Shown here in pieces: positions 1 through 64,000 of a stretch of 64,000 nt of DNA; the stretch's first letter is position 1, and each line of letters begins with the position of its first letter. Origin of the DNA: Paraburkholderia hospita. GTDB lineage: Bacteria; Pseudomonadota; Gammaproteobacteria; Burkholderiales; Burkholderiaceae. The translations under genes and the position numbers were made by a program. The DNA is taken from assembly GCF_002902965.1 (NCBI RefSeq), contig NZ_CP026106.1:2170001-2234000 (forward strand), read 5' to 3'. The notes under the pieces are model-generated. The model was not told the DNA's origin and did not search any database. It saw only the letters and a list, made by a program, of their open reading frames with translations.

Positions 1-308
1 TAATCGAGCCGGTACTCGTCGATGAAGAACTGCTGCCAGTTCCTTTCGTTGCGCTGCCGCATGCCGAACAGCGCGCGCACGTCGCCACCCGCGCAGAAGC
101 CTTTCGCGCCTGCGCCGCGCAGCACCACGGCGACGATCTCGCTATCGGTGCGGCAGCGCTCGACCAGCGCGGCCAGCTCGCGCACCATCTCGTGCGACAA
201 CGCGTTCAGCGCAGCCGGCCGGTTCAGCGTGACGATCGCGACGCGATTGACGACGCGAAACAGCACGTCGGGTTCGTGCATGCTTGCCTCTTTGAGAACA
301 GCGCTCAT
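1..308 (-). CDS. 3-hydroxyisobutyryl-CoA hydrolase-like crotonase (partial, N-terminal part)
   Basis: Only the first ~102 codons are in the window; the gene runs off the left edge. The translation has a crotonase-fold start, with LNRPAALNALSHEMV near residue 30 and the oxyanion-hole segment GAGAKGFCAGGDVRALFG near residue 75, followed by an FFIDEYRLD segment. FFxxEYxL is typical of 3-hydroxyisobutyryl-CoA hydrolases rather than plain hydratases. Such an enzyme releases CoA from 3-hydroxyisobutyryl-CoA in valine catabolism, which is exactly the step missing between the neighbouring hydratase and mmsB. The ATG at 308 overlaps the stop of the upstream hydratase (ATGA), implying translational coupling. 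An internal Met nine codons in (MHEPDV) is an alternative start. Confidence 0.8.
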   Translation of the reverse strand, partial: MSAVLKEASMHEPDVLFRVVNRVAIVTLNRPAALNALSHEMVRELAALVERCRTDSEIVAVVLRGAGAKGFCAGGDVRALFGMRQRNERNWQQFFIDEYRLD

Positions 309-1102
309 CGCTGCGACTCCTTCGATTGCGCGCCTTGCCACTTCGGCGCGCGTTTTTCGAGGAACGCGTTGACGCCCTCGCGCTGATCGGCGCCGTCGAA
401 CAGATCGACGAAGCGCTCGCGCTCCACGGCCAGCGCCGCCGTGCGCGGCACGCCGTTGCGCGCCTGCTGGATCAGATCCTTGCTGAACGTGACGGCCTGC
501 GGGCTCAAGCCCGCGACGCGCGCCGCCATCTGCAACGCGAATTCGCGCGCCGCGCCTTTCTCGACCACTTCCTCGACGAGCCCAATGCGCAGCGCCGTCG
601 CCGCATCGACGCGTTCGCCTGTCAGCACGATGCGCTTCGCCCAGCCTTCGCCGACGAGCCACGGCAGCGTCTGTGTGCCGCAGCCGCACGGCAGCAGGCC
701 AACGGCCGTTTCCGGCAACGCCATTACCGCGTGCTGCTCGGCGATGCGGATATCGCACGCGAGCGCGCACTCGAGCCCGCCGCCCATTGCATAGCCGTTG
801 ATCGCCGCGATCACGACGGGCCGCGCGTTTTGCAGCGTCTCGAACGCCGTGCCGAAGCGCGATGCTGCTTGTCGCGCGATTTCCTTGTTGCCGTCGGCGA
901 AGGTGTTCAGATCGGCGCCCGCGCTGAAGAACTTCGGGCCGTCGCCCGTGATGACGATTGCGCGCACTTGCGCGTCGCCGTTCAGGCGTTCGACGGTGTG
1001 CTGCAGCTGCGATAGCCCTTCCGGTGTGAATGCGTTCGCTGGCGGGCGCTTCAGGGTCAGCACGGCGACGCTGCCGTCATGCGCGTAGTCGAGTTCGATC
1101 AT
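305..1102 (-). CDS. Enoyl-CoA hydratase (valine branch)
   Basis: This 265-aa crotonase-family protein probably hydrates methacrylyl-CoA to 3-hydroxyisobutyryl-CoA. Visible features are FSAGADL (about 59-65), GYAMGGGLECALACDI (about 103-118) and ALPETAVGLLPCGCGTQ (about 129-145). Both glutamates used by true hydratases are present: Glu in GGGLE and Glu in LPE. One oddity is CGCGTQ where most hydratases have GAGGTQ. The start codon overlaps the mmsB stop (TAATG) and the stop overlaps the next start (ATGA), so mmsB, this gene and the hydrolase form one tight operon. Substrate assignment rests on context. Confidence 0.88.
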   Translation of the reverse strand: MIELDYAHDGSVAVLTLKRPPANAFTPEGLSQLQHTVERLNGDAQVRAIVITGDGPKFFSAGADLNTFADGNKEIARQAASRFGTAFETLQNARPVVIAAINGYAMGGGLECALACDIRIAEQHAVMALPETAVGLLPCGCGTQTLPWLVGEGWAKRIVLTGERVDAATALRIGLVEEVVEKGAAREFALQMAARVAGLSPQAVTFSKDLIQQARNGVPRTAALAVERERFVDLFDGADQREGVNAFLEKRAPKWQGAQSKESQR

Positions 1103-1995
1103 TACGCGTCTCCATCCTTGCGATACAGCTTGATCACCGCTGAGAAGTCGAGCTTACCGGCGCCGTTCGTGCTCATGGTCTGATAGAGCTGTTGCGCGAG
1201 CGCGCCGAGGTAGACGGGTTGGCGCGCGAGTTTGGCGGCATCGGTGGCGAGGCCGAGGTCCTTGAGCATCAGGTCGGTGCCGAAGCCGCCTGTGTAGCCG
1301 CGCGTCGACGGCGCGGTGTCGATGACGCCAGGGAACGGGTTGTAGGTGTCCGAACTCCAGCAACGGCCCGTCGATGTGTTGATGATTTTGCCCAGTACCT
1401 GGGGGTCGATGCCGAGTTTTTCGCCGAGTGCCATCGCTTCGGAAACGCCCGCCATCGTGATGCCTAGCACCAGGTTGTTGCAGATCTTTGCAACCTGGCC
1501 GGTCGAGGTTTCGCCGCAGTGGACTATGTTTTTGCCCATTGCTGAGAGGATTGGTTTCACCTGTTCGTAGGTTTCTGCGGTGCTGCCGACCATGAATGTC
1601 AGTGTGCCGGATGTGGCGCCGCCTGTGCCGCCTGAGACTGGCGCGTCTACGAAGGTGTTTCCATTCTGTGTCGCCAGTTCGGCGAAGGTTTTTACGCTGG
1701 CTGGGTCGATCGTGCTCGAGTCGATGATCGTCACGTTCTTCGCGATGCCCGCGAGGATGCCTTCTTCGCCTGTTAGCACTGCTTTTACATGTGCTGCGGC
1801 TGGGAGCATCGTGATGACATATTCGACGTCCGTCGATGCTTCTTTTGGCGTTTTTGCTGTTTTTGCGCCTGCTTGTTGCAGGGTTTCTAACGCTTGCGTG
1901 TTCAGATCGAAAACTCTTAGGGCGTGGCCCGCCTTTAGCAGGTTTAGCGCCATCGGCGCGCCCATGTTGCCTAGTCCTATGAAGCCGATTTTCAT
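1102..1995 (-). CDS. mmsB: 3-hydroxyisobutyrate dehydrogenase
   Basis: This 297-aa protein oxidises 3-hydroxyisobutyrate to methylmalonate semialdehyde with NAD+. It starts with the Rossmann motif GFIGLGNMG (4-12), has the substrate-binding DAPVSGG (117-123) and the catalytic lysine in GQVAKICNN (Lys170), and is family length. The gene opens the mmsB-hydratase-hydrolase operon and has the repeat element immediately upstream. Its 5' half uses unusual A-rich codons (many AAA, ACA, CTA) compared with GC-rich neighbours, part of the strand asymmetry described in the findings. Confidence 0.95.
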   Translation of the reverse strand: MKIGFIGLGNMGAPMALNLLKAGHALRVFDLNTQALETLQQAGAKTAKTPKEASTDVEYVITMLPAAAHVKAVLTGEEGILAGIAKNVTIIDSSTIDPASVKTFAELATQNGNTFVDAPVSGGTGGATSGTLTFMVGSTAETYEQVKPILSAMGKNIVHCGETSTGQVAKICNNLVLGITMAGVSEAMALGEKLGIDPQVLGKIINTSTGRCWSSDTYNPFPGVIDTAPSTRGYTGGFGTDLMLKDLGLATDAAKLARQPVYLGALAQQLYQTMSTNGAGKLDFSAVIKLYRKDGDA

Positions 1996-2104
1996 GTTCG
2001 CTCCTGTGGTTTTGTCTGCGACTGCTATGGCGGTGTTTTGCTTTCTGCGCTGGCATCCGCGATTTGTTAGCTTGCTTCAAGCGTCGCCCCTGTGCGGGGC
2101 GGCA

Positions 2105-2138
2105 CCTACTTTTCTTTGCCGCCGCAAAGAAAAGTAGG
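2105..2138. repeat. Perfect hairpin, left arm of copy A
   Basis: Perfect 15-bp stem CCTACTTTTCTTTGC / GCAAAGAAAAGTAGG with a CGCC loop. The same 34-nt unit occurs at 2617-2650, 13656-13689 and 15296-15329. Each is bordered on its outer side by the GCCCC(T/G)...GGGGC block. Confidence 0.95.
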
Positions 2139-2309
2139 CAAAAGAAAGCGGCTAACACCGCCAACATTTCTTCTTGCCTGAGGGCCCCCGAAGGGTCTTA
2201 CGCTTCACACGGCAATCACGTGACTCATCTTTGCTGCCAGCGCTCTTGCGCTGCGCCTCACCCGCTTCATGCGCCCGCGTTGCCGCACGCCGTGTCAGAT
2301 ATTCCACCG

Positions 2310-2446
2310 CCGCCCAGGTGGAAAACTGTGTGTAGGCCGTAGTACTCCACACGCCTCACTTCGGACCGATAGCGCACGCGTTCCACCATGTAAGAGCGCT
2401 AACGTATATGCCGCGACAACCTACACACAGTTTGCCACCTGGGCGG
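2310..2446. repeat. 137-bp core with 27-bp terminal inverted repeats (copy A)
   Basis: The core is bounded by CCGCCCAGGTGG plus (A/C)AAACTGTGTGTAGG at 2310-2336 and its near-perfect inverse at 2420-2446. The interior contains ACGCCTCACTTCGGACCGAT, AGCGCACGCGTTC and ATGTAAGAGCGC, well conserved in copy B (14988-15124, also exactly 137 bp). Equal length, terminal inverted repeats and lack of an ORF suggest a nested miniature element or a structured RNA. This is inference. Confidence 0.8.
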
Positions 2447-2616
2447 CACTAACCGTTCGCTACCGTTAGCAGTTATGCGGGCGGTTGAAGCGGGTGAGGC
2501 GTCTATTCAAAGCGTTGGCAACAAAGATGAGTCACGTGATTGCCGTGTGAAGCGTAAGACCTGTTGGGGGCCCTCAGGCAAACACAAGAGCTGGCGGTTT
2601 TAGCCGCTTTCTTTTG

Positions 2617-2650
2617 CCTACTTTTCTTTGCGGCGGCAAAGAAAAGTAGG
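2617..2650. repeat. Perfect hairpin, right arm of copy A
   Basis: Mirror-oriented copy of the 34-nt hairpin (stem 15 bp, loop GCGG on this strand), followed by GCCGCCCCGCACAGGGGC. It closes the right arm of the palindromic element. Confidence 0.95.
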
Positions 2651-2673
2651 TGCCGCCCCGCACAGGGGCGACG

Positions 2674-2806
2674 CGTGAACGGCAAACACCATAGCGCGGA
2701 TGCCAGCGCAAACACAAGCAAACCAACCCGGCCGCGCCACGAAGACAAATCGCGGATGCCAACTCAAAAACAAGCACACCACCCAGCGTCGCAGACAAAC
2801 AAAAAC
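2674..2806. repeat. Degenerate GCGGATGCCAGC-type tandem units, A+C-rich
   Basis: Units resembling GCGCGGATGCCAGCGCAAAC recur here (about 2694 and 2745, spaced ~50 bp), separated by ACAAGCAAACCAACC-like filler. Inverse-oriented relatives lie left of copy A (2046-2062) and left of copy B (13540-13620), and same-orientation ones right of copy B (15373-15450). By hand count, 2701-2760 is about 72% A+C and 2761-2820 about 78% A+C on the + strand. No gene is visible. Confidence 0.75.
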
Positions 2807-4336
2807 CTATCGAAGGCTAATGGTCGTATTCACACCATCACTGACAGTGGCATCATCAAACCACCTGGCCGTGACAGTCTTAGTCTGCGTATAAAACTGC
2901 ACAACCTGCTTGCCATAGGGCCCAAGATCCCCAAGCTTCGACCCGCGAGACCCAGTAAAACTAAAAAACGGAACCGGCACGGGAATAGGAATATTGATCC
3001 CAACCTGCCCAACATCGATCTCGCTCTGAAACTTCCGCGCCGCCGCGCCGCTCTGCGTGAAGAGTCCGACGCCATTACCCATCGGATTGCTATTCACAAG
3101 CGCAATCGCGTCGTCCAGCGTCGGCACGGTCATCACACACAACACAGGCCCAAAGATCTCCGTCTTATAGACATCCATCTCGACCGAAACATCACTAAAC
3201 ACCGTCGGCCCGATGAAATTACCGGCCTCGTAGCCAGGCACACCAACACCCCGCCCATCCAGCGCAAGCGTTGCACCCTCCTTCACGCCCGCGTCGATCA
3301 GCCCAAGAACACGCTCCTTCGCAGCACGCGAAACCACAGGCCCGATATCCGTGCCGCCCTCATGTCCGGCATTCACCTTCAACGTCTTCGCCTTCGCGAC
3401 AAGCTCGGGCAACCACTCCTTCGACGACCCCACCAGCACCACCACCGATGTCGCCATACACCGCTGCCCCGCCGCGCCAAAGCCGGCACCCACCAGCGCA
3501 TTCAACGTCTGCTCGCGGTTCGCATCAGGCAACACGACAGCGTGATTCTTCGCGCCCATCATCGATTGCACACGCTTGCCGTGCTGGCTGCCCAGGTTGT
3601 ACACATGCGTGCCCACCGCCGTCGATCCAACAAACGAAATCGCCTTCACCAACTCATGCGTGCACAACCCATCGACGACTTCCTTCCCGCCATGCACCAC
3701 GTTCAGCACGCCCTTCGGCACGCCCGCTTCGATGGCCAGCTCGACCAGTTGCATCGTCGATAGCGGGTCCTGCTCCGACGGCTTCAGAACGAATGTGTTG
3801 CCGCACACGATCGCCATCGGGAACATCCACAGCGGAATCATCGCGGGGAAGTTGAACGGCGTAATGCCCGCGCATACACCAATCGGCTGACGCAGCGTGT
3901 ACGTGTCAACACTCCCCGCCACGTTCTCCGCGAACTCGCCCTGCTGCAACGTGCCGATCGAGCACGCATGCTCGACCACTTCGAGGCCGCGGAAAATGTC
4001 GCCTTCTGCATCGGGCAAAGTCTTGCCCTGCTCCGCCGTCAAGGTCTTCGCAATGCGCGGCATGTGCTCTCGAATCAGTGCCTGGTACTTCAGCATGATC
4101 CGCATGCGCGCGCCAATCGGCGTGTTCTTCCAGGTCGCAAATGCGGCATGCGCGGAACGGATCGCCGCGTCCACTTCCGCTTTCGTCGCGAACGGTACGC
4201 GCGCCAGCACTTCCTGCGTCGCCGGATTCACGATGTCGCGCCACTCGGTCGCGCTCGACTCGACAAATTCGCCGTTGATCAACAGCTTGACCGTGTCGAC
4301 CTTGCGGTCAGCCAGAGTCGAAGGAATTGCGCTCAT
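2807..4336 (-). CDS. mmsA: Methylmalonate-semialdehyde dehydrogenase (CoA-acylating)
   Basis: This 509-aa aldehyde dehydrogenase converts methylmalonate semialdehyde plus CoA and NAD+ to propionyl-CoA and CO2. It has ITPFNFPAMIPLWMFPMA (about 158-175), the NAD-site segment FVGSTAVG (235-242) and the catalytic cysteine in GQRCMAT (Cys293). QRCMA and the FNFPAMIPLWMFP stretch are hallmarks of MmsA rather than other aldehyde dehydrogenases. It is normal length. The acyl-CoA synthetase gene ends 54 bp upstream of its start. Downstream lies the repeat element that separates it from mmsB. The 3' third is unusually A+C-rich on the + strand next to the repeat. Confidence 0.96.
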   Translation of the reverse strand: MSAIPSTLADRKVDTVKLLINGEFVESSATEWRDIVNPATQEVLARVPFATKAEVDAAIRSAHAAFATWKNTPIGARMRIMLKYQALIREHMPRIAKTLTAEQGKTLPDAEGDIFRGLEVVEHACSIGTLQQGEFAENVAGSVDTYTLRQPIGVCAGITPFNFPAMIPLWMFPMAIVCGNTFVLKPSEQDPLSTMQLVELAIEAGVPKGVLNVVHGGKEVVDGLCTHELVKAISFVGSTAVGTHVYNLGSQHGKRVQSMMGAKNHAVVLPDANREQTLNALVGAGFGAAGQRCMATSVVVLVGSSKEWLPELVAKAKTLKVNAGHEGGTDIGPVVSRAAKERVLGLIDAGVKEGATLALDGRGVGVPGYEAGNFIGPTVFSDVSVEMDVYKTEIFGPVLCVMTVPTLDDAIALVNSNPMGNGVGLFTQSGAAARKFQSEIDVGQVGINIPIPVPVPFFSFTGSRGSKLGDLGPYGKQVVQFYTQTKTVTARWFDDATVSDGVNTTISLR

Positions 4337-4390
4337 TCTGCATGTCTCCTGAAGTAGATATCGGTGGCTCGACTGTCGTTCAGTTCGGGC

Positions 4391-6097
4391 TCAGTTTCCG
4401 TTTCCATTGCGAAGCTCGGGGAAATCCTCTTCCCAGTACTCATCCTGCAGGCGCGCCGGCTCCGCCGTGCGCTCCAGTTCGCGCCGCCTTAGTTCGACGC
4501 GGCGAATCTTTCCGGAGATCGTCTTCGGTAAATCGCTGAATTGAAGGCGGCGAATGCGCTTGTACGGCGCGAGCTTTTCGCGCGAAAAGCGGAATACATC
4601 GCGCGCCAGTTCGGGACCCGCTTCGAATCCATGTCGCACGGTCACGAATGCCTTCGGCACCGACAGACGCAAAGGATCGTTGCTCGGCACCACGGCCGCC
4701 TCGGCAATCGCTTCGTGCTCGATCAGCACGCTTTCGAGTTCGAACGGACTCAGCCGGTAATCGGACGACTTGAACACGTCGTCCGAGCGGCCGACGTACA
4801 CGAGATAACCATCGTCGCGCCGCATCGCGACATCGGACGTGTGGTAGTAGCCGTTGCGCATCGCGTGTTCGGTGGCCTTCGCGTTGTTCGCGTAACCCGT
4901 CATCAGTCCGAGCGGACGGTGCGCGAGCGGCAGCGCGATTTCGCCTTCCGTCACAGGATGATCGTCCGCATCGACGAGTTCGACGCGGTAGCCCGGCAAC
5001 GGACGCCCCATCGAACCCGGCACCACAGGCTGCCCCGGCGGGTTGCCGATCTGGCAGGTGGTTTCCGTCTGCCCGTAGCCATCGCGAATCACGATGTTCC
5101 AGGCATGCCGCACGCGCTCGATGATCTCCGGGTTCAGCGGTTCGCCCGCGCCGACGATCTCGCGCAGCTTCACGGGATACGACGCGAGCGGCTCCTGCAC
5201 GAGCATGCGCCATACAGTGGGCGGCGCGCACAGCGTCGTGACGTTGTAGCGCACCAGCACGTCGAGCGTTTCTTTCGGCACGAAGCGCGCGAAGTTGTAG
5301 ACGAACACGCACGCCTGCGCATTCCACGGCGCGAAGAAGCAGCTCCACGCGTGCTTCGCCCAGCCGGGCGAGCTGATGTTCCAGTGGATATCGCCCGGTT
5401 GCAGGCCGATCCAGTACATCGTCGACAGATGGCCGACGGGATAGCTTTCGTGCGTGTGCTCGACCAGTTTCGGCTTCGACGTCGTGCCCGACGTGAAGTA
5501 CAGCAGCATCGGATCGCTGGCGCGCGTGGCGCCGTCCGGCGTGAAGGTCGGCGACGATGCGTAGGCGGCTGCGATATCCGTCCAGCCTTCGCGCGGCGCG
5601 CCAACCGAGATCCGCTTCAACGGCGTATCGAGCGCGTCGAACTTGCCCGTCTCCGCGCTATCGACCACGACGAAATTCGCGCCGCCGATCTGCACGCGGT
5701 CGCGCACGTCGTCGGGCGACAGTTGCGTCGTGGCGGGCAGCACGATCGCACCGAGCTTCATCGCCGCGAGCATCACGTCCCACAGCTCGACGCGGTTCGG
5801 CAGCATCAACAACAGCCGGTCGCCGCGCCCCACGCCTAGCTCGCGCAGAAAATTCGCCATCCGCGACGAGCGCTCCGACATCTGCGCATACGAGAGCTTC
5901 AGCCCTTCTTGCGCCGGATCATCGACGATCCACAGCGCCGGGTTGTCGTTGCCTCTCGCGACGACGTCGAAATAGTCGAGCGCCCAGTTGAACTCCCCGA
6001 GTTCAGGCCATCTGAACTCGCTGTACGCGCGCTCATAGTCGGTGCGGTGGCGCAACAACAGGTCGCGCGCGTCGAAAAAGCTCTGGGCTGCCGTCAT
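4391..6097 (-). CDS. AMP-dependent acyl-CoA synthetase
   Basis: This 568-aa adenylate-forming enzyme activates a short or medium carboxylic acid to its CoA thioester. Motifs are the P-loop FTSGTTSKPK (201-210), DGYGQTETT, the hinge-region GRSDDVFKSSDYRLSP and the C-terminal catalytic lysine in PKTISGKIRR (about Lys530). The sequence resembles acetyl-CoA/benzoate-CoA-type ligases (medium-chain AcsM group). Because it sits between the acyl-CoA dehydrogenase and mmsA, isobutyrate or another branched acid is a plausible substrate, but the substrate cannot be read from sequence. Its 5' leader contains three tandem hairpins (6112-6246). Confidence 0.88.
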   Translation of the reverse strand: MTAAQSFFDARDLLLRHRTDYERAYSEFRWPELGEFNWALDYFDVVARGNDNPALWIVDDPAQEGLKLSYAQMSERSSRMANFLRELGVGRGDRLLLMLPNRVELWDVMLAAMKLGAIVLPATTQLSPDDVRDRVQIGGANFVVVDSAETGKFDALDTPLKRISVGAPREGWTDIAAAYASSPTFTPDGATRASDPMLLYFTSGTTSKPKLVEHTHESYPVGHLSTMYWIGLQPGDIHWNISSPGWAKHAWSCFFAPWNAQACVFVYNFARFVPKETLDVLVRYNVTTLCAPPTVWRMLVQEPLASYPVKLREIVGAGEPLNPEIIERVRHAWNIVIRDGYGQTETTCQIGNPPGQPVVPGSMGRPLPGYRVELVDADDHPVTEGEIALPLAHRPLGLMTGYANNAKATEHAMRNGYYHTSDVAMRRDDGYLVYVGRSDDVFKSSDYRLSPFELESVLIEHEAIAEAAVVPSNDPLRLSVPKAFVTVRHGFEAGPELARDVFRFSREKLAPYKRIRRLQFSDLPKTISGKIRRVELRRRELERTAEPARLQDEYWEEDFPELRNGNGN

Positions 6098-6111
6098 CGT
6101 CGTCTCCTGTC

Positions 6112-6246
6112 GACCAGAGTTGGCGCTTTAGCGCCTTACTCTGGTCCCATGGCAAGTCGGCCGGAGTTAGCGCTTTAGCGCTTACTCCGGTCCCTTGGCG
6201 AGTTGGCCCAGAGTTGGCGCTTTAGCGCCTTACTCTGGTCTCATCA
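6112..6246. repeat. Three tandem ~47-bp hairpin repeats
   Basis: Units start at about 6112, 6160 and 6206. Each is a palindrome CCAGAGT-T-GGCGC-TTTA-GCGCC-TT-ACTCTGG; the second has CCGGAGT/ACTCCGG and AGCGC/GCGCT, so paired bases change together. Units are joined by similar spacers (CCATGGCAAGTCGG, CCTTGGCGAGTTGG). They lie between the acyl-CoA dehydrogenase stop and the synthetase start within the same transcript direction, so they could attenuate, process or stabilise mRNA. A related but degenerate hairpin is at 37797-37831. Confidence 0.9.
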
Positions 6247-6270
6247 CTCTATTGGCGGATTATTCTGCGC

Positions 6271-7404
6271 TCAAACGTGCCGCGCGATAACCATTCTTTG
6301 TACTTCGCTCGTGCCTTCATAGATTTGCGTAATGCGGGCATCGCGATAATGCCGCTCGACGGCGTAGTCCTCCAGATACCCATAGCCGCCGTGAATCTGA
6401 ATCGCCTTCGAGCAAACCTCTTCAGCCATCTCCGACGCATACAGCTTCGCCTGCGATGCCTCCGACAGACACGGCCGCCCCGCGCTGCGCAGCCGCGCCG
6501 CGTGATGCACAAGCAGGCGCGCGGCGTTCAGGCGCGTCGCCATGTCGGCGAGCATGTTGGCGATGGTCTGATGTTCCTTCAACGCCTTGCCGAACTGGAC
6601 GCGCTCGTTCGCATACGCGCGGGCCGCATCGAACGCCGCGCGCGCAATGCCGATCGCCTGCGCCGCGATACCGATGCGTCCGCCTTCCAGATTCGACAGC
6701 GCGATGCGCAAGCCCTCGCCCGGCGCGCCGAGCAGATTCGCTTCGGGCACGGCGCAATCGTCGAGCGAGATCGGGCAGGTATCCGACGCGCGAATACCGA
6801 GCTTGCTCTCGGGGCGCCCGACGTTGAAGCCCGGCGTATCCGTCGGCACGATAAAGGCCGAGATGCCGCGCTTGCCCGCGTCGGGATCGGTGACGGCGAA
6901 CACGATCGCGATGCTGGCGCGCGCGCCGTTCGTCACGAACTGCTTGCTCCCGTTGATAACCCACTGGCCATCGCGCAGCACGGCGCGTGTGCGGATGTTG
7001 TTCGCTTCGCTGCCCGCATGCGGCTCGGTCAGGCAGAAGGCGCCGATGCGCTTGCCCGTCGCGAGATCGGCGAGATAGCGATCCTTTTGAGCGTCGGTGC
7101 CGAAGTTGAGGATCGGCCCGCAGCCGACCGAGTTGTGCACGCTCATCAGCGTCGCGCAGGCGGCGCAGCCGGCCGCGATCTCTTCGAGTGCGAGCGCATA
7201 CGCGATGTAGTCGGTGTACGAGCCGCCCCATTCGGGCGGCACGATCATGCCGAGAAAGCCCAGCTCGCCCATCTGCCCGACGACTTCCGCCGGCAACTTG
7301 CCTTCGCGGTCCCATTGCGCCGCGTTCGGCGCGAGGCGTTCGACCGAGAAGTCGCGCGCCGCGTCGCGGATCATCCGCTGCTCGTCGGTGTAGAACTCGT
7401 CCAT
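6271..7404 (-). CDS. Acyl-CoA dehydrogenase (isobutyryl-CoA type)
   Basis: This 377-aa flavoprotein is expected to oxidise isobutyryl-CoA to methacrylyl-CoA, passing electrons to ETF. Evidence: [19 protein letters not shown] start, FAD/substrate loop [50 protein letters not shown] and the catalytic base in [11 protein letters not shown] (about Glu363). The open frame extends far upstream to 9123 without a stop, but homology begins at the ATG at 7404, so that start is chosen. It is the first gene of the valine cluster, facing a divergent AraC gene across 264 bp. Confidence 0.93.
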
Positions 7405-7519
7405 GTGTCTCGCTCCGTTTGTCTCTGCGCGCCTGCTGCACTGCACACATGGCGCGTCTGTTGGAACCCAGTTTAGGCGGCGCGAAAGCGGGATTCGATG
7501 CCGCGTCCGCTCAATTTTG

Positions 7520-7535
7520 GTGAGCGCATTTGCCA
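7520..7535 (+). promoter_or_regulatory. 16-bp direct repeat, site 1 (candidate AraC operator)
   Basis: GTGAGCGCATTTGCCA, identical to the site at 7606-7621 and in the same orientation, with 86 bp between starts (about eight helical turns). Matches continue weakly past the core (TAACTGGAT versus GAATTGATG). AraC proteins typically bind direct repeats of ~17 bp, and this lies between the acyl-CoA dehydrogenase and the araC-like gene. Confidence 0.7.
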
Positions 7536-7605
7536 TAACTGGATTTCTTGAGGGGCGCCGATGCGGCAGAATAGCGGTTGTCGGCAGGCGCTCGCGGCTA
7601 TTCAC

Positions 7606-7621
7606 GTGAGCGCATTTGCCA
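7606..7621 (+). promoter_or_regulatory. 16-bp direct repeat, site 2 (candidate AraC operator)
   Basis: Second exact copy of GTGAGCGCATTTGCCA, ending 47 bp before the araC-like start codon. Its position suits autoregulation, and site 1 suits activation of the divergent valine operon, possibly by looping. The regulatory role is inference. Confidence 0.7.
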
Positions 7622-7668
7622 GAATTGATGAAACGCCCACTTCCAGGCTGGCGAGGAACCGCGACCGA

Positions 7669-8745
7669 ATGAAAACCGAAAGAGGCACGATCTCCGTGAG
7701 TCTCGTCGAAGAGACGCTGGCGCTCGCCCGCGCGCGCGGCGTCGACCTGCAGCCGATCGTCGAGGCGGCGGGCATCGCGCCTCAGGTGCTCGCGAGCCCG
7801 AAGAGCCGCGTGACGCCGGCGCAATACGGCGCGCTGTGGGCCAACATCGCAAGAACGCTCGACGACGAGTTCTTCGGCCAGGATGCCCACGCGATGAAAA
7901 GCGGCAGCTTCATCGCCATGACGCAGATGGCGCTGACGGCACGCAACGGCGGCCAGGCGCTCACGCGTGCCGTCAACTTCATGCGCCTCGTGCTCGACGA
8001 CATGCGCGTGCAGATCGTCACGCGCGACGACCGCGTGCGCCTCGCATTCGCGCATCGCGACGGCGCGCCGCAGCCGGCCATGTTTGCCTACGCAACGTAC
8101 TTCATCCTTGTCTACGGACTCGTATGCTGGCTGGTCAGGCGGCGCATCCCGCTGATCGAGGCGCGCTTCAGTTGCGCCGAGCCGCCCGCCGCGCACGAGT
8201 ACCGGCTGATGTTCTGCGACGACCTGTCGTTCGGGCAGAGCGAGTCGTATGTCGATCTCTCGCCGGATTTTCTGGAACTGCCCGTCGTGCAGACCACGAG
8301 GTCCATCAAGCCGTTCCTGCGCGACGCGCCCGCGAGCTTCATCATCAAGTACCGCAATCCCGGCTCGCTCGCCGCGCGGGTGCGCAAGGCGCTGCGCGCG
8401 CTGCCGATGTCCGCCTGGCCGGGCTCCGACGAGATGGCGCAGCGCCTGCACGTCGCCGAGGCGACGATGCGGCGTCATCTGAAGCAGGAAGGCTATACGT
8501 ACCAGTCGATCAAGGACGACTTGCGGCGCGACATCGCGATTTCGCAGTTGCAGCGCGGCGGCCAGTCGGTTGCCGACATCGCGGCGACGCTCGGATTTGC
8601 CGAGCCGAGCGCGTTTCACCGGGCGTTTCGCAAATGGACGGGGATGCGGCCGGCGGATTATCGGGCGGTGAACGCGCATACGGCAGGCGCGCCCGCGGCG
8701 AACGCGGGTATCTCCCGCCGGGCGGAACGCGCCGAATCCGACTAA
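7669..8745 (+). CDS. AraC-family transcriptional regulator
   Basis: This 358-aa protein has an N-terminal arabinose-binding-like region (about 20-200) and a C-terminal AraC/XylS double helix-turn-helix (about 245-340; [20 protein letters not shown], then [20 protein letters not shown] and [17 protein letters not shown]). This layout is the OruR/ArgR-like subgroup. It is divergent from the valine/isobutyrate cluster and is its probable activator by position, comparable in role to Pseudomonas MmsR. The ATG at 7669 was preferred over upstream in-frame starts because recognisable homology begins there and the candidate operators lie just before it. Confidence 0.88.
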
Positions 8746-8905
8746 GCTTAAGACAGGCCAGCTCTTTTCAGGCCTGGCGCGCCGCCCTGCGAACGTGATC
8801 CGTCGCGGCGCGGCGCACCGGCCGTCGACGATGGGAACGTACCGGCTTCTACCGATCCGGCAAGCGGGTTCGCGACGCACGCCGCGCCGCGCGCGTGGCG
8901 CTTCC

Positions 8906-10501
8906 ATGGCCACCGCGCCCCGTGCCGCATGGGCTTGCGCTCCGCGCGTCATCCCCGGCGCGGCGGGAAGGCTGTTGCAGCGCGCGTTGCTGCTCGTGCT
9001 GGCGCTCTGCGCCGCGGCAGCGTTTGTGCCTTCCGTCCACGCCGCGCAATCCCCCGTTGCGCCCGGCAGCGTAGTAGTGATTCCAGTCGCAGGCGCAATC
9101 AGCCCCGCCACCGCCGATTTCATCGTGCGCGGCCTCGCCCGCGCCGCCGACGATCACGCCCAGCTCGCCGTCCTGCAGCTCGACACGCCGGGCGGGCTCG
9201 ACACGTCGATGCGGCAGATCATCAAGGCGATTCTCGCGTCGCCCATCCCCGTCGCGACGTATATCGCGCCAGGTGGCGCGCGCGCCGCGAGCGCGGGCAC
9301 CTATATCACGTATGCAAGCCACATCGCGGCGATGGCGCCGGGCACCAACCTCGGCGCAGCGTCGCCCGTGCAGTTGGGCATCGGCGGCCAGGATGCGCCG
9401 AAACCCGGCCAGCCGCCCGCGTTGCCAGGCGCGACGCCCGCGTCCGGCCCGGCCCAGAAGGACAACGCCGCATCCGGCGCACTCCCGCTCGACAGTCAAT
9501 CGACCGAGCTGCGCAAGCAGCTTCAGGATTCGCAGGCTTATATACGCGGCCTCGCGCAACTGCGCGGCCGCAACGTCGACTGGGCCGAGCGCGCGGTGCG
9601 CGAAGCCGTGAGCCTGTCGGCACGCGACGCGCTCGAGCAGAAGGTCGTCGACCTGATTGCGCGCGATATTCCCGACCTGCTCAGGCAGCTCGACGGCCGC
9701 ACGTACGACACGGCCGCCGGCGCGAAGCATCTGACGACGGCGCACGCGACCGTCGTGACGCTCGAGGCGGACTGGCGCAGCCGCTTCCTCGCCGTCATCA
9801 CCGATCCGAACGTGGCCTTGATCTTGCTGATGATCGGCATGTATGGCCTGTTCTTCGAGTTCGCGAATCCCGGCTTCGTGCTGCCCGGCGTGGCGGGTGC
9901 GATCAGCCTGCTGCTGGGTCTGTTCGCGCTGCAATTGCTGCCCGTCAATTACGTGGGTCTCGGTCTGATCTTCCTCGGCCTGGCGTTTCTGATTGCCGAA
10001 GCCTTCCTGCCGACTTTCGGCACGCTTGGCTTTGGCGGCATCGTCGCGTTTGCGATCGGCGCGCTGATGTTAATCGATACCGACGTGCCCGGCTACGGCG
10101 TGCCGCTGCCGATGATCGCCGCCGTCATCGTATTCAGTGTGCTGTTTATCTTCGGCGTGTCGGGGATGGTGCTGCGCTCGCGGCGGCGGCCCGTGGTGAC
10201 GGGCGCCGAGGCGATGATTGGCAGCATGGGCGTGGTGCTGGATGACGGCCTCGTCGCCTCCGATACGGCGCAAGCCCGCGCCGATAGTCCGCAGGACAGC
10301 ACGCTTGGTAGTCCGCTCGACAGCCTTCTGCACGGCGAGCCTGACCGCGTCGGCTGGGCGCGCGTGCATGGCGAACGCTGGCGCGTGCGCAGCACCTCGC
10401 CGCTCGCGGCGGGCCACGCCGTGCGCGTGACGGGGCGGCGCGGCCTGATGCTTACCGTGGTTCCCGCAAGCAACCCATCACAAGAGGGAGAACACACATG
10501 A
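8906..10501 (+). CDS. NfeD family membrane-bound serine protease (long form)
   Basis: This protein (~531 aa from the ATG at 8906) has a signal peptide or anchor ([18 protein letters not shown]), a ClpP-like protease domain with [19 protein letters not shown] and the catalytic serine in [15 protein letters not shown], a candidate catalytic lysine in RKQLQD before [18 protein letters not shown], then several membrane helices and a C-terminal OB-fold NfeD domain. Long NfeD proteases cleave stomatin-type partners. A slipin gene overlaps it by four bases (ATGA), the classic NfeD-stomatin pairing. An Ala/Pro-rich insert (about residues 160-200) enlarges the protease domain. Upstream in-frame ATGs exist; the chosen one gives the best signal sequence. 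Confidence 0.88.
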
Positions 10502-11277
10502 TCGGTTTCACTTTTGGCTTCGGCAGCATCCTGATTCTTCTGGTGATCGTGCTGGTCGCTTCGGCGGTGCGCGTGTTTCGCGAGTACGAGCGCGGCGTGG
10601 TGTTCATGCTCGGCCGCTTCTGGAAGGTCAAGGGACCGGGTCTCGTGCTGATCATTCCCGTCGTGCAGCAGGTGGTGCGAATGGATCTGCGCACCGTCGT
10701 GTTCGACGTGCCGCCGCAGGACGTGATCACGCGCGACAACGTGTCCGTCAAGGTCAATGCCGTCGTGTACTTTCGCGTCGTCGATCCGGAGCGCGCGGTG
10801 ATTCAGGTCGCGCGCTACTTCGAAGCGACCAGCCAGCTTTCGCAGACCACGTTGCGCGCGGTGCTCGGCAAGCATGAACTCGACGAACTGCTGTCCGAGC
10901 GCGAGCAGCTCAATACCGACATCCAGCGCGTGCTCGATGCGCAGACGGATGCTTGGGGTATCAAGGTATCGAATGTCGAGATCAAGCATGTCGATATCAA
11001 CGAGACGATGATCCGCGCGATTGCGCGTCAGGCGGAAGCCGAGCGCGAGCGCCGCGCAAAGATCATCCATGCCGAAGGCGAGCTGCAGGCGTCGGAGAAA
11101 TTGCTGCAGGCGGCACAGATGCTTGCGCAACAACCGCAGGCGATGACATTGCGGTATTTGCAGACACTGACAACCATTGCCGCCGACAAGAATTCGACCA
11201 TCGTGTTTCCGTTACCCGTCGATCTGTTGACGGCCGTGATCGATCGGATAGGCAAGCCTTCTCAGCATATGGGTTAG
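10498..11277 (+). CDS. Slipin / stomatin-prohibitin (SPFH) family protein
   Basis: This 259-aa protein has one N-terminal membrane segment (about 5-22) and an SPFH domain beginning [21 protein letters not shown], with [23 protein letters not shown] characteristic of slipins, and an Ala/Glu-rich coiled coil (about 175-225). It should form membrane-associated oligomers and be the partner and likely substrate of the NfeD protease encoded by the overlapping upstream gene. The length is typical of bacterial slipins. Confidence 0.93.
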
Positions 11278-11465
11278 GCGACGGATATCCGTGCGAATCC
11301 CGCTCAAAGGTTCGAACGCGAACGCGCTTGAGGCATGCATGAACCACGCCTCGAGCGCGGCCATAGATGCAAACTGAGCAATGGTTCATTTCAGTTACGA
11401 GCCTTACTCATTGCAAATACAGAACCTAGAATAAAAGGGTCATCCTAACTTTTCAGGCCCTTGCC

Positions 11466-11717
11466 ATGAAGCTGATTCCTCGTATGGTTCTGGGCGCGCT
11501 TATCGGCGTAGCAGCCGTATCGTCCGCATTTGCGCAGACGTCGCGCGTCTATGATCAGAACACACCCAAGACCCGCGCCGAAGTGAAAGCGGATCTCGTC
11601 GAATGGCGCAAGGCGGGCTACGATCCGCTCGACTGGATCAACTACCCGGCCAATGCGATCGCAGCTGGCCGCATCGTCGCGCAACGCCGCGCGCAGGCTC
11701 AAGGCACGCAACAGTAA
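11466..11717 (+). CDS. DUF4148 small secreted protein
   Basis: This 83-aa protein has a Sec signal peptide (MKLIPRMVLGALIGVAAVSSAFAQ) and a short mature part with TRAEVKADLVEWRKAGYDPLDW, the DUF4148 signature common in Burkholderia. It is probably periplasmic. The function is unknown. A paralogue lies at 27547-27858. The gene stands alone, and an A+T-richer stretch at 11390-11440 probably contains its promoter. Confidence 0.85.
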   Translation: MKLIPRMVLGALIGVAAVSSAFAQTSRVYDQNTPKTRAEVKADLVEWRKAGYDPLDWINYPANAIAAGRIVAQRRAQAQGTQQ

Positions 11718-12192
11718 TATCGATGGATGCGTGACGCGCTCATTCAACGCGCGTTTCGCATTGCATTGTCCGTTGAAACGTTCAACGCGACTTCGCGCGC
11801 GGCCTTTGTCATGACATTGCGCACGGCCGCTTTCGGCGCGCTTCCTTCCTTTCCGCTCCCCTCGTAATCCAGCCTGATGCGCCGCGTCAGGTATCATCAC
11901 GCCCCTTCGCCAGCAAAACGCATCTGGGCGCCGCCGGTTGCCGCGGTGCAACGTGCACACGTCCCGAGTGTTGCATGGGCTCCACGCGCGCGCGGCAAAT
12001 GCGGTATTTACTGACCAATCGTGATTAAATCCGCCCGTGGCGTCATGATGGCCGATGCGGCGGGGAAGCCCGCCTGCGTCGCCATGCGGGACGGGACGCC
12101 ATCGCGCGGTAGAAGACGCGCCGAAACAGGCAGAGACAGGCAGCACGACAAGCAGTGACCAACGACATTTCAAACGACGAGAGACTCGGCTC
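11718..12192. other. 475-bp intergenic region before the purine permease
   Basis: No convincing gene on either strand. An imperfect inverted pair TGCAAC...GTTGCA lies near 11947-11976, and AT-richer sequence near 12005-12035 may hold the permease promoter. I could not fold a purine riboswitch here. Confidence 0.4.
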
Positions 12193-13494
12193 ATGGACTC
12201 CGTAAAACGGTATTTCGGCTTTGACGAAGCGGGCACGACCCTGCGCGTGGAAGTGCTGGCAGGCGTCACCACCTTCCTCACAATGGCCTACATCATCTTC
12301 GTCAACCCGGCGATTCTCGGCGATGCGGGCATGCCCAAAGACTCGGTGTTCGTTGCGACCTGCCTCGTGGCGGCGCTCGCGTCGCTCATCATGGGCTTCT
12401 ACGCGAACTACCCGATTGCGTGCGCGCCGGGCATGGGGCTGAATGCGTACTTCGCGTACACGGTCGTCAAGGGGATGGGCTTCACGTGGCAGGCCGCGCT
12501 CGGCGCGGTCTTTATCTCCGGCTGCCTGTTCCTGATCGTCACGCTGTTCCGCGTGCGCGAGGTGATCGTCAACGGCATTCCGCATTCGATTCGCGTCGCG
12601 ATCACGGGTGGCATCGGCCTCTTTCTCGCGATCATCTCGTTGAAGGCGGCGGGCATCGTGACGGGCAGTCCGGCGACGCTCGTCACGCTCGGCAACCTGC
12701 ACGATCCGCATGTGGTGCTGGCGATCATCGGCTTCTTCGCGATCGTCATGCTGGATGTTCTGCGCGTGCGCGGGGCGATTTTGATCGGTATTGTCGGCGT
12801 GACGATTTTGAGCTTCTTCTTCGGCGGCAACCAGTTTCACGGCATCGTGTCCGTGCCGCCGTCGATCTCGCCGACGCTGTTCCAGCTCGATGTGAAGGCC
12901 GCGTTGTCGACGGGCGTGCTGAATGTGATTCTGGTGTTCTTCCTCGTCGAACTGTTCGATGCGACGGGCACGCTGATGGGTGTTGCGAATCGCGCGGGGC
13001 TGCTTGTGCATGGCAAGATGCACCGTTTGAATCGCGCGCTGCTTGCGGATAGTACGGCGATCCTCGCCGGGTCGCTGCTGGGTACGTCGTCGACGACGGC
13101 TTATATCGAAAGCGCTTCGGGTGTTCAGGCGGGTGGGCGTACGGGTGTTACCGCGATTACCGTTGCTGTGCTGTTTTTGCTCGCGCTGTTCTTTGCGCCG
13201 CTGGCGGGGGTTGTGCCGGGTTATGCCACGGCGCCGGCTTTGCTGTATGTGTCGTGTCTCATGCTGCGGGAGATGGCCGACTTGCCTTGGGACGATGCTA
13301 CTGAAGTCGTGCCTGCTGCACTTACCGCTCTTATGATGCCGTTTACCTATTCCATTGCGAATGGGGTGGCGTTTGGGTTTATTTCTTATGCTGGGCTTAA
13401 GTTGCTCACCGGGCGCGCGCGGCAGGTGAAACTCGTTGTCTGGGTTATTGCTGCTGTGTTTTTGTTCCGGTTTTTTTATCTTGGGTCGGAGTGA
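12193..13494 (+). CDS. NCS2 family purine (adenine/guanine/hypoxanthine) permease
   Basis: This 433-aa polytopic transporter belongs to the AzgA/GhxP-AdeP branch. It starts MDSVKRYFGFDEAGTTLRVE, followed by GVTTFLTMAYIIFVNPAIL, APGMGLNAYF and FLVELFDATGTLMGVA, and GTSSTTAYIESASGVQAGGR near residue 300, all typical of this family. It probably imports purine bases with protons. The ATG at 12193 matches the family start; an upstream in-frame extension to 12055 is not needed. The last ~350 bp are strikingly G+T-rich (83% in 13441-13500 by hand count), unlike the first half (~53%), and adjoin repeat copy B. Confidence 0.92.
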   Translation: MDSVKRYFGFDEAGTTLRVEVLAGVTTFLTMAYIIFVNPAILGDAGMPKDSVFVATCLVAALASLIMGFYANYPIACAPGMGLNAYFAYTVVKGMGFTWQAALGAVFISGCLFLIVTLFRVREVIVNGIPHSIRVAITGGIGLFLAIISLKAAGIVTGSPATLVTLGNLHDPHVVLAIIGFFAIVMLDVLRVRGAILIGIVGVTILSFFFGGNQFHGIVSVPPSISPTLFQLDVKAALSTGVLNVILVFFLVELFDATGTLMGVANRAGLLVHGKMHRLNRALLADSTAILAGSLLGTSSTTAYIESASGVQAGGRTGVTAITVAVLFLLALFFAPLAGVVPGYATAPALLYVSCLMLREMADLPWDDATEVVPAALTALMMPFTYSIANGVAFGFISYAGLKLLTGRARQVKLVVWVIAAVFLFRFFYLGSE

Positions 13495-13632
13495 GGTTTT
13501 TGGTTTTTTTGTCTGCGACGCTGGGTGGGTGTTTGCGCTTGCGCTAGCATCCGCGCTTTAACTTCGTGGCGTAGCCGGTTTGGTTTGCTTGTGTTTGCGC
13601 TGGCATCCGCGCTACGGTGTTTGCCGTTCACA
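13495..13632. repeat. GCTGGCATCCGCGC tandem units, G+T-rich, left of copy B
   Basis: Units (G)C(T/G)AGCATCCGCGCTT and GCTGGCATCCGCGCTACGG at about 13545 and 13600 are inverse relatives of those right of copy A. The segment TGTTTGCGCTGGCATCCGCG followed by CTACGGTGTTTGCCGTTCAC is almost the exact reverse complement of 2678-2716. The + strand here is about 72% G+T in 13501-13560 by hand count. Confidence 0.75.
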
Positions 13633-13689
13633 CGTCGCCCCTGTGCGGGGCGGCACCTACTTTTCTTTGCCGCCGCAAAGAAAAGTAGG

Positions 13690-14813
13690 GGCGGTTTCAA
13701 AGGCTAAGTGCAACAGCGGGGTTGATCGCAATATCCTGTTCCGCGCATTTTTCCATAAAAGCTTCTGCAGGGGTCTTCCAGCCGAGCGTCTTGCGCGGAC
13801 GGATGTTCATGCGCATCGCGATCAGGTCGAGCTGGCGCTGCGAGAACACGGAGAGGTCTGTGCCTTTGGGCAGGTACTGGCGCAGCAGACCATTGGTGTT
13901 CTCGCAGATACCGCGTTGCCAGGGGCTGTGCGGATCGCAGAAGTAGATACGGATACCGGTGGCCTCGGCAAGCTTTTTATGTTCTGCCATTTCCTTGCCC
14001 TGGTCGTACGTCAGGGTCTGGCGCAGTTCTGCCGGCAGCGGCGCGAACGCCGCACTGTAGGCATCAAGCGCCGCCTCGGCGGTGCTGCCATCAATCTTCA
14101 CCAGCATCACGAACAGGGTGCTGCGATCAATCAGGGTCCCCACGGCCGAACGGTTGCCCGCACCCTTGATCAGATCGCCTTCCCAGTGGCCCGGAATCAA
14201 CCGGTCGTTGGCCTCGGGCGGGCGCACATGAATGCTCACCATGTCGACGAGCTTCCCACGGCGGTCCTGCCCGCGTGTGCGCGGCTTGCGCGTGCTACGC
14301 CCCTGCCTGAGCAGGGCAACCAGTTCACGCCGCAATGCGCCACGCGGCGCGGCATAGATGGCGTGGTAGATCGTTTCGTGCGAGACGTTCAAGGCAGGTT
14401 CTTCGGGATGCACACGTTCGAGTTGGGCGCACACCTGCTCAGGCGAGAGGCCGCCTTCCAGGTATTGACGTACCTCGGCCCACAATGGTCCGTCAGGATG
14501 CAGCTTGCGCTCACAGCGCGGCTTGCGCCGCAGCCTTGCCGCCCGGCGGCCCGCGTTCGCGGCATTGTAGCCGCCAGCGATAGCGGGACGTCCCATTGGA
14601 CCTCGCTCATGATCCGGCTTCCAGCCATTGCGCCTGAGTTCACGGCTGATCGTGGCTGGCGAACGCCGTAACACACGTGCAATCTCCCGCGTACTCTTGT
14701 TCTCCTGCTTCATTGCAAAGATAGCACCGCGCTCCTCGGCACCAAGGTGTTCGTATTTTTGTCCCATGCAACACATCCTAAATGAAGTGTTGCACTTGAT
14801 CCTTGAAACCGCC
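13690..14813 (-). mobile_element. IS30-family insertion sequence, complete (1124 bp)
   Basis: Terminal inverted repeats of ~25 bp: the left end begins GGCGGTTTCAAAGGCTAAG and the right end, inverted, begins GGCGGTTTCAAGGATCAAG, both followed by TGCAAC. It is flanked by a 3-bp target duplication AGG (13687-13689 and 14814-14816). One transposase gene fills it and stops inside the left terminal repeat. Intact ends, intact ORF and unskewed base composition imply recent insertion. Confidence 0.93.
13697..14767 (-). CDS. IS30-family transposase
   Basis: This ~356-aa DDE transposase begins MGQKYEHLGAEERGAIFAM. It has a helix-turn-helix (STREIARVLRRSPATISREL) and an IS30-type rve/DDE catalytic domain with HWEGDLIKG and TYDQGKEMAEH, then IYFCDPHSPWQRGICENTNG, which supply the D, D and E(N) positions. 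The C-terminus is RKTLGWKTPAEAF, classical for IS30. An ATG three codons earlier (14776) is also possible. The reading frame is intact, so the element may be active. Confidence 0.95.
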   Translation of the reverse strand: MGQKYEHLGAEERGAIFAMKQENKSTREIARVLRRSPATISRELRRNGWKPDHERGPMGRPAIAGGYNAANAGRRAARLRRKPRCERKLHPDGPLWAEVRQYLEGGLSPEQVCAQLERVHPEEPALNVSHETIYHAIYAAPRGALRRELVALLRQGRSTRKPRTRGQDRRGKLVDMVSIHVRPPEANDRLIPGHWEGDLIKGAGNRSAVGTLIDRSTLFVMLVKIDGSTAEAALDAYSAAFAPLPAELRQTLTYDQGKEMAEHKKLAEATGIRIYFCDPHSPWQRGICENTNGLLRQYLPKGTDLSVFSQRQLDLIAMRMNIRPRKTLGWKTPAEAFMEKCAEQDIAINPAVALSL

Positions 14814-14987
14814 AGGCAAAAGAAAGCGGCTAACACCGCCAACATTTCTTCTTGCCTGAGGGCCCCCAACCGGTCTTACGCTTCACACGGCAATCACGTG
14901 ACCCATGTTCGTTGCCAACGCTTCGAATGAGCGCCTCACCCGCTTCAGGCCCCCACGTTGCAGCATGCCGTGCCAGATATTCCACGG

Positions 14988-15124
14988 CCGCCCAGGTGGC
15001 AAACTGTGTGTTGGCCGTAGTGCCTCGCACGCCTCACTTCGGACCGATAGCGCACGCGTTCCTCCATGTAAGAGCGCCAAGCTATACGGCGCGACAACCT
15101 ACACACAGTTTGCCACCTGGGCGG
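14988..15124. repeat. 137-bp core with terminal inverted repeats (copy B)
   Basis: Bounded by CCGCCCAGGTGGCAAACTGT at 14988 and its inverse ending CCACCTGGGCGG at 15124. Same length as the core at 2310-2446, with scattered substitutions mostly in the interior. ACGCCTCACTTCGGACCGAT and AGCGCACGCGTTCC are retained. Confidence 0.8.
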
Positions 15125-15352
15125 CACGTACGATTCGCTGCCGCTTGCCCGAGTACGGGTATTCGAAGCGGGTGAGGCGTTCATTCGGAGCGTTGGCAAC
15201 GAGCACCAACCAGGGCCACTGCCGTGTGAAGTGTAGGACCGGTTGGGGGCCCTCAGGCAAACACAAGAGCTGGCGGTGTTAGCCGCTTTCTTTTGCCTAC
15301 TTTTCTTTGCGGCGGCAAAGAAAAGTAGGTGCCGCCCCGCACAGGGGCGACG

Positions 15353-15640
15353 CTTGAAGCACGAAGGCAATACGCGGATGCCAGCGCCGAGGCAAAAGAA
15401 CCAACCGCTTGCGCAGCAAACACCGTAGCGCGGATGCCAGCGAACACCCCAAAAAACCAAACCGTCCGCGCCACAAAGGCTCATACCAGCGCAAAAACCG
15501 AAACCCCGAACGGCATCGCCGCACCGCAGGTCCCGTTCGCAGACGAAAAAAAACAAAAGCAAAACCAAAAACAAAACCCTTGCCCCCATCCCCGTTGCAC
15601 CGCACAATCCCCACTCAAACCCCACCTTCTGGTGCCACCC
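15353..15640. other. A+C-rich stretch right of copy B, no gene
   Basis: Contains GCGGATGCCAGCG units at about 15377 and 15433 and then low-complexity A/C sequence. 15541-15600 is about 82% A+C by hand count, including runs of AAAAC. An in-frame extension of the downstream ORF crosses this region but has no protein-like character. It precedes the nucleotidyltransferase gene and must hold its promoter. Confidence 0.6.
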
Positions 15641-16228
15641 ATGGCATACGCCTCCTTCGCTACCGGCGTGCTGCTCGCGGCCGGCTACGGATCGCGCTTC
15701 GACCCGGAAGGCATCCACAATAAACTCCTCGCCCGCCTGCCCGACGGCACCCCCGTCGCATTCGAATCCGCGCATCGCCTGCTGCTGGTCGTCCCGCACG
15801 TCATCGCGATCGTGCGCCCCGGCTCGGAGATGCTCGCCCGCGTGCTCAACGACGCCGGCTGTCACGTCATCTTTTCCGCCGACGCCGAGCGCGGCATGGG
15901 CGCAAGCCTCGCCGCCAGCATCGAAGCGAGCGATGACGCCGACGGCTGGATCGTCGCGCTCGCCGACATGCCCCGCATCGCCACGCCAACCATCGAAGCC
16001 GTCGCGCGCGCAGTCGACGACGGCGCGTCCATCGTCGCGCCCTACTATCAGGGACAGCGCGGCCATCCCGTCGGCTTCGGCATGGAGCATCGCGAGGCGC
16101 TGCTCACGCTCGATGGTGACACCGGCGCGCGCGCACTCTTCGCAACGCATCCCGTGAAGCGCATCGAAGTCGACGATCCGGGCGTGCTCAGCGATATCGA
16201 CACGCCCGAAGACCTGCGCAACGTCTAG
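15641..16228 (+). CDS. MobA-like NTP transferase (molybdenum cofactor cytidylyltransferase type)
   Basis: This 195-aa protein has the nucleotidyltransferase start TGVLLAAGYGSRF, an expected substrate lysine in HNKLLARLPDG, GMGASLAASIEA and the metal-binding GWIVALADMPRI, ending with GDTGARALF and DIDTPEDL. This matches the MocA/MobA-like family, which transfers CMP or GMP to molybdopterin. No molybdoenzyme is adjacent in the window, so the specific partner is unknown. The start at 15641 is chosen because homology begins at ASFATGVLLAAG; the in-frame sequence upstream is low-complexity. Confidence 0.85.
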   Translation: MAYASFATGVLLAAGYGSRFDPEGIHNKLLARLPDGTPVAFESAHRLLLVVPHVIAIVRPGSEMLARVLNDAGCHVIFSADAERGMGASLAASIEASDDADGWIVALADMPRIATPTIEAVARAVDDGASIVAPYYQGQRGHPVGFGMEHREALLTLDGDTGARALFATHPVKRIEVDDPGVLSDIDTPEDLRNV

Positions 16229-16519
16229 TCTCCTCGCGCTCACATCTTTGACATATTCGCGCGCTTGAATCGGAAACACGCCGCCGCGCACGGTGAGAAC
16301 ATCCGGGAGCGCGACGCCGGTCGAGGTGAGCCGATACGGGAAACATCGCTCGATCATGCGCTTGCAGGCACGGCGCTTGCACGCTGCTGCACCGCGAAAA
16401 CCGGCGAGCACGCATCGCATCGTTGGTCTAAGCTGTCCACGTTGCCGTGCGCCGACCTGGTGCGCGCCGCCAATGCATCACACCGCCCGGCGCCCGTCCC
16501 GTATCCTGCCCAGGATCTC

Positions 16520-17236
16520 ATGAGCGAAACCAGCCCGCGTCTGTTCATCGTGTCGCCGCATTTCGACGATGCCGTCTTCGGTTGCGGCGCACTGCTCGCC
16601 GCGCATCCCGATGCCGCCGTCTGCACCGTGTTCGCTGCGCCGCCCGCTCAGGAGATGCACACCGAATGGGATCAGAAGGCAGGCTTCGCGAGCGCGTACG
16701 AATCGATCCACGCGCGCACGCTCGAAGATAACAACGCGCTCGCCGTGCTCGACGCCATCCCTCTGCGGCTGCCGTTTCGCGACGCGCAATACGGTGACTC
16801 GCCGTCGATCGGCAAGCTCGCCGCCGCGCTGGAGGAAGCGATCTATGGCTCGACATCGAACACGCTGCTGATGCCGCTCGGCCTCTTTCACGACGATCAC
16901 GGCCGCGTGTTCGAAGCGTGTTGCGAGATTCTGCCGCGCATGTCGCACCTCGAATGGTTCGCGTACGAGGAAGCGATCTATCGTCCGATGCCGGGGCTCG
17001 TCCAGCAGCGGCTCGTCGATCTGGCCGGGCGCGGCATCGTCGCGACGCCCGCCAGCCCCGCTGCGGAACATGCGCTCGACCGCGAGCGCCAGGCGCTGCT
17101 CAAGCGCGAAGCCGTGTCCGCGTACGAGAGCCAGTTGCGCGCGTTCGGGCCGCACGGCTACGACGACGTGTACGCCGCGGAGCGCTACTGGCGGCTGACC
17201 GTCGACCGGCAGCGCGCCCGCAGAACGGGGCACTGA
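16520..17236 (+). CDS. PIG-L family deacetylase
   Basis: This 238-aa protein is a LmbE/PIG-L-type zinc-dependent N-deacetylase. The metal motif is HFDDAVFGCG (residues ~13-22), a variant of HPDDE in which Pro is Phe and Glu is Ala. The distal histidine motif is in FHDDHGRVFEAC (~115-126). Family members deacetylate GlcNAc-type or related small molecules. The replaced Glu may alter or reduce activity. The ATG at 16520 matches the family start. No sugar or thiol biosynthesis genes are next to it, so the substrate is unknown. Confidence 0.8.
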   Translation: MSETSPRLFIVSPHFDDAVFGCGALLAAHPDAAVCTVFAAPPAQEMHTEWDQKAGFASAYESIHARTLEDNNALAVLDAIPLRLPFRDAQYGDSPSIGKLAAALEEAIYGSTSNTLLMPLGLFHDDHGRVFEACCEILPRMSHLEWFAYEEAIYRPMPGLVQQRLVDLAGRGIVATPASPAAEHALDRERQALLKREAVSAYESQLRAFGPHGYDDVYAAERYWRLTVDRQRARRTGH

Positions 17237-17450
17237 GCCGTATCGACCCGCGTTGAACCGCGCCAAACCACGTTGAAGCGTTGCGGCAGGCGATCACGCC
17301 AGCAGTCTTCGCGGTCATCGCCTACGCTAGTGTAAGCAGGACGCTTCGTACCTTGCCGCGAGAGCAGCGCGCATGCGTCCACCGCCGGTTGCCGCATAGG
17401 CCACATAGGCCGCATCGACCGCATCGACCACAACGCCACGAGGTCACACC

Positions 17451-17597
17451 ATGCACACCAGTCCGATTCCCGATCCGAACGCCGATCCGACGCGCGACCC
17501 CGAAGGGGACCCGCTCACGCCGCCGTCGCCGGGTCATCACAACGACGAGCCACAGCGTCCCGAAGGCCCGCCCGACAAGGACCCCGTAATTCGATGA
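17451..17597 (+). CDS. Small proline-rich acidic protein (48 aa)
   Basis: The ORF encodes MHTSPIPDPNADPTRDPEGD and 28 more residues ending PPDKDPVIR. Fourteen of 48 residues are Pro and nearly all others are charged or polar, so it should be disordered. An AGG at 17441-17443 before the ATG may act as ribosome-binding site. It stops 24 bp before the convergent nitrile hydratase accessory gene. I do not recognise a family. Its regular DP spacing argues against chance. Confidence 0.55.
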   Translation: MHTSPIPDPNADPTRDPEGDPLTPPSPGHHNDEPQRPEGPPDKDPVIR

Positions 17598-17620
17598 CAG
17601 TCGCGTGACGCGCCGGCCGC

Positions 17621-18013
17621 TCAGTCCAGCTCGATCGGCTGGCCGTGCGGCGTACGGCGCGCCGCCGCGTCCCACGCGTCCTTGCGCCCGATCAATCCCT
17701 CGCGCGTCACGCAGCCTTTGGCCGTCGCGATGCGTTCGAGCGCCGTCAGCCAGTGCGTGTAGTAAGTGTCGCCGCGATCGGGGTCGCCGTGAGCCTGCGC
17801 GTCACGGATCGCATCCGCGAGCGTTGCGGCCCATTCGGGCCACGTGAACACGCCGCGCTCGTAAAGCGCGAGCGTCATCGCGAATGCCGCGGCCTGCCAC
17901 GGCGCGGCAAAGACCGGACCGGCAGCGTCGCGCGGCATGTCGGGCAGCGCCTCAAGCAACTCAGGCAACTCGCGCGAAACTTCCTGCGACGTAGTGCATG
18001 CGGGCGCGCTCAT
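17621..18013 (-). CDS. Nitrile hydratase accessory (activator) protein
   Basis: This 130-aa protein is homologous to the beta-subunit N-terminal domain (PVFAAPWQAAAFAMTLALYERGVFTWPEWAATL, then DTYYTHWLTALERI). Such P14K-type proteins act as self-subunit-swapping chaperones that insert and oxidise the cobalt site of the alpha subunit. Its ATG overlaps the beta stop (ATGA), giving the order alpha-beta-activator, the usual cobalt-type arrangement. Confidence 0.88.
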   Translation of the reverse strand: MSAPACTTSQEVSRELPELLEALPDMPRDAAGPVFAAPWQAAAFAMTLALYERGVFTWPEWAATLADAIRDAQAHGDPDRGDTYYTHWLTALERIATAKGCVTREGLIGRKDAWDAAARRTPHGQPIELD

Positions 18014-18675
18014 GCCGTCCCGTCCGCTTCGAGATACGGCTCCCAGCAATCGGCGCACACCGACGACGCCGTCGTGTCCTTGCCCCACAGCTCGACGGCG
18101 TCGAAACGCACCGTGTACAGCCATTGCGGATCCTCGCCGCGTCCAAGCGCGTTCGAATCGGGGAACACATGCGCGCCACGCACCGCGACGATCCGGCCGC
18201 GCTTGCCCCGGCAATAGCGTGGCAGGCGCGTGTGTGTCGTTGGATTCAGCGTCAGCGTGCGCACCGCGTCGCCCACGGCAAAGCGCGCGGGATACGGCTC
18301 GGGGCGCGATGCGGGACTGCCGCGGAATAGCATGGGGTTGACCTGGTCGGGGGCGAGCACGCGCGGCACGGGTACACCGGCGCGCTGCGACACGCCGCTG
18401 TCGATCTCGTCGCGCGTCGCAAGTCCCGAGTCGATCAGCAGCTTGCGCAAGCCCGCGAACCAGATCTCGTAGTAGCTGCTCGACAGATACTGCGCGGGCG
18501 GCAGGCTTTCGCGCGCGGCGCGCGACATGTCGATGTTCCATTTCCCCGTCGAGCCCATCGCGATCGTCAACGCCAGCGCGCGACGCTCCCAGTCCGCGTG
18601 AAAATACGGCTCGTCGGTTTCGGGTGCGACGGGCCCGAACGACTGCATGCCGCCCATGTCCTGTGCGCCGTTCAT
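18010..18675 (-). CDS. Nitrile hydratase beta subunit
   Basis: This 221-aa subunit begins [16 protein letters not shown] (the conserved MNGxxDxGG start), has [20 protein letters not shown] and [10 protein letters not shown], and a C-terminal SH3-like domain ([35 protein letters not shown]). With the alpha subunit it hydrates nitriles to amides in the cytoplasm. The start overlaps the alpha stop by ATGA. Length is typical. Confidence 0.94.
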
Positions 18676-19334
18676 GGTTGACCTCCACTTGCGGGCTTCA
18701 CTTCGTGCGGAGCGAGCGCGAGTCCCGTGCCGATCATCGAGTCGCGCGTGACGAGATCGGCGAGGTCGTCTTCGTTTAGCGTCTCCGTGTTGGGAGGGCG
18801 CATCGGCAGCACGAGATAGCGCACTTCCGCCGTCGAATCCCACACCCGGATGTCGGTGTCGTCGGGCAATACCACGCCGAACTCGGCGAGCACGCCACGC
18901 GGATCGATCACCGCGCGCGAGCGATACGGCGCCGACTTGTACCAGATGGGCGGCAATCCCAGCACGGGCCACGGGTAGCACGAACAGAGCGTGCACACGA
19001 CCATGTTGTGCACGCCTGGCGTGTTCTCCAGCGCGACCATGTGCTCGCCCTGCCGCCCCGTGAAACCGAGCGACGCAATCGCGGCCGTCGCATCGTCGAG
19101 CAGCCACTGGCGAAAGCCGGGATCAGACCATGCCTTCGCGACGACACGCGCGCCGTTGCGCGGCCCGACCTTGTGCTCGTAGGTGTCGATCAGCACATCG
19201 AGTGCTTTCGGATCGACGTAGCCCTTTTCGATCAGCAGCGACTCCAGCGCGCGCACGCGCAGATCCATCTCGGGCAGCGCGCTGCCTTCGTGCGCGTGAT
19301 CGTGCTCATGTTCGTGTGAAGCGTCATGGCTCAT
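18672..19334 (-). CDS. Nitrile hydratase alpha subunit, cobalt type
   Basis: This 220-aa catalytic subunit has the metal motif [17 protein letters not shown] (about residues 112-128). Thr in CTLCSC indicates cobalt; iron enzymes have Ser. The two outer cysteines and the serine supply the modified ligands. The N-terminus is unusually His-rich ([11 protein letters not shown] within the first 20 residues), which could help collect cobalt. No amidase or cobalt transporter gene is adjacent. It is the first gene of a three-gene operon with four-base overlaps. Confidence 0.95.
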
Positions 19335-19437
19335 CTGCGTTCCGCCTGAAGAATGCGACACTCGCGCAGTATGGTCGGGCAAACTGGCGAATGCAAACGC
19401 ATGCCGACCTGCAGCGCGTTCGACACGCATCGCCGCC

Positions 19438-21360
19438 TCATATCTCCACCCGCGCGCCGACCTCGATCACGCGATTGGCGGGCAACTTGAAATACGCCGC
19501 CACGTTGCCGACGTTATGCAGCATCACCGCGAACAGGCGCTCGCGCCACATCGCCATGCCCGCGCCCGGTGTCGGCACGACGGTCGCGCGGCTCAGGAAG
19601 TACGACGCCTCGCAAGGATCGAAATCGAGACCCAGCGCCCCTGCGGCTGCGAGCGCTTTCGGCAGATCGACTTCGTCCTTGAAGCCATAGCGGATCGTCA
19701 ATTGGTAACAGCTCTCACACACCGTGTGCAAAGCAACGCGCTCATGCTCGGCGACCCACGGAATCTCCTCGTTGTTCACGGTCAGGAACACAACGCGGTT
19801 GTGCAGCACGTGGTTATGCATCAGGTTGTTGACGAGCGCATGCGGCACGCTGTCCGGATTGGGCGTGAGAAAGATCGCCGTGCCGGGGACGCGCACCGGC
19901 TGACTTGCGATCAGTTTTTCCAGATACGCCTTGAGCGGCATCGTGCCCGCGTGCACGCGCGCTTCGGCCCGCATGATTTCGCCGCCGCGTCCCCATGTCG
20001 CCATGATCGTGAACATCACGAAGCCGATCATCAGCGGGAACCAGCCGCCTTCGACGATCTTCAGCAGATTCGCCGAGAAGAACGTCGCGTCGATCACGAA
20101 GAAGAACGCGGTCGCGAACACGCATAGCAGCCAGTTGTAATGCCATGCATAGCGCACGACGAAGAAGGTCAAGAGCGTCGTGATGAGCATCGTGCCCGTC
20201 ACCGCAATGCCATACGCGGAACCCAGCGCCGTCGACGAACCGAAGCCGAGCACGGCGGCCACCACGGCCGCGAGCAGCGTCCAGTTGATGCCGGGCACAT
20301 AGATCTGGCCGATCTCCCTCTCCGACGTGTAGACGACGTTCATGCGCGGCAGGAAGCCCAGTTGCATCGCCTGCTTGGTCATCGAGTAGGTGCCGGAGAT
20401 CACGGCTTGCGACGCGATCACAGTGGCGACCGTCGCGAGCACGATCATCGGATACAGCGCCCATTGCGGAAAGAGCCGGTAGAACGGGTTTTGCAGCGCG
20501 GTGGGGTCGGAGATCAGCAATGCGCCCTGCCCCAGATAGTTCAGCGCGAGCGCGGGGAAGACGATGCCGAACCATGTAATGCGGATCGGCCGCGCGCCGA
20601 AGTGGCCCATGTCGGCATAGAGCGCCTCGGCGCCCGTCAGCGACAGCACGACGGCGCCCAGCGCGACGAACGCCAGCCACTCGTGACGCAGGCAGAAGGC
20701 GAGTCCGGCGAGCGGATCAAGCGCGGCGAGAATCGCGGGTGCCGAAATCACGTTGGTCACGCCGACCACGGCCAGCACCACGAACCAGACCACCATCACC
20801 GGCCCGAACACCGCGCCGATCCCCGACGTGCCGTGCTTCTGCATCACGAACAACGTGACGATCGCAGCGAGCGTCACGGGTATCACGCAGGTCTTCAGAA
20901 AGGGCGCGGCGACTTCCAGCCCTTCCACCGCACTCAGCACGGAGATGGCCGGCGTGATGATGCTGTCGCCATAAAAGAGCGCTGCGCCCATCACGCCGAC
21001 GATCAGCAGCACATGACGCAAGCGCGGCCGGTCCGCCACCGACGACGCCGCCAGCGCGAGCAGCGCCATGATGCCGCCCTCGCCGTGATTGTTCGCGCGC
21101 AGGATCAGCGTCACATACTTGAGCGACACGACGATGGTCAGCGACCAGAAGATCAGCGACACGATGCCGATCACGTTCAACGGCGTCAGCGGCAGACCGC
21201 CCGCTGTCGCGAAGACGGTCTGCAGCGTGTACAGCGGACTCGTGCCGATATCGCCGTAGACGACGCCCAATGCAGCAAGCGCCAGCGAGCGGAGCGCCGG
21301 TTTGTGCGGCGCAGGCGCGCCGATCGCGCCCGAACCGGGGTGCGTGGCTGAAACGCTCAT
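19438..21360 (-). CDS. kup: Kup-type potassium uptake transporter
   Basis: This 640-aa KUP/HAK/KT transporter starts with a ~25-residue polar tail, then [20 protein letters not shown], the family's defining motif, followed by about 12 membrane helices (including [20 protein letters not shown]) and a cytoplasmic C-terminal domain (residues ~460-640). It imports K+ with protons. Length and ATG match the family. It is monocistronic, with the nitrile hydratase operon 103 bp downstream on the same strand. Confidence 0.95.
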
Positions 21361-21990
21361 GTCTCCCTCCAGTGATCGCCTCGTCGTTAGCTGCTATTGA
21401 GCGATCTGAAAGCCGGATGAATGGTCGGACCTTTAGTACGCGTGATCCGTTGTGCTGACGGCTGATCCCAGTATAGAAAGCGCCTCGGGAAAAGCGCAGC
21501 GAACGTGCGTGGACAGCGCGCCACGCCCGATGTGCGCTTCACCGCATATTTCGGTTCTGCTTAAGAAAGTGCATTGACTCGGCTTTGCGCGTGGGCATAA
21601 AATTCTCTTATCTTGAAATTTGAGGGGCGTTGCCTTGGACAGTTGCAGTAGTACGTTTTCGAACAGTTTCGCCGCCTGAACGGCAGACGTCCGCGCTTCC
21701 TCATCTAGCCGCCGTCTTGCCAGCAGGCAGACGGTGCGCGTCGCAGTTTCATTCCTCGTGCATCCTGTTTAGCGTCGTTGGGTTCAGCACCCGGCGCAGC
21801 GCGTTCGCGCGCGATTCGTAGCCGCCTTCGTCACATGTGCGGTTTCGCTTCGCGTGCCTGCGTCCGCGTGCGTGTGCCTGCTCAACGCCGCCGTCAACGC
21901 CGCGAAAGTTCGACCTGTCCATCGCCACGCATCTCGCCGACGTGCGTTTCGCCAATCGCGATGCGTTTTCTCAATGAACCGGGAGCCACC
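21361..21990. other. 630-bp divergent region between kup and the Nramp-related gene
   Basis: Probably holds promoters for both. AT-rich stretches at 21540-21625 (for example CATAAAATTCTCTTATCTTG) are the best promoter candidates for the rightward transcript, giving a 5' leader of up to ~700 nt. I did not find a convincing yybP-ykoY (Mn) or M-box riboswitch. Confidence 0.45.
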
Positions 21991-22044
21991 ATGCCCGACA
22001 GTGACAGTCATCCCGTGAACCCAGAAATGCCTTTATCGACCTGA
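21991..22044 (+). CDS. Candidate leader peptide (17 aa, Pro/acidic)
   Basis: The 18-codon ORF encodes MPDSDSHPVNPEMPLST, with a good ribosome-binding site (GGGAG, then CCACC and ATG). Four Pro and three acidic residues in 17 positions recall Salmonella MgtL (also 17 aa), where acidic/Pro stretches destabilise the ribosome in low Mg2+. The next ~75 nt can form hairpins. The ORF lies in the long leader of an Nramp-related transporter whose motifs suggest Mg2+. Short length makes chance possible. Confidence 0.45.
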   Translation: MPDSDSHPVNPEMPLST

Positions 22045-22118
22045 GGCAGGCAAGCCGACCGCTTTCGATTCCATCGATTCTCCAGCGCCTGCCGCCTCGC
22101 ATGCACGAGCCTTCGTGC
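22043..22118 (+). promoter_or_regulatory. Leader RNA hairpins after the short ORF
   Basis: GGCAGGC (22045-22051) can pair with GCCTGCC (22087-22093), with TCGATTCCATCGA inside the loop. GCACGA (22103-22108) pairs with TCGTGC (22113-22118). The first stem begins over the stop region of the 17-aa ORF, so ribosome position could decide folding. The second ends just before the next ORF's Shine-Dalgarno at 22120. Confidence 0.5.
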
Positions 22119-22130
22119 CGGAGAACCGAC

Positions 22131-22292
22131 ATGTACTTCCTGCTTCTTTCGACCTTGCCGCAAACCCGCGAAGCACGCGCCCACTACGACGCGTTCCTTT
22201 CGCTGCATCACGAGCGACGCCACGTATTCGCGAAGCTCGCCAGCACGCTCAGCAGCATTGCCGCCCGCTTGCGGAAGCGGCAAGCCGCATAA
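22131..22292 (+). CDS. Small hypothetical protein (53 aa) upstream of the Nramp-related gene
   Basis: The protein starts MYFLLLSTLPQTREARAHYD and ends with a basic tail (AARLRKRQAA), with AFLSLHHERRHVFAKLASTL in between. It has a strong Shine-Dalgarno (GGAG, 7 nt before ATG). It ends 42 bp before the transporter start. The body is predicted amphipathic-helical and basic. I do not recognise a family. It could be a regulatory upstream ORF or a small partner protein of the transporter. Confidence 0.5.
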   Translation: MYFLLLSTLPQTREARAHYDAFLSLHHERRHVFAKLASTLSSIAARLRKRQAA

Positions 22293-22334
22293 ACGGAAAT
22301 CATTCGACCTATATCCGTTCACGGGAGAATAACA

Positions 22335-23978
22335 ATGGCAACGCCACCACAAGCCCTGCCGACGCGCACCGCCGTTCTCGACGACGCGCATGTCGGCGAT
22401 ATCCGCGGCGCGCTCGGTACGATCGCGCATCACGACACGGCGCCCCGCAACAGCTGGGGCGCGCGGTTGCGCACGCTGCTCGCGATCGTCGGACCCGGCC
22501 TCATCGTGATGGTCGGCGACAACGACGCGGGCGCCTTCGGCACCTATACGCAGGCCGGCCAGAACTACGGCACCACGCTGCTGTGGACGCTGCTGCTGCT
22601 CGTGCCCGTGCTGTATGTCAATCAGGAGATGGTGCTGCGCCTGGGCGCCGTCACGGGCGTCGGTCATGCGCGCCTGATCTTCGAACGCTTCGGCAAGTTC
22701 TGGGGCGCGTTCAGCGTCATCGACCTGTTCATCCTCAATGCGTTGACCATCGTCACCGAGTTCATCGGCATTACGTTCGTGCTCGACTTCTTCGGTGTAT
22801 CGAAAGTGGCGGGCGTGTGTATCGCGGCCGCGTTGACGATGGCGGCCGTCAGCACCGGCGACTTCAAACGCTTCGAGCGCTTTGCAATCGTGCTGTGTCT
22901 GCTGAGCCTGTTGCTCGTGCCCGTGCTCGTGACGATCCATCCGCCCGTCGCGCAGATGACGCACCATCTGTTCGTGCCCGCATGGCCCGCGCACGCAAAG
23001 CTCTCGGACGTGATGCTGCTCGTGATCGGCATCGTCGGCACGACGGTTGCACCGTGGCAGTTGTTCTTCCAGCAGAGCTACGTGATCGACAAGCGCATCA
23101 CGCCGCGCTTCATGAAGTACGAAAAGGCCGACCTGTGGATCGGCATCGTGTTCGTGCTGATCGGCGCCATCGCGATGATCTCGTTCAGCGCCGCGCTGTT
23201 CGGCGGCAAGCCGGAGTTCGGCCAGTTCACCGATGCGGGCGGCGTGATCGCCGGCCTCGAACGGTATGCGGGCCGGACGCCCGCCGTGCTGTTCGCGATT
23301 GCGCTGCTCGACGCGTGCATCATCGGCGCGGCGGCCGTGTCGCTGTCGACGGCCTATGCGATCGGCGACGTGTTCAAGATCCGTCATTCGCTGCATCGCG
23401 GCGTCGCCGATGCGAAGGGCTTCTATCTCGTGTACTTCGGCATCGTGGCGGCGGCGGCAGGACTCGTGCTGATTCCGGGCAGCCCGCTCGGCCTGCTGAC
23501 GGAAGCCGTGCAGACGCTCGCGGGCGTGCTGCTGCCGAGCGCAACCGTGTTCCTGCTTCTGCTGTGCAACGACCGCGCGGTGCTCGGGCCGTGGGTCAAC
23601 TCGAAAGGGCTGAACCTGTTCACGGGCGGCGTCGTGTGGGCGCTGGTGCTGCTCTCGGTCGTGCTGACGGCGTCCGTTGTGTATCCCGACATCAGCGGAC
23701 ACGCGATCATCGAGATTCTCGCGGGCGGCACGCTGCTCGCCGTGGTGGCGTTCGTCGCGGCGATGGCGCTGCGGCGGCGGCGGGGCGCGCAGAGTGCGGA
23801 CGGCGCGCCGTTCGTCAGCAAATCCGAGCGCGCAACGTGGCGCACGCCGCCGCTCGACTCGCTGCCAAAGCCCGTGATGACGCTCTCCCGCCGTATCTGG
23901 ATGAGCGCGCTGCGCGGCTATCTGGTGGTGGCCGTTGCGCTCGTGATCGTGAAGGTGGTGCAGATCGCATTGACGTAA
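22335..23978 (+). CDS. Nramp-related divalent metal (probably Mg2+-type) transporter
   Basis: This 547-aa SLC11/Nramp-fold protein has ~50 extra N-terminal residues and ~11 membrane helices. The helix-1 motif normally DPGN reads DAGA (64-67: VGDNDAGAFGTY), and the helix-6 motif normally MPH reads APW (239-241: GTTVAPWQLFFQQ). Loss of the sulfur ligand Met and the Asn, with Asp64 kept, is the pattern I recall for Nramp-related magnesium transporters (NRMTs) rather than MntH. The name mntH is therefore avoided. A GGGAG ribosome-binding site precedes the ATG. A long leader with two short ORFs precedes it. Confidence 0.85.
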   Translation: MATPPQALPTRTAVLDDAHVGDIRGALGTIAHHDTAPRNSWGARLRTLLAIVGPGLIVMVGDNDAGAFGTYTQAGQNYGTTLLWTLLLLVPVLYVNQEMVLRLGAVTGVGHARLIFERFGKFWGAFSVIDLFILNALTIVTEFIGITFVLDFFGVSKVAGVCIAAALTMAAVSTGDFKRFERFAIVLCLLSLLLVPVLVTIHPPVAQMTHHLFVPAWPAHAKLSDVMLLVIGIVGTTVAPWQLFFQQSYVIDKRITPRFMKYEKADLWIGIVFVLIGAIAMISFSAALFGGKPEFGQFTDAGGVIAGLERYAGRTPAVLFAIALLDACIIGAAAVSLSTAYAIGDVFKIRHSLHRGVADAKGFYLVYFGIVAAAAGLVLIPGSPLGLLTEAVQTLAGVLLPSATVFLLLLCNDRAVLGPWVNSKGLNLFTGGVVWALVLLSVVLTASVVYPDISGHAIIEILAGGTLLAVVAFVAAMALRRRRGAQSADGAPFVSKSERATWRTPPLDSLPKPVMTLSRRIWMSALRGYLVVAVALVIVKVVQIALT

Positions 23979-24234
23979 GTCAGAACACGCTCACATCACT
24001 TTCGAAGAATCCTGATAGTCCGCCTTGGGCGCTTGTGACAGAGTATCGGCGGCCGGTCCATGGGCAGGTATCTGCCGACGCAATGCGAAGCGACAGCGCA
24101 TGCCATGAGCGTCGCGTTGCGGTTGATGGGACGTGGATCGGCCCCTTCCTGTTTGCGCTCTCACATCTGCACCATCAACACGAAGAGGCGAGCCACGCGA
24201 CATGACTCGCCTCCCTACGCCAAACGCACGCTGA

Positions 24235-24486
24235 TCAAACCAGACGCGGGTCCGTCGGCACGTTGCCGTGATACGGCATGATGACAGGTCCGCCGCCGTC
24301 CGCATACACGGGCGGATGGGGTAGATTCATCGGCGGCCATGGCATCGACGGCTTGCCGGGGAAGCCCGGCCACGGGCTCGGCTCCGTCGGCTTGGCGATA
24401 GTGAGCATGCCGCCGTGTACAGCCTTGGCGGTTTCACGGTCGAGTTCGTCGACCCTCGACAGGTCTTTCACAAGCAGGTGGGTCAT
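24235..24486 (-). CDS. Small peptide with double-glycine-type leader and Pro/Gly-rich core
   Basis: The 83-aa product starts MTHLLVKDLSRVDELDRETA, followed by KAVHGG (residues 21-26) and a 57-residue core with 16 prolines, many glycines and two tryptophans (including PWPGFPGKPSMPWPP). ELDRE..AVHGG fits the consensus of double-glycine leaders cleaved by C39 peptidase exporters. Start chosen for the GGAG ribosome-binding site 8 nt before the ATG; a longer upstream frame lacks this. No peptidase/ABC exporter or immunity gene is nearby. A bacteriocin-like or secreted signalling peptide is possible; the function is unknown. Confidence 0.6.
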   Translation of the reverse strand: MTHLLVKDLSRVDELDRETAKAVHGGMLTIAKPTEPSPWPGFPGKPSMPWPPMNLPHPPVYADGGGPVIMPYHGNVPTDPRLV

Positions 24487-24582
24487 GATGTGTCTCCAGC
24501 AACGGTAAAGGTTGGCGAGCGAGCGCGCGCTACGCCGCGCCCGATAACCATGTTGCACGCACCATGCCAAACGCGACAAAGC

Positions 24583-24602
24583 CCGCTGTCACGGGCCTGT
24601 CA
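24583..24602 (-). terminator. Possible terminator after the LysM/M23 lipoprotein gene
   Basis: GCCCG-CTGTCA-CGGGC inverted repeat; on the minus strand it is followed by CTTTGTC, a weak U-tract. It lies between the M23 lipoprotein gene and the double-glycine peptide gene, both leftward. Confidence 0.35.
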
Positions 24603-24715
24603 TCGATACTGGAGAAGCCGACTGAACGATCCGGACCAACTGTCGGCCGTCAAGGTGTTGGCCGTCCGGATGCGGTTGGCCTCATTGTTCGCCTGTCGCC
24701 GGGTCGCTATGCGAC

Positions 24716-25456
24716 TCAGCGCGGCAGCCACCCAAGCGGATCGACCGGCTTGCCGTCCTTGCGCACTTCGAACTGGATGGACGGCACGCCGTTGCTGTCG
24801 ACGCCGACTTCGCCGATCGGCTGACCTTGCGTGACGGCATCGCCCTCTTGCACGAGCAGCCTGCTGTTCTGGCCGTAGGCCGTGATCAGCGTGTCGTCGT
24901 GCTTGATGATGACGAGCGGCCCGTAGGCCTCGAGCGTGCCCGCGTAGACGACCCGCCCGGTCGCGGCCGCTCGCACCTGATCACCCGGACGCCCGCCGAT
25001 CACGATCCCTTTCGACTTGCCCGGCACGTACGGCTTGAGGATCGGACCGCGCAGCGGCCACGCGAGCGTCACCTGCGCGGGCGCAACGGGCGCCGGCTGA
25101 ACGGGCGTGGTGGTGGGCGCGGGTGTCGGCACGGGCGTGGTCTGCGCATAAGCGGGCGGGCCGACCCGCAACAACTGCCCAGGCACAACGGGCGACGATA
25201 ACGTCAGACCGTTCCATGACGCGATGTCCTGGGTCCGCTGACCGTAAGCGCCGGCGATGCTTTGCATCGTATCGCCCGGGTTCACGCGATAGAACCCGGC
25301 CGGCACGCCACTGGCGGCCGCGCCGCCCGATGTCCGGTACGTGGGCGCCGGCGACTGCGTCGCTTCCCACGGGTACGTGGTGCACGCGCCGAGCATGCTC
25401 GCGACGGCGAGCGAGACCAGCGCCTGCGTGACGACGTATTGCCGTTTTACTGTCAT
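24716..25456 (-). CDS. LysM and degenerate M23 domain lipoprotein (NlpD-like)
   Basis: This 246-aa lipoprotein has a signal peptide ending in a lipobox (SMLGACTT), one LysM domain (about 55-100: YRVNPGDTMQSIAGAYGQ), a Pro/Thr linker and an M23/LytM domain (about 130-246). The terminal motif normally LHFE reads IQFEVR, so the second catalytic histidine is replaced by Gln; the HxxxD of active enzymes is also absent. That is the NlpD/EnvC pattern: an activator of cell-wall amidases rather than a hydrolase. The in-frame extension to 25678 lacks signal-peptide logic. Confidence 0.85.
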   Translation of the reverse strand: MTVKRQYVVTQALVSLAVASMLGACTTYPWEATQSPAPTYRTSGGAAASGVPAGFYRVNPGDTMQSIAGAYGQRTQDIASWNGLTLSSPVVPGQLLRVGPPAYAQTTPVPTPAPTTTPVQPAPVAPAQVTLAWPLRGPILKPYVPGKSKGIVIGGRPGDQVRAAATGRVVYAGTLEAYGPLVIIKHDDTLITAYGQNSRLLVQEGDAVTQGQPIGEVGVDSNGVPSIQFEVRKDGKPVDPLGWLPR

Positions 25457-25709
25457 TTTTGTGGCCCTTGACGCAGTATGGGACGGCGGCTCATAGGGGC
25501 CGCGCGTCATTTGAACGTGTAGCGGGATATGCAGTGCAAATATTATGCCTCGACTGTCCGTCGGAAAAATGACGGGTTGACAAGCGCGGACGGCACAGCC
25601 CCGACACGCCTCTCGCCGACGGTCAACTCGCTCGCACTGCTGCTTCGGCCTGCTCTTTGATTCCTTCTGCAATCCCAATCAATTTCGCCCGATCAGCGAA
25701 ATCGAAACG

Positions 25710-26021
25710 TCATACGCTGCCTTCCGACTCGATCACCAGAATGCGCGCCTCGCCGATCGGATGCGCAACGTGTTCCGTGCCGACCGACGCATGAAACACG
25801 TCGCCCGTCTCCAGCACTGTGGAATGCTCGATGCCTGCTTCGCGGTAGCGCATCTCCACGCGCCCGTCCAGCACGGCGAAAACTTCCTCGCCATCGTTGA
25901 CGTGCCATTTGTACGGCTGGTCGGTCCAGTGAAGACGCGTGGTGATGCCGTTCATGTTGGCGATATCGAGCGCGCCCCATGGACGCTCTGCCTTGAACGT
26001 GCTGCTGCGGACGATTTTCAT
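25710..26021 (-). CDS. Cupin-domain protein
   Basis: This 103-aa single-cupin protein begins MKIVRSSTFKAERPWGALDI. It has a first cupin motif (WHVNDGEEVFAVLDGRVEM) and a second (LETGDVFHASVGTEHVAHP), giving a probable metal site. Small cupins of this type are of unknown function, often binding or isomerising small molecules. It is monocistronic. The start at 26021 fits the domain; the longer frame upstream is not protein-like. Confidence 0.8.
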   Translation of the reverse strand: MKIVRSSTFKAERPWGALDIANMNGITTRLHWTDQPYKWHVNDGEEVFAVLDGRVEMRYREAGIEHSTVLETGDVFHASVGTEHVAHPIGEARILVIESEGSV

Positions 26022-26261
26022 GACGGTCTTGCGCAATGAGGTTGTCGGACTGGTCATTATAGTGGCGCACGCGCGCATGCACGTGTCTTGCTCACATGGC
26101 CGGAGAAGTCCATTACATGCGGCTCGCGGGCCATTGCATAGCTGGAGTGCTCGCCTATACTGAAGCTTGCTGCGGTCAACAAATATGCGCATACCCGCAA
26201 GCGCGATGCGCGGCAAGACGGTTCATTCCACGTCAGCGTTTCCGTCTAACGAGGAGGTTCC

Positions 26262-26582
26262 ATGAACAAGGCGCTGTTTCTTGCCGTACAACTGAATGTC
26301 GATGAGATGACTGCATCCCCTGCGCTGGTCGAACTGCTCAATGCGCATCTGGTCTTCGCCGTCGATGTCGCCGAGGCCGCCGATGCCCTCGTGCAACTGG
26401 CAAGCGTGAGCCGCCTGTCGAGCGGCGTGGAAGCGAGCGTCGAGATTCCGGCGGTCGCCCTCGAACAGTTGCGCCAGGCGCTCGAAGCGCTCAGCGAATA
26501 CGACCAGTCGTGGCTCTTTGCGCTGGAACCTGGCCATGCACTATTTGACGATATCGCACGTGGGCAACGCACGCTGCATTGA
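26262..26582 (+). CDS. Hypothetical protein (106 aa)
   Basis: The sequence starts MNKALFLAVQLNVDEMTASP, is rich in Ala/Leu/Val and probably helical, with no signal peptide or membrane segment. The ribosome-binding site is excellent (GAGGAGG, 5 nt before ATG). A second hypothetical gene follows 55 bp downstream. I recognise no domain. Confidence 0.7.
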   Translation: MNKALFLAVQLNVDEMTASPALVELLNAHLVFAVDVAEAADALVQLASVSRLSSGVEASVEIPAVALEQLRQALEALSEYDQSWLFALEPGHALFDDIARGQRTLH

Positions 26583-26637
26583 TGCGCCCGCTACCCTGAA
26601 GAGGTATGGCTTCCCGGCCGCCTACCGAGGATCGATC

Positions 26638-27387
26638 GTGAAAAATCTCTTGAACATGCGTCGCGCTGCTGTCAGCAATGGGGCCGCGGCTCACTTTCAT
26701 TTCCCGCCACAGAACGCCCCGCAAGCCGAACCTGCGCGACTCGACGACCTTCCCGCCAGTGAAAGCGATGCAAGCGCAACCATCGAAGCTCGCCCGGTCA
26801 GTTCGCCGCAGCGCCCCGTCACGCCGCTGCATGCGGTGCAGGTCACGCCCTCGGCGCCGAATGGACGCGCCGTGCAGCTCGCGGACGCAGCCGATGTAGA
26901 ACGCATGAGCGACAACGCCGAACTCACGACCTTCCACACGTTTCGCACTTTTGACTATTCGGTCAGTTTGCTGTTTTACCCAAAGGAAATGAAATACTTC
27001 GCCGCACTGTTTCAGGAAGACCGGCTATGGCGCGTGCTGAGCACGAGCGACATCAATACGGCCAGGCAGCTGTTTCACCATATGCAGGATCAGGCGACAC
27101 GGCTTTCCGACGGCGAGACGCGCCGCTTGCAGCTCGAAGCGCAGAACGAGCAACTGAAGCGGGCGATCGCGGAATCCGAAGCGCACGCGGAACGGCTGCG
27201 TCAGGGCTTGCAGCGCACGACCGAGCAGGATCAGGTGGTGACGAGCCGGCAGCATCAGTTGCGCAAGGAACTCGCGCAACTCGAAGCGCAACGCACGGCC
27301 GCGCAGGCCCAGTTGAACAAGGTGCATCGGCAGGTGCATCAGTTGAACGTTGCGAACAACGAGACGATTCCGCATATGCCGCGGTAA
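26638..27387 (+). CDS. DUF2968-like coiled-coil protein
   Basis: This 249-aa protein starts at a GTG with GAGG 7 nt upstream. A Pro/Ala-rich N-terminal third is followed by a conserved-looking block (FHTFRTFDYSVSLLFYPKEM, then YFAALFQEDRLWRVL, about 100-140) and a long coiled coil (about 150-240). I associate the block with DUF2968, a Burkholderiales family of unknown role. A strong terminator follows. In-frame upstream codons exist (to 26518) but overlap the preceding gene. Confidence 0.7.
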   Translation: MKNLLNMRRAAVSNGAAAHFHFPPQNAPQAEPARLDDLPASESDASATIEARPVSSPQRPVTPLHAVQVTPSAPNGRAVQLADAADVERMSDNAELTTFHTFRTFDYSVSLLFYPKEMKYFAALFQEDRLWRVLSTSDINTARQLFHHMQDQATRLSDGETRRLQLEAQNEQLKRAIAESEAHAERLRQGLQRTTEQDQVVTSRQHQLRKELAQLEAQRTAAQAQLNKVHRQVHQLNVANNETIPHMPR

Positions 27388-27427
27388 CGTGACGCGCGGC
27401 CTGACCCGACTTCGCCCGCACCGGAAG

Positions 27428-27469
27428 AAAAAAACGCCGCCCAGGTTTTACCTTGGGCGGCGTCTTTTT
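27428..27469. terminator. Bidirectional intrinsic terminator
   Basis: Stem ACGCCGCCCAGG / CCTTGGGCGGCGT (one bulge), loop TTTTA, flanked by an A-run on the left and CTTTTT on the right, so it can end both the rightward coiled-coil gene and the leftward DUF4148 gene. Confidence 0.9.
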
Positions 27470-27546
27470 ACCTGCGCGTGTCGGCTGGGGCTCGCGGACC
27501 CCAGCCGGCGCTTTCGATCTGGTTACTGCGTCAGCTTCGTCGGAGA

Positions 27547-27858
27547 TTAATTGCCGAAGAACACCGAACGCGGACCCTTCTCATCGGCCAGCGAGCGGCC
27601 AGCTTGCGACGTGCCGTTCGTCTGCACGCCATAGCCGCTTGCGTTGGCGTCTTCTGCGTGGACACGCGCTTCCGCGGCCTGGATGTTGTTCGGGTAGTTC
27701 TGGCGATCCGACAGCGGATCGTAGCCAGCCTTCTCCAGACGGGCGAGATCGGCGCGAACTTCGGCGCGCGTCACCGGCTGCTGGCTCGATTGGGCAAACG
27801 ATGCGACGGGAGCGGCAACAGCGGCAGCAAGAACGACTGCGGAAATAAGGGCTTTCAT
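27547..27858 (-). CDS. DUF4148 small secreted protein
   Basis: This 103-aa protein has a signal peptide (MKALISAVVLAAAVAAPVAS) and the DUF4148 segment VTRAEVRADLARLEKAGYDP, then HAEDANASGYG. It is a periplasmic protein of unknown function and a paralogue of 11466-11717. Its upstream region contains a 14-bp palindrome (27944-27957). Confidence 0.88.
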   Translation of the reverse strand: MKALISAVVLAAAVAAPVASFAQSSQQPVTRAEVRADLARLEKAGYDPLSDRQNYPNNIQAAEARVHAEDANASGYGVQTNGTSQAGRSLADEKGPRSVFFGN

Positions 27859-27943
27859 GGACAACCTCCGAGAACTTGTTTTTCGATTCACTGCGAACAT
27901 CGTGTCCGTCAGCGTTGATGCAAGTTTATTGAAGGAAACATCC

Positions 27944-27957
27944 TAGGGAAATCCCTA
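27944..27957. promoter_or_regulatory. Palindrome TAGGGA-AA-TCCCTA
   Basis: Perfect 6-bp arms with a 2-bp spacer, 86 bp upstream of the DUF4148 start. It is a candidate operator or promoter-region element; no protein can be assigned. Confidence 0.45.
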
Positions 27958-28090
27958 ATCTCGCTAAACTATGTTGCGAGAATTGAAATAATTCATGTAA
28001 CCGGGCGCTCGACCCGCTTTTTGAGATCAAATATTTGCAACGCTGTGTTCCAAAAAATGTGCACTGTTTGAAACAATGAGCCGCGCCAAA

Positions 28091-28128
28091 GCAAACGCCC
28101 CGGCGCCGTGAGGCGCCGGGGCGTTTGC
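28091..28128. terminator. Strong hairpin after 6-phosphogluconate dehydrogenase
   Basis: Perfect 17-bp stem (GCAAACGCCCCGGCGCC and its complement) with GTGA loop, 46 bp past the stop of the leftward gnd gene. No long U-tract, but its strength suggests a terminator or 3' stabiliser. Confidence 0.8.
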
Positions 28129-28173
28129 AATCAGACCAATCTTCGCTTTACGGAGCGAAGCAAGCCCGTCTGC

Positions 28174-29583
<1,410 letters not shown>

Positions 29584-29871
29584 GTGAATTCTCCTGATTC
29601 CAGTGAGTCTTGAGGCCGCGCCCACCATCAGGGCGCGGCGTCGAGGATGAAAGGATAAAAGAAATGACGGGATGACGCTCGCGTACTCCCCGCCCGCCGT
29701 GTTCGTGTCCCGCATAGTCGATGCGTGCGGGCTTTCGACACGCTTTCGCGCCGCGCTGCTTGTGCGGCCCGCTGCCGGCACTCTAAAGCTTAGTCCGCGA
29801 AACGCGCCGCGAACGTTTGGCGTGCAAGCGCAGAGTCAAGCGCAGGTAAAGCGTCCGACCCGGCGCGTGCG

Positions 29872-30486
29872 CTAACGTTTCCTGAACACGAGGCTGAAGT
29901 TGTTGGCAGGCATCTCAACCGGCTCATCGGCGTCGAAGCCCGCCGCGTCTGCCAGCGCCACCACGGCTTCCATGTCGCGCACGCCCCATGCGGGATTGCG
30001 GCGTTGCAACTGTTCGTCGAACGCAGCGTTGGTCGGCGCCGTATGCGCGCCGCCGCGCCGGTACGGCCCGTACAGAAAGAGCACGCCGCCCGGTCCGAGC
30101 AGCCGCCCCGCGCCGCCGATCAGCGCCTGCGCCGATGCCCACGGCGAGATATGGATCATGTTGATGCAGACGATCGCAGCGGCGGCCTCGATGCCCCACG
30201 ACGCGTCGCGCACGTCGAGCGCGAGCGGCGGCCGCACGTTGGCCAGCCCGCTATGCGCCGTCCACGCGGCAATCGACGCGCGCGCCTCGTCGTCGAGGTC
30301 GCTCGGCTGCCAGACGAGATGCGGCAGCGCCGCAGCGAAGTGGATCGCGTGCTGGCCCGTGCCGCTCGCGATCTCGAGCACGGTGCCCGTCGCGGGCAGG
30401 ACGCGTTCGAGCACGGCGAGAATCGGCTCGCGGTTACGTTCGGCGGAAGGCGCGTGCTGGCGCAGGTTGAGATCAGGCGTAGTCAT
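29872..30486 (-). CDS. DUF938 family SAM-dependent methyltransferase
   Basis: This 204-aa class I methyltransferase-like protein has HAPSAERNREPIL at the start, the SAM-binding EIASGTGQHAIHFA (about 38-51), WQPSDLD, and NMIHISPWA, all DUF938 hallmarks. The substrate is unknown. It is leftward, ten bases downstream of the stop of the flavoprotein gene 30497-31102, and probably co-transcribed with it. Confidence 0.88.
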   Translation of the reverse strand: MTTPDLNLRQHAPSAERNREPILAVLERVLPATGTVLEIASGTGQHAIHFAAALPHLVWQPSDLDDEARASIAAWTAHSGLANVRPPLALDVRDASWGIEAAAAIVCINMIHISPWASAQALIGGAGRLLGPGGVLFLYGPYRRGGAHTAPTNAAFDEQLQRRNPAWGVRDMEAVVALADAAGFDADEPVEMPANNFSLVFRKR

Positions 30487-30496
30487 GGCGGTTCAA

Positions 30497-31102
30497 TCAG
30501 TACAGACCGGTTCGCATCCGTTCAACGAGGTCGCGATCATACGCGAGCGCGTCGAAAGTCTCACCGAAAATGCGCTTGTGCATGTCGCCCGCGCTCGGCA
30601 GGCGCGAGCGCTCGACATGGCGCGACGGGTCCCACAACTTCGAGCGCGCCAGCGCTTTCGAGCAATGAAAGTACACCGCGTCGATATCGACGATCAACAC
30701 CGTGCGAGGCGTCTTGCCGTCGACCGCGAAGCTCTCGAGCAACGCCGGTTCGACCGAAACGCGCCCGCGTCCATTGACGCGCAGCGTCTCGCCGACACCC
30801 GGCACGACGAACAGCAGCCCCACATGCGGATTGACGATCACATTGCGCAGACTGTCGACGCGGTTGTTGCCTACGCGGTCGGGAATCGCCAGCGTGCGCG
30901 AGTCGATCAGCCGGACGAACCCGGGCGCATCGCCGCGCGGCGAGCAGTCGAGGCCTTCGGGGCCCGCCGTCGCCAGCACGATGAATGGCGATTGCTCGAT
31001 GAACGCGCGATAGCAGTCGTTGACGTACGGAATCTCCTTGCGTATCGAGCGCTCGTGCGGCTGCCCGTACAGCGCTTCCAGTTCTTCTATCGACGTGAGC
31101 AT
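30497..31102 (-). CDS. PPOX-type FMN-dependent flavoprotein (pyridoxamine oxidase-like)
   Basis: This 201-aa split-barrel protein carries FIVLATAGPEGLDCSPRGD (about 40-58), AIPDRVGNNRVDSLRNVI, VGLLFVVPGVGETLRVNG and DIDAVYFHCSKALARSKLW, matching the MSMEG_1061-type family. It probably binds FMN and reduces a small substrate. It lies upstream of the DUF938 gene with a 10-bp gap and downstream of the sirtuin gene. Confidence 0.85.
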   Translation of the reverse strand: MLTSIEELEALYGQPHERSIRKEIPYVNDCYRAFIEQSPFIVLATAGPEGLDCSPRGDAPGFVRLIDSRTLAIPDRVGNNRVDSLRNVIVNPHVGLLFVVPGVGETLRVNGRGRVSVEPALLESFAVDGKTPRTVLIVDIDAVYFHCSKALARSKLWDPSRHVERSRLPSAGDMHKRIFGETFDALAYDRDLVERMRTGLY

Positions 31103-31149
31103 CGGCGTTCCTTGTGAATTGACATGAGGCGGGCGCGCACCTGCGGGCA

Positions 31150-31995
31150 TTAGCTGACCGCGAGACGCGCCGCGAGCGCGGCGAGCGCATCGCCGCATGG
31201 CGCTGCCACTTTCAGCGACAGCAACTCATCGGCGCGCGTGCGTCCCAGATTGATCGCGGCGACCGGCTTGCCCATCTTCTGCGCCCACACGCAGAAACGG
31301 TAGCCCGAATACACCATCAGCGACGAGCCGACCACGAGCATCGCGTCGGCGGCATCGAGCGCGTGTGTAGCCGCCTCGACGCGCGCCTTCGGCACGTTCT
31401 CGCCGAAAAACACGACATCGGGCTTCAGCAGCCCGCCGCAGTGCGGACACGCCGGAATGCGGAACGAGCCGAGGTCGTGCCATTCGAGATGCGCGTCGCC
31501 GTCGGCGGCCGGTTCGGCGATCACATCGAGCAGCGCGGGGTTCGCGTTGATCAGCGTTTGCTGGATCGACGCGCGCGTGTGATGCGAGTTGCAATCGAGA
31601 CATGTCACTTCGCCGATGCTGCCGTGCAGTTCGATCACGTCGCTGCTGCCCGCGCGCTGATGCAGTCCGTCAACATTCTGCGTAACGAGCGCCCCTACAT
31701 GCCCGGCCGCTTCGAGCCGCGCGAGCGCGTGATGCGCGGCATTCGGCGCGGCCTTCGCGACCACGGGCCAACCGACCGTGCTGCGCGCCCAGTAACGCTG
31801 GCGCGACGCGACGGAGCCAAGAAACTCCTGCAACGTGATGGGCGGCGAGCGTTTCCATTCGCCGTTTTCGTCGCGATAGCCGGGGATGCCGGAATCGGTA
31901 CTGATACCCGCGCCCGTCAGCACGAAAAGCCGGGGATGGCGTTCGACGAAGTCATGCAAAGCGGCAAGCGCGTGAGGTTCGATCAGCGGGGACAT
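31150..31995 (-). CDS. Sir2-type NAD-dependent deacylase
   Basis: This 281-aa sirtuin has GAGISTDSGIPGYRDENG (about 24-41), TQNVDGLHQRAGS, the catalytic His in ELHGS and two zinc Cys pairs (CLDC and CPHC). The GIPGYRD pattern and the sequence around it resemble the SIRT4-like class II group, which often removes acyl groups other than acetyl. The ATG at 31995 is favoured; an in-frame ATG at 32085 would overlap the next gene. It probably forms a leftward unit with the flavoprotein and methyltransferase genes. Confidence 0.93.
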   Translation of the reverse strand: MSPLIEPHALAALHDFVERHPRLFVLTGAGISTDSGIPGYRDENGEWKRSPPITLQEFLGSVASRQRYWARSTVGWPVVAKAAPNAAHHALARLEAAGHVGALVTQNVDGLHQRAGSSDVIELHGSIGEVTCLDCNSHHTRASIQQTLINANPALLDVIAEPAADGDAHLEWHDLGSFRIPACPHCGGLLKPDVVFFGENVPKARVEAATHALDAADAMLVVGSSLMVYSGYRFCVWAQKMGKPVAAINLGRTRADELLSLKVAAPCGDALAALAARLAVS

Positions 31996-32050
31996 AGAGT
32001 CGATGAAGCGGCGCGAGAGAGTGGTTGCAAACGGGTCATGAGGCAAACGC

Positions 32051-32308
32051 TTAGCGCTTCTTGCCCGGCTCGCCTTCGTGCTCAACCGGCTGCGCGTGCC
32101 GCGCTTCCCACGCAGCCAGCGCCGCGCGATACCGCGTGACCTCTTCCGCGTACAGATCGAACACGCACGGATCGCAGCCGCTATCGCAGCATTCGCTGGG
32201 GTCGGGCCGCGTGGGCGGCGTGGGGCGCGGATCGGCGGTGGCCGGCGCCCCCGAGTGCGTGGCCTCGTCAGCAGTCACATCTACTTCCAGTGGTTCGGGA
32301 AGCGTCAA
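32051..32308 (-). CDS. Oxidoreductase-like domain protein (small, Cys-rich)
   Basis: This 85-aa protein carries PDPSECCDSGCDPCVFDLYAEE, the Oxidored-like signature (CCxxGCxxCVxDxY), which also occurs at the N-terminus of some eukaryotic reductases and alone in proteobacteria. The four cysteines may bind a metal. The function is unknown. It lies upstream of the sirtuin gene on the same strand. Confidence 0.88.
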   Translation of the reverse strand: MTLPEPLEVDVTADEATHSGAPATADPRPTPPTRPDPSECCDSGCDPCVFDLYAEEVTRYRAALAAWEARHAQPVEHEGEPGKKR

Positions 32309-32349
32309 GTATACGTCGAGTGCCCGCGCCGCGTTGTGTCACATACGGG

Positions 32350-33126
32350 TCATCCGCGGCCGACGAACGGCATCTTGCTCGCCATGATCGTCATGAACTG
32401 CACGTTCGCCGACAGCGGCAGATTCGCCATATTCAGCACGGCATCGGCGACATGTTCGACGTTCATCAGCGGCTCGACAGCGATCGTGCCGTTGGCCTGC
32501 GGCACGCCGCGGGCCATCCGCTCGGCCATTTCGGTCTCGGCGTTGCCAATGTCGATCTGGCCGCACACGATGTCGTAAGGCCGGCCATCGAGCGAGACCG
32601 ACTTGGTGAGACCCGTGATCGCATGCTTGGTCGCCGTGTACGCAATGCTCAACGGCCGCGGCGCATGCGCGGAGATCGAGCCGTTGTTGATGATGCGCCC
32701 GCCTCGCGGCGTTTGCGCCTTCATCATCCCGAATGCTGCGCGCGTGCACAGGAACACGCCCGTGAGGTTGGTATCGACGACGGAACGCCAGTCGTCGAGT
32801 TCGATCTGGTCGATTTCGACGGGCGGCGCATTGCGGCCCGCGTTGTTGAACAGCACGTCGAGCCGCCCGTAGCGCAGCCGGATCGCGTCGAACAGCGCGG
32901 CGACGCTCGCGGCATCCGTCACGTCGCAGGCAATGGCGAGTGCGTCCTGGCCGCGTGCTTGTGCATCTGTTGCGAGCGCATCGAGTGGGGCCTGCCTGCG
33001 CCCCGTCAGTACGACGCTATAGCCGTTGGCAAGCAGCTTGAGCGCCGTCGCCTTGCCGATGCCGCTGCCCGCGCCTGTCACGAGCGCCACTTTGTTTGCT
33101 TGCGTTGTCTCTGCTGTCTGCGTCAC
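32350..33126 (-). CDS. Short-chain dehydrogenase/reductase
   Basis: This 258-aa classical SDR has TGAGSGIG (cofactor site, about 18-25), NNAGRNAPP, a catalytic Ser in INNGSISAH and Tyr/Lys in YTATKHA. The TGRRQ after strand 2 suggests an NADP(H) preference. The substrate is unknown. It starts 49 bp after the amino-acid binding protein gene and may be the last member of that leftward operon. Confidence 0.9.
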
Positions 33127-33175
33127 ACCGTATCTCCAGGTCGTGCTGCCCGCGACGCGGCGCGACGCTGCCCCG

Positions 33176-34084
33176 TCAATCGAGCGCGCGGTCGTTCGGC
33201 TTCGCGAACAGCTGTTTCATCTCCGCCGACAACGGGTAGTTCAGGTTGATGCCCTTCGGCGGAATGGATTGCGTGAACCACTTCAGGTAGAGGTTCGCCG
33301 CTTCGCCGGAAGTTTGCAAGCGCGCGATCACGCCGTCGACCAGTTTCTTGAAGCCCGGATCATCCTTGCGGAACATGCAGCCATACACTTCCGACATCGG
33401 CGACGTGCCTGTGATCACGTAGTCGTCGGCGTTCGCCTCTTTCGCTTTCGCGCCATACAGCAGCGGATCGTCCATCACGAAGGCGACCGCGCGCCCCGTC
33501 TTGACGTTGAGGAACGACTCGGCGTGATCCTTCGCGCTGATGAGGCGCATGTTCATCGACTTTTCGGCGTTCATCTGCCGCAGCAGACGCTCTTCTGACG
33601 TGCCCGCCGTCGTCACGACCGTCTTGTTGGCGAGATCGCCGAAGTCTTTCACGCCCGAGTCCTTCTTCACGATCATGCGCACACCGTACTGGAAGAAGCT
33701 GTTCGAGAAGGCGGCCTGGTTGTCGCGCTCTTTCGTGTGCGTGGTCGAGCCGCATTCGATATCGATCGTGCCGTTCTGCACGAGCGGAATACGGTTCTGC
33801 GACGTGATGGGAATCTCGCGCACCTTGAGGTCCGGCAGCTTCAGCTCTTTTTTCACCTCGTCGACGATCTTCAGCGCGATCGCCTGCGAATAGCCGATCA
33901 CGTGCTGCTCTTCGTCGTAGTACGAGAACGGCACCGACGATTCGCGCACGCCGAGCGAAATCGCGCCCGTTTCGCGGATCTTCTTCAAGGTCGCGCTCGA
34001 GTCCTGCGCGTGCGCGTTGCCGCCTGCGAGGGTGACGGCGATCAGTGCCGCGAGCGTTGCGTGCTTCGTCATCGTTGTTTTCAT
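33176..34084 (-). CDS. Amino-acid ABC transporter periplasmic binding protein (GltI-like)
   Basis: This 302-aa type-II solute-binding protein has a signal peptide ([17 protein letters not shown]), then [45 protein letters not shown] and [15 protein letters not shown], very like glutamate/aspartate-binding GltI. No permease or ATPase genes are in the window, so it is an orphan component or works with a distant transporter. It follows a D-amino-acid dehydrogenase gene by 34 bp, pointing to amino-acid uptake for that enzyme. Confidence 0.92.
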
Positions 34085-34118
34085 CGTCTCTCCTGTTATG
34101 GATGTGTGTGCAACGAAA

Positions 34119-35369
34119 TCAGCGGTCGTATGCGTAGGCATCGATATCGACGGACGGCGCGCGGCCCGCGATCACGTCGGCGATCACGCGCGCGCTGCCG
34201 CACGCGAGCGTGAAGCCCAGCGCGCCGTGGCCGGTGTTGAGCCAGAGGTTGCTATACGGCGTTCTGCCGATCAGCGGCTTCGAATCGGGCGTTGCGGGAC
34301 GATGGCCGCACCAGGTCTGCGCGTTCGCGTAGTCGCCAGCGGCGGGGAAGATTTCCTGTGCCTGGCGCTTGAGCAGGTCGACGCGCCCCGCCCGCTGCGC
34401 GTCGCTTAGACCCGCGATCTCCACCATGCCTGCAATCCGCAAGCGCCCGCCAAGCGGCGCATACACGATCTTTCGATGCAGGTCCGTCACGCTGACGCGT
34501 GGCGTGTGCAGCGGATTAGCGTTGTGAATCGTCAGGCTGTAGCCCGTCAGCGGATAGACGGGCAGACGCACGCCAAGCGCATCGAGCAGCGGCACGCTGC
34601 CAAGCCCGAGCGCGACGACGAACGCATCGGCTTCGATATCGCCCGCTGCGGTGCGCGCCGCGACGATCCGCCCGCCCTCGCTGACGAGTTCGCGCACGGG
34701 CGTCTCGTAGCGGATGGTCACGCGATGCCGCCGCTGCAGCGCATCCGCGAGCGCAACGCCGAAGCGATGACAATCGCCCGCTTCTTCCGACGGTGTATGG
34801 ATGCCGCCCGCGATCAGCGGCTGCGCATGCGCAAGCGCGGGTTCGAGCGCGACGCACGCGCTGCCGTCGAGCGCACGCTGATTCGAGCCCGCCGCGACGA
34901 GCAGTTCCATCTTGCGGCGCGCACGCTCGAACTCGTGCGGGTCGCGATAGACGACGAGCTTGCCGTTGCGCACGTAGTCGAACGCAATCGATTCGTGCTC
35001 GACGATCTCATGCAGCGCCGCCTTGCTGAGCGCGCCGAGGCTCAACATTTCCAGCGCCGTCTGCCGCGCGCGACGGCTGCGGCACGCGAGCAGGAACGCG
35101 ACGCACCAGCGCCACTGCTGCGCGTCGAAACGCGGAATGAAGCGCAGCGCCGAATCGCGCTGCAACAGCCACGCGGGCAGCTTGGGCAGCACGGCGGGAT
35201 CGGCGAGCGGCGCGACGTAGCTGTAGCTCAGCTGGCCGCCGTTCGCGAAGCTCGCTTCGAGCGCTGCGCCGCCGCGCGCCTCGACGATCGTGACGTCGTG
35301 GCCATCGCGGGCCAGACTCCAGGCCGTCGTCAGTCCGACGACGCCCGCTCCGAGGACACAGACATGCAT
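34119..35369 (-). CDS. dadA: D-amino acid dehydrogenase, small subunit
   Basis: This 416-aa FAD enzyme deaminates D-amino acids to 2-oxo acids. It begins MHVCVLGAGVVGLTTAWSLA (dinucleotide fold), with EASFANGGQLSYSYVAPLADP characteristic of DadA, and ends near WCGHRPATPDSKPLIGRTP and NTGHGALGFTLACGSA. Length is usual for the family. A LysR gene lies upstream on the same strand with a 121-bp gap; the binding protein and SDR genes follow. Confidence 0.92.
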   Translation of the reverse strand: MHVCVLGAGVVGLTTAWSLARDGHDVTIVEARGGAALEASFANGGQLSYSYVAPLADPAVLPKLPAWLLQRDSALRFIPRFDAQQWRWCVAFLLACRSRRARQTALEMLSLGALSKAALHEIVEHESIAFDYVRNGKLVVYRDPHEFERARRKMELLVAAGSNQRALDGSACVALEPALAHAQPLIAGGIHTPSEEAGDCHRFGVALADALQRRHRVTIRYETPVRELVSEGGRIVAARTAAGDIEADAFVVALGLGSVPLLDALGVRLPVYPLTGYSLTIHNANPLHTPRVSVTDLHRKIVYAPLGGRLRIAGMVEIAGLSDAQRAGRVDLLKRQAQEIFPAAGDYANAQTWCGHRPATPDSKPLIGRTPYSNLWLNTGHGALGFTLACGSARVIADVIAGRAPSVDIDAYAYDR

Positions 35370-35490
35370 GAAGGCTCACTACCTTGCGATTACATTGCAG
35401 GTGAGTGTCGCGCGCCGAAAACGGCGTATCAAATGACGAGATGCGAGGCTGCATAACCTCAGGTTAAGGGTGCGCTTCCCTGCATGTGGC

Positions 35491-36366
35491 TTATGCGAAA
35501 TGCGCGCGCAACACGTCGACGAACGCGTTGCCCGCCTGCGACGTCAGCCCGCCGTCGCGCCACAACGCAAACACGCCGACCGACAACGGCGGTGTAACCG
35601 GCCGCACGGTGACAGCTTCCGCGCCGCTCTTCGCGGTCAGCTCGTCGAGCAGCGCATGGCCGATGCCGCGCGCGGCGAGCGCGCGGGCGACGTGCCACGT
35701 GTGCGCCTCGACGGCGGGCGCGTGGCCGTCGAGACCCAATGCTTCCAGCGCGTTGCCGATCATCTCGCCAAGCGGATCGGCATTGCCGATGCCGATCCAG
35801 TCCCCTTCGACGAACGCTTGCAGCGTCATCGGCGCGTCGCCTGCGGCTTCATCGCGCGGGCCGACGCATACGACGGGCGTGCGACCCAGCTCGGCGGACG
35901 CGATGCCCGGCCGCGCCGGCGGATTCAGCGCGACGGCCAGATCGAGATCGCGGGTGAGCAGCGCGTTCAGCAGTTCCTCCGTGTGACGCGTCTGGATTCG
36001 CAGCGACACACGCGGATACGCCCCGCGAAACGCCTCGATGGCGGGCGGAATCAGGCTCAGGCCAAGGCTCGGCAGACAGCCGATCCGCAAATGCCCTTCC
36101 GGCTGCCGCGCGAGATTGCGCGCGAGATCGCGGATGCTGTCGAGGTTGGTCTGCAGCTTCTGCGTTTCGGAGAACAGTAGCTCGGCTTCGCGCGTCGGCT
36201 GAAGGCGGCCGTGCACGCGGTTGAAGAGCGTGAGGCCCGCGCTGCGCTCCGCGTGCGCGAGCACCTTGCTGACGGCGGGCTGCGAAACGCACAGCAGTTC
36301 GGCCGCTTTCGACAGCGAGCCGGTGCGCATGATGGCGTGGAAAACTTCGATGTGGCGCAGGCGCAT
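35491..36366 (-). CDS. LysR-family regulator (upstream of dadA)
   Basis: This 291-aa protein has an N-terminal helix-turn-helix (LRHIEVFHAIMRTGSLSKAA, then ELLCVSQPAVSKVLAHAE) and a substrate-binding domain (about 90-290). The start resembles regulators of arginine/octopine-type catabolism (MRLRHIEVFHAIM). It probably controls the dadA-binding protein-SDR operon, which it precedes on the same strand. Confidence 0.9.
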   Translation of the reverse strand: MRLRHIEVFHAIMRTGSLSKAAELLCVSQPAVSKVLAHAERSAGLTLFNRVHGRLQPTREAELLFSETQKLQTNLDSIRDLARNLARQPEGHLRIGCLPSLGLSLIPPAIEAFRGAYPRVSLRIQTRHTEELLNALLTRDLDLAVALNPPARPGIASAELGRTPVVCVGPRDEAAGDAPMTLQAFVEGDWIGIGNADPLGEMIGNALEALGLDGHAPAVEAHTWHVARALAARGIGHALLDELTAKSGAEAVTVRPVTPPLSVGVFALWRDGGLTSQAGNAFVDVLRAHFA

Positions 36367-36641
36367 GGCGCGGGTTCGGGTCAGCGGGTCGGTGGAAAGG
36401 CGTCAAGGATACTGGCTTCGGTTCCGTTACGGCTTCATTACCGCTCTATTACAACGCTTGTCTCGGCTTGCGTTCCGCCGTGCCGCTTTCCGTCAATTCT
36501 TCGAACCCGGCGGCCCGCGATCTCTTTCCAATCCTGCCAATTTCGAGACGGGACGCGCGCCAATGGTATCGTTCGCCTTTGACGTGCATCACGAAAGTCC
36601 TGCCGGTATGACGAAACGGAATCCGGCAGACGAAACGCATC

Positions 36642-37502
36642 ATGAATCAACCGAATCCGCCGCTGCCGCGCGCCGCCGACCAGGCCGCGCCCGCGCGCCG
36701 CTGGCCCCGCACAGGCAATCCGCCGATGTTCAACGCCACCATCGCGTGGCATGCCACGATGCTCGCGGGCTGGGTGCTCACGCCCATCGCCTGGCCGTGG
36801 TGGCTCGCCGGCATCTTCGCGAGCCATGTGGTCGTCGTGACGATTGGCTTGTGGCCGCGCTCGTCGCTGCTCGGCCCGAACTGGACGCGCTTGCCCGACA
36901 CGCCGCGCAACGCCGACGCCGTCGCGCTGACGATCGACGACGGCCCCGACCCGGTCGTCACGCCCCAGGTGCTCGACCTGCTCGACGCGCACGGCGTACG
37001 CGCGACGTTCTTCTGCATCGGCACGCGCGCGCAACTTCATCCGGCGCTGATGCGCGAGATCGTCGCGCGCGGACACGCGGTCGAGAACCACTCGCAGGTC
37101 CACGTTCACACGTTCTCGGTCACGCTGCCGCGCGGACTGACGCGGGAAATCGACGCCGCGCAGCACACGCTCGAAGCGCTGACGGGCGAGCGCCCGCAGT
37201 TCTTCCGCGCGCCCGCCGGCCTGCGCAACGTGTTTCTCGAGCCGGTGCTGCAAAAGCTCGACTTGCGGCTCGCCGCCTGGACGCGGCGCGGCTTCGACAC
37301 TCGCGAGCGCAACCCGCAGCGCGTGCTGGAACGGCTCGTCGATGGGCTCGCGGCGCGAGACATCCTGCTTCTACACGACGCGAGCGCAGCAAAGGACGCG
37401 TCGGGCAAGCCAGTCGTGCTCGACGTGCTGCCGCGTCTGATCGAGACCGTGCGCGCGCGCGGACTGCGCTTCGTGACGCTGCGCGAAGCGCGCGACGCCT
37501 GA
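36642..37502 (+). CDS. Polysaccharide deacetylase family protein (membrane-anchored)
   Basis: This 286-aa protein has two N-terminal membrane segments (about 30-68) and a NodB-type domain: TIDDGPDP (catalytic and metal Asp, about 98-105), HSxxH within NHSQVHVH, RAPAGLRN and a terminal LLLHDAS. It is likely a zinc-dependent de-N-acetylase of an envelope polysaccharide or lipid-linked sugar, similar in layout to lipid-anchored polymyxin-resistance-type deacetylases. The substrate is not deducible. Rightward, single gene. Confidence 0.88.
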   Translation: MNQPNPPLPRAADQAAPARRWPRTGNPPMFNATIAWHATMLAGWVLTPIAWPWWLAGIFASHVVVVTIGLWPRSSLLGPNWTRLPDTPRNADAVALTIDDGPDPVVTPQVLDLLDAHGVRATFFCIGTRAQLHPALMREIVARGHAVENHSQVHVHTFSVTLPRGLTREIDAAQHTLEALTGERPQFFRAPAGLRNVFLEPVLQKLDLRLAAWTRRGFDTRERNPQRVLERLVDGLAARDILLLHDASAAKDASGKPVVLDVLPRLIETVRARGLRFVTLREARDA

Positions 37503-37533
37503 CCGACAGCGCCGCGCGCGGCAGGCGGAACGC

Positions 37534-37785
37534 CTAGGTGCGCCGCCGGATCAGGTGGTAGATCACGAGCAGCACGATTGCGCCGATGATCGACGCGATC
37601 CAGCCCGCCGCCTGCCCCGGTTGATACCAGCCAAGCGCGCGCCCGACATAGCCCGCGATCAGCGAGCCGGCAATGCCGATAATGATCGTCATGATCCAAC
37701 CCATGCTGTCGTCGCCCGGTTTGAGCGCGCGTGCAATCAGACCAACGACCAACCCGACGACTATCGTGCCAATGAGGGAAAGCAT
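37534..37785 (-). CDS. GlsB/YeaQ/YmgE family membrane protein
   Basis: This 83-aa protein has three Gly-rich membrane helices (IGTIVVGLVVGLIARALKPG; MGWIMTIIIGIAGSLIAGYV; GWIASIIGAIVLLVIYHLI), typical of the stress-associated transglycosylase-associated family. It is an inner-membrane protein of poorly known role. It converges with the deacetylase gene. A stem-loop sits just upstream (37797-37831). Confidence 0.93.
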   Translation of the reverse strand: MLSLIGTIVVGLVVGLIARALKPGDDSMGWIMTIIIGIAGSLIAGYVGRALGWYQPGQAAGWIASIIGAIVLLVIYHLIRRRT

Positions 37786-37796
37786 GCAAACCTCCG

Positions 37797-37831
37797 ATCA
37801 GAGTTAGCACTACGGTGCGCTGCTACTGCTC
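37797..37831. repeat. Hairpin related to the 6112-6246 repeats
   Basis: CAGAGTTAGCAC-TACG-GTGCGCTGCTACTGCTC shares the CAGAGTTAGC start and the nested-stem design of the tandem hairpins but is degenerate. It lies directly upstream of the YeaQ-like gene. Confidence 0.45.
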
Positions 37832-37977
37832 GCTACAGACGACATGCGGCCCCTGCCCGTTTTCCCGCCGCATGCCGCGACTGTACCGTTTCGGGACGCG
37901 CGCCATCGGACACAGCCTGGCGAACGCGCGCCATCGTCGTCGGGATTCCGGCGCAAACGCCGGACGCCCTATGCCCG

Positions 37978-39399
37978 TCAGATACGGAAATCGGCGGACA
38001 TGTCCTCGTCGGTGCGCGCCTCGAGCTCGCCGCTTCGGCACGCTTTCATGAACACGTCATAATCGCGCTCGACCTGATCCGCATACGCCGCCGCATACTC
38101 GGCCAGCGCTTCCGCGAACTGGTCGCTGCGTCCAATATACGCGCTGATCTCGATCGCCTTGCCGCCCGCCTTCGCGTGCGCCCGCGCCAGCGCCCAGCCG
38201 CATAGGCGTGCATAGCCGTTCAGCTGGTCGACGTCGAACAGGTCGATACTCGGTGTCAGTTTCATGTCACGCAATTGCCGGAAGTAGAAATGCCGGCCCG
38301 CCGGACCCGTCGTCCAGCCGAGAAAGATATCGCTAGCCGCCTGCAGCATGCGCTGGCCTAGCACGACGCGCTCGCCCTCGTGCTTCGGCTCGGACTTGCG
38401 CGGCCCCGCCTTGAAATGCTGCGCGATCACCGAGCGCCGCGCCTCCTTGGCCTGCAGAAAGAGCGGCTTGCCGTGCGGATCGACGGTGAGCAGCACGAGA
38501 CAGCGCGTGCCGACACTGCCGACGCCGACCACCTTGAACACGAGATCGTGCGGCACGAACTGCTCCAGCAGTTCGCGCCGGTCTTCGTTGAGCGTCTTGA
38601 GATAGCCTTCGTAGGTCTCGTGCATCAGCTTGCGCCAGTCGCCGATCCGGAACCAGTCGTCCTCGGCATCGAATAGCGTGCCCGAGCCATGTACGTGGAA
38701 CAGACTGGGCGGCATGTCGCGCATCACGTAGCGGTCGCCGTCGCGCTCGCACAGCTTGTCGAGCATGCTTTCGTGCGTGCGGGTGGCCGCCCTCTCCATC
38801 CCTCGACGGATCAGCCGGCGATTCTCGGCGTTCACCGCCATGTCGACCATGCGGTCGAACGTGATCCGTTCGTACCACAGCTCCAGCGCGCCGCATTCGG
38901 CGTACTGCGCCATGCGGTCGCGATACTGGTTGGCAGCCGTCATCACGAGATCGTAGGCGGCGCCGCGGCTGAAGCGCATGTGCCGGGCGGCGACCACGAA
39001 GCTCGCGACGAGCCGCTTCAGGTCCCATTCGAACGGTGCGGTGGACACTTCGTCGAAATCGTTCAGATCGAAGATCAGCTGGCGCTCGGGTGTCGCGAAG
39101 CCGCCGAAGTTCAGCAGATGCGCATCGCCGCAGATGGGCAGCGTCAGTGGCGTGTGCGGTGTCATGCTGAGATCGTGCGCCTGCAGGATCGCGCTGCCGC
39201 GAAAGAACGTGAACGGCGACACCGCCATGCGCCCGTAGCGCAGCGGCACGAGGCGCTCGACGCGGCCTTCGCTGCTTTGCCGCAGCAAATCGACGGGATT
39301 GCGGTGCATATGGCCGATGGCGCGGTGACTGGAGCGTTTTGCGTGTTCGCGGGCCGCGCGCCCGCTGGCTTCCCGTTCCGCGATGGTGCTGGCCTTCAT
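37978..39399 (-). CDS. DUF2252 family protein
   Basis: This 473-aa protein shows the DUF2252 landmarks FFRGSAILQAHDLS, ICGDAHLLNFGGFATPER and FDLNDFDEVSTAPFEWDLKRL (about residues 60-135), then VGVGSVGTRCLVLLT. The GDxHLxNFG / DxNDFDE arrangement resembles a kinase-like phosphotransferase core, so an aminoglycoside-phosphotransferase-type fold is likely, but no function is established. Monocistronic, leftward. Confidence 0.9.
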   Translation of the reverse strand: MKASTIAEREASGRAAREHAKRSSHRAIGHMHRNPVDLLRQSSEGRVERLVPLRYGRMAVSPFTFFRGSAILQAHDLSMTPHTPLTLPICGDAHLLNFGGFATPERQLIFDLNDFDEVSTAPFEWDLKRLVASFVVAARHMRFSRGAAYDLVMTAANQYRDRMAQYAECGALELWYERITFDRMVDMAVNAENRRLIRRGMERAATRTHESMLDKLCERDGDRYVMRDMPPSLFHVHGSGTLFDAEDDWFRIGDWRKLMHETYEGYLKTLNEDRRELLEQFVPHDLVFKVVGVGSVGTRCLVLLTVDPHGKPLFLQAKEARRSVIAQHFKAGPRKSEPKHEGERVVLGQRMLQAASDIFLGWTTGPAGRHFYFRQLRDMKLTPSIDLFDVDQLNGYARLCGWALARAHAKAGGKAIEISAYIGRSDQFAEALAEYAAAYADQVERDYDVFMKACRSGELEARTDEDMSADFRI

Positions 39400-39697
39400 G
39401 CTTTTCTCCGTTCTTGTGAATCAGCTTGCATCGGGGCGCACTGCAACCGCGTGCCGCCAGGGGGCATCGTGACGTTGACCGCCTCGGGCTGGCGTGGATG
39501 GATCGTTCGAGGCGCGACGCGTGCGTGCGTCGCCGATTCGCGCAAAGGGTGCCGGACCGCAAACGTCCATCGGATCGACTGTATTAAATCCTGCGGCGAA
39601 CGGGCGCGCAAGTCCGTATGCCGCCAAACCGCAGCGGCACAGGAACAGACGAGAAAGGAAGAAGCGATGGCGCAGGGCGCGCCATCGCATTGTCGCG

Positions 39698-41143
39698 TCA
39701 GAAGAAGCGCGGCGGCTGGAGAATCAGGGCAATGCGCACTGCCGGCGAAGGCAGCGCCGCAAGGCTCGTGCGGGCGGCCTCGGCGCGCTCGTTGAACGCG
39801 ACGCGCGCGGCGCCCGACAGCGGCGCGACGAATTGATGTGCCGTCAGCGTCAGGGGATCGACGGGATGGTCGTCTTTGCGCACTTCGTAGTGCAGATGCG
39901 GCCCGGTTGCCGTGCCCGTACGGCCAACATAGCCGATCACCTGCCCCTGCTCGATACGCTGACCGACCTTCAGCTCGCCCGCGAACAGCGAAAGATGCGC
40001 GTAGTAGGTCGAATAGCCGTCGTCGTGACGCAGAACGATGTGTTTGCCGTAGCCGCGGCCGTTGACGGCCATTTCTACGATGCCCGCGGCTGCCGCGTAG
40101 ATCGGCGTGCCGGCAGGCGCGGCCAGATCGACGCCCGTGTGAAAGCGAGGCTCGCCAAAGACGGGATGCACGCGCATGCCGAACGGCGAGCTTACGCGCC
40201 GGTAGTCCAGCGGCATCGCGAACGGCTCACCCGCGATCAGGTCGCCGTCGAGCGTGTAGTACGCGCCTTGCGACGCGCCGGGCGCGGTGAACCAGAGGGC
40301 ATCGTACGCGCGGCCATTCAGACGGACTTCGAGAGAAGCAATGCGCGATGCGCCCGATTCGCTCGTTGCGTCCATCACGATCCGGTATTCGTCGCCCGCC
40401 TGCGCAGGCGCATCGACATCCAGCCGGCCAGCAAAGATCCGACCGATTTGCGCGACAACCGTCGCCGGAAAACCCGCTTGTGCGAGCGACTCGCGCAGCG
40501 TCGTGCCGATCGTGCCGGCGCTCGAGCGAAGCTCATCGTTAACCATAGCGAAGCCGGTGGCGCCGCCGAATGGCGTCGTCGCCTGGGCGAGGTCGCCAGA
40601 TGCGTCTTCGGGCGTCACCCGGCCCGACCATTCGTGACCATCGTCGGAACGATCATGCGCAACGGGTACACACATCGTCGGCGTGGTGGCGCAGACCGTG
40701 CCGAGCACCAGTTCGTTCGACGGCATACGCACGTTGATCGATGCCGTCGAGTATGCGGGCGCGAGCGTGGCCGCGTCGTCGGGGTAGGCGGCGGCAGGCG
40801 CCGACGATGCATCGCCTGCAGAATTTGCAATGGATTCGGCCAGCGCGCGATCGGCGTCGCGCGACGAAGGCCCTACGGCATTGAACGAAGTGGCGGGTTG
40901 CGCGCCCGGCAATGTCATCTCGTGTGCAAGTGCATGATGGCGCTGCTGCTTGTGAGCGGAACCATGCTTGTGCGCCTTCGGAGCGGCCACGGCGGTGGAC
41001 GTGCCAGGCACGACCGAAGCGCCGATCCACAATGCCGAAACAGCGGCCACGCTCGAAAGCGTCTTGCGTTTGACGGACAGCGGACGAACCGCTGCCGTAG
41101 AGATGCCCTGCCTGCGCGCGAGGAATGATCGCAGATGCTTCAC
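39698..41143 (-). CDS. M23 family metallopeptidase, membrane-anchored
   Basis: This ~481-aa protein has a basic N-terminus, one hydrophobic segment (SVAAVSALWIGASVVPG, about 35-51), an Ala/Ser/His-rich region, an OapA/LysM-like middle and a complete LytM peptidase domain (about 330-440) with HTGVDLAAPAGTP, YYAHL and GPHLHYEV, so all zinc and catalytic residues are present. It should cleave peptidoglycan cross-links. A GTG at 41143 with an upstream GAGA is preferred; a TTG at 41167 is the alternative. A 292-bp leader lies upstream. Confidence 0.88.
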   Translation of the reverse strand: MKHLRSFLARRQGISTAAVRPLSVKRKTLSSVAAVSALWIGASVVPGTSTAVAAPKAHKHGSAHKQQRHHALAHEMTLPGAQPATSFNAVGPSSRDADRALAESIANSAGDASSAPAAAYPDDAATLAPAYSTASINVRMPSNELVLGTVCATTPTMCVPVAHDRSDDGHEWSGRVTPEDASGDLAQATTPFGGATGFAMVNDELRSSAGTIGTTLRESLAQAGFPATVVAQIGRIFAGRLDVDAPAQAGDEYRIVMDATSESGASRIASLEVRLNGRAYDALWFTAPGASQGAYYTLDGDLIAGEPFAMPLDYRRVSSPFGMRVHPVFGEPRFHTGVDLAAPAGTPIYAAAAGIVEMAVNGRGYGKHIVLRHDDGYSTYYAHLSLFAGELKVGQRIEQGQVIGYVGRTGTATGPHLHYEVRKDDHPVDPLTLTAHQFVAPLSGAARVAFNERAEAARTSLAALPSPAVRIALILQPPRFF

Positions 41144-41390
41144 GTCAGGTTCTCGCGTTGGAATCAAAGGGCGGCGGGCATGAGCGGCTGTACCGGGAAG
41201 GCACGGCTACGGCGCGTGGCGAGGCGAAGACGAATCGATCGATCCCGCGACCGGTTGGTCGCTCCATCGCGCCGCGCAGCCCGACAAGTGATCTTTTGAG
41301 TTTAGGGAGCCGAGGACGCGGGCTGAATCGCCTAATTCTTAATTTTCTTAAAACTTTCTTAGGTTGAATGCGTTTGCATTCAGAAAAGCG

Positions 41391-41417
41391 AGCCGTCGTC
41401 CGTTGCGGACGACGGCT
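41391..41417. terminator. Hairpin after the glycosyltransferase gene
   Basis: Perfect 12-bp stem AGCCGTCGTCCG / CGGACGACGGCT, loop TTG. On the minus strand it follows the stop at 41436 and precedes CGCTTTTCTG, so it is a plausible terminator for the leftward genes. Confidence 0.7.
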
Positions 41418-41435
41418 TCAGGCTACAGCCGCTAG

Positions 41436-42371
41436 TTACAGCAAGCCGCGCAGATAGGCATCCCATTCGCCGATGCGCCTGTCCCACGAATAGAAGCGCG
41501 TGAAATATTCGACCTGTTGTGCGCGCAAGTACTCGTCTTCCGGCTTGCGCAGCCGGACGGTTTCGATTGCATCGTCGAGCACGGCGGCGAAGCGCTGCGC
41601 GTGCGCCTGCTGGTTTTCAGTGAACGGATAGAGCCTGGCGAAATTCGCACAGGTTTCCGGCAAGCCGCCGTACGCCGCGCAGACCGTGAGACAGCCCGCC
41701 GACATTGCTTCGATGGCGGCGATGCAGCTCGTTTCCGGCTCAATGTTCGGGTACGCGAAGATGTCGCATTCGCTCAGCGCCTTGCGCACGACGGCATTCG
41801 GCTGCGCGCCGTGATAGCGGATACGCGGATGCGCGCGGCATCGCTCGAACAGCGGCTGATATGGCGCGTCGCGCTCCGTCCAGTCGTAGATGCTGAAGCT
41901 CGAAAAGACGTCCAACTCGATGTCGGAATGGCGCGTCGCGAGATATTCGAAGACGGGAACAAGGATTTCGAGGCCGCGATCGGGCGTCGTGTGATAGATC
42001 AGGCGGATGCGCTCGCTGCGTCGCGGGAGATAGGCGCCGAATGGCTCGATCGCGTTTTGCAACACGCTCATCTCCGCGTAGGGCACGCCAGGAATCATCC
42101 GATACAGCGCCGCCTGATAATGCGATACACACACAATGCCCGCAAACGCCGCGCGATTTTCAGCCTGTTCCAGGAAGCTGGATTCTTCGCGGCTCGGTTT
42201 GTCGTGCAGCCAGAGAATGCGCTTTCGGTCGGGGTCGAGCCCGCGCACGCGGGAAGGAATGATCTGAAACTGTCGCACCAGTTCCGGATCGAGTCGCGCG
42301 TGCAGCGCTCGTAGCATCAATTCCGTGCCGCCAAGCGCGCGCACGCTCAGTTCGTTGGTTTCCATGTTCAT
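41436..42371 (-). CDS. Glycosyltransferase, GT4-like
   Basis: This 311-aa protein ends in a GT-B nucleotide-sugar domain with LIYHTTPDRGLEILVPVFEY, HGAQPNAVVRKAL, DIFAYPNIEPETSCIAAIEA and MSAGCLTVCAAYGGLPE, the GT4 pattern (E-x7-E). It lacks a classical N-terminal GlyGly donor loop beyond GGTELM at 14-19. It is probably an envelope glycan transferase. The upstream glycosyltransferase-like gene ends 19 bp before it, so they are co-transcribed. Confidence 0.85.
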   Translation of the reverse strand: MNMETNELSVRALGGTELMLRALHARLDPELVRQFQIIPSRVRGLDPDRKRILWLHDKPSREESSFLEQAENRAAFAGIVCVSHYQAALYRMIPGVPYAEMSVLQNAIEPFGAYLPRRSERIRLIYHTTPDRGLEILVPVFEYLATRHSDIELDVFSSFSIYDWTERDAPYQPLFERCRAHPRIRYHGAQPNAVVRKALSECDIFAYPNIEPETSCIAAIEAMSAGCLTVCAAYGGLPETCANFARLYPFTENQQAHAQRFAAVLDDAIETVRLRKPEDEYLRAQQVEYFTRFYSWDRRIGEWDAYLRGLL

Positions 42372-42390
42372 GCGTCGGGTCCGTTGCGCG

Positions 42391-43179
42391 TCAGCACTCG
42401 CCGCCGATCGCCGTCAGCGGACTCGCCGCAATCGACGCGCCGAAATCGCCGTGCCACGTGTAGATGCCCTGATGCGACAGCTTCGATTGCGTATCGGCGA
42501 ATACCTGCCCGCCGATATCGCGCCAACGCCGGCAGAACGCATAGTCTTCCGACAGATAACGGCCCGTGGAAGGCTCAACCATCACATCGAAGAAGCGGTA
42601 GCAGAGATCGTAGAGCGGCGAATCCGGCGGACCGTCGGGCACGTACTTCAGTTCGGGCAGGCGCGCGATCATTGTTTCGATCGCGCCGCGCTTGATGCAC
42701 ATGAAGCCCGTCGGCGCTTCGCTGACTTCCAGAAAGCCGTCGCCGTCGATCGCCGGCGAGACGCCATCGTGCGCGTTCACGGGATAACGCAGGTAGCGTG
42801 CGGCAAAGGTTTCCTGCGTGAGTCCGCCGGGCAGCACGCCCGGCCAGTCGAAACGCTTGAGGGGATACACGCCCGCCACGACATCACGATCGGCAAGCAG
42901 CAGCCGCAACACCTGATCGACGGAAAAGCCGATGTCCGCGTCGATCCAGAACAGATGCGTGTAGCCCGGATCGAGCAGAAATTCTGCGACGGCCTCATTG
43001 CGCGCGCGGGTAATCAGGCTTTCGCCTGAACGGATTCGCACCGAACCCTGCATGCCCGTCTGCCACATCGCGTTATTGAGCGCGAGCAGGCTATTTGCAA
43101 AGTTCGCCATGACGTTGCCGCCGTAGCATGGCGTCATGAAAAGCGGTTTCATCGATTGAAGTGCGGACGAGTCAAGCAT
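42391..43179 (-). CDS. GT-A-fold glycosyltransferase-like protein
   Basis: This 262-aa protein has MTPCYGGNV at the start, SLITRARNEAVAEFL and the DxD motif in HLFWIDADIGFS (about 90-101), then DVVAGVYPLKRFDW and YLSEDYAFCRRWRDIGG. This resembles Anp1/GT-A proteins of bacteria and phages. The substrate is unknown. It forms a pair with the GT4 gene. The ATG at 43179 is chosen because homology begins with MKPLFMTPC soon after. Confidence 0.75.
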   Translation of the reverse strand: MLDSSALQSMKPLFMTPCYGGNVMANFANSLLALNNAMWQTGMQGSVRIRSGESLITRARNEAVAEFLLDPGYTHLFWIDADIGFSVDQVLRLLLADRDVVAGVYPLKRFDWPGVLPGGLTQETFAARYLRYPVNAHDGVSPAIDGDGFLEVSEAPTGFMCIKRGAIETMIARLPELKYVPDGPPDSPLYDLCYRFFDVMVEPSTGRYLSEDYAFCRRWRDIGGQVFADTQSKLSHQGIYTWHGDFGASIAASPLTAIGGEC

Positions 43180-43544
43180 GGAGGGTCTCTTTGTCTGGAT
43201 GAAAATGAGCGTCGATGAGTATCGCGGACTATCCAAAAAAAGACTGTAAGAACACTCTTAATGCGATAAGACGCGCACTTTATTGAGATAGCGGGCTGGC
43301 ACATTGCTGCCGCTCAAAAGACTCGCCGCGAACGCAGCTGAATCGCCGGTAAACAGCCTCCCATCAGGGTTCCGATCCCGCCGCGCACGTATTGACCGTG
43401 GTCAATTGTTCGACCGCTTGTGATGTCGATCCCACGCAGCGGCCGTATTTTTAGGACACGTCTCATATTCGCGCGCAGGTCTGCGCGACACACTCCCGCC
43501 TTTCGACTTTCATCCCGCAGCGTCACGCCTGCTGCGCCATTGCC
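43180..43544. other. 365-bp divergent intergenic region
   Basis: No gene seen. It contains AT-rich promoter-like sequence at 43225-43290 and the palindrome at 43391-43406. It must serve the leftward glycosyltransferase pair and the rightward putative lipoprotein. Confidence 0.5.
43391..43406. promoter_or_regulatory. Palindrome ATTGACC-GT-GGTCAAT
   Basis: Perfect 7-bp arms with a 2-bp spacer in the middle of a divergent promoter region, the usual form of a homodimeric repressor site (TetR/GntR/MarR-like). No matching regulator gene is adjacent. Confidence 0.55.
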
Positions 43545-44102
43545 GTGAACCCCCTTCTCCTCAAACGATCCAGCATCGCCTGCTTCGCGCTCATCAGCTC
43601 CGCGTGCTCATTCTTCGTGCCCCGCTCCACCGCGTCTACCTCGACGCCTGCGGACAACGCGCTCGTCATCGCCTCCGCCCGCGACTTCGCGTACATGCCC
43701 GCGCGGGATGGCCACGTCACCTTCGATCGCATCGCCAACACGGCGACGACGTCGATCCTCTTGAAGAAAGGTGTCGAGTCGGCGGTGCGCGACGCCGTCG
43801 TGTCTGCATGGCGCAAGTCGGGCATCGCCGTGACGACGCACGACAAGCTGGTGCTGAGCGGCCGGATCGAGGTGTTGTCGGTGGACGATGCGCGACCGCG
43901 GGCCACGTGGACGATGACCATTTGCTACTTCGTCACCAATGCGTCGACGAAGCAGACTGTCTACGTGAAGAGCAATACGGTCCATTTGTTCCGGCAGAAG
44001 TTCACGAATCCTGCACTCGCACTCGACGACGTCGTGAAAATCAGCGTCGATACGATCGTCAGAGATCCTTCGCTTCATCAGGCGTTACAGTCCGTCGAAT
44101 AA
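43545..44102 (+). CDS. Putative lipoprotein, hypothetical (185 aa)
   Basis: Starts at GTG with a hydrophobic signal (LLLKRSSIACFALISSAC) followed by a cysteine that could be lipidated, though the lipobox (SSAC) is atypical. The mature part (ASARDFAYMPARDGHVTFDR, TWTMTICYFVTNASTKQTV) looks like a beta-rich periplasmic domain. I recognise no family. The upstream ribosome-binding site is weak. A LysE-type exporter gene follows. Confidence 0.65.
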   Translation: MNPLLLKRSSIACFALISSACSFFVPRSTASTSTPADNALVIASARDFAYMPARDGHVTFDRIANTATTSILLKKGVESAVRDAVVSAWRKSGIAVTTHDKLVLSGRIEVLSVDDARPRATWTMTICYFVTNASTKQTVYVKSNTVHLFRQKFTNPALALDDVVKISVDTIVRDPSLHQALQSVE

Positions 44103-44272
44103 CAGGCGCGTTCTCCTCCGCGCTGCCGCCGCCGGGTTGCAGCGCACATTCCTTCCGCTGCGGCGTGTCTGCAGCCGGCATTTCGCTACAATCGGATATT
44201 TCCCATCTGAATTCGCCGCCGCGCGCGCCATGCGAACCAACGCCGCGCGGCGGCCCGTCCGAGCGAGCCGTC

Positions 44273-44896
44273 ATGTCTCTCACCGCCTGGCTGTTTTTTC
44301 TCCCTGCGTGCTTCGCGATCAACATGGCGCCCGGGCCCAACAATCTGCTGTCGATCAACGTCGCCGCGCGGCACGGCTTCATGACGGCGTTCGTTGCCGG
44401 CAGCGGGCGGCTGGTCGCGTTTGCGGGCATGCTCGTGCTCGCTGCGACGGGCCTCGCCGTCGTGCTGCACGCATCCGAATTGTTCTTCCTCGCGATCAAA
44501 CTGGTGGGCGCCGCCTATCTGATCTGGCTTGCTATCCAGTTGTGGCGCAGTGACGCCGGACCGATGGATGCGCTAAAGCAGGACGACGCATCGCTGTGGC
44601 GCATCGCGCGCCAGGAATGCTTTGTCGCGGCGGGCAATCCGAAGGCGATTCTGGTGTTCACCGCTTTCCTGCCGCAATTCGTCGATATTTCGAAGCCGAT
44701 GCTGCCGCAATTCGCCGTGCTCGGCGCGAGCTTTCTCGTGCTCGAATGGTTCGCGATCGCGCTGTATTCGTGGGCGGGCATGTATCTCGGCAAATGGCTG
44801 ACGCGCGCCACCGTGCGCCGCTGGTTCAACCGCTGCTGCGGCGCGTTTCTCGGCGCAATCGGTGTGAGCTTTCTGCTGGTGCGGCGTTCGAGCTGA
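44273..44896 (+). CDS. LysE/RhtB family amino-acid exporter
   Basis: This 207-aa protein has six predicted membrane helices and the signature NMAPGPNNLLSINVAARHGF (about residues 17-36), with ARQECFVAAGNPKAILVFTAFLPQF in the middle, typical of the RhtB group exporting amino acids or homoserine lactones. It ends with a strong bidirectional terminator. Confidence 0.92.
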   Translation: MSLTAWLFFLPACFAINMAPGPNNLLSINVAARHGFMTAFVAGSGRLVAFAGMLVLAATGLAVVLHASELFFLAIKLVGAAYLIWLAIQLWRSDAGPMDALKQDDASLWRIARQECFVAAGNPKAILVFTAFLPQFVDISKPMLPQFAVLGASFLVLEWFAIALYSWAGMYLGKWLTRATVRRWFNRCCGAFLGAIGVSFLLVRRSS

Positions 44897-44915
44897 ATCT
44901 TCACTGCGGCGCCTG

Positions 44916-44955
44916 AAAAAAACGGATCGGACGCAAAACGTCCGATCCGTTTTTT
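44916..44955. terminator. Bidirectional intrinsic terminator
   Basis: Perfect 13-bp stem AACGGATCGGACG / CGTCCGATCCGTT, loop CAAAA, A-run before and T-run after, between convergent lysE-like and aldehyde dehydrogenase genes. Confidence 0.93.
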
Positions 44956-44970
44956 ATTGCCGCGCCGCGA

Positions 44971-46422
44971 TCAATGTTCGAGCGCGAGCCAGATCGACTT
45001 CGGTTCCGTGAAGTTTTCGATCGCGACATCGCCGTGTTCACGGCCAAAGCCCGAATCACCCGAGCCGCCCCACGGCAGGCGCACGTCGGTATAGCCGTAG
45101 GTGTTGATCCAGACCGTGCCCGCCTTCAGCGCATGCGCGACGCGATGCACGCGGCCGATATCCGCGCTCCACACGCCCGCCGCGAGGCTGTACGCGGTGC
45201 CGTTCGCGATGCGCACGGCATCCTCTTCGTCGTTGAAACGCACGACGCTCGCCACCGGCCCGAAGATCTCCTCCTGCGAAATGCGCATTTCATGCTTGAC
45301 GTTCGCGAACACCGTCGGCTCGACGAAGAAGCCTTTCTGCCCGATGCGCGCGCCGCCCGTCACAAGTGACGCTCCCTCGTTGCGACCGATGTCCACGTAA
45401 TCGAGCACCGTCTTCATCTGCGCGGCCGACACGAGCGGGCCCATGGTCGTCTCGCGCTCGGACGGATCGCCGACCTTGAGCGCTTTCGCGCGCGCAGCGA
45501 GCCGTTCGACTACTTCGTCATAGACATCGCGATGCGCCAGAATGCGCGAGCCCGCCGAACACACCTGCCCCGTGTTGAAGAAAATGCCCGAGGCGGCAGC
45601 GCGAACCGCGTTGTCGATATTCGCATCGGCGAAAATCACGTTCGCCGATTTGCCGCCGAGTTCCAGCGTCACGCGCTTGAAGTTGCTCGCCGCGCCTTGC
45701 AGGATGCCGCGCCCGACCGACGGCGAACCGGTAAACGTCACCTTGTCGATACCCGGATGCGCGACGATCGCATCGCCGACCACGCGCCCCTTGCCCGTCA
45801 CGATGTTCAGCACGCCAGGCGGCACGCCCGCCTCCAGCGCAAGTTCGCCAATGCGCAGCGCGGACAGCGGCGTGATCTCCGCGGGCTTCACGACCATCGT
45901 GCAGCCGCACGCGAGCGCGGGCGCGATCTTCCACATGCCGATCATCAGCGGGAAATTCCACGGCACGATCGCGCCGACCACGCCGACGGGCTCGCGCACC
46001 GTGTAGGTCAACGCGTCCGGACGCACAGGCACGACCTGGCCGTTGATCTTGTCGCACCAGCCGGCGTAGTACGCGAGCGTATCGATGGCGGCGGGCACGT
46101 CCTGGCGCTTGACGGCGGCGAGCGGCTTGCCCGCGTCGAGGCTTTCCAGCGCGACGATTTCGTCCTGACGCTCGCGCAGCAGTTCGGAGAAGCGCATCAG
46201 GATGCGGCCGCGCTCGGCGGCACGCATGCCGTTCCACACCTTCAGCGCGGCGCGCGCTGCCTTGACGGCCGTATCGACATCCTGCGCGCTGCCTTGCGCG
46301 ACGAGCGCTATCGGCTCTTCAGTCGCGGGGTTGATGTTGACGGTGTATTCGCCGGTGCCGGGCGGCAGCCGCTTGCCGTCGATGAGAAGATCGTAGCGTC
46401 TGAGGTCGGTTTCAGTGTCCAT
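44971..46422 (-). CDS. NAD-dependent aldehyde dehydrogenase
   Basis: This 483-aa aldehyde dehydrogenase has GAIVPWNFPLMIGMWKIAPA, the NAD-site FTGSPSVGRGIL, catalytic Glu in TLELGGKSAN and catalytic Cys in NTGQVCSAGSR (about Cys289). It is most like betaine/4-aminobutyraldehyde or PuuC-type enzymes. The substrate is unknown. It is the last gene of a leftward OFA transporter-LysR-ALDH series, so oxidation of an aldehyde linked to C2 acids (for example glycolaldehyde) is conceivable but inferred. Confidence 0.92.
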   Translation of the reverse strand: MDTETDLRRYDLLIDGKRLPPGTGEYTVNINPATEEPIALVAQGSAQDVDTAVKAARAALKVWNGMRAAERGRILMRFSELLRERQDEIVALESLDAGKPLAAVKRQDVPAAIDTLAYYAGWCDKINGQVVPVRPDALTYTVREPVGVVGAIVPWNFPLMIGMWKIAPALACGCTMVVKPAEITPLSALRIGELALEAGVPPGVLNIVTGKGRVVGDAIVAHPGIDKVTFTGSPSVGRGILQGAASNFKRVTLELGGKSANVIFADANIDNAVRAAASGIFFNTGQVCSAGSRILAHRDVYDEVVERLAARAKALKVGDPSERETTMGPLVSAAQMKTVLDYVDIGRNEGASLVTGGARIGQKGFFVEPTVFANVKHEMRISQEEIFGPVASVVRFNDEEDAVRIANGTAYSLAAGVWSADIGRVHRVAHALKAGTVWINTYGYTDVRLPWGGSGDSGFGREHGDVAIENFTEPKSIWLALEH

Positions 46423-46491
46423 CTCGTACTCCTTGCGATTGCGATATGGCTGCTTCGCGAACCGTTGGCTGAACCGCCCGCACCCTCGCGC

Positions 46492-47511
46492 TTATGAGGC
46501 ACGCATCAGAGCCTCATCGGGTACGCACGGCATCGGTTCGTGTGTGGCTCCTTTTATGGCTGGATTGACAGATGCTGCGCCAGGCGTCGCGGACGCGCCA
46601 GCATGGTCGGGCAATTCCTTGCCGGCGAACAGCGCCCAGACGGCTTCGGCATTCGGTCGCAACGAGCGGTTGCGGCGGCGCACCAGCATCGTCGTCACGG
46701 ACACCTCAGGCACGAGCGGAAGCGCGACGAGCGACGCCGGCAGCGCGGCGCAATGCTCGTCCACTGGCAATACGCCAATGCCGAGACCCAGTTCGATCAT
46801 GCGCAACGCCGCGGCGAGATGTCCACATTCGTTGGCGCGTGCCGCATCGATACGATGCATGTTCAATGCCCGCTCTGTCACGTTGCGCGTGCCCGCCTCC
46901 GCATTCAGCGTGACGAGTTGCGTGACAGTCCTGGTATTGCGCAGCGCTTCCCAGTGCAGCGCGGCACCGGAGGCGAGCGGATGCGCCTGCGGCAGCACCG
47001 CGCACAACGGCGTCGAGACGAGTGGCTGCGTGTGAAAGGCATCGGCGCCAGCGACGTGTGCGTCGCACAGTACGCCGAAGTCGACTTCGCCCTGCTCGAT
47101 GGCGGCGAGCACGGCATGTTGAGGCTGTTCCTTCGCGGTGACGATCAGATCGGGAAAGATCGCCGCAGTGCGCGCGAGCCGCTCGGGCAGCCAGCCCGAT
47201 GACGTCACGGGATCGCACGCGACCACCACGACGCCTGTGTGCTCCTCGTGCGCGGCACGCTCTTCGCGCAACGTCAGCTCGATTTCCTCGATCAGCCGCC
47301 CGATGCGCCGTTCGAGCCGCGAGCCCGCTGTCGTCAGTTCGACCTGACGCGTCGTGCGATCGAAGAGACGCAATGCAATCGCCTCTTCGAGTTCGCGCAC
47401 GCACCGGCTCACGGCCGACTGCGTCAGATCGAACTCGCGCGCCGCGCGGGTGAAGCTCCGCTGACGCGCGACGGCGACGAACACCTTCAATTGCTGCAAC
47501 GATACGTTCAT
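46492..47511 (-). CDS. LysR-family regulator
   Basis: This 339-aa protein has the HTH VAVARQRSFTRAAREFDLTQ, then SAVSRCVRELEEAI (about 12-45), and an effector-binding domain to ~300; a ~35-residue Pro/Ala-rich tail makes it longer than usual. It sits between the OFA transporter and the aldehyde dehydrogenase genes, all leftward, and probably regulates them. Confidence 0.9.
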   Translation of the reverse strand: MNVSLQQLKVFVAVARQRSFTRAAREFDLTQSAVSRCVRELEEAIALRLFDRTTRQVELTTAGSRLERRIGRLIEEIELTLREERAAHEEHTGVVVVACDPVTSSGWLPERLARTAAIFPDLIVTAKEQPQHAVLAAIEQGEVDFGVLCDAHVAGADAFHTQPLVSTPLCAVLPQAHPLASGAALHWEALRNTRTVTQLVTLNAEAGTRNVTERALNMHRIDAARANECGHLAAALRMIELGLGIGVLPVDEHCAALPASLVALPLVPEVSVTTMLVRRRNRSLRPNAEAVWALFAGKELPDHAGASATPGAASVNPAIKGATHEPMPCVPDEALMRAS

Positions 47512-47544
47512 GTGTTCAGGTCGCCAGGTTGAAGTGAAACGGGT

Positions 47545-48885
47545 TTATTCGCCCGTCTGTTCCGGCCAGTGACGCAGGGCCGGTCCATTTGCCGCCAGTT
47601 CCGGCTCGAGTTCGTGAGATGCCTCGTTCGATGTAGCGATCCAGCGCGCGCGCATCGGTGCCAGCACGAACTTCGCCGACACGCCCGCTGCAATCGTGAT
47701 CACTGCCGAGACGATGAACACCAGGTTCCAGCCGCCCGTCGCCGCGAGCACGGAAGCGATCGGCACGATCAGCGATGCCGTGCCCTTCGCGGTATAGAGC
47801 GTGCCCGCATTCGCCGCCGCGTACTTGCTGCCGAACGTATCCGCGCAGATGGCCGGGAAGATCGAGAAGATTTCACCCCAGAACAGGAAGATCAGTGCCG
47901 CGAACGTCATGAACGCATAGGGGTTCTGGCCATACTCCATCAACCCGAGCAGCGCGAGACCTTCGCCGATGAAGATCGCGAACATCGTGTTTTCGCGGCC
48001 AAACTTGTCGGAGATGAAGCCGCACAGCGGACGCGTGAAGCCGTTGCAGACGTTGTCGATGGAGAGCGTCATCGTCAGCAGCGGCAGCGTGGCGCCGAAC
48101 AGCGTCATCGGCAGTTTCGCGAGGCCCCAGTCCTTCGCGATCGGACCGAGCTGCGCGGTCGCCATCAGGCCACCTGCGGCAACTGCAACGAACGATGCAT
48201 AGATCACCCAGAACACAGGCGACTTGATCATCTGGCCTGGGGTGTAGTCCTGCTTCGTGACCGCGAACTTGCGCTTGGCGGGCGGTGCCTTTGTGCCGTC
48301 GGGTTTTCTCAGCAGCAGCGCGAGCACGAAAATGCAGACGCCTTGCAGGATGCCGAAGAACATGAACGTGTGCTCATAGCCCGTGCGCGTGATCATGTTC
48401 GCAATAGGAATCACCGTGACGGCCGCGCCTGCACCGAAGCCCGCCGCCGTCAGACCCGCGGCGAGACCGCGCTTGTCCGGGAACCACTTCAACGCATTGC
48501 CGACGCACGTGCCGTACACGCCGCCCGCGCCGATACCGGCGATCACGGACGCGGCGTACAACTCCGGCAGCGTCGTCGCATAGGAATTCATCACCCATGC
48601 GAGGCCCGCGCAGATCGCGCCGCCCGCGACGACGGGACGCGGACCGAAACGGTCGACGAGCCAACCTTCCACCGGCACCAGCCACGTCTCGGTCAGAATG
48701 AAGATCGAGAATGCGAGCTGAACTTCAGCCTGCCCCCAATGATGCTTTGTGCTCATCGGTGTGACGAATAGCGTCCACGCGTACTGAAGGTTGGCGACGA
48801 GCGCCATGCACAGGATGCCAAATGCGAGTTGCCACCACCGGTTGCGCCAGAACGCAACGGGCGCTTGCTGCGAAATGCTGTTCAT
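47545..48885 (-). CDS. OFA-family MFS transporter, oxalate:formate antiporter-like
   Basis: This 446-aa, 12-helix MFS protein is close to Oxalobacter OxlT: QYAWTLFVTPM, FPDKRGLAAGLTAAGFGAG, NVCNGFTRPLCGFISDKFGR with the arginine that binds substrate, and TAKGTASLIVP with the lysine corresponding to OxlT Lys355. Both charged residues needed for oxalate are therefore retained. It is divergent from a LysR gene and lies in the oxalate island with an frc homologue. Confidence 0.88.
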   Translation of the reverse strand: MNSISQQAPVAFWRNRWWQLAFGILCMALVANLQYAWTLFVTPMSTKHHWGQAEVQLAFSIFILTETWLVPVEGWLVDRFGPRPVVAGGAICAGLAWVMNSYATTLPELYAASVIAGIGAGGVYGTCVGNALKWFPDKRGLAAGLTAAGFGAGAAVTVIPIANMITRTGYEHTFMFFGILQGVCIFVLALLLRKPDGTKAPPAKRKFAVTKQDYTPGQMIKSPVFWVIYASFVAVAAGGLMATAQLGPIAKDWGLAKLPMTLFGATLPLLTMTLSIDNVCNGFTRPLCGFISDKFGRENTMFAIFIGEGLALLGLMEYGQNPYAFMTFAALIFLFWGEIFSIFPAICADTFGSKYAAANAGTLYTAKGTASLIVPIASVLAATGGWNLVFIVSAVITIAAGVSAKFVLAPMRARWIATSNEASHELEPELAANGPALRHWPEQTGE

Positions 48886-49233
48886 GTGCCTGTCTCCGCT
48901 ATCTATTTAGGGCAGCCGGCCAAAGCGCCGGTCTGTATGCATGCCACCTTATAGTTGTGTCCCCAAACGGGCTGCTTCGGGGTATTGCGCAATGCCAATT
49001 CCACTACTTCTTTTATAAAAATCCTTTAATCCGATTTACCGTCTTCTTTATTCGCCTGTTAAAAGCAGCCGTCATCGGATCTTGTCTTTTCCGCATCGGA
49101 GCCTTGTTTTAAGCGTTAACCCGATGCTCGTGCTGCGAATCGTCCATTACAGAATCCATGCTAGGGTCAATGCTGAATTACTGATAATTAAAGTTTGTTA
49201 CCATGAGGATTCACCTTCGCTTATACATCCGCC
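48886..49233. other. 348-bp divergent control region (OFA transporter / LysR)
   Basis: AT-rich, with an inverted pair CCCCAAA...TTCGGGG at about 48960-48982 close to the transporter and TTAAAGTTT at 49188-49196 close to lysR. The latter motif recurs inverted (50199-50207) just after lysR. Promoters for both genes must lie here. Confidence 0.5.
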
Positions 49234-50178
49234 ATGACAATGCGTAACGCGACCCTCCGCCAGCTGAAAGTCTTCGAAACAGTGGCGCGGCATCTGAGCT
49301 TTTCGCGCGCGGCGGAGGAACTGCACCTCACGCAGCCCGCCGTTTCCACCCAGGTCAGGCAGCTCGAAGAACATGCCGGCTTGCCGCTGTTCGAGCAGCT
49401 CGGCAAGAAGATCTACATGACGCCGGCGGGCACCGAAATGCTTCACTACAGCCGCGCGATCATTCAGCAATTTCATGAAGTCGACGAAGCGATGGGCCAG
49501 CTCAAAGGCATATCGGGCGGCAAGCTGAACGTCGCGGTGATCAGCGCGGGCGACTACTTCTTTCCGCGCCTGCTTGCCGAATTCACGCGTCGCTACGCGG
49601 GTGTCGAATTGAATCTTGCCGTGCACAACCGCGAAGAACTGCTGCATCAGCTGTCGACCAATCAGACCGATCTCGCGGTGATGGTGCGTCCACCGCAGGA
49701 AATGGATGCGATCAACGAAGTGTTCGCGCCGCATCCGTATGTGATCGTCGCGGCGCCCACGCATCCTCTCGCCAACAAGCGCAACATCAAGATCAGCCAG
49801 CTTGCGAGCGAGGCCTTCGTGGTGCGCGAACGCGGCTCGGACACGTGGAATTCGATGGAAGAAGGCTTTGCGGGGCGCCTCACGAACCTGAAGATCGCGA
49901 TGGAAATCAAAAGCACCGAGACCATCAAGCAGGCCGTGATCGCGGGCATGGGCATCGCGTTCCTGTCGGCGCATACGATCAGCCTCGAATTGCAGGTCGG
50001 GCATCTCGTCGTGCTGGATGTCGAAGACTTTCCGGTGATGCTCAACTGGTACGTCGTGCATCGCAAGAACAAGCGGCTGCCGCCCGTTGCCGTAGCGTTC
50101 AAGCGCTTTCTGATGGAAGAAGGCGCGGCCCTGATCGAGCAGATTACGCGCGTGAATCAACTGGCCGTCCATAAGTGA
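49234..50178 (+). CDS. LysR-family regulator (CbbR-like)
   Basis: This 314-aa protein has the HTH ETVARHLSFSRAAEELHLTQ, then PAVSTQVRQLEEHAGLPLFE (CbbR/CysB-like wording), and an effector domain (about 95-300). It is divergently transcribed from the OxlT-like gene and is the best candidate to control it. A small protein gene follows 96 bp downstream. Confidence 0.92.
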   Translation: MTMRNATLRQLKVFETVARHLSFSRAAEELHLTQPAVSTQVRQLEEHAGLPLFEQLGKKIYMTPAGTEMLHYSRAIIQQFHEVDEAMGQLKGISGGKLNVAVISAGDYFFPRLLAEFTRRYAGVELNLAVHNREELLHQLSTNQTDLAVMVRPPQEMDAINEVFAPHPYVIVAAPTHPLANKRNIKISQLASEAFVVRERGSDTWNSMEEGFAGRLTNLKIAMEIKSTETIKQAVIAGMGIAFLSAHTISLELQVGHLVVLDVEDFPVMLNWYVVHRKNKRLPPVAVAFKRFLMEEGAALIEQITRVNQLAVHK

Positions 50179-50274
50179 CACGCTATGGATAGCCAATGAA
50201 ACTTTAACTATTGCAGATTCATTGCGGCTCCTATGCTTCTGTCGAGCCTCGTCACTCGACATAGGAGCATTGCG

Positions 50275-50532
50275 ATGAATCAGTCTGCCGATCTGCACAA
50301 TGAAGCACTGCTGAGCGCCTACAACGCCGCGTTCAGCGATCTGGGCCTGCGGTTTCGCTGGAGCCAGGCCACGCTCGATTTCTTCGACGATGTCAGCAAC
50401 GAAACGGCGCGCATTACCGCCTATATCGAGCGCTTTCAATCGCATCTGCTCAACGCCTATGACGCCGACTTTCTCGCGCAACTGATCTTCGACCGGAAGA
50501 ACCTGTTCTATCGCGGGTCCGTCGCTCAATGA
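50275..50532 (+). CDS. Small hypothetical protein (85 aa)
   Basis: The protein begins MNQSADLHNEALLSAYNAAF, then SDLGLRFRWSQATLDFFDDV, and is soluble and helical. TAGGAG lies 9 nt before the ATG. It is followed by a hairpin terminator. I recognise no domain; the gene stands alone between lysR and the frc operon. Confidence 0.7.
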   Translation: MNQSADLHNEALLSAYNAAFSDLGLRFRWSQATLDFFDDVSNETARITAYIERFQSHLLNAYDADFLAQLIFDRKNLFYRGSVAQ

Positions 50533-50564
50533 CGCAGGGTTGCAGTTCATCGATGACTCTCTCC

Positions 50565-50610
50565 GACGGCTGTGCTTCGTGAATCCGACGATTCGCGAAG
50601 CGCGGCCGTC
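50565..50610 (+). terminator. Imperfect hairpin terminator
   Basis: GACGGC...GCTTCG.GAAT...ATTC.CGAAGC...GCCGTC forms a long imperfect stem followed by CTGTGTTTTG. It lies between convergent genes. Confidence 0.55.
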
Positions 50611-50630
50611 CTGTGTTTTGTTCAGTGACT

Positions 50631-51188
50631 TCAGTGACGCTTGACCTGATAACGTTGGCGGCTGCGCACGCGCATCGCCGCGTGCGTCATATGCATGCTC
50701 CTCGCGGCTGACAGGCAGCGCGCCTGAGTGCGGGGCGGATTGCTCGTCCATGTCCAGCGCTGCGTGAAATCGTCGGCGGCTTGCATGCGCGCAGGGTCGC
50801 CGTCCCACGCGACGCGCAGCGACACACCACGCCGCGCCAACATGCCGCAATGCGCAGGCGCGCGCACACCGTGCTCGTGCGTGGTCAGCATCACATGTGC
50901 GCCCAGCGCGGCCGCCAGCAGGCTCACGGCGAACAGCGCCGCGATGCCCGGCAGTTGCGCAGGCTCGTTGACAAAAGCGTAACCAAGCCAGATACACAAT
51001 CCCATCGCCAGCAGATCCACGAGCTTGTCGCCTGCTGCGACTTGCCGCATGTTCCGCCCGCGATGTGTGAGCCGGTTGACGAACGCGGTCGACGCGATCG
51101 CCAGCAGCAATGCGCCTGAAAACACGAACACATACAGCTCCAGGCGCTCGAGTCCCGACCACGCGATGAAGCCCGCACCTTCCGGCAT
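50631..51188 (-). CDS. Hypothetical membrane protein (185 aa)
   Basis: Three hydrophobic segments (about 17-36, 57-73 and 79-99) are followed by a basic soluble tail. I recognise no family. It starts 57 bp after the frc stop on the same strand and is probably in the same transcript. Confidence 0.65.
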   Translation of the reverse strand: MPEGAGFIAWSGLERLELYVFVFSGALLLAIASTAFVNRLTHRGRNMRQVAAGDKLVDLLAMGLCIWLGYAFVNEPAQLPGIAALFAVSLLAAALGAHVMLTTHEHGVRAPAHCGMLARRGVSLRVAWDGDPARMQAADDFTQRWTWTSNPPRTQARCLSAARSMHMTHAAMRVRSRQRYQVKRH

Positions 51189-51245
51189 GTCATCTCCTTG
51201 CGTCGCGCATACGCGCTTGTTCCGCTTGTTCGTTTTGTGCTTCGC

Positions 51246-52493
51246 TCAGATCGCGCCAGCTGTTCTGAGCGCTTCGATCTGTTCACGCGAATAGCCGAGT
51301 TCGGCCATCACTTCGTCCGTGTGCTCGCCGAGCAGCGGCGAACGTGTCACGTCCGTCGGGCTGTCCGACAGCTTGATCGGGTTGCCCACTGTCAGATACT
51401 TGCCGCGCACCGGATGATCGACCTCGACGATCGTCCCCGTTTTACGCAGCGAGTCGTCTTCGGCGATCTCCTTCATCGACAGGATCGGTCCGCACGGAAT
51501 GTCGTACTTGTTCAGGATCTCCATCGCCTCGAACTTGGTCTTCGTCATCGTCCAGCGTTCGATCTCCGCGAAGATGTCCTTCAGGCGCGGCAGGCGTGCG
51601 CTCGGCGTCGCGTACTCGGGATCGGTGGCCCACGCTTCCTTGCCGATCACGTTGCAGATCTTCACCCACACGGGTGCCTGCGTGATGAAGTAGATGTACG
51701 CGTTCGGATCGTGCTCCCAGCCCTTGCACTTCAGGATCCAGCCCGGCTGCCCACCGCCCGATGCATTGCCCGCGCGCGGTACCGCCTCGCCGAACGTGCC
51801 GTTCGGGTACTGCGGGTACTCCTTCATCACGCCCGTGCGTTCGAGCCGCTGCTGGTCGCGCAGCTTCACGCGGCACAGGTTCAGCACGCCGTCCTGCATC
51901 GCTGCGAGCACTTTCTGGCCGCGGCCCGTCATCGTGCGCTGATAGAGCGCCGTCACGATGCCCAGCGCCAGGTGCAGGCCCGTGCCGCTGTCGCCGATCT
52001 GCGCGCCCGTCACGACGGGCGGGCCATCGTCGAAACCCGTGGTGGAGGCCGCGCCGCCCACGCACTGCGCGACGTTCTCGTAGACCTTGCAGTCTTCGTA
52101 CGGCCCGGGACCGAAGCCCTTGACCGACGCGACGATCATCTTCGGGTTCAGCTCCTGGATGCGCTCCCACGTAAAACCCATGCGGTCCAGTGCGCCCGGC
52201 GCGAAGTTCTCCACCAGCACGTCGCACTTCTGGATCAGCGCCTCGAGCACGAGCTTGCCTTCGGGATTCTTCGTGTCGATGGTGACCGAGCGCTTGTTGT
52301 GGTTGAGCATCGTGAAGTACAGGCTGTCCGCGTCGGGGATATCGCGCAGCTGTTCGCGCGTGATGTCGCCTGCGCCCGCGCGCTCCACCTTGATTACGTC
52401 TGCGCCGAACCATGCGAGCAACTGCGTGCAGGTCGGGCCTGATTGCACGTGGGTGAAATCGAGAATGCGCACACCGTCGAGTGCCTTGCCCAT
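51246..52493 (-). CDS. frc: Formyl-CoA:oxalate CoA-transferase homologue (class III CoA-transferase)
   Basis: This 415-aa protein aligns throughout with Oxalobacter [12 protein letters not shown] (Gln17), [28 protein letters not shown], the catalytic Asp in [10 protein letters not shown] (Asp168), [10 protein letters not shown] glycine loop and [14 protein letters not shown] Trp48 is Gln here (TREQL), as I recall for many soil bacteria. It activates oxalate to oxalyl-CoA, but no oxalyl-CoA decarboxylase gene is in the window. The ATG at 52493 gives family length; the promoter carries a TGATATATC-type site. Confidence 0.9.
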
Positions 52494-52548
52494 CTTGTGT
52501 CCCCTCCGAGCACCTGACGCTCTGTTTTCGACCGTCCGTGTTCTATAC

Positions 52549-52564
52549 GGTATGTGATATATCT
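52549..52564. promoter_or_regulatory. Candidate GntR operator 1 (frc promoter)
   Basis: GGTATGTGATATATCT, 56 bp upstream of the frc start. It shares GTATGTGATATATC with site 2 (inverted) and, with one change, site 3. The TGATATATCA core is palindromic, the form expected of FadR/FCD-type GntR operators. Confidence 0.7.
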
Positions 52565-52711
52565 TATCGCTGCAAGCGCTTTCACCTTCGTAAGCGGAAT
52601 CCTTGAGAAGCGACAAAAGCCTTACGAAACAAGGAGAAGGCGCCAAATTACGCATTAAGAACTCGCTTCACAAAGGGAAAACCCCGATCCATTTATCTGC
52701 TTGAGCATATC

Positions 52712-52727
52712 TGATATATCACATACC
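52712..52727. promoter_or_regulatory. Candidate GntR operator 2 (sucC promoter)
   Basis: TGATATATCACATACC, a full palindromic core, 74 bp upstream of the sucC start and opposite in orientation to site 1 across the divergent frc/sucC region. Confidence 0.72.
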
Positions 52728-52800
52728 ATATTTCCACCCTGAGCCGACCGCCCTTTCAATTGACGCCACCGAGCGTCGAATCCATCCAGCGAGGAGACAG

Positions 52801-54012
52801 GTGAACATTCACGAATATCAGGCGAAGGAACTGCTGAAGGGCTACGGCGTCGCCGTGCCGAATGGGCGCGTCGCGTTCACGCCGCAGGAGGCCGAGGACG
52901 CGGCGCTCGCGCTCGGCGGCTCGGTGTGGGTCGTGAAATCGCAGATTCATGCGGGCGGGCGCGGCGCAGGCCGTTTCGCCGACGATCCGAACGGCAAAGG
53001 CGGCGTGCGCGTCGTCAAGTCAGTCAGCGATGTCGGTCTCGATGCGGCGCAGATGCTGTCGCACGTGCTCGTCACGAAGCAGACGGGGCCGGCGGGGCGC
53101 GAAGTGAAGCGCATCTATATCGAGGAAGGCTGCGCGATCGAACGCGAGCTGTATCTCGGCATGCTGATCGACCGCAGCACGTCGCGCATCACAGTGATGG
53201 CGTCGACGGAAGGCGGCATGGAGATCGAAGAAGTGGCCGCGCGCACGCCCGAGAAGATCCTGAAAGTCGCGATCGATCCCGCGACGGGTCTGCAACCGTT
53301 CCACGCACGCCAGATCGCGTTCGGCCTCGGGCTGACGGGCAAGCAGATCAAGTCGGCGACACAGTTCATCGCCAACGCGTATCGCGCGTTCGTCGAACTG
53401 GATGCGTCGATTGTCGAGATCAATCCGCTCGTCGTCACGCAGCAAGGCGACGTGATCGCGCTCGACGCGAAGATCAATTTCGACGACAACGCCCTGTTCC
53501 GCCATCCGTCCATCGAAGCGCTGCGCGACGAAGCGGAAGAAGACGCCGCCGAGCTCGAAGCCGCGAAGCATGGCCTCAACTACGTGACGCTCGACGGCAA
53601 CATCGGCTGCATGGTGAACGGCGCGGGCCTCGCAATGGCGACGATGGACATCATCAAGCTCTATGGCGGCGAGCCGGCGAACTTTCTCGACGTGGGCGGC
53701 GGCGCAACCAAAGAACGCGTCGCGACCGCGTTCCGCCTGATTCTGCGCGATCCCAAAGTGGAAGGGATTCTGGTCAATATCTTCGGCGGCATCATGCGTT
53801 GCGACGTGATTGCCGAAGGCGTCGTCAGCGCCGCGCGCGAAGTGGACTTGCGCGTGCCGCTCGTCGTGCGGCTGGAAGGCACGAACGTCGAACTCGGCAA
53901 GCAGATCCTGCGCGACTCGGGCCTGCCGATTCTCTCGGCCGATCATCTCGCCGACGCGGCGAGCAAGGTCGTCGCCGCAGTGAAGGAAAACAACGCGACG
54001 GAGGCGAACTGA
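52801..54012 (+). CDS. sucC: ADP-forming succinate-CoA ligase beta subunit (second-copy, alphaproteobacterial type)
   Basis: This 403-aa protein starts at GTG with GAGGAGA upstream. It has [17 protein letters not shown], the ATP-grasp segment [19 protein letters not shown] and [18 protein letters not shown], then FLDVGGGA and [14 protein letters not shown]. Length and the insert around 58-70 match alphaproteobacterial SucC or malate-CoA ligase types rather than the 388-aa housekeeping enzyme. With SucD it makes or uses succinyl-CoA; here it sits divergent from frc, possibly feeding CoA to it. Confidence 0.9.
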
Positions 54013-54013
54013 C

Positions 54014-54889
54014 ATGGCCGTACTGATCGATCGCAACACGAAAGTGATTTGCCAGGGCTTCACGGGATCGCAAGGCACGTTTCACTCCGAGCAGGCGCTC
54101 GCCTACGGCACGCAGATGGTCGGCGGCGTCACGCCCGGCAAGGGCGGCGCGGCGCATCTCGGGCTGCCCGTGTTCGACACCGTCGCCGATGCCGTCGATG
54201 CAACGGGCGCGAACGCGTCCGTGATCTACGTGCCGCCGCCAATGGCCGCCGACGCGATTCTCGAAGCCGTCGATGCGGAGATTCCGCTTGTCGTCTGTAT
54301 CACCGAAGGCATTCCCGTCATCGACATGGTGCGCGTGAAGCGCGCGCTCGCCGGTTCGGCGACGCGCCTGATCGGGCCGAACTGTCCGGGCGTCATCACG
54401 CCGGGCCAGTGCAAGATCGGCATCATGCCGGGGCACATTCATCGTCCGGGCAAGATCGGCGTGGTGTCGCGCTCGGGCACGCTGACCTACGAAGCTGTCG
54501 CGCAAACCACGGCGGCGGGGCTCGGGCAGACGACCTGCATCGGCATTGGCGGCGATCCCGTCAACGGCACGAACTTCATTGATTGCCTGGAGATGTTCCT
54601 CGCCGACGACGACACGCAAGGCATCATCATGATCGGCGAAATCGGCGGCTCGGCTGAAGAGGACGCGGCGCAGTTTCTGAAGGACGCGCGCTCGAACAAG
54701 CCGGTAGTTGGCTTCATCGCCGGCACGAGCGCGCCGCCCGGACGGCGGATGGGGCACGCGGGCGCGATCATCTCGGGCGGCAACGGTACGGCGGGCGCGA
54801 AGATCGACGCGATGCGCTCGGCGGGCATACATGTGGCGCAGTCGCCCGCAGCGCTCGGCGAGACGATGCTCAAGGCCATGCAGTCATGA
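54014..54889 (+). CDS. sucD: Succinate-CoA ligase alpha subunit
   Basis: This 291-aa subunit begins [20 protein letters not shown] and carries [59 protein letters not shown] and the phosphohistidine loop [15 protein letters not shown] (His about 246). The start is one base after the sucC stop, so the two are translated together. A hairpin follows. Confidence 0.95.
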
Positions 54890-54895
54890 TGTGAA

Positions 54896-54929
54896 AAAGG
54901 CCAGCGGACTGTCAGTTCCGCTGGCCTTT
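54896..54929. terminator. Bidirectional hairpin terminator
   Basis: Stem AAAGGCCAGCGGA / TCCGCTGGCCTTT with an 8-nt loop, followed by TTTTT on the minus strand. It separates convergent sucD and gntR. Confidence 0.85.
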
Positions 54930-54950
54930 GGATACATCGAGCAGCAACGC

Positions 54951-55652
54951 TCAGTCGAGAAAATCGCAATTCGCTTCGACGAAAGCCGCCAGTCCGAGCG
55001 AGTGATCGCGCACGAGACGCTCGGCGAGTTCGGTGTCGCGCTTCTCCAGTGCCTCGATGATGCGCAGATGATCGACGATCGAGCGCGACGCGCGGTCGCT
55101 CTGCGAGATCGTCATGCGACGAATGGCGCGCACGTGGATAAAGATGTTCTTGATCGTGTCGAGAATGATCTGCGACTTCGACAACTGCACGATGGATTGA
55201 TGGAACGCGATGTTCGCGTCCGAATACTCGGCGATATGTTCGGCCGGCGTCGAATCGCGGAACTGGTCGAACATGTGACGCAGCCGCGCGATTTCTTCGT
55301 CGGTTGCGTGCAGCGTAGCGAGACGCGCCGCCATGCTTTCCAGCGCGGCCCACATCTGGATCATCTCGACGATCTCACGCTTGCTCTTGCGCACAATATA
55401 GATGCCGCGTCTCGGCACCATGCGCAGAAAACCTTCCTGCTCAAGCAGCGTCATCGCCTCGCGCACGGGCGTGCGGCTCACGCCCAGCGATTCGCTCAGT
55501 GCGCGCTCATCGAGGCGAATCTCTTCGCTCGACGCGTAAATGTCGGCATCCGCGATGGCCTGACGCAATAACGCGTAGGCCTGATCGCGGAGGCTGGCGC
55601 TGTTGCCGATGGGCTGCAGCGCCAGAGGCAGGTTCAGTGCGGGTGTGGACAC
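54951..55652 (-). CDS. GntR-family (FadR subfamily, FCD domain) regulator
   Basis: This 233-aa protein has a winged helix (LRDQAYALLRQAIADADIYA, then ERALSESLGVSRTPVREAMT, about 20-75) and an FCD effector domain (about 90-215; FHQSIVQLSKSQI, then metal-type histidines near DHLRIIEAL). It is the likely repressor of frc, sucCD and its own transcript, because TGATATATCA-type sites occur at all three. Confidence 0.92.
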   Translation of the reverse strand: MSTPALNLPLALQPIGNSASLRDQAYALLRQAIADADIYASSEEIRLDERALSESLGVSRTPVREAMTLLEQEGFLRMVPRRGIYIVRKSKREIVEMIQMWAALESMAARLATLHATDEEIARLRHMFDQFRDSTPAEHIAEYSDANIAFHQSIVQLSKSQIILDTIKNIFIHVRAIRRMTISQSDRASRSIVDHLRIIEALEKRDTELAERLVRDHSLGLAAFVEANCDFLD

Positions 55653-55655
55653 TGC

Positions 55656-55871
55656 TTAGTTCGACGAGCCGACCGCGTTCATCGCGGCTTCGACACGCGA
55701 GCGGTACGGCGTAGCTTCACGCACCGTGGCCGCTTCGAGACCGACATAACGGCCGTGCTTCGATGCCAGCTCGGCGACATGCTGCGGAATCCACTTGGTC
55801 AGCAGCACGGTTGCGGCCGAACCCAGGCCCACGACAGCAACGGCGAAGAATGCAAGCGACACGAAATCCAT
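55656..55871 (-). CDS. Small single-pass membrane protein (71 aa)
   Basis: The first ~30 residues are hydrophobic (MDFVSLAFFAVAVVGLGSAA, then TVLLTKWIP), followed by a short amphipathic tail. It ends three bases before the GntR start (55652), so the two are co-transcribed. The role is unknown; a membrane helper for transport is possible. Confidence 0.75.
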   Translation of the reverse strand: MDFVSLAFFAVAVVGLGSAATVLLTKWIPQHVAELASKHGRYVGLEAATVREATPYRSRVEAAMNAVGSSN

Positions 55872-56473
55872 TTGATGCTCCCGTCATTGAGTGATTCGAT
55901 GACTCAATCATATGCTGCGTCGCGGAAAAAATCAAGTATCTTGTATGTGGTATATCAGATACAGTTGTTCAGCGGCCGCAACAATCCCAACGTAGCACGC
56001 CGGGCCCGGAACCGCGATGGCTGGCCGTCCCAGCGCTTACTGTACTTTTTCCCCGTGCGGCGAACTGTACTTCTAGAACGGTTCGTCAACAGCAAAACGA
56101 GGGCAGAACGCCATTTCAAAAAACCCGTTCGAGCCTTTCTATGTGCTAACGCAGCAATCTGCACGCTCGTACCGATTCCGCCCTGAAATGAATACGAGCG
56201 TGGGGCGCGTCACGCGGTCACCTGCGGCGGCATGTCGCTTGAAAACGCTGTATCCCGCTACGCACAACGGTCCCAGCGGTTTCCATATGCACTTAATTCT
56301 CATATTGCCAAGCCGGTCGCGTGCACCTATCGTCTCGCCATTGCCGAATTTGGCCTCCCGGTAGCACGTTTCTGAATATGCTGCAGCCCAGCATATCTAT
56401 TGAAATTTGCGCTACCTCAAGTTTTGGCAATTGCAACCGATAACCAGACGTTTAGCCCGATCGGAGACCGACC
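55872..56473. other. 602-bp region upstream of the second OFA transporter
   Basis: Contains operator 3 near 55942-55962 for the leftward genes. No gene is evident. Sequence near 56400-56460 (AT-rich, with TTGGCAATTGCAA) may hold the rightward promoter. The long leader is otherwise unexplained. Confidence 0.5.
55942..55962. promoter_or_regulatory. Candidate GntR operator 3 (own promoter)
   Basis: TGTATGTGGTATATCAG followed by ATAC. It matches sites 1 and 2 except for G in place of A in the core (TGGTATATCA). It is 71 bp upstream of the small membrane protein-gntR transcript. Confidence 0.68.
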
Positions 56474-57877
56474 ATGAGCAGCATCACTGAGCCCGGCGGT
56501 AGCGCCAGCTCGCCATCATTCTTTTCAAAACAGGCAACGATCGCCCAACCTGGCTTTTCCCGCTGGATGGTGCCGCCTGCCGCCCTCGCCGTGCACCTGT
56601 GCATCGGCCAGGCCTATGCGTTCTCCGTGTTCAACGGGCCGCTCACCAAAGTCATCGGCGTCACGCAGTCCGCGCCGGACGACTGGTCGCTGACCACGCT
56701 CGGCTGGATCTTCTCGCTCGCGATCGTCTGCCTCGGCTTGTCGGCGGCGTTTGCCGGCAAGTGGCTCGAAAAAGTCGGTCCGCGCCGCACCATGTTTACG
56801 GCCGCGTGCTGCTTCGGCGGCGGCTTCATCGTCTCGGCGATCGGCGTGTGGACGCACCAGATCGCGCTGCTGTATCTCGGCTATGGCGTGATCGGCGGAA
56901 TCGGGCTCGGGCTCGGTTACGTGTCGCCCGTGTCGACGCTGATCCGCTGGTTCCCGGACCGTCGCGGCATGGCGACGGGCATGGCGATCATGGGTTTCGG
57001 CGGCGGCGCGATGATCGCCGCCCCGCTCTCCGTCGCGCTGATGAACCACTTCAAGAGCGCAACGAGCATCGGCGTGGCTGAAACGTTCATCGTGCTCGGC
57101 ATCGCGTACTTCATTTCGATGTCGATCGGCGCACTCGCGATCCGCGTGCCGCCCGCCGACTGGAAGCCGGCCGGCTGGACGCCGCCCGCGACCACGACGC
57201 AGAAGATGATCACGCGCAACCATGTGCACATCGACCAGGCGCTGAAGACGCCCCAGTTCTATCTGATCTGGCTGGTGCTGTTCCTGAACGTGACGGCCGG
57301 CATCGGCATTCTCGGCCAGGCTTCCGTGATGATCCAGGAAAGCTTCAAGGACACGGTGACGGCCGCTGCTGCTGCGGGCTTTGTCGGCCTGCTGTCGCTC
57401 TTCAACATGGGTGGCCGCTTCGTGTGGGCATCGGCGTCGGATTACGTGGGCCGCAAGAACACGTACTTCATCTTCTTCGCGCTGGGCGCCGTGCTGTACT
57501 GGCTCGTGCCGAGCTTCGCGTCGACGGGCAACATCGCGCTGTTCGTGCTGTGCTACTGCGTGATCCTGTCGATGTACGGCGGCGGCTTCTCGACCGTGCC
57601 CGCCTATCTCGCGGACATGTTCGGCACGGCATTCGTCGGCGGCATTCACGGGCGTCTGCTGACGGCGTGGGCGGCAGCGGGCGTCGCGGGCCCCGTGCTC
57701 GTCAACTACATCCGTGCCTATCAGGTCGCGCATGGCGTTGCGAAAGCGGACGCGTACACGATGACCGTGCACATCATGACGGTGCTGCTCGTGATCGGCT
57801 TCATCTGCAACCTGCGCGTCAAGCACGTGCACGACAAGCATCACATGACGGACGCGCAACTCGCGGCCGCCAAATAA
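56474..57877 (+). CDS. OFA-family MFS transporter (not clearly oxalate-specific)
   Basis: This 467-aa, 12-helix MFS protein has LCIGQAYAFSVFNGPLTK, FPDRRGMATGMAIMGFGGG and NMGGRFVWASASDYVGRKN with the conserved Arg. In helix 11 the region that carries OxlT Lys355 reads GGIHGRLLTAWAAAG, so that lysine is missing. It is closer to YhjX-like OFA proteins than to OxlT. It is followed 22 bp later by a 41-aa small subunit gene. Probable substrate: a monocarboxylate such as pyruvate, lactate or formate (inference). Confidence 0.88.
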   Translation: MSSITEPGGSASSPSFFSKQATIAQPGFSRWMVPPAALAVHLCIGQAYAFSVFNGPLTKVIGVTQSAPDDWSLTTLGWIFSLAIVCLGLSAAFAGKWLEKVGPRRTMFTAACCFGGGFIVSAIGVWTHQIALLYLGYGVIGGIGLGLGYVSPVSTLIRWFPDRRGMATGMAIMGFGGGAMIAAPLSVALMNHFKSATSIGVAETFIVLGIAYFISMSIGALAIRVPPADWKPAGWTPPATTTQKMITRNHVHIDQALKTPQFYLIWLVLFLNVTAGIGILGQASVMIQESFKDTVTAAAAAGFVGLLSLFNMGGRFVWASASDYVGRKNTYFIFFALGAVLYWLVPSFASTGNIALFVLCYCVILSMYGGGFSTVPAYLADMFGTAFVGGIHGRLLTAWAAAGVAGPVLVNYIRAYQVAHGVAKADAYTMTVHIMTVLLVIGFICNLRVKHVHDKHHMTDAQLAAAK

Positions 57878-57899
57878 GGTCAGACAAAGGAGAAACACA

Positions 57900-58025
57900 A
57901 TGTCGACGCAAACCGCTCATCCGACGAACAAGGGCCTGCTCGCCGTGTTCTGGGTGTATGTGCTGATTCCGCTGACGTGGGGCGTGGTGAACACGCTGCT
58001 GCAGGCGATGAAGCTGTTCGGCTGA
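57900..58025 (+). CDS. MFS transporter small subunit (41 aa)
   Basis: Starts MSTQTAHPTNKGLLAVFWVY, then VLIPLTWGVVNTLLQAMKLFG. It has one membrane helix and a good ribosome-binding site (AAAGGAGA). Such peptides follow OFA transporter genes in many proteobacteria and are called MFS transporter small subunits. Absent from gene finders with larger cut-offs. A strong terminator follows. Confidence 0.85.
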   Translation: MSTQTAHPTNKGLLAVFWVYVLIPLTWGVVNTLLQAMKLFG

Positions 58026-58051
58026 GCCGATTTCAGCACCGCAGTTTGAAG

Positions 58052-58081
58052 AAGGCCGGGCATCGCTGCCCGGCCTTTTTT
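58052..58081 (+). terminator. Intrinsic terminator
   Basis: AAGGCCGGGCA-TCGC-TGCCCGGCCTT followed by TTTT. It ends the OFA transporter/small-subunit transcript and can also serve the convergent histidine kinase gene. Confidence 0.92.
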
Positions 58082-58087
58082 ATTGCG

Positions 58088-59326
58088 CTAGAACTTTTGC
58101 GCGTCCGCGGTTCCGGCGGACGGAAGCTGCATCGGGAACGTGATCTCGAACGTCGTGCCGACGCCGCGCTGCGAGTCGAAGCGCAACTCACCATCCAGCA
58201 TCCGGCACAGCTCTTTCACGATAGCGAGGCCGAGACCCGCGCCCGGCACGTCGTCGTCATTGGCGCGCTCGAATTCCTTGAACACGCGGTCGCGATCCGA
58301 TGCGCCGATGCCCACGCCCGTATCCGACACGCGCAGACACCATGCGTCGTTGCCGCGCGCCCTGATTTCCAGCGTGACCTCGCCCGCCTTCGTGTACTTC
58401 GACGCATTCGTCAGCAGATTGATCGCGATCTGCTTGAGCTTGAGGCGGTTCGACTGCACGGACGCCAGTTGCCCGTCGAACGATGCATTCAGCTTGAGCC
58501 CTTTCTCGCGGATAGCAGGGCCGCATGAAGCGACCAGTTCGTTGAACAGCGCGTGCAGATCGACGGTTTCGACAGCGGCCTGATTCGTGTCGCCGAGTAC
58601 GACCGAATACTCGACCAGTTCATCGACCAGCACCTTCATATCGGCGGCCTGCCGGTTCGCGAGCGCGAGCGCGGCCTCGGTTTTTGCCGGCGCGCGCGCG
58701 ACGAGCTGCAACGCCATCGAAAACACATTGAGAAAGTTTCGCAGATCGTGCACGACGCTGCGTGTGATCTGCATGCGCGACTCGTACAGTTCGCCGACCA
58801 GTTTCTGCTTGAGAAGCAGTTCGTGATTGGCGCGCTCGAGCCGCCCCGTATATTCGTCGATCTTGCGATCGCGTTCAGTGACGACTTCACGTATCGACGT
58901 CAGCGTGACGAAGCTGACGGCCTCGTCGATGAAATAGCGCGCACGTTCTTCGTGACGCCGCGTAAAGGCGGGATGCGTCTCCGCGTACTGCACGACCGCG
59001 CCCATCAGCACCTGGCGGAACAGATCGAGCTCGCGCACGAGTTCGTCGATGCGGTAGCCCTGCTTCCAGCGCATCTTGCCGTGCAGCTTCGCCTTGCGCT
59101 CGATTTCGGGCTCGACCTCTTCGAGGTCCTGCTGCTCGAGCGCGCTACACATGGAATCGAGAATGTCGGGTACGTGGTCCGTCAATTGCTCGTTTGTCAG
59201 ACGGTCGTGGTCCGTCAGCTCGACATCGCTGAACACGGCCTTCAGCCAGCGTTCAGTCAGCTCGACCTCGTTATTGCGGATGTGCGCGGCGAATGCGCCG
59301 AGCGGTCGTGATTGCGTCGTGGCCAT
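58088..59326 (-). CDS. Orphan sensor histidine kinase with RsbRD-like N-terminal domain
   Basis: This ~412-aa soluble kinase has an N-terminal helical domain (about 10-140; LTERWLKAVFSD, RWKQGYRIDELVRELDLFR), a HisKA segment with VVHDLRNFLNVFSM (about His222), and a HATPase domain with NLLTNASKYTKAGEV, DTGVGIG and GAGLGLAIVKELC. There is no membrane segment, so it senses an internal signal. No response regulator is adjacent. An in-frame ATG at 59413 is possible. Confidence 0.88.
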   Translation of the reverse strand: MATTQSRPLGAFAAHIRNNEVELTERWLKAVFSDVELTDHDRLTNEQLTDHVPDILDSMCSALEQQDLEEVEPEIERKAKLHGKMRWKQGYRIDELVRELDLFRQVLMGAVVQYAETHPAFTRRHEERARYFIDEAVSFVTLTSIREVVTERDRKIDEYTGRLERANHELLLKQKLVGELYESRMQITRSVVHDLRNFLNVFSMALQLVARAPAKTEAALALANRQAADMKVLVDELVEYSVVLGDTNQAAVETVDLHALFNELVASCGPAIREKGLKLNASFDGQLASVQSNRLKLKQIAINLLTNASKYTKAGEVTLEIRARGNDAWCLRVSDTGVGIGASDRDRVFKEFERANDDDVPGAGLGLAIVKELCRMLDGELRFDSQRGVGTTFEITFPMQLPSAGTADAQKF

Positions 59327-59457
59327 GGTTGTCGCTCGCGTCTCGCCCAAAGCGTCGTGCTGCGATATCGAACGGCTGCGATGCGACATTGCCTGCGCAT
59401 TGCCCGCATACACCAGCCCGCTCCCATGTCGGCTTCACGCCAACGACGTTCATCGTA

Positions 59458-60215
59458 CTACGACTTCAGGCGATAGCCCGTTTTGAATATCCAAGCGATC
59501 ACTGCAAGGAAGATGCAAAGAAACAGCGCGGTCATGCCGAGACTGATGCCGACGCTGACATCCGCCAGCCCGAAGAAGCTCCAGCGAAAGCCGCTGACCA
59601 GATAGACGATCGGATTGAACAGCGTGACGATTTTCCACGCGGGCGGCAGCATCGCGACCGAGTAGAAACTGCCGCCGAGAAACGTCAGCGGTGTGATGAT
59701 GAGCAGCGGCACGAGTTGCAGCTTCTCGAAGTTGTCGGCCCAAATGCCTATGATAAAGCCGAGCAAACTGAAGGTGACGGCCGTCAACACGAGAAACGCG
59801 ATCATCCAGACGGGATGCTGCACCTGCAACGGCACGAACAAACCCGCCGTGGCCAGAATGATCAGACCGAGAATGATCGACTTCGTCGCCGCCGCGCCGA
59901 CATAGCTGATCACGATCTCCAGATACGACACGGGCGCGGACAGCAATTCGTAAATGGTGCCCGTGAAGCGCGGAAAATAGATACCGAACGACGCGTTGGA
60001 AATACTCTGCGACAACAGCGACAGCATGATGAGCCCCGGCACGATAAACGAGCCGTAGCTGATGCCCTCCACTTCGCGGATGCGCGAGCCGATCGCCGAG
60101 CCGAACACGATGAAATAGAGCGACGTCGAAATGACGGGCGCGATCACGCTCTGCATCAGCGTGCGCCCGGTGCGCGCCAATTCGAAGCGGTAGATTGCGC
60201 GGATGGCATGGATGT

Positions 60216-60219
<4 letters not shown>
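59458..60219 (-). CDS. ABC-2 type transporter permease
   Basis: This 253-aa protein has six predicted helices and reads [41 protein letters not shown] and [20 protein letters not shown], the ABC-2/NodJ-like pattern for exporters. Its ATG overlaps the ATPase stop (ATGA). The exported substrate is unknown. Confidence 0.92.
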
Positions 60220-61163
<944 letters not shown>

Positions 61164-61249
61164 AGACGCGAACGATAGCAGATACCGCCCCGCCACGCCG
61201 TTACTCTGCCCGATTTGATGTTCCAGCGGCGCCCATGCGCACGGATTCG

Positions 61250-61603
61250 TCAAACACCGTCGTCTTCCTGACTTTCGATCACCATCCGCGCTTCGACGCG
61301 CACGGGCACGCGCGTCAACGCTGCGCCAAGGCAAGGCCCATCGACGCACATACCGTCCTCGAAGCGGAACATCGCGCTGTGATGCGCGCACATCAGATGC
61401 TCACTGTCATAGGTCCAGAACGTGTCCGGCTCGTAGTTGAGCGGGATCGAGAAATGCGGGCATACATTACGATAGGCCCACGCGCGATCGCCGCGGCGCA
61501 GCACGACGATGGCAACCTCGCCCCCTTCGGCAGGCGCGATCTGCCTGCCGCCGCCATCGGGAATGTCATCGAGCGGACATAGTGCCGTGGCCGTCATCAT
61601 CAT
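61250..61603 (-). CDS. Rieske [2Fe-2S] ferredoxin-like protein
   Basis: This ~117-aa protein has the cluster motifs CPHF (about 49-52) and CAHHSAMF (about 73-80), with 23 residues between the first His and the second Cys, longer than the usual 15-17. It starts with three consecutive ATGs; the first overlaps the dioxygenase stop, implying coupled translation. It could feed electrons to a ring hydroxylase encoded elsewhere or assist the neighbouring dioxygenase. Confidence 0.85.
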
Positions 61604-62490
61604 GCCGCTTCGTCTGAGCGCGTCAGCACGAAGTCGCGCTGCACGTCGAAGAACGGGCTCGGCAAGTCCCACTCCTTCGCGTCGGCGCGGCTCTCGTTCG
61701 TCACGTATTCGACCACGAGCGAAGGCTTCACGCCGAACACCGCATCGGAATCGACATACGGATCGTCGGAACTGAACAGCGCCGTGGTGAGGGTGTCGTA
61801 GCCGGGCGCCTGGATCAGGAAATGCACATGCGCAGGCCGCATCGGATGACGGCCGAGCGCGAGCAGCATCTGGCCAACGGGACCGTCCGTCGGAATCGGA
61901 TAGGGCGTCGGCTTGATCGAACGGAACGCGTATTCGCCGTTCGGCCCCGAGCGGAACCGGCCACGCAGATTGCTCTCCGGCTGGTCCGGGTCCTGTCCTT
62001 CGTACATGCCGTTATTGGCCGTTTCCCACACTTCGATCAGCGCGTTCGGAACGGGCTTGCCCGACTCGTCGATCAGCCGCCCGCGAAACAGCGCCGGCTC
62101 ACCTTCCGTGCGGGCGATGTTCGCGCCGAACGCTTCGTCGTGCGCGCCTTCGCGATAGAACGGCCCGAGCAGACTGTGCTCCGTGGCAGCCGATTCCGTT
62201 ACGTCGTGCTGACGATGAATCGCGTCGAGCATGATCGACAGGCCGAGCGTGTCCGACAGCAGAATGAACTCCTGCCGGATGCCGTCGCATTTCTTGCCCG
62301 TCTGCGTGAGGAACTCGATGCCGCGCCGCCATTCGTCGCCCGTCAGTTGCACTTCTTCGGCAAACGCGTGCACGTGTTTGATCAACGCCGTCATGATCTC
62401 TTTCAGGCGCGCGTCGGCGCAGCCCGAAAGCGTGGCGAGCACGATGTCGGTAGTCGGGTGAACTGCGCTGTTGCTGTTTGTCTCTCTCAT
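61600..62490 (-). CDS. Intradiol dioxygenase, hydroxyquinol 1,2-dioxygenase type
   Basis: This 296-aa enzyme has an N-terminal helical dimerisation domain (about 1-100) and the intradiol core. Iron(III) ligands are visible as Tyr in GPFYREG, Tyr in TPYPIP and the two His of RPAHVHF. The sequence resembles hydroxyquinol 1,2-dioxygenases, which open 1,2,4-benzenetriol to maleylacetate, and the next enzyme's gene (maleylacetate reductase) lies immediately upstream, supporting this over catechol. Confidence 0.9.
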   Translation of the reverse strand: MRETNSNSAVHPTTDIVLATLSGCADARLKEIMTALIKHVHAFAEEVQLTGDEWRRGIEFLTQTGKKCDGIRQEFILLSDTLGLSIMLDAIHRQHDVTESAATEHSLLGPFYREGAHDEAFGANIARTEGEPALFRGRLIDESGKPVPNALIEVWETANNGMYEGQDPDQPESNLRGRFRSGPNGEYAFRSIKPTPYPIPTDGPVGQMLLALGRHPMRPAHVHFLIQAPGYDTLTTALFSSDDPYVDSDAVFGVKPSLVVEYVTNESRADAKEWDLPSPFFDVQRDFVLTRSDEAA

Positions 62491-62554
62491 GATGTCCTCA
62501 CGCTCTCTGGGCGCTGGTTGCGTTGTTCATTGCGTCACGGATATAGCGCCTGCG

Positions 62555-63613
62555 CTATGCGGGCCTGCGTCCTTCGTAAGCATTTTCCAGCAACGCGCGA
62601 AGCGGCTCGCGCTCCACCGCGCGCGGATTCCAATAAGGGCTCTTCAACGCGAGATCGAGCGCGACATCGATATCGCCTTCCTTCATGCCGATGTCCTTCA
62701 GCGCAATCGGTGCGCCGTTGTCGCGCGCGAGATCGTACACGGCTTGCGCGGCATCGTCCGCATGCAGGGCGCGCGCGATACGCTGCATCGCGTGCGGCGC
62801 CGCCGCGCGGTTGTACGCGAGCGCGTGCGGCAAAACGATCGTGTGCGTCTCGGCATGCGGCAGATTGAACGTGCCGCCAAGCGTATGACACAGCTTGTGA
62901 TGCAGCGACATGCCTACACTGCCCAGCACCGCGCCGCACAGCCATGCGCCATAAAGACACGCGGCGCGCGCATCGAGATCGTCAGGCGTCTTCATCACGT
63001 GCGGCAAGCCTTCGCCCAACGCGCGTATGCCCTCTTCCGCCATCAGGCTCATGATGGGATTCGCGTCCTGCGCATAGAGACCTTCGGCGGCATGCGCAAT
63101 CGCGTTGATGCCGCTCGTCAAAGAAAGCGCGGGCGGCAGCGATACGGTCAAAGACGGATCGTAGATGACCGTCTTCGGCAACACGCGCAAGTCACGGCCC
63201 GTCTTCTTCACGCCGCTTTCCGTGAGGCCGTAGATCGGCGTCATTTCCGAGCCGGCGTAAGTAGTCGGAATCGCAATGATGGGCAGCGACGTTTCGAGCG
63301 CGATTGCCTTGCCGAGGCCCGTCGTCGAACCGCCACCGATGGCAATCGCACAATCGGCGCCGACATGCGCCGCGTAATCGCGTGCTGCACGCGCCGTTTC
63401 GGCGGGTACGTGCATCACGGCTTCCGCATACACGCCCGCCGCGCGCGGCCCGATGCGTTCCGCGAGTTGCTCGGCCTGTGCGCGCTGCTGCGGCGTCGAC
63501 AGCACGATGGCGCGTTGCGCGCCGAGCAATTCGATCTCGCGGCCTAGGTGATCCAGACTGCCGACGCCGAATACGACGCGCGAAGGCAAGCCCTGATAGA
63601 CGAACGGTTCCAT
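62555..63613 (-). CDS. Maleylacetate reductase
   Basis: This 352-aa iron-type alcohol dehydrogenase family protein has FGVGSLDHLG, AIGGGSTTGLGKAIAL (NAD site), AIPTTYAGSEMTPIYGLTE and LHHKLCHTLGG, the maleylacetate-reductase pattern. It reduces maleylacetate to 3-oxoadipate. The ATG at 63613 fits the family. It lies between the aldehyde dehydrogenase and the dioxygenase genes in one leftward operon. Confidence 0.93.
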   Translation of the reverse strand: MEPFVYQGLPSRVVFGVGSLDHLGREIELLGAQRAIVLSTPQQRAQAEQLAERIGPRAAGVYAEAVMHVPAETARAARDYAAHVGADCAIAIGGGSTTGLGKAIALETSLPIIAIPTTYAGSEMTPIYGLTESGVKKTGRDLRVLPKTVIYDPSLTVSLPPALSLTSGINAIAHAAEGLYAQDANPIMSLMAEEGIRALGEGLPHVMKTPDDLDARAACLYGAWLCGAVLGSVGMSLHHKLCHTLGGTFNLPHAETHTIVLPHALAYNRAAAPHAMQRIARALHADDAAQAVYDLARDNGAPIALKDIGMKEGDIDVALDLALKSPYWNPRAVEREPLRALLENAYEGRRPA

Positions 63614-63646
63614 GGAGTTAGCGTTCCAGCACGGTTTTAGCACAAT

Positions 63647-64000
63647 TCAGCGCGGATAATAAGGCGGGATCTGCGCATCGACATTGATCCACACCGACTT
63701 GGCCTGAGTGTACTCGCGCATCGCTTCGAAGCCCATTTCGCGCCCATAGCCGCTCGCGCCGACGCCGCCGAACGGCGAACCCGGGCTCACGCGCTTGTAG
63801 CAGTTGACCCACACCATGCCGCTATGAATCTCGCGTGCAATGAGGTGCGCGCGTTGCAGATCGCGCGTCCACAGGCCCGCGCCGAGGCCGTATTCCGTGC
63901 CGTTCGCAATGGCGAGCGCTTCTTCGTCGGTGCGGAAGGTCGTCACGCTCATGAACGGGCCGAACACTTCTTCCTGCGATACACGATCAGTCGGCTTCGC
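63647..64000 (-). CDS. Aldehyde dehydrogenase (partial, C-terminal 117 residues)
   Basis: The frame is open to the right edge of the window. It includes VSQEEVFGPFMSVTTF, GTEYGLGAGLWTRDLQRAH, GMVWVNCYKRVSPGSPFGGV and EYTQAKSVWIN, the C-terminal part of the aldehyde dehydrogenase superfamily. The catalytic Cys lies outside the window. It is the first visible gene of the hydroxyquinol operon, starting upstream, so it may oxidise an aromatic or aliphatic aldehyde feeding the pathway. Confidence 0.9.
   Translation of the reverse strand, partial: AKPTDRVSQEEVFGPFMSVTTFRTDEEALAIANGTEYGLGAGLWTRDLQRAHLIAREIHSGMVWVNCYKRVSPGSPFGGVGASGYGREMGFEAMREYTQAKSVWINVDAQIPPYYPR

Follow-up and report, generated by a model that had tools for sequence, protein, structure and literature searches.

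To our knowledge, most work on mutation linked to DNA breaks has relied on engineered ones. In stressed Escherichia coli, mutation hotspots reportedly form at I-SceI breaks; in the same species the palindrome nuclease, composed of SbcC and SbcD, cuts long palindromes, and palindromes are linked to breaks and deletions. For yeast, a study on single-stranded DNA hypermutation places UV-induced mutations beside engineered breaks on the pyrimidines of the unresected strand (PMC2577886). Here, we describe a dispersed inverted-repeat element of a soil bacterium and its relatives that is flanked by a substitution bias that is element-centered, two-sided, strand-specific and distance-dependent, and that is associated with the presence of the element.

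Two such elements lie in the window, by which we mean the whole 64,000-nucleotide stretch that was analyzed. Strand asymmetry was expressed as K, the G+T fraction of the + strand for the window flanks, and as a mirror contrast, K(left) minus K(right) at 200–1000 bp. The first-pass annotation had described a + strand that is G+T-rich to the left of a palindromic element and A+C-rich to its right; all 11 of its hand counts per 60 nt were reproduced, and the skewed flanks do extend into both mmsB and mmsA, as it had stated. Its placement of the center on the palindromic element also held, with the correction that the center is the whole 546-bp inverted-repeat element (2105–2650) and not a single hairpin. 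The mirror contrast reached 0.222 for this element and 0.195 for the second one, against a mean of -0.002 (sd 0.031, maximum 0.071) at 954 other window positions. Among the most extreme 240-nt G+T values of the window, 25 at either end of the range, 41 of the 50 fell in the flanks of the two elements, the remaining nine lying near 9.8–10.0, 17.3–17.4, 20.6–20.8, 26.7 and 39.3 kb.

Table 1. Coordinates of the two elements, their skewed flanks and the adjoining genes in the 64-kb window.
Feature	Position	Strand	Description
Left terminal hairpin	2105..2138	none	CCTACTTTTCTTTGC-CGCC-GCAAAGAAAAGTAGG, 34 bp
Right terminal hairpin	2617..2650	none	34 bp, loop GGCG; repeats the left hairpin in inverted orientation
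Palindromic core	2076..2679	none	Outer and inner arms
Left small inverted repeat	2086..2100	none	GCCCCTGTGCGGGGC
Right small inverted repeat	2655..2669	none	GCCCCGCACAGGGGC
Outer arm	2690..2784	+	Two A+C-rich units, 56-nt spacing, CGCGGATGCCAGCGC...
G+T-rich unit mirroring the outer arm	2029-2067		On the left side
Left skewed flank, first element	1141..2040	+	G+T 0.55-0.64 per 120 nt; covers mmsB
mmsB	1102-1995	-	Transcribed away from the element
Right skewed flank, first element	2807..3720	-	+ strand A+C-rich, G+T 0.32-0.47 per 120 nt; lies in mmsA (3' part)
mmsA	2807-4336	-	Transcribed toward the element
Second window element	13656..15329	none	Terminal hairpins as in the first element; interrupted at ~13690-14813 by an IS30-like insertion
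Left skewed flank, second element	12440..13640	+	G+T reaching 0.73 per 120 nt; within a gene of the Xan_ur_permease family, transcribed toward the element
Right skewed flank, second element	15330..15800	-	+ strand G+T as low as 0.25 per 120 nt; ahead of and within a MobA-like gene, which is transcribed away

The two terminal hairpins of the first element start 512 bp apart, and the outer arms of its core (2076–2244 and 2511–2679) are 92% complementary, enclosing inner arms at 2254–2278/2477–2501 and 2309–2336/2420–2447. Across the whole genome, the hairpin pattern is matched exactly 296 times. The element is present in about 150 copies, and the hairpin number exceeds 350 in some species. With paired palindromic ends in inverted orientation and dispersal over the genome, the element has the arrangement of a REPIN. 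A RAYT transposase as its mover was rejected, as Y1 matches occur in all 22 genomes whatever the element number: PF01797 was matched in all 12 element-rich genomes and in all 10 lacking the core hairpin, by one weak match of 24–28.5 bits each. In Rfam, the four outer arms of both window elements match RF02421 (Bp1_684, a Burkholderia candidate sRNA) at 31–41 bits, the best score of 40.9 and hence all four arms lying below the gathering score of 44. In the available part of a 2012 Burkholderia sRNA paper (PMC3521395), neither "684" nor "repeat" occurs as the start of a word, a search that could miss a name of the Cand684 type. At two core-deleted sites of orthologous type in genome G000 (L262 and L281), the junctions judged by eye lie inside the small inverted repeat pair, and both are core deletions at 5–6 bp repeats flanking the palindrome. 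The notion that palindromes are born perfect was dropped: near-perfect arms, with a 96-nt perfect run, were found at only one site gained in G053 (L183), and the other two G053-only gains, L179 and L212, lack them.

The first-pass annotation had identified the G+T-rich strand as the one running 5' to 3' toward the element, with a bias decaying outward on both sides, and had proposed looking for it at other copies. Counts in five genomes bear this out. From the roughly 100 hairpins listed of the 296, we compiled 42 element pairs on contig C1 of G000 and analyzed 40; scoring intact copies only, the strand ending at the element was G+T-rich (K>0.5 at 200–800 bp) in 71 of 80 flanks, the excess being absent at this distance from the other nine. 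The corresponding counts were 77/78 in G053, 54/56 in G001, and 20/20 in both G138 and G027, or 171 of 174 flanks for the four relatives pooled; altogether the sample holds 127 copies, including many orthologous ones. On C1, K exceeded 0.5 in 73/80 flanks at 200–1000 bp versus 39/80 at 4200–5000 bp; the mean mirror skew of the 40 elements decays over ~600 bp, and the one-sided pattern reaches 1–2 kb into genes on both sides. In all five elements with a long insert between their hairpins, both flanks are still skewed, which may be a leftover of their history. Places with a single hairpin (seven loci in three genomes: one in G138, five in G037 and one in G142) gave mixed results, and one of them has a second, relaxed hairpin; being so few, they were left out of the argument. 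Ordinary hairpins were rejected as a cause, as K was 0.50 around 17 perfect ones (stem of at least 11) lying at least 2.6 kb from elements. REP-like palindromes gave a similar result: around 19 of them in 43 Pseudomonas loci, located by their REP motifs, K was 0.53, 0.48 and 0.50 at 50–300, 300–600 and 600–1000 bp, with no shift beyond 300 bp, versus 0.67, 0.57 and 0.54 for the elements.

The skew goes with the element and not with the genes beside it: in the comparison proposed by the first-pass annotation, mmsA and mmsB orthologs lacking the repeat did not carry it. For mmsB, 32 of 80 loci were scored together with the window, and third-position G+T over the first 600 bp was 0.23–0.30 at the three loci with the element versus 0.35–0.60 at the 30 without; for mmsA, 30 loci were aligned. 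In G134 (L078), a degenerate hairpin lies 225 bp from mmsA and the skew is absent (0.49).

At sites that differ in element presence among three species, the rate of change and its direction gave unequal results. At three sites (six flanks) where only G053 carries the element, 221 substitutions fell in G053 versus 92 in G000, compared with 2284 and 1501 at sites shared by all three species, a rate excess in the gained lineage significant by Fisher's test (p=0.0004; 6 flanks, 3 sites). The C>T:G>A counts, 71:25 in the gained versus 30:18 in the sister lineage, did not differ significantly (p=0.18). Over five polymorphic sites, they were 139:62 in element-bearing lineages versus 56:37 in those without. 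At L183, the cleanest gain, the bias is confined to the left flank (18:2, versus 7:7 on the right), and the empty orthologs were already G+T-rich on that side (0.565 and 0.562 versus 0.581 with the element); the left gain flank of L212 showed no change in G053. At shared sites, the bias is lower in G000 (1.58) than in G053 (2.62). The class of ten flanks scored as lacking the element in G000 and having it in G053 and G001 is impure at L189 left, L193 right and L203 right; at these sites G000 has an element at a distance of 1.5–1.8 kb, from which an insertion probably separates the flank. The sites taken for L278 and L279 failed the filters of this comparison.

Substitutions were polarized by parsimony in 47 of the 80 flanks, the other 33 being dropped by a filter: all three species had to have an element no more than 450 bp away at the orthologous position, and the alignment had to span 1200 bp or more. 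On the 3'-ended strand of these 47 flanks, the per-site C>T/G>A ratio falls from 2.4–2.9 at 200–1000 bp to 1.00 at 2.6–3.4 kb. Maximum-likelihood (ML) rates for this strand at four-fold sites within 100–800 bp gave C>T at 4.0 times G>A, A>G at 1.9 times T>C, C>G at 1.9 times G>C and G>T at 2.3 times C>A; at distances above 1.8 kb, all six contrasts between complementary changes fall within 0.90–1.59, those for C>T, A>G, C>G and G>T being near parity. A non-reversible fit predicts an equilibrium K of 0.715, close to the 0.697 observed near the element. Both changes predicted by the earlier proposal of C-to-T plus A-to-G damage on 3' overhangs are thus supported. For A>G, the excess in the ML fit is confined to 100–800 bp, turning to 0.72 at 800–1800 bp (four-fold sites), and parsimony gives T>C the higher per-site count throughout the first 2.6 kb. 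The spectrum is wider than had been proposed, and the raised C>G and G>T suggest that deamination is accompanied by oxidative damage or by errors during refilling.

A bias on the 3'-ended strand that is two-sided and decays with distance is the footprint expected of resected breaks, and from it we infer break, resection, type of damage and enzyme. We think it probable, with considerable reserve, that the palindrome suffers recurrent two-ended breaks, or some comparable event exposing the 3'-ended strand to its left and right, followed by 5' resection and damage of the bare strands. Each ~550-bp copy would then be a recurrent breakage site, 5'-to-3' resection would leave the 3'-ended strands single-stranded for up to ~2 kb, and their bases would be damaged and miscopied before refilling, with C>T foremost, joined by A>G, C>G and G>T. 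Over evolutionary time, flanking genes would drift to a new mutational equilibrium, with a G+T excess on the strand ending at the element. As to the nuclease, SbcC and SbcD exceeded the NCBIfam cut-off in 0/10 genomes, with 33 SbcC candidates scored per genome and cut-offs that only 1/14 (SbcC) and 8/14 (SbcD) controls pass; because both fall below the cut-off in all ten, the best-known palindrome-cutting route may be missing, and divergent homologs are possible.

We weighed four other explanations. Ectopic recombination between copies, through gene conversion, break-induced replication or natural transformation ending in elements, might bare and resynthesize the flanks with no dedicated break site. 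Break-induced synthesis does expose long single strands, and the element interiors look mosaic by eye. An initiating end would be needed anyway, and we regard this route, which these data do not separate from the break model, as unlikely. A point against the break model itself is that arm identity is 0.77 within elements versus 0.80 between elements (40 G000 elements); arms of one element are no more alike than those of different ones, and intramolecular arm homogenization through foldback-primed repair was therefore rejected.

Replication forks that stall at the palindrome, leaving the lagging-strand template behind them single-stranded and open to mutation, would give one and the same strand polarity whichever fork approaches, and replication skew in bacteria usually takes the form of a G+T excess on the leading strand. 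Such stalling predicts a skew on the origin-proximal side only. Origin and terminus were placed from the change in far + strand K from ~0.51 to 0.49, and the 11 elements at 2.2–2.8 Mb do lean to the presumed origin-proximal right flank (0.592 versus 0.550). The 29 elements below 2.2 Mb, however, have about equal sides in all four coordinate bins (left 0.535–0.590, right 0.533–0.585), the 40 elements together show no overall difference between flanks (Wilcoxon p=0.20), and at four-fold sites within 100–400 bp both K (0.75 left, 0.79 right) and C>T/G>A (4.9 left, 3.7 right) are high on either side. Transcription would act through R-loops if the element ended convergent transcripts and the displaced non-template strand, running toward it, were mutated; in 33/47 flanks the closest called gene is oriented toward the element, and coding strands are slightly G+T-rich even far away (0.55). 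Yet the bias is present in genes of both orientations on both sides: four-fold-site K at 100–400 bp rises from 0.55 far away to 0.79 for genes pointing toward the element and from 0.42 far away to 0.71 for those pointing away, among them the shifted mmsB, and the away-gene ML C>T/G>A ratio is 2.59 near the element and 0.70 far from it. Outward transcription from the element would presumably bare the opposite strand. Fork stalling and transcription each predict another geometry, and we hold both to be very unlikely. That the element merely inserts at pre-existing skew switches, as the prevalence of inward-pointing genes and the G+T-rich empty left flank at L183 might hint, is hardly credible given the unskewed mmsA and mmsB orthologs and the biased 3'-ended-strand substitutions in element-carrying lineages.

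If the palindromes break recurrently, they would allow resection length, single-strand damage and refilling errors to be measured at naturally occurring sites in bacteria. The evolutionary history written in 127 copies from five genomes gives strand and reach with no experiment required, and three of the five give the mutation spectrum and its dependence on the element. Such repeats can alter codon usage, skew-based annotation and evolutionary rates of neighboring genes, and they pose a puzzle as to what cuts long palindromes, or tolerates them, in a genus in which neither SbcC nor SbcD scored above the cut-off. More speculatively, the elements might be built-in break sites, a reading we consider rather unlikely: ~150 palindromes per genome would be standing local mutators and recombination starts, several hundred gene ends would experience raised, strand-biased mutation, and the outer arms would be growing G/T-rich 3'-ended repeats with telomere-like strand polarity.

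On that reading, the elements would somewhat resemble the meiotic break hotspots of eukaryotes. The E. coli I-SceI hotspots share with the elements a bacterial host and, if the elements do break, a break-local effect, and differ in relying on an engineered break with no natural repeat family; strand asymmetry of neighboring genes is not known to be part of that system. Palindromes cut by SbcCD in E. coli are similarly linked to breaks and deletions, unlike here in having a nuclease whose two subunits scored below cut-off in our 10 genomes. REP and REPIN elements with their RAYTs (PMC3116915) also consist of short palindromes paired in inverted orientation and number in the hundreds, whereas our element has ~550 bp between its paired hairpins as well as outer arms. 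A further parallel is hypermutation at engineered breaks and uncapped telomeres of yeast (PMC2577886): there, as we propose here, the unresected 3'-ended strand is mutated on either side of the break at kilobase scale, in that case after an engineered break and applied UV or MMS, and in ours as an evolutionary footprint left around a natural bacterial repeat with no added mutagen.

The 34-bp hairpin pattern has 296 exact matches across the six contigs (11.5 Mb) of the source genome, and because those listed are mostly paired as in the palindromic element, the genome may hold up to ~148 elements. Two lie in the window, which spans 2170001-2234000 of contig C2, the first between mmsB (left) and mmsA (right); the closest named loci with mmsB are those of Paraburkholderia sp. 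C35 and Tr-20389 (89 and 88% protein identity). Within the genus, 116 of 144 genomes have the core hairpin; 33 of 118 genomes, the source genome counted and all in this genus, have the exact 34-bp form. In both elements, the outer arms resemble Rfam Bp1_684, with every match under the gathering score, and this similarity suggests that members of the family may be repeats, not single sRNA genes. In five further fetched elements, the hairpins are separated by an additional ~1.1-1.3 kb. At three fetched loci, the outermost arms terminate in short A/C-rich tandem repeats, for example (GCAAAA)n or (CCCAAA)n, making the strand whose 3′ end points at the element (the 3′-ended strand) G/T-rich, the polarity of telomere repeats.

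Coordinates of elements and associated features (L numbers, individual fetched loci; C1, a contig of the source genome)
Feature	Sequence	Position	Description
First element	window	2105-2650	546 bp; inverted pair of 34-bp hairpins at 512-bp spacing; inner and outer arms nested
Bp1_684 matches, first element	window	2016-2115, 2640-2724	sub-threshold
Second element	window	13656-15329	interrupted by IS30-like insertion
IS30-like transposase gene	window	13690-14813	HTH_38 and rve domains; within second element; short inverted repeats at its sides
Bp1_684 matches, second element	window	13569-13666, 15319-15419	sub-threshold
A/C-rich arm ends	L195	4600-4660
A/C-rich arm ends	L179	10640-10720
A/C-rich arm ends	L283	4600-4680
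Core-loss junction	L262	~8200
Core-loss junction	L281	~7640
Weak Y1-transposase-like match	C1	3659466-3659756

The first-pass annotation had described a mirror-image strand asymmetry around the first element from hand counts of base composition, all of which our recount reproduced; the mirror contrast was 0.222 there and 0.195 at the second element, against a maximum of 0.071 at 954 other tested positions. In the source genome, the analysis covered the window and stretches of contig C1 within its first 2.8 Mb. Around 40 C1 elements, mean G+T of the 3′-ended strand was 0.66-0.69 within 0-200 bp, with all 80 flanks exceeding 0.5 in each of the two 100-bp bins, an interval not to be counted as mutated host sequence because it includes the element's own outer arms. 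The mean fell to 0.61 at 200-300 bp, 0.57 at 400-600 bp, 0.53 at 900-1100 bp, and ~0.50 from 2.4 kb outward, and an exponential fit beyond 200 bp gave a decay length of 594 ± 45 bp and a baseline of 0.500. The bias comprises GC skew as well as TA skew, and GC content drops from ~0.64 to ~0.59 in these flanks.

Flanks above 0.5 numbered 73 of 80 at 200-1000 bp versus 39 of 80 at 4.2-5.0 kb, and 17 control hairpins not belonging to the element had no skew (G+T 0.50). For intact copies, G+T at 200-800 bp exceeded 0.5 in 71/80 flanks of the source genome and, among relatives, in 77/78 (G053), 54/56 (G001), 20/20 (G138), and 20/20 (G027). Among 33 scored mmsB loci, window included, third-position G+T over the first 600 bp was 0.23-0.30 in the three with an upstream element (the window, L098, and L099) and 0.35-0.60 in the 30 without. 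Similarly, G+T in the nearest 300 bp of mmsA was 0.38-0.42 in the 8 of 30 loci with the element (window included) and 0.48-0.54 in the 20 without any hairpin—a contrast that, taken alone, may represent one phylogenetic event, since the eight are close relatives. Of the remaining two, L076 has one relaxed hairpin at a contig edge (0.43) and L078 one degenerate hairpin (0.49).

Parsimony counts, with G001 as outgroup and 47 flanks bearing the element in all three species, gave a per-site C>T/G>A ratio on the 3′-ended strand of 1.84 at 0-200 bp, 2.90, 2.44, 2.64, and 2.38 in successive bins to 1 kb, and 1.77, 1.55, 1.41, 1.29, then 1.00 (2.6-3.4 kb) beyond. A>G remained below T>C at every distance up to 2.6 kb, possibly as a result of parallel C>T changes. 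A non-reversible 12-rate likelihood fit, using weak priors and a loose clock, returned C>T/G>A, A>G/T>C, C>G/G>C, and G>T/C>A ratios of 4.00, 1.86, 1.93, and 2.28 at 100-800 bp, and 1.22, 0.92, 0.90, and 0.91 at 1.8-3.4 kb. Near the element, the fit predicts an equilibrium G+T of 0.715, little above the 0.697 observed, which places the flanks near local mutational equilibrium. Across 148 flanking genes, called from codon-position substitution patterns, four-fold sites at 100-400 bp had G+T of 0.79 in genes directed toward the element and 0.71 in those directed away, dropping to 0.55 and 0.42 far from it. Within 100-400 bp, synonymous codon differences rose from 0.12 to 0.157 and amino-acid differences from 0.033 to 0.059, the latter possibly reflecting lax protein ends.

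Read by eye, one clean empty site has the element in G053 and not in the source genome or G001; the inserted unit takes in the outer repeats, is located directly after a terminator-like hairpin, replaces ~30 bp, and has no obvious target duplication at this site. Another G053-only site has ~915 bp inserted relative to G001. Two source-genome junctions, also read by eye, have lost the core and kept the outer arms, with deletion junctions at 5-6 bp microhomologies inside small inverted repeats flanking the palindrome; core loss at such repeats is typical palindrome deletion. All 22 scanned genomes, element or no element, have a weak Y1-transposase-like match (24-28.5 bits); in the source genome there are, in addition, two high-scoring Y1 matches with an internal stop.

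Six flanks at G053-only sites carried 221 substitutions in G053 versus 92 in the source genome, compared with 2284 versus 1501 at flanks shared by all three species (p = 0.0004 for the G053 excess, gained versus shared). Another class in this comparison, flanks with the element in G053 and G001 and not in the source genome, is impure. The strand contrast at these six flanks alone was not significant (p = 0.18). Some individual sites argue against breaks as the cause: at the cleanest gain site, the left flank was biased 18:2 and the right unbiased at 7:7 (C>T:G>A). Empty orthologs of that site are already G+T-rich on the left, lending more weight to the proposal that the element enters where skew already existed, which we still judge very improbable.

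Fork stalling alone and transcription are both poor explanations, given how the two sides compare. The far + strand has G+T of ~0.51 up to 2.2 Mb and 0.49 beyond, a switch that suggests a terminus near 2.2 Mb. Stalling is favored by the 11 elements above this point, in which G+T is greater on the presumed origin-proximal side (0.592 vs 0.550), but sides are about equal in the 29 below it, and the full set of 40 has no left-right difference (p = 0.20). A one-strand transposition intermediate would not be expected to leave a mirrored pattern.

We regard it as reasonably probable, from the substitution pattern and by analogy, that breaks recur at the element, or that an equivalent event bares the 3′-ended strands on both sides, and that these would be damaged and then refilled. 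In the likelihood fit, C>T on the putatively bare strand is ~2.6 times the far rate (0.120 vs 0.046). If the spontaneous C>T rate is on the order of 1e-10 per base and generation, and cytosine in single strands deaminates at ~1e-10 per second, the excess would roughly equal a few seconds' exposure per generation or, equivalently, a half-hour break at each element about once in a thousand generations. RecB was over cut-off in 10/10 genomes. SbcC and SbcD were over cut-off in 0/10 (the source genome, G001, G053, G042, G138, G027, G011, G052, G044, and G123) under strict NCBIfam cut-offs that only 1 (SbcC) and 8 (SbcD) of 14 control genomes pass, with 33 SbcC candidates scored per genome and divergent homologs possible; the lack of hits over cut-off may explain the persistence of such palindromes. 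On contig C4 of the source genome, a second recB-like gene has a partial SbcD-like match (57 bits) ~10 kb away.

Recurrent breaks are preferred because the pattern is like that of a yeast system: after an engineered break and UV, according to PMC2577886, the unresected strand takes the changes on either side of the break, as it appears to do in the flanks of the element.
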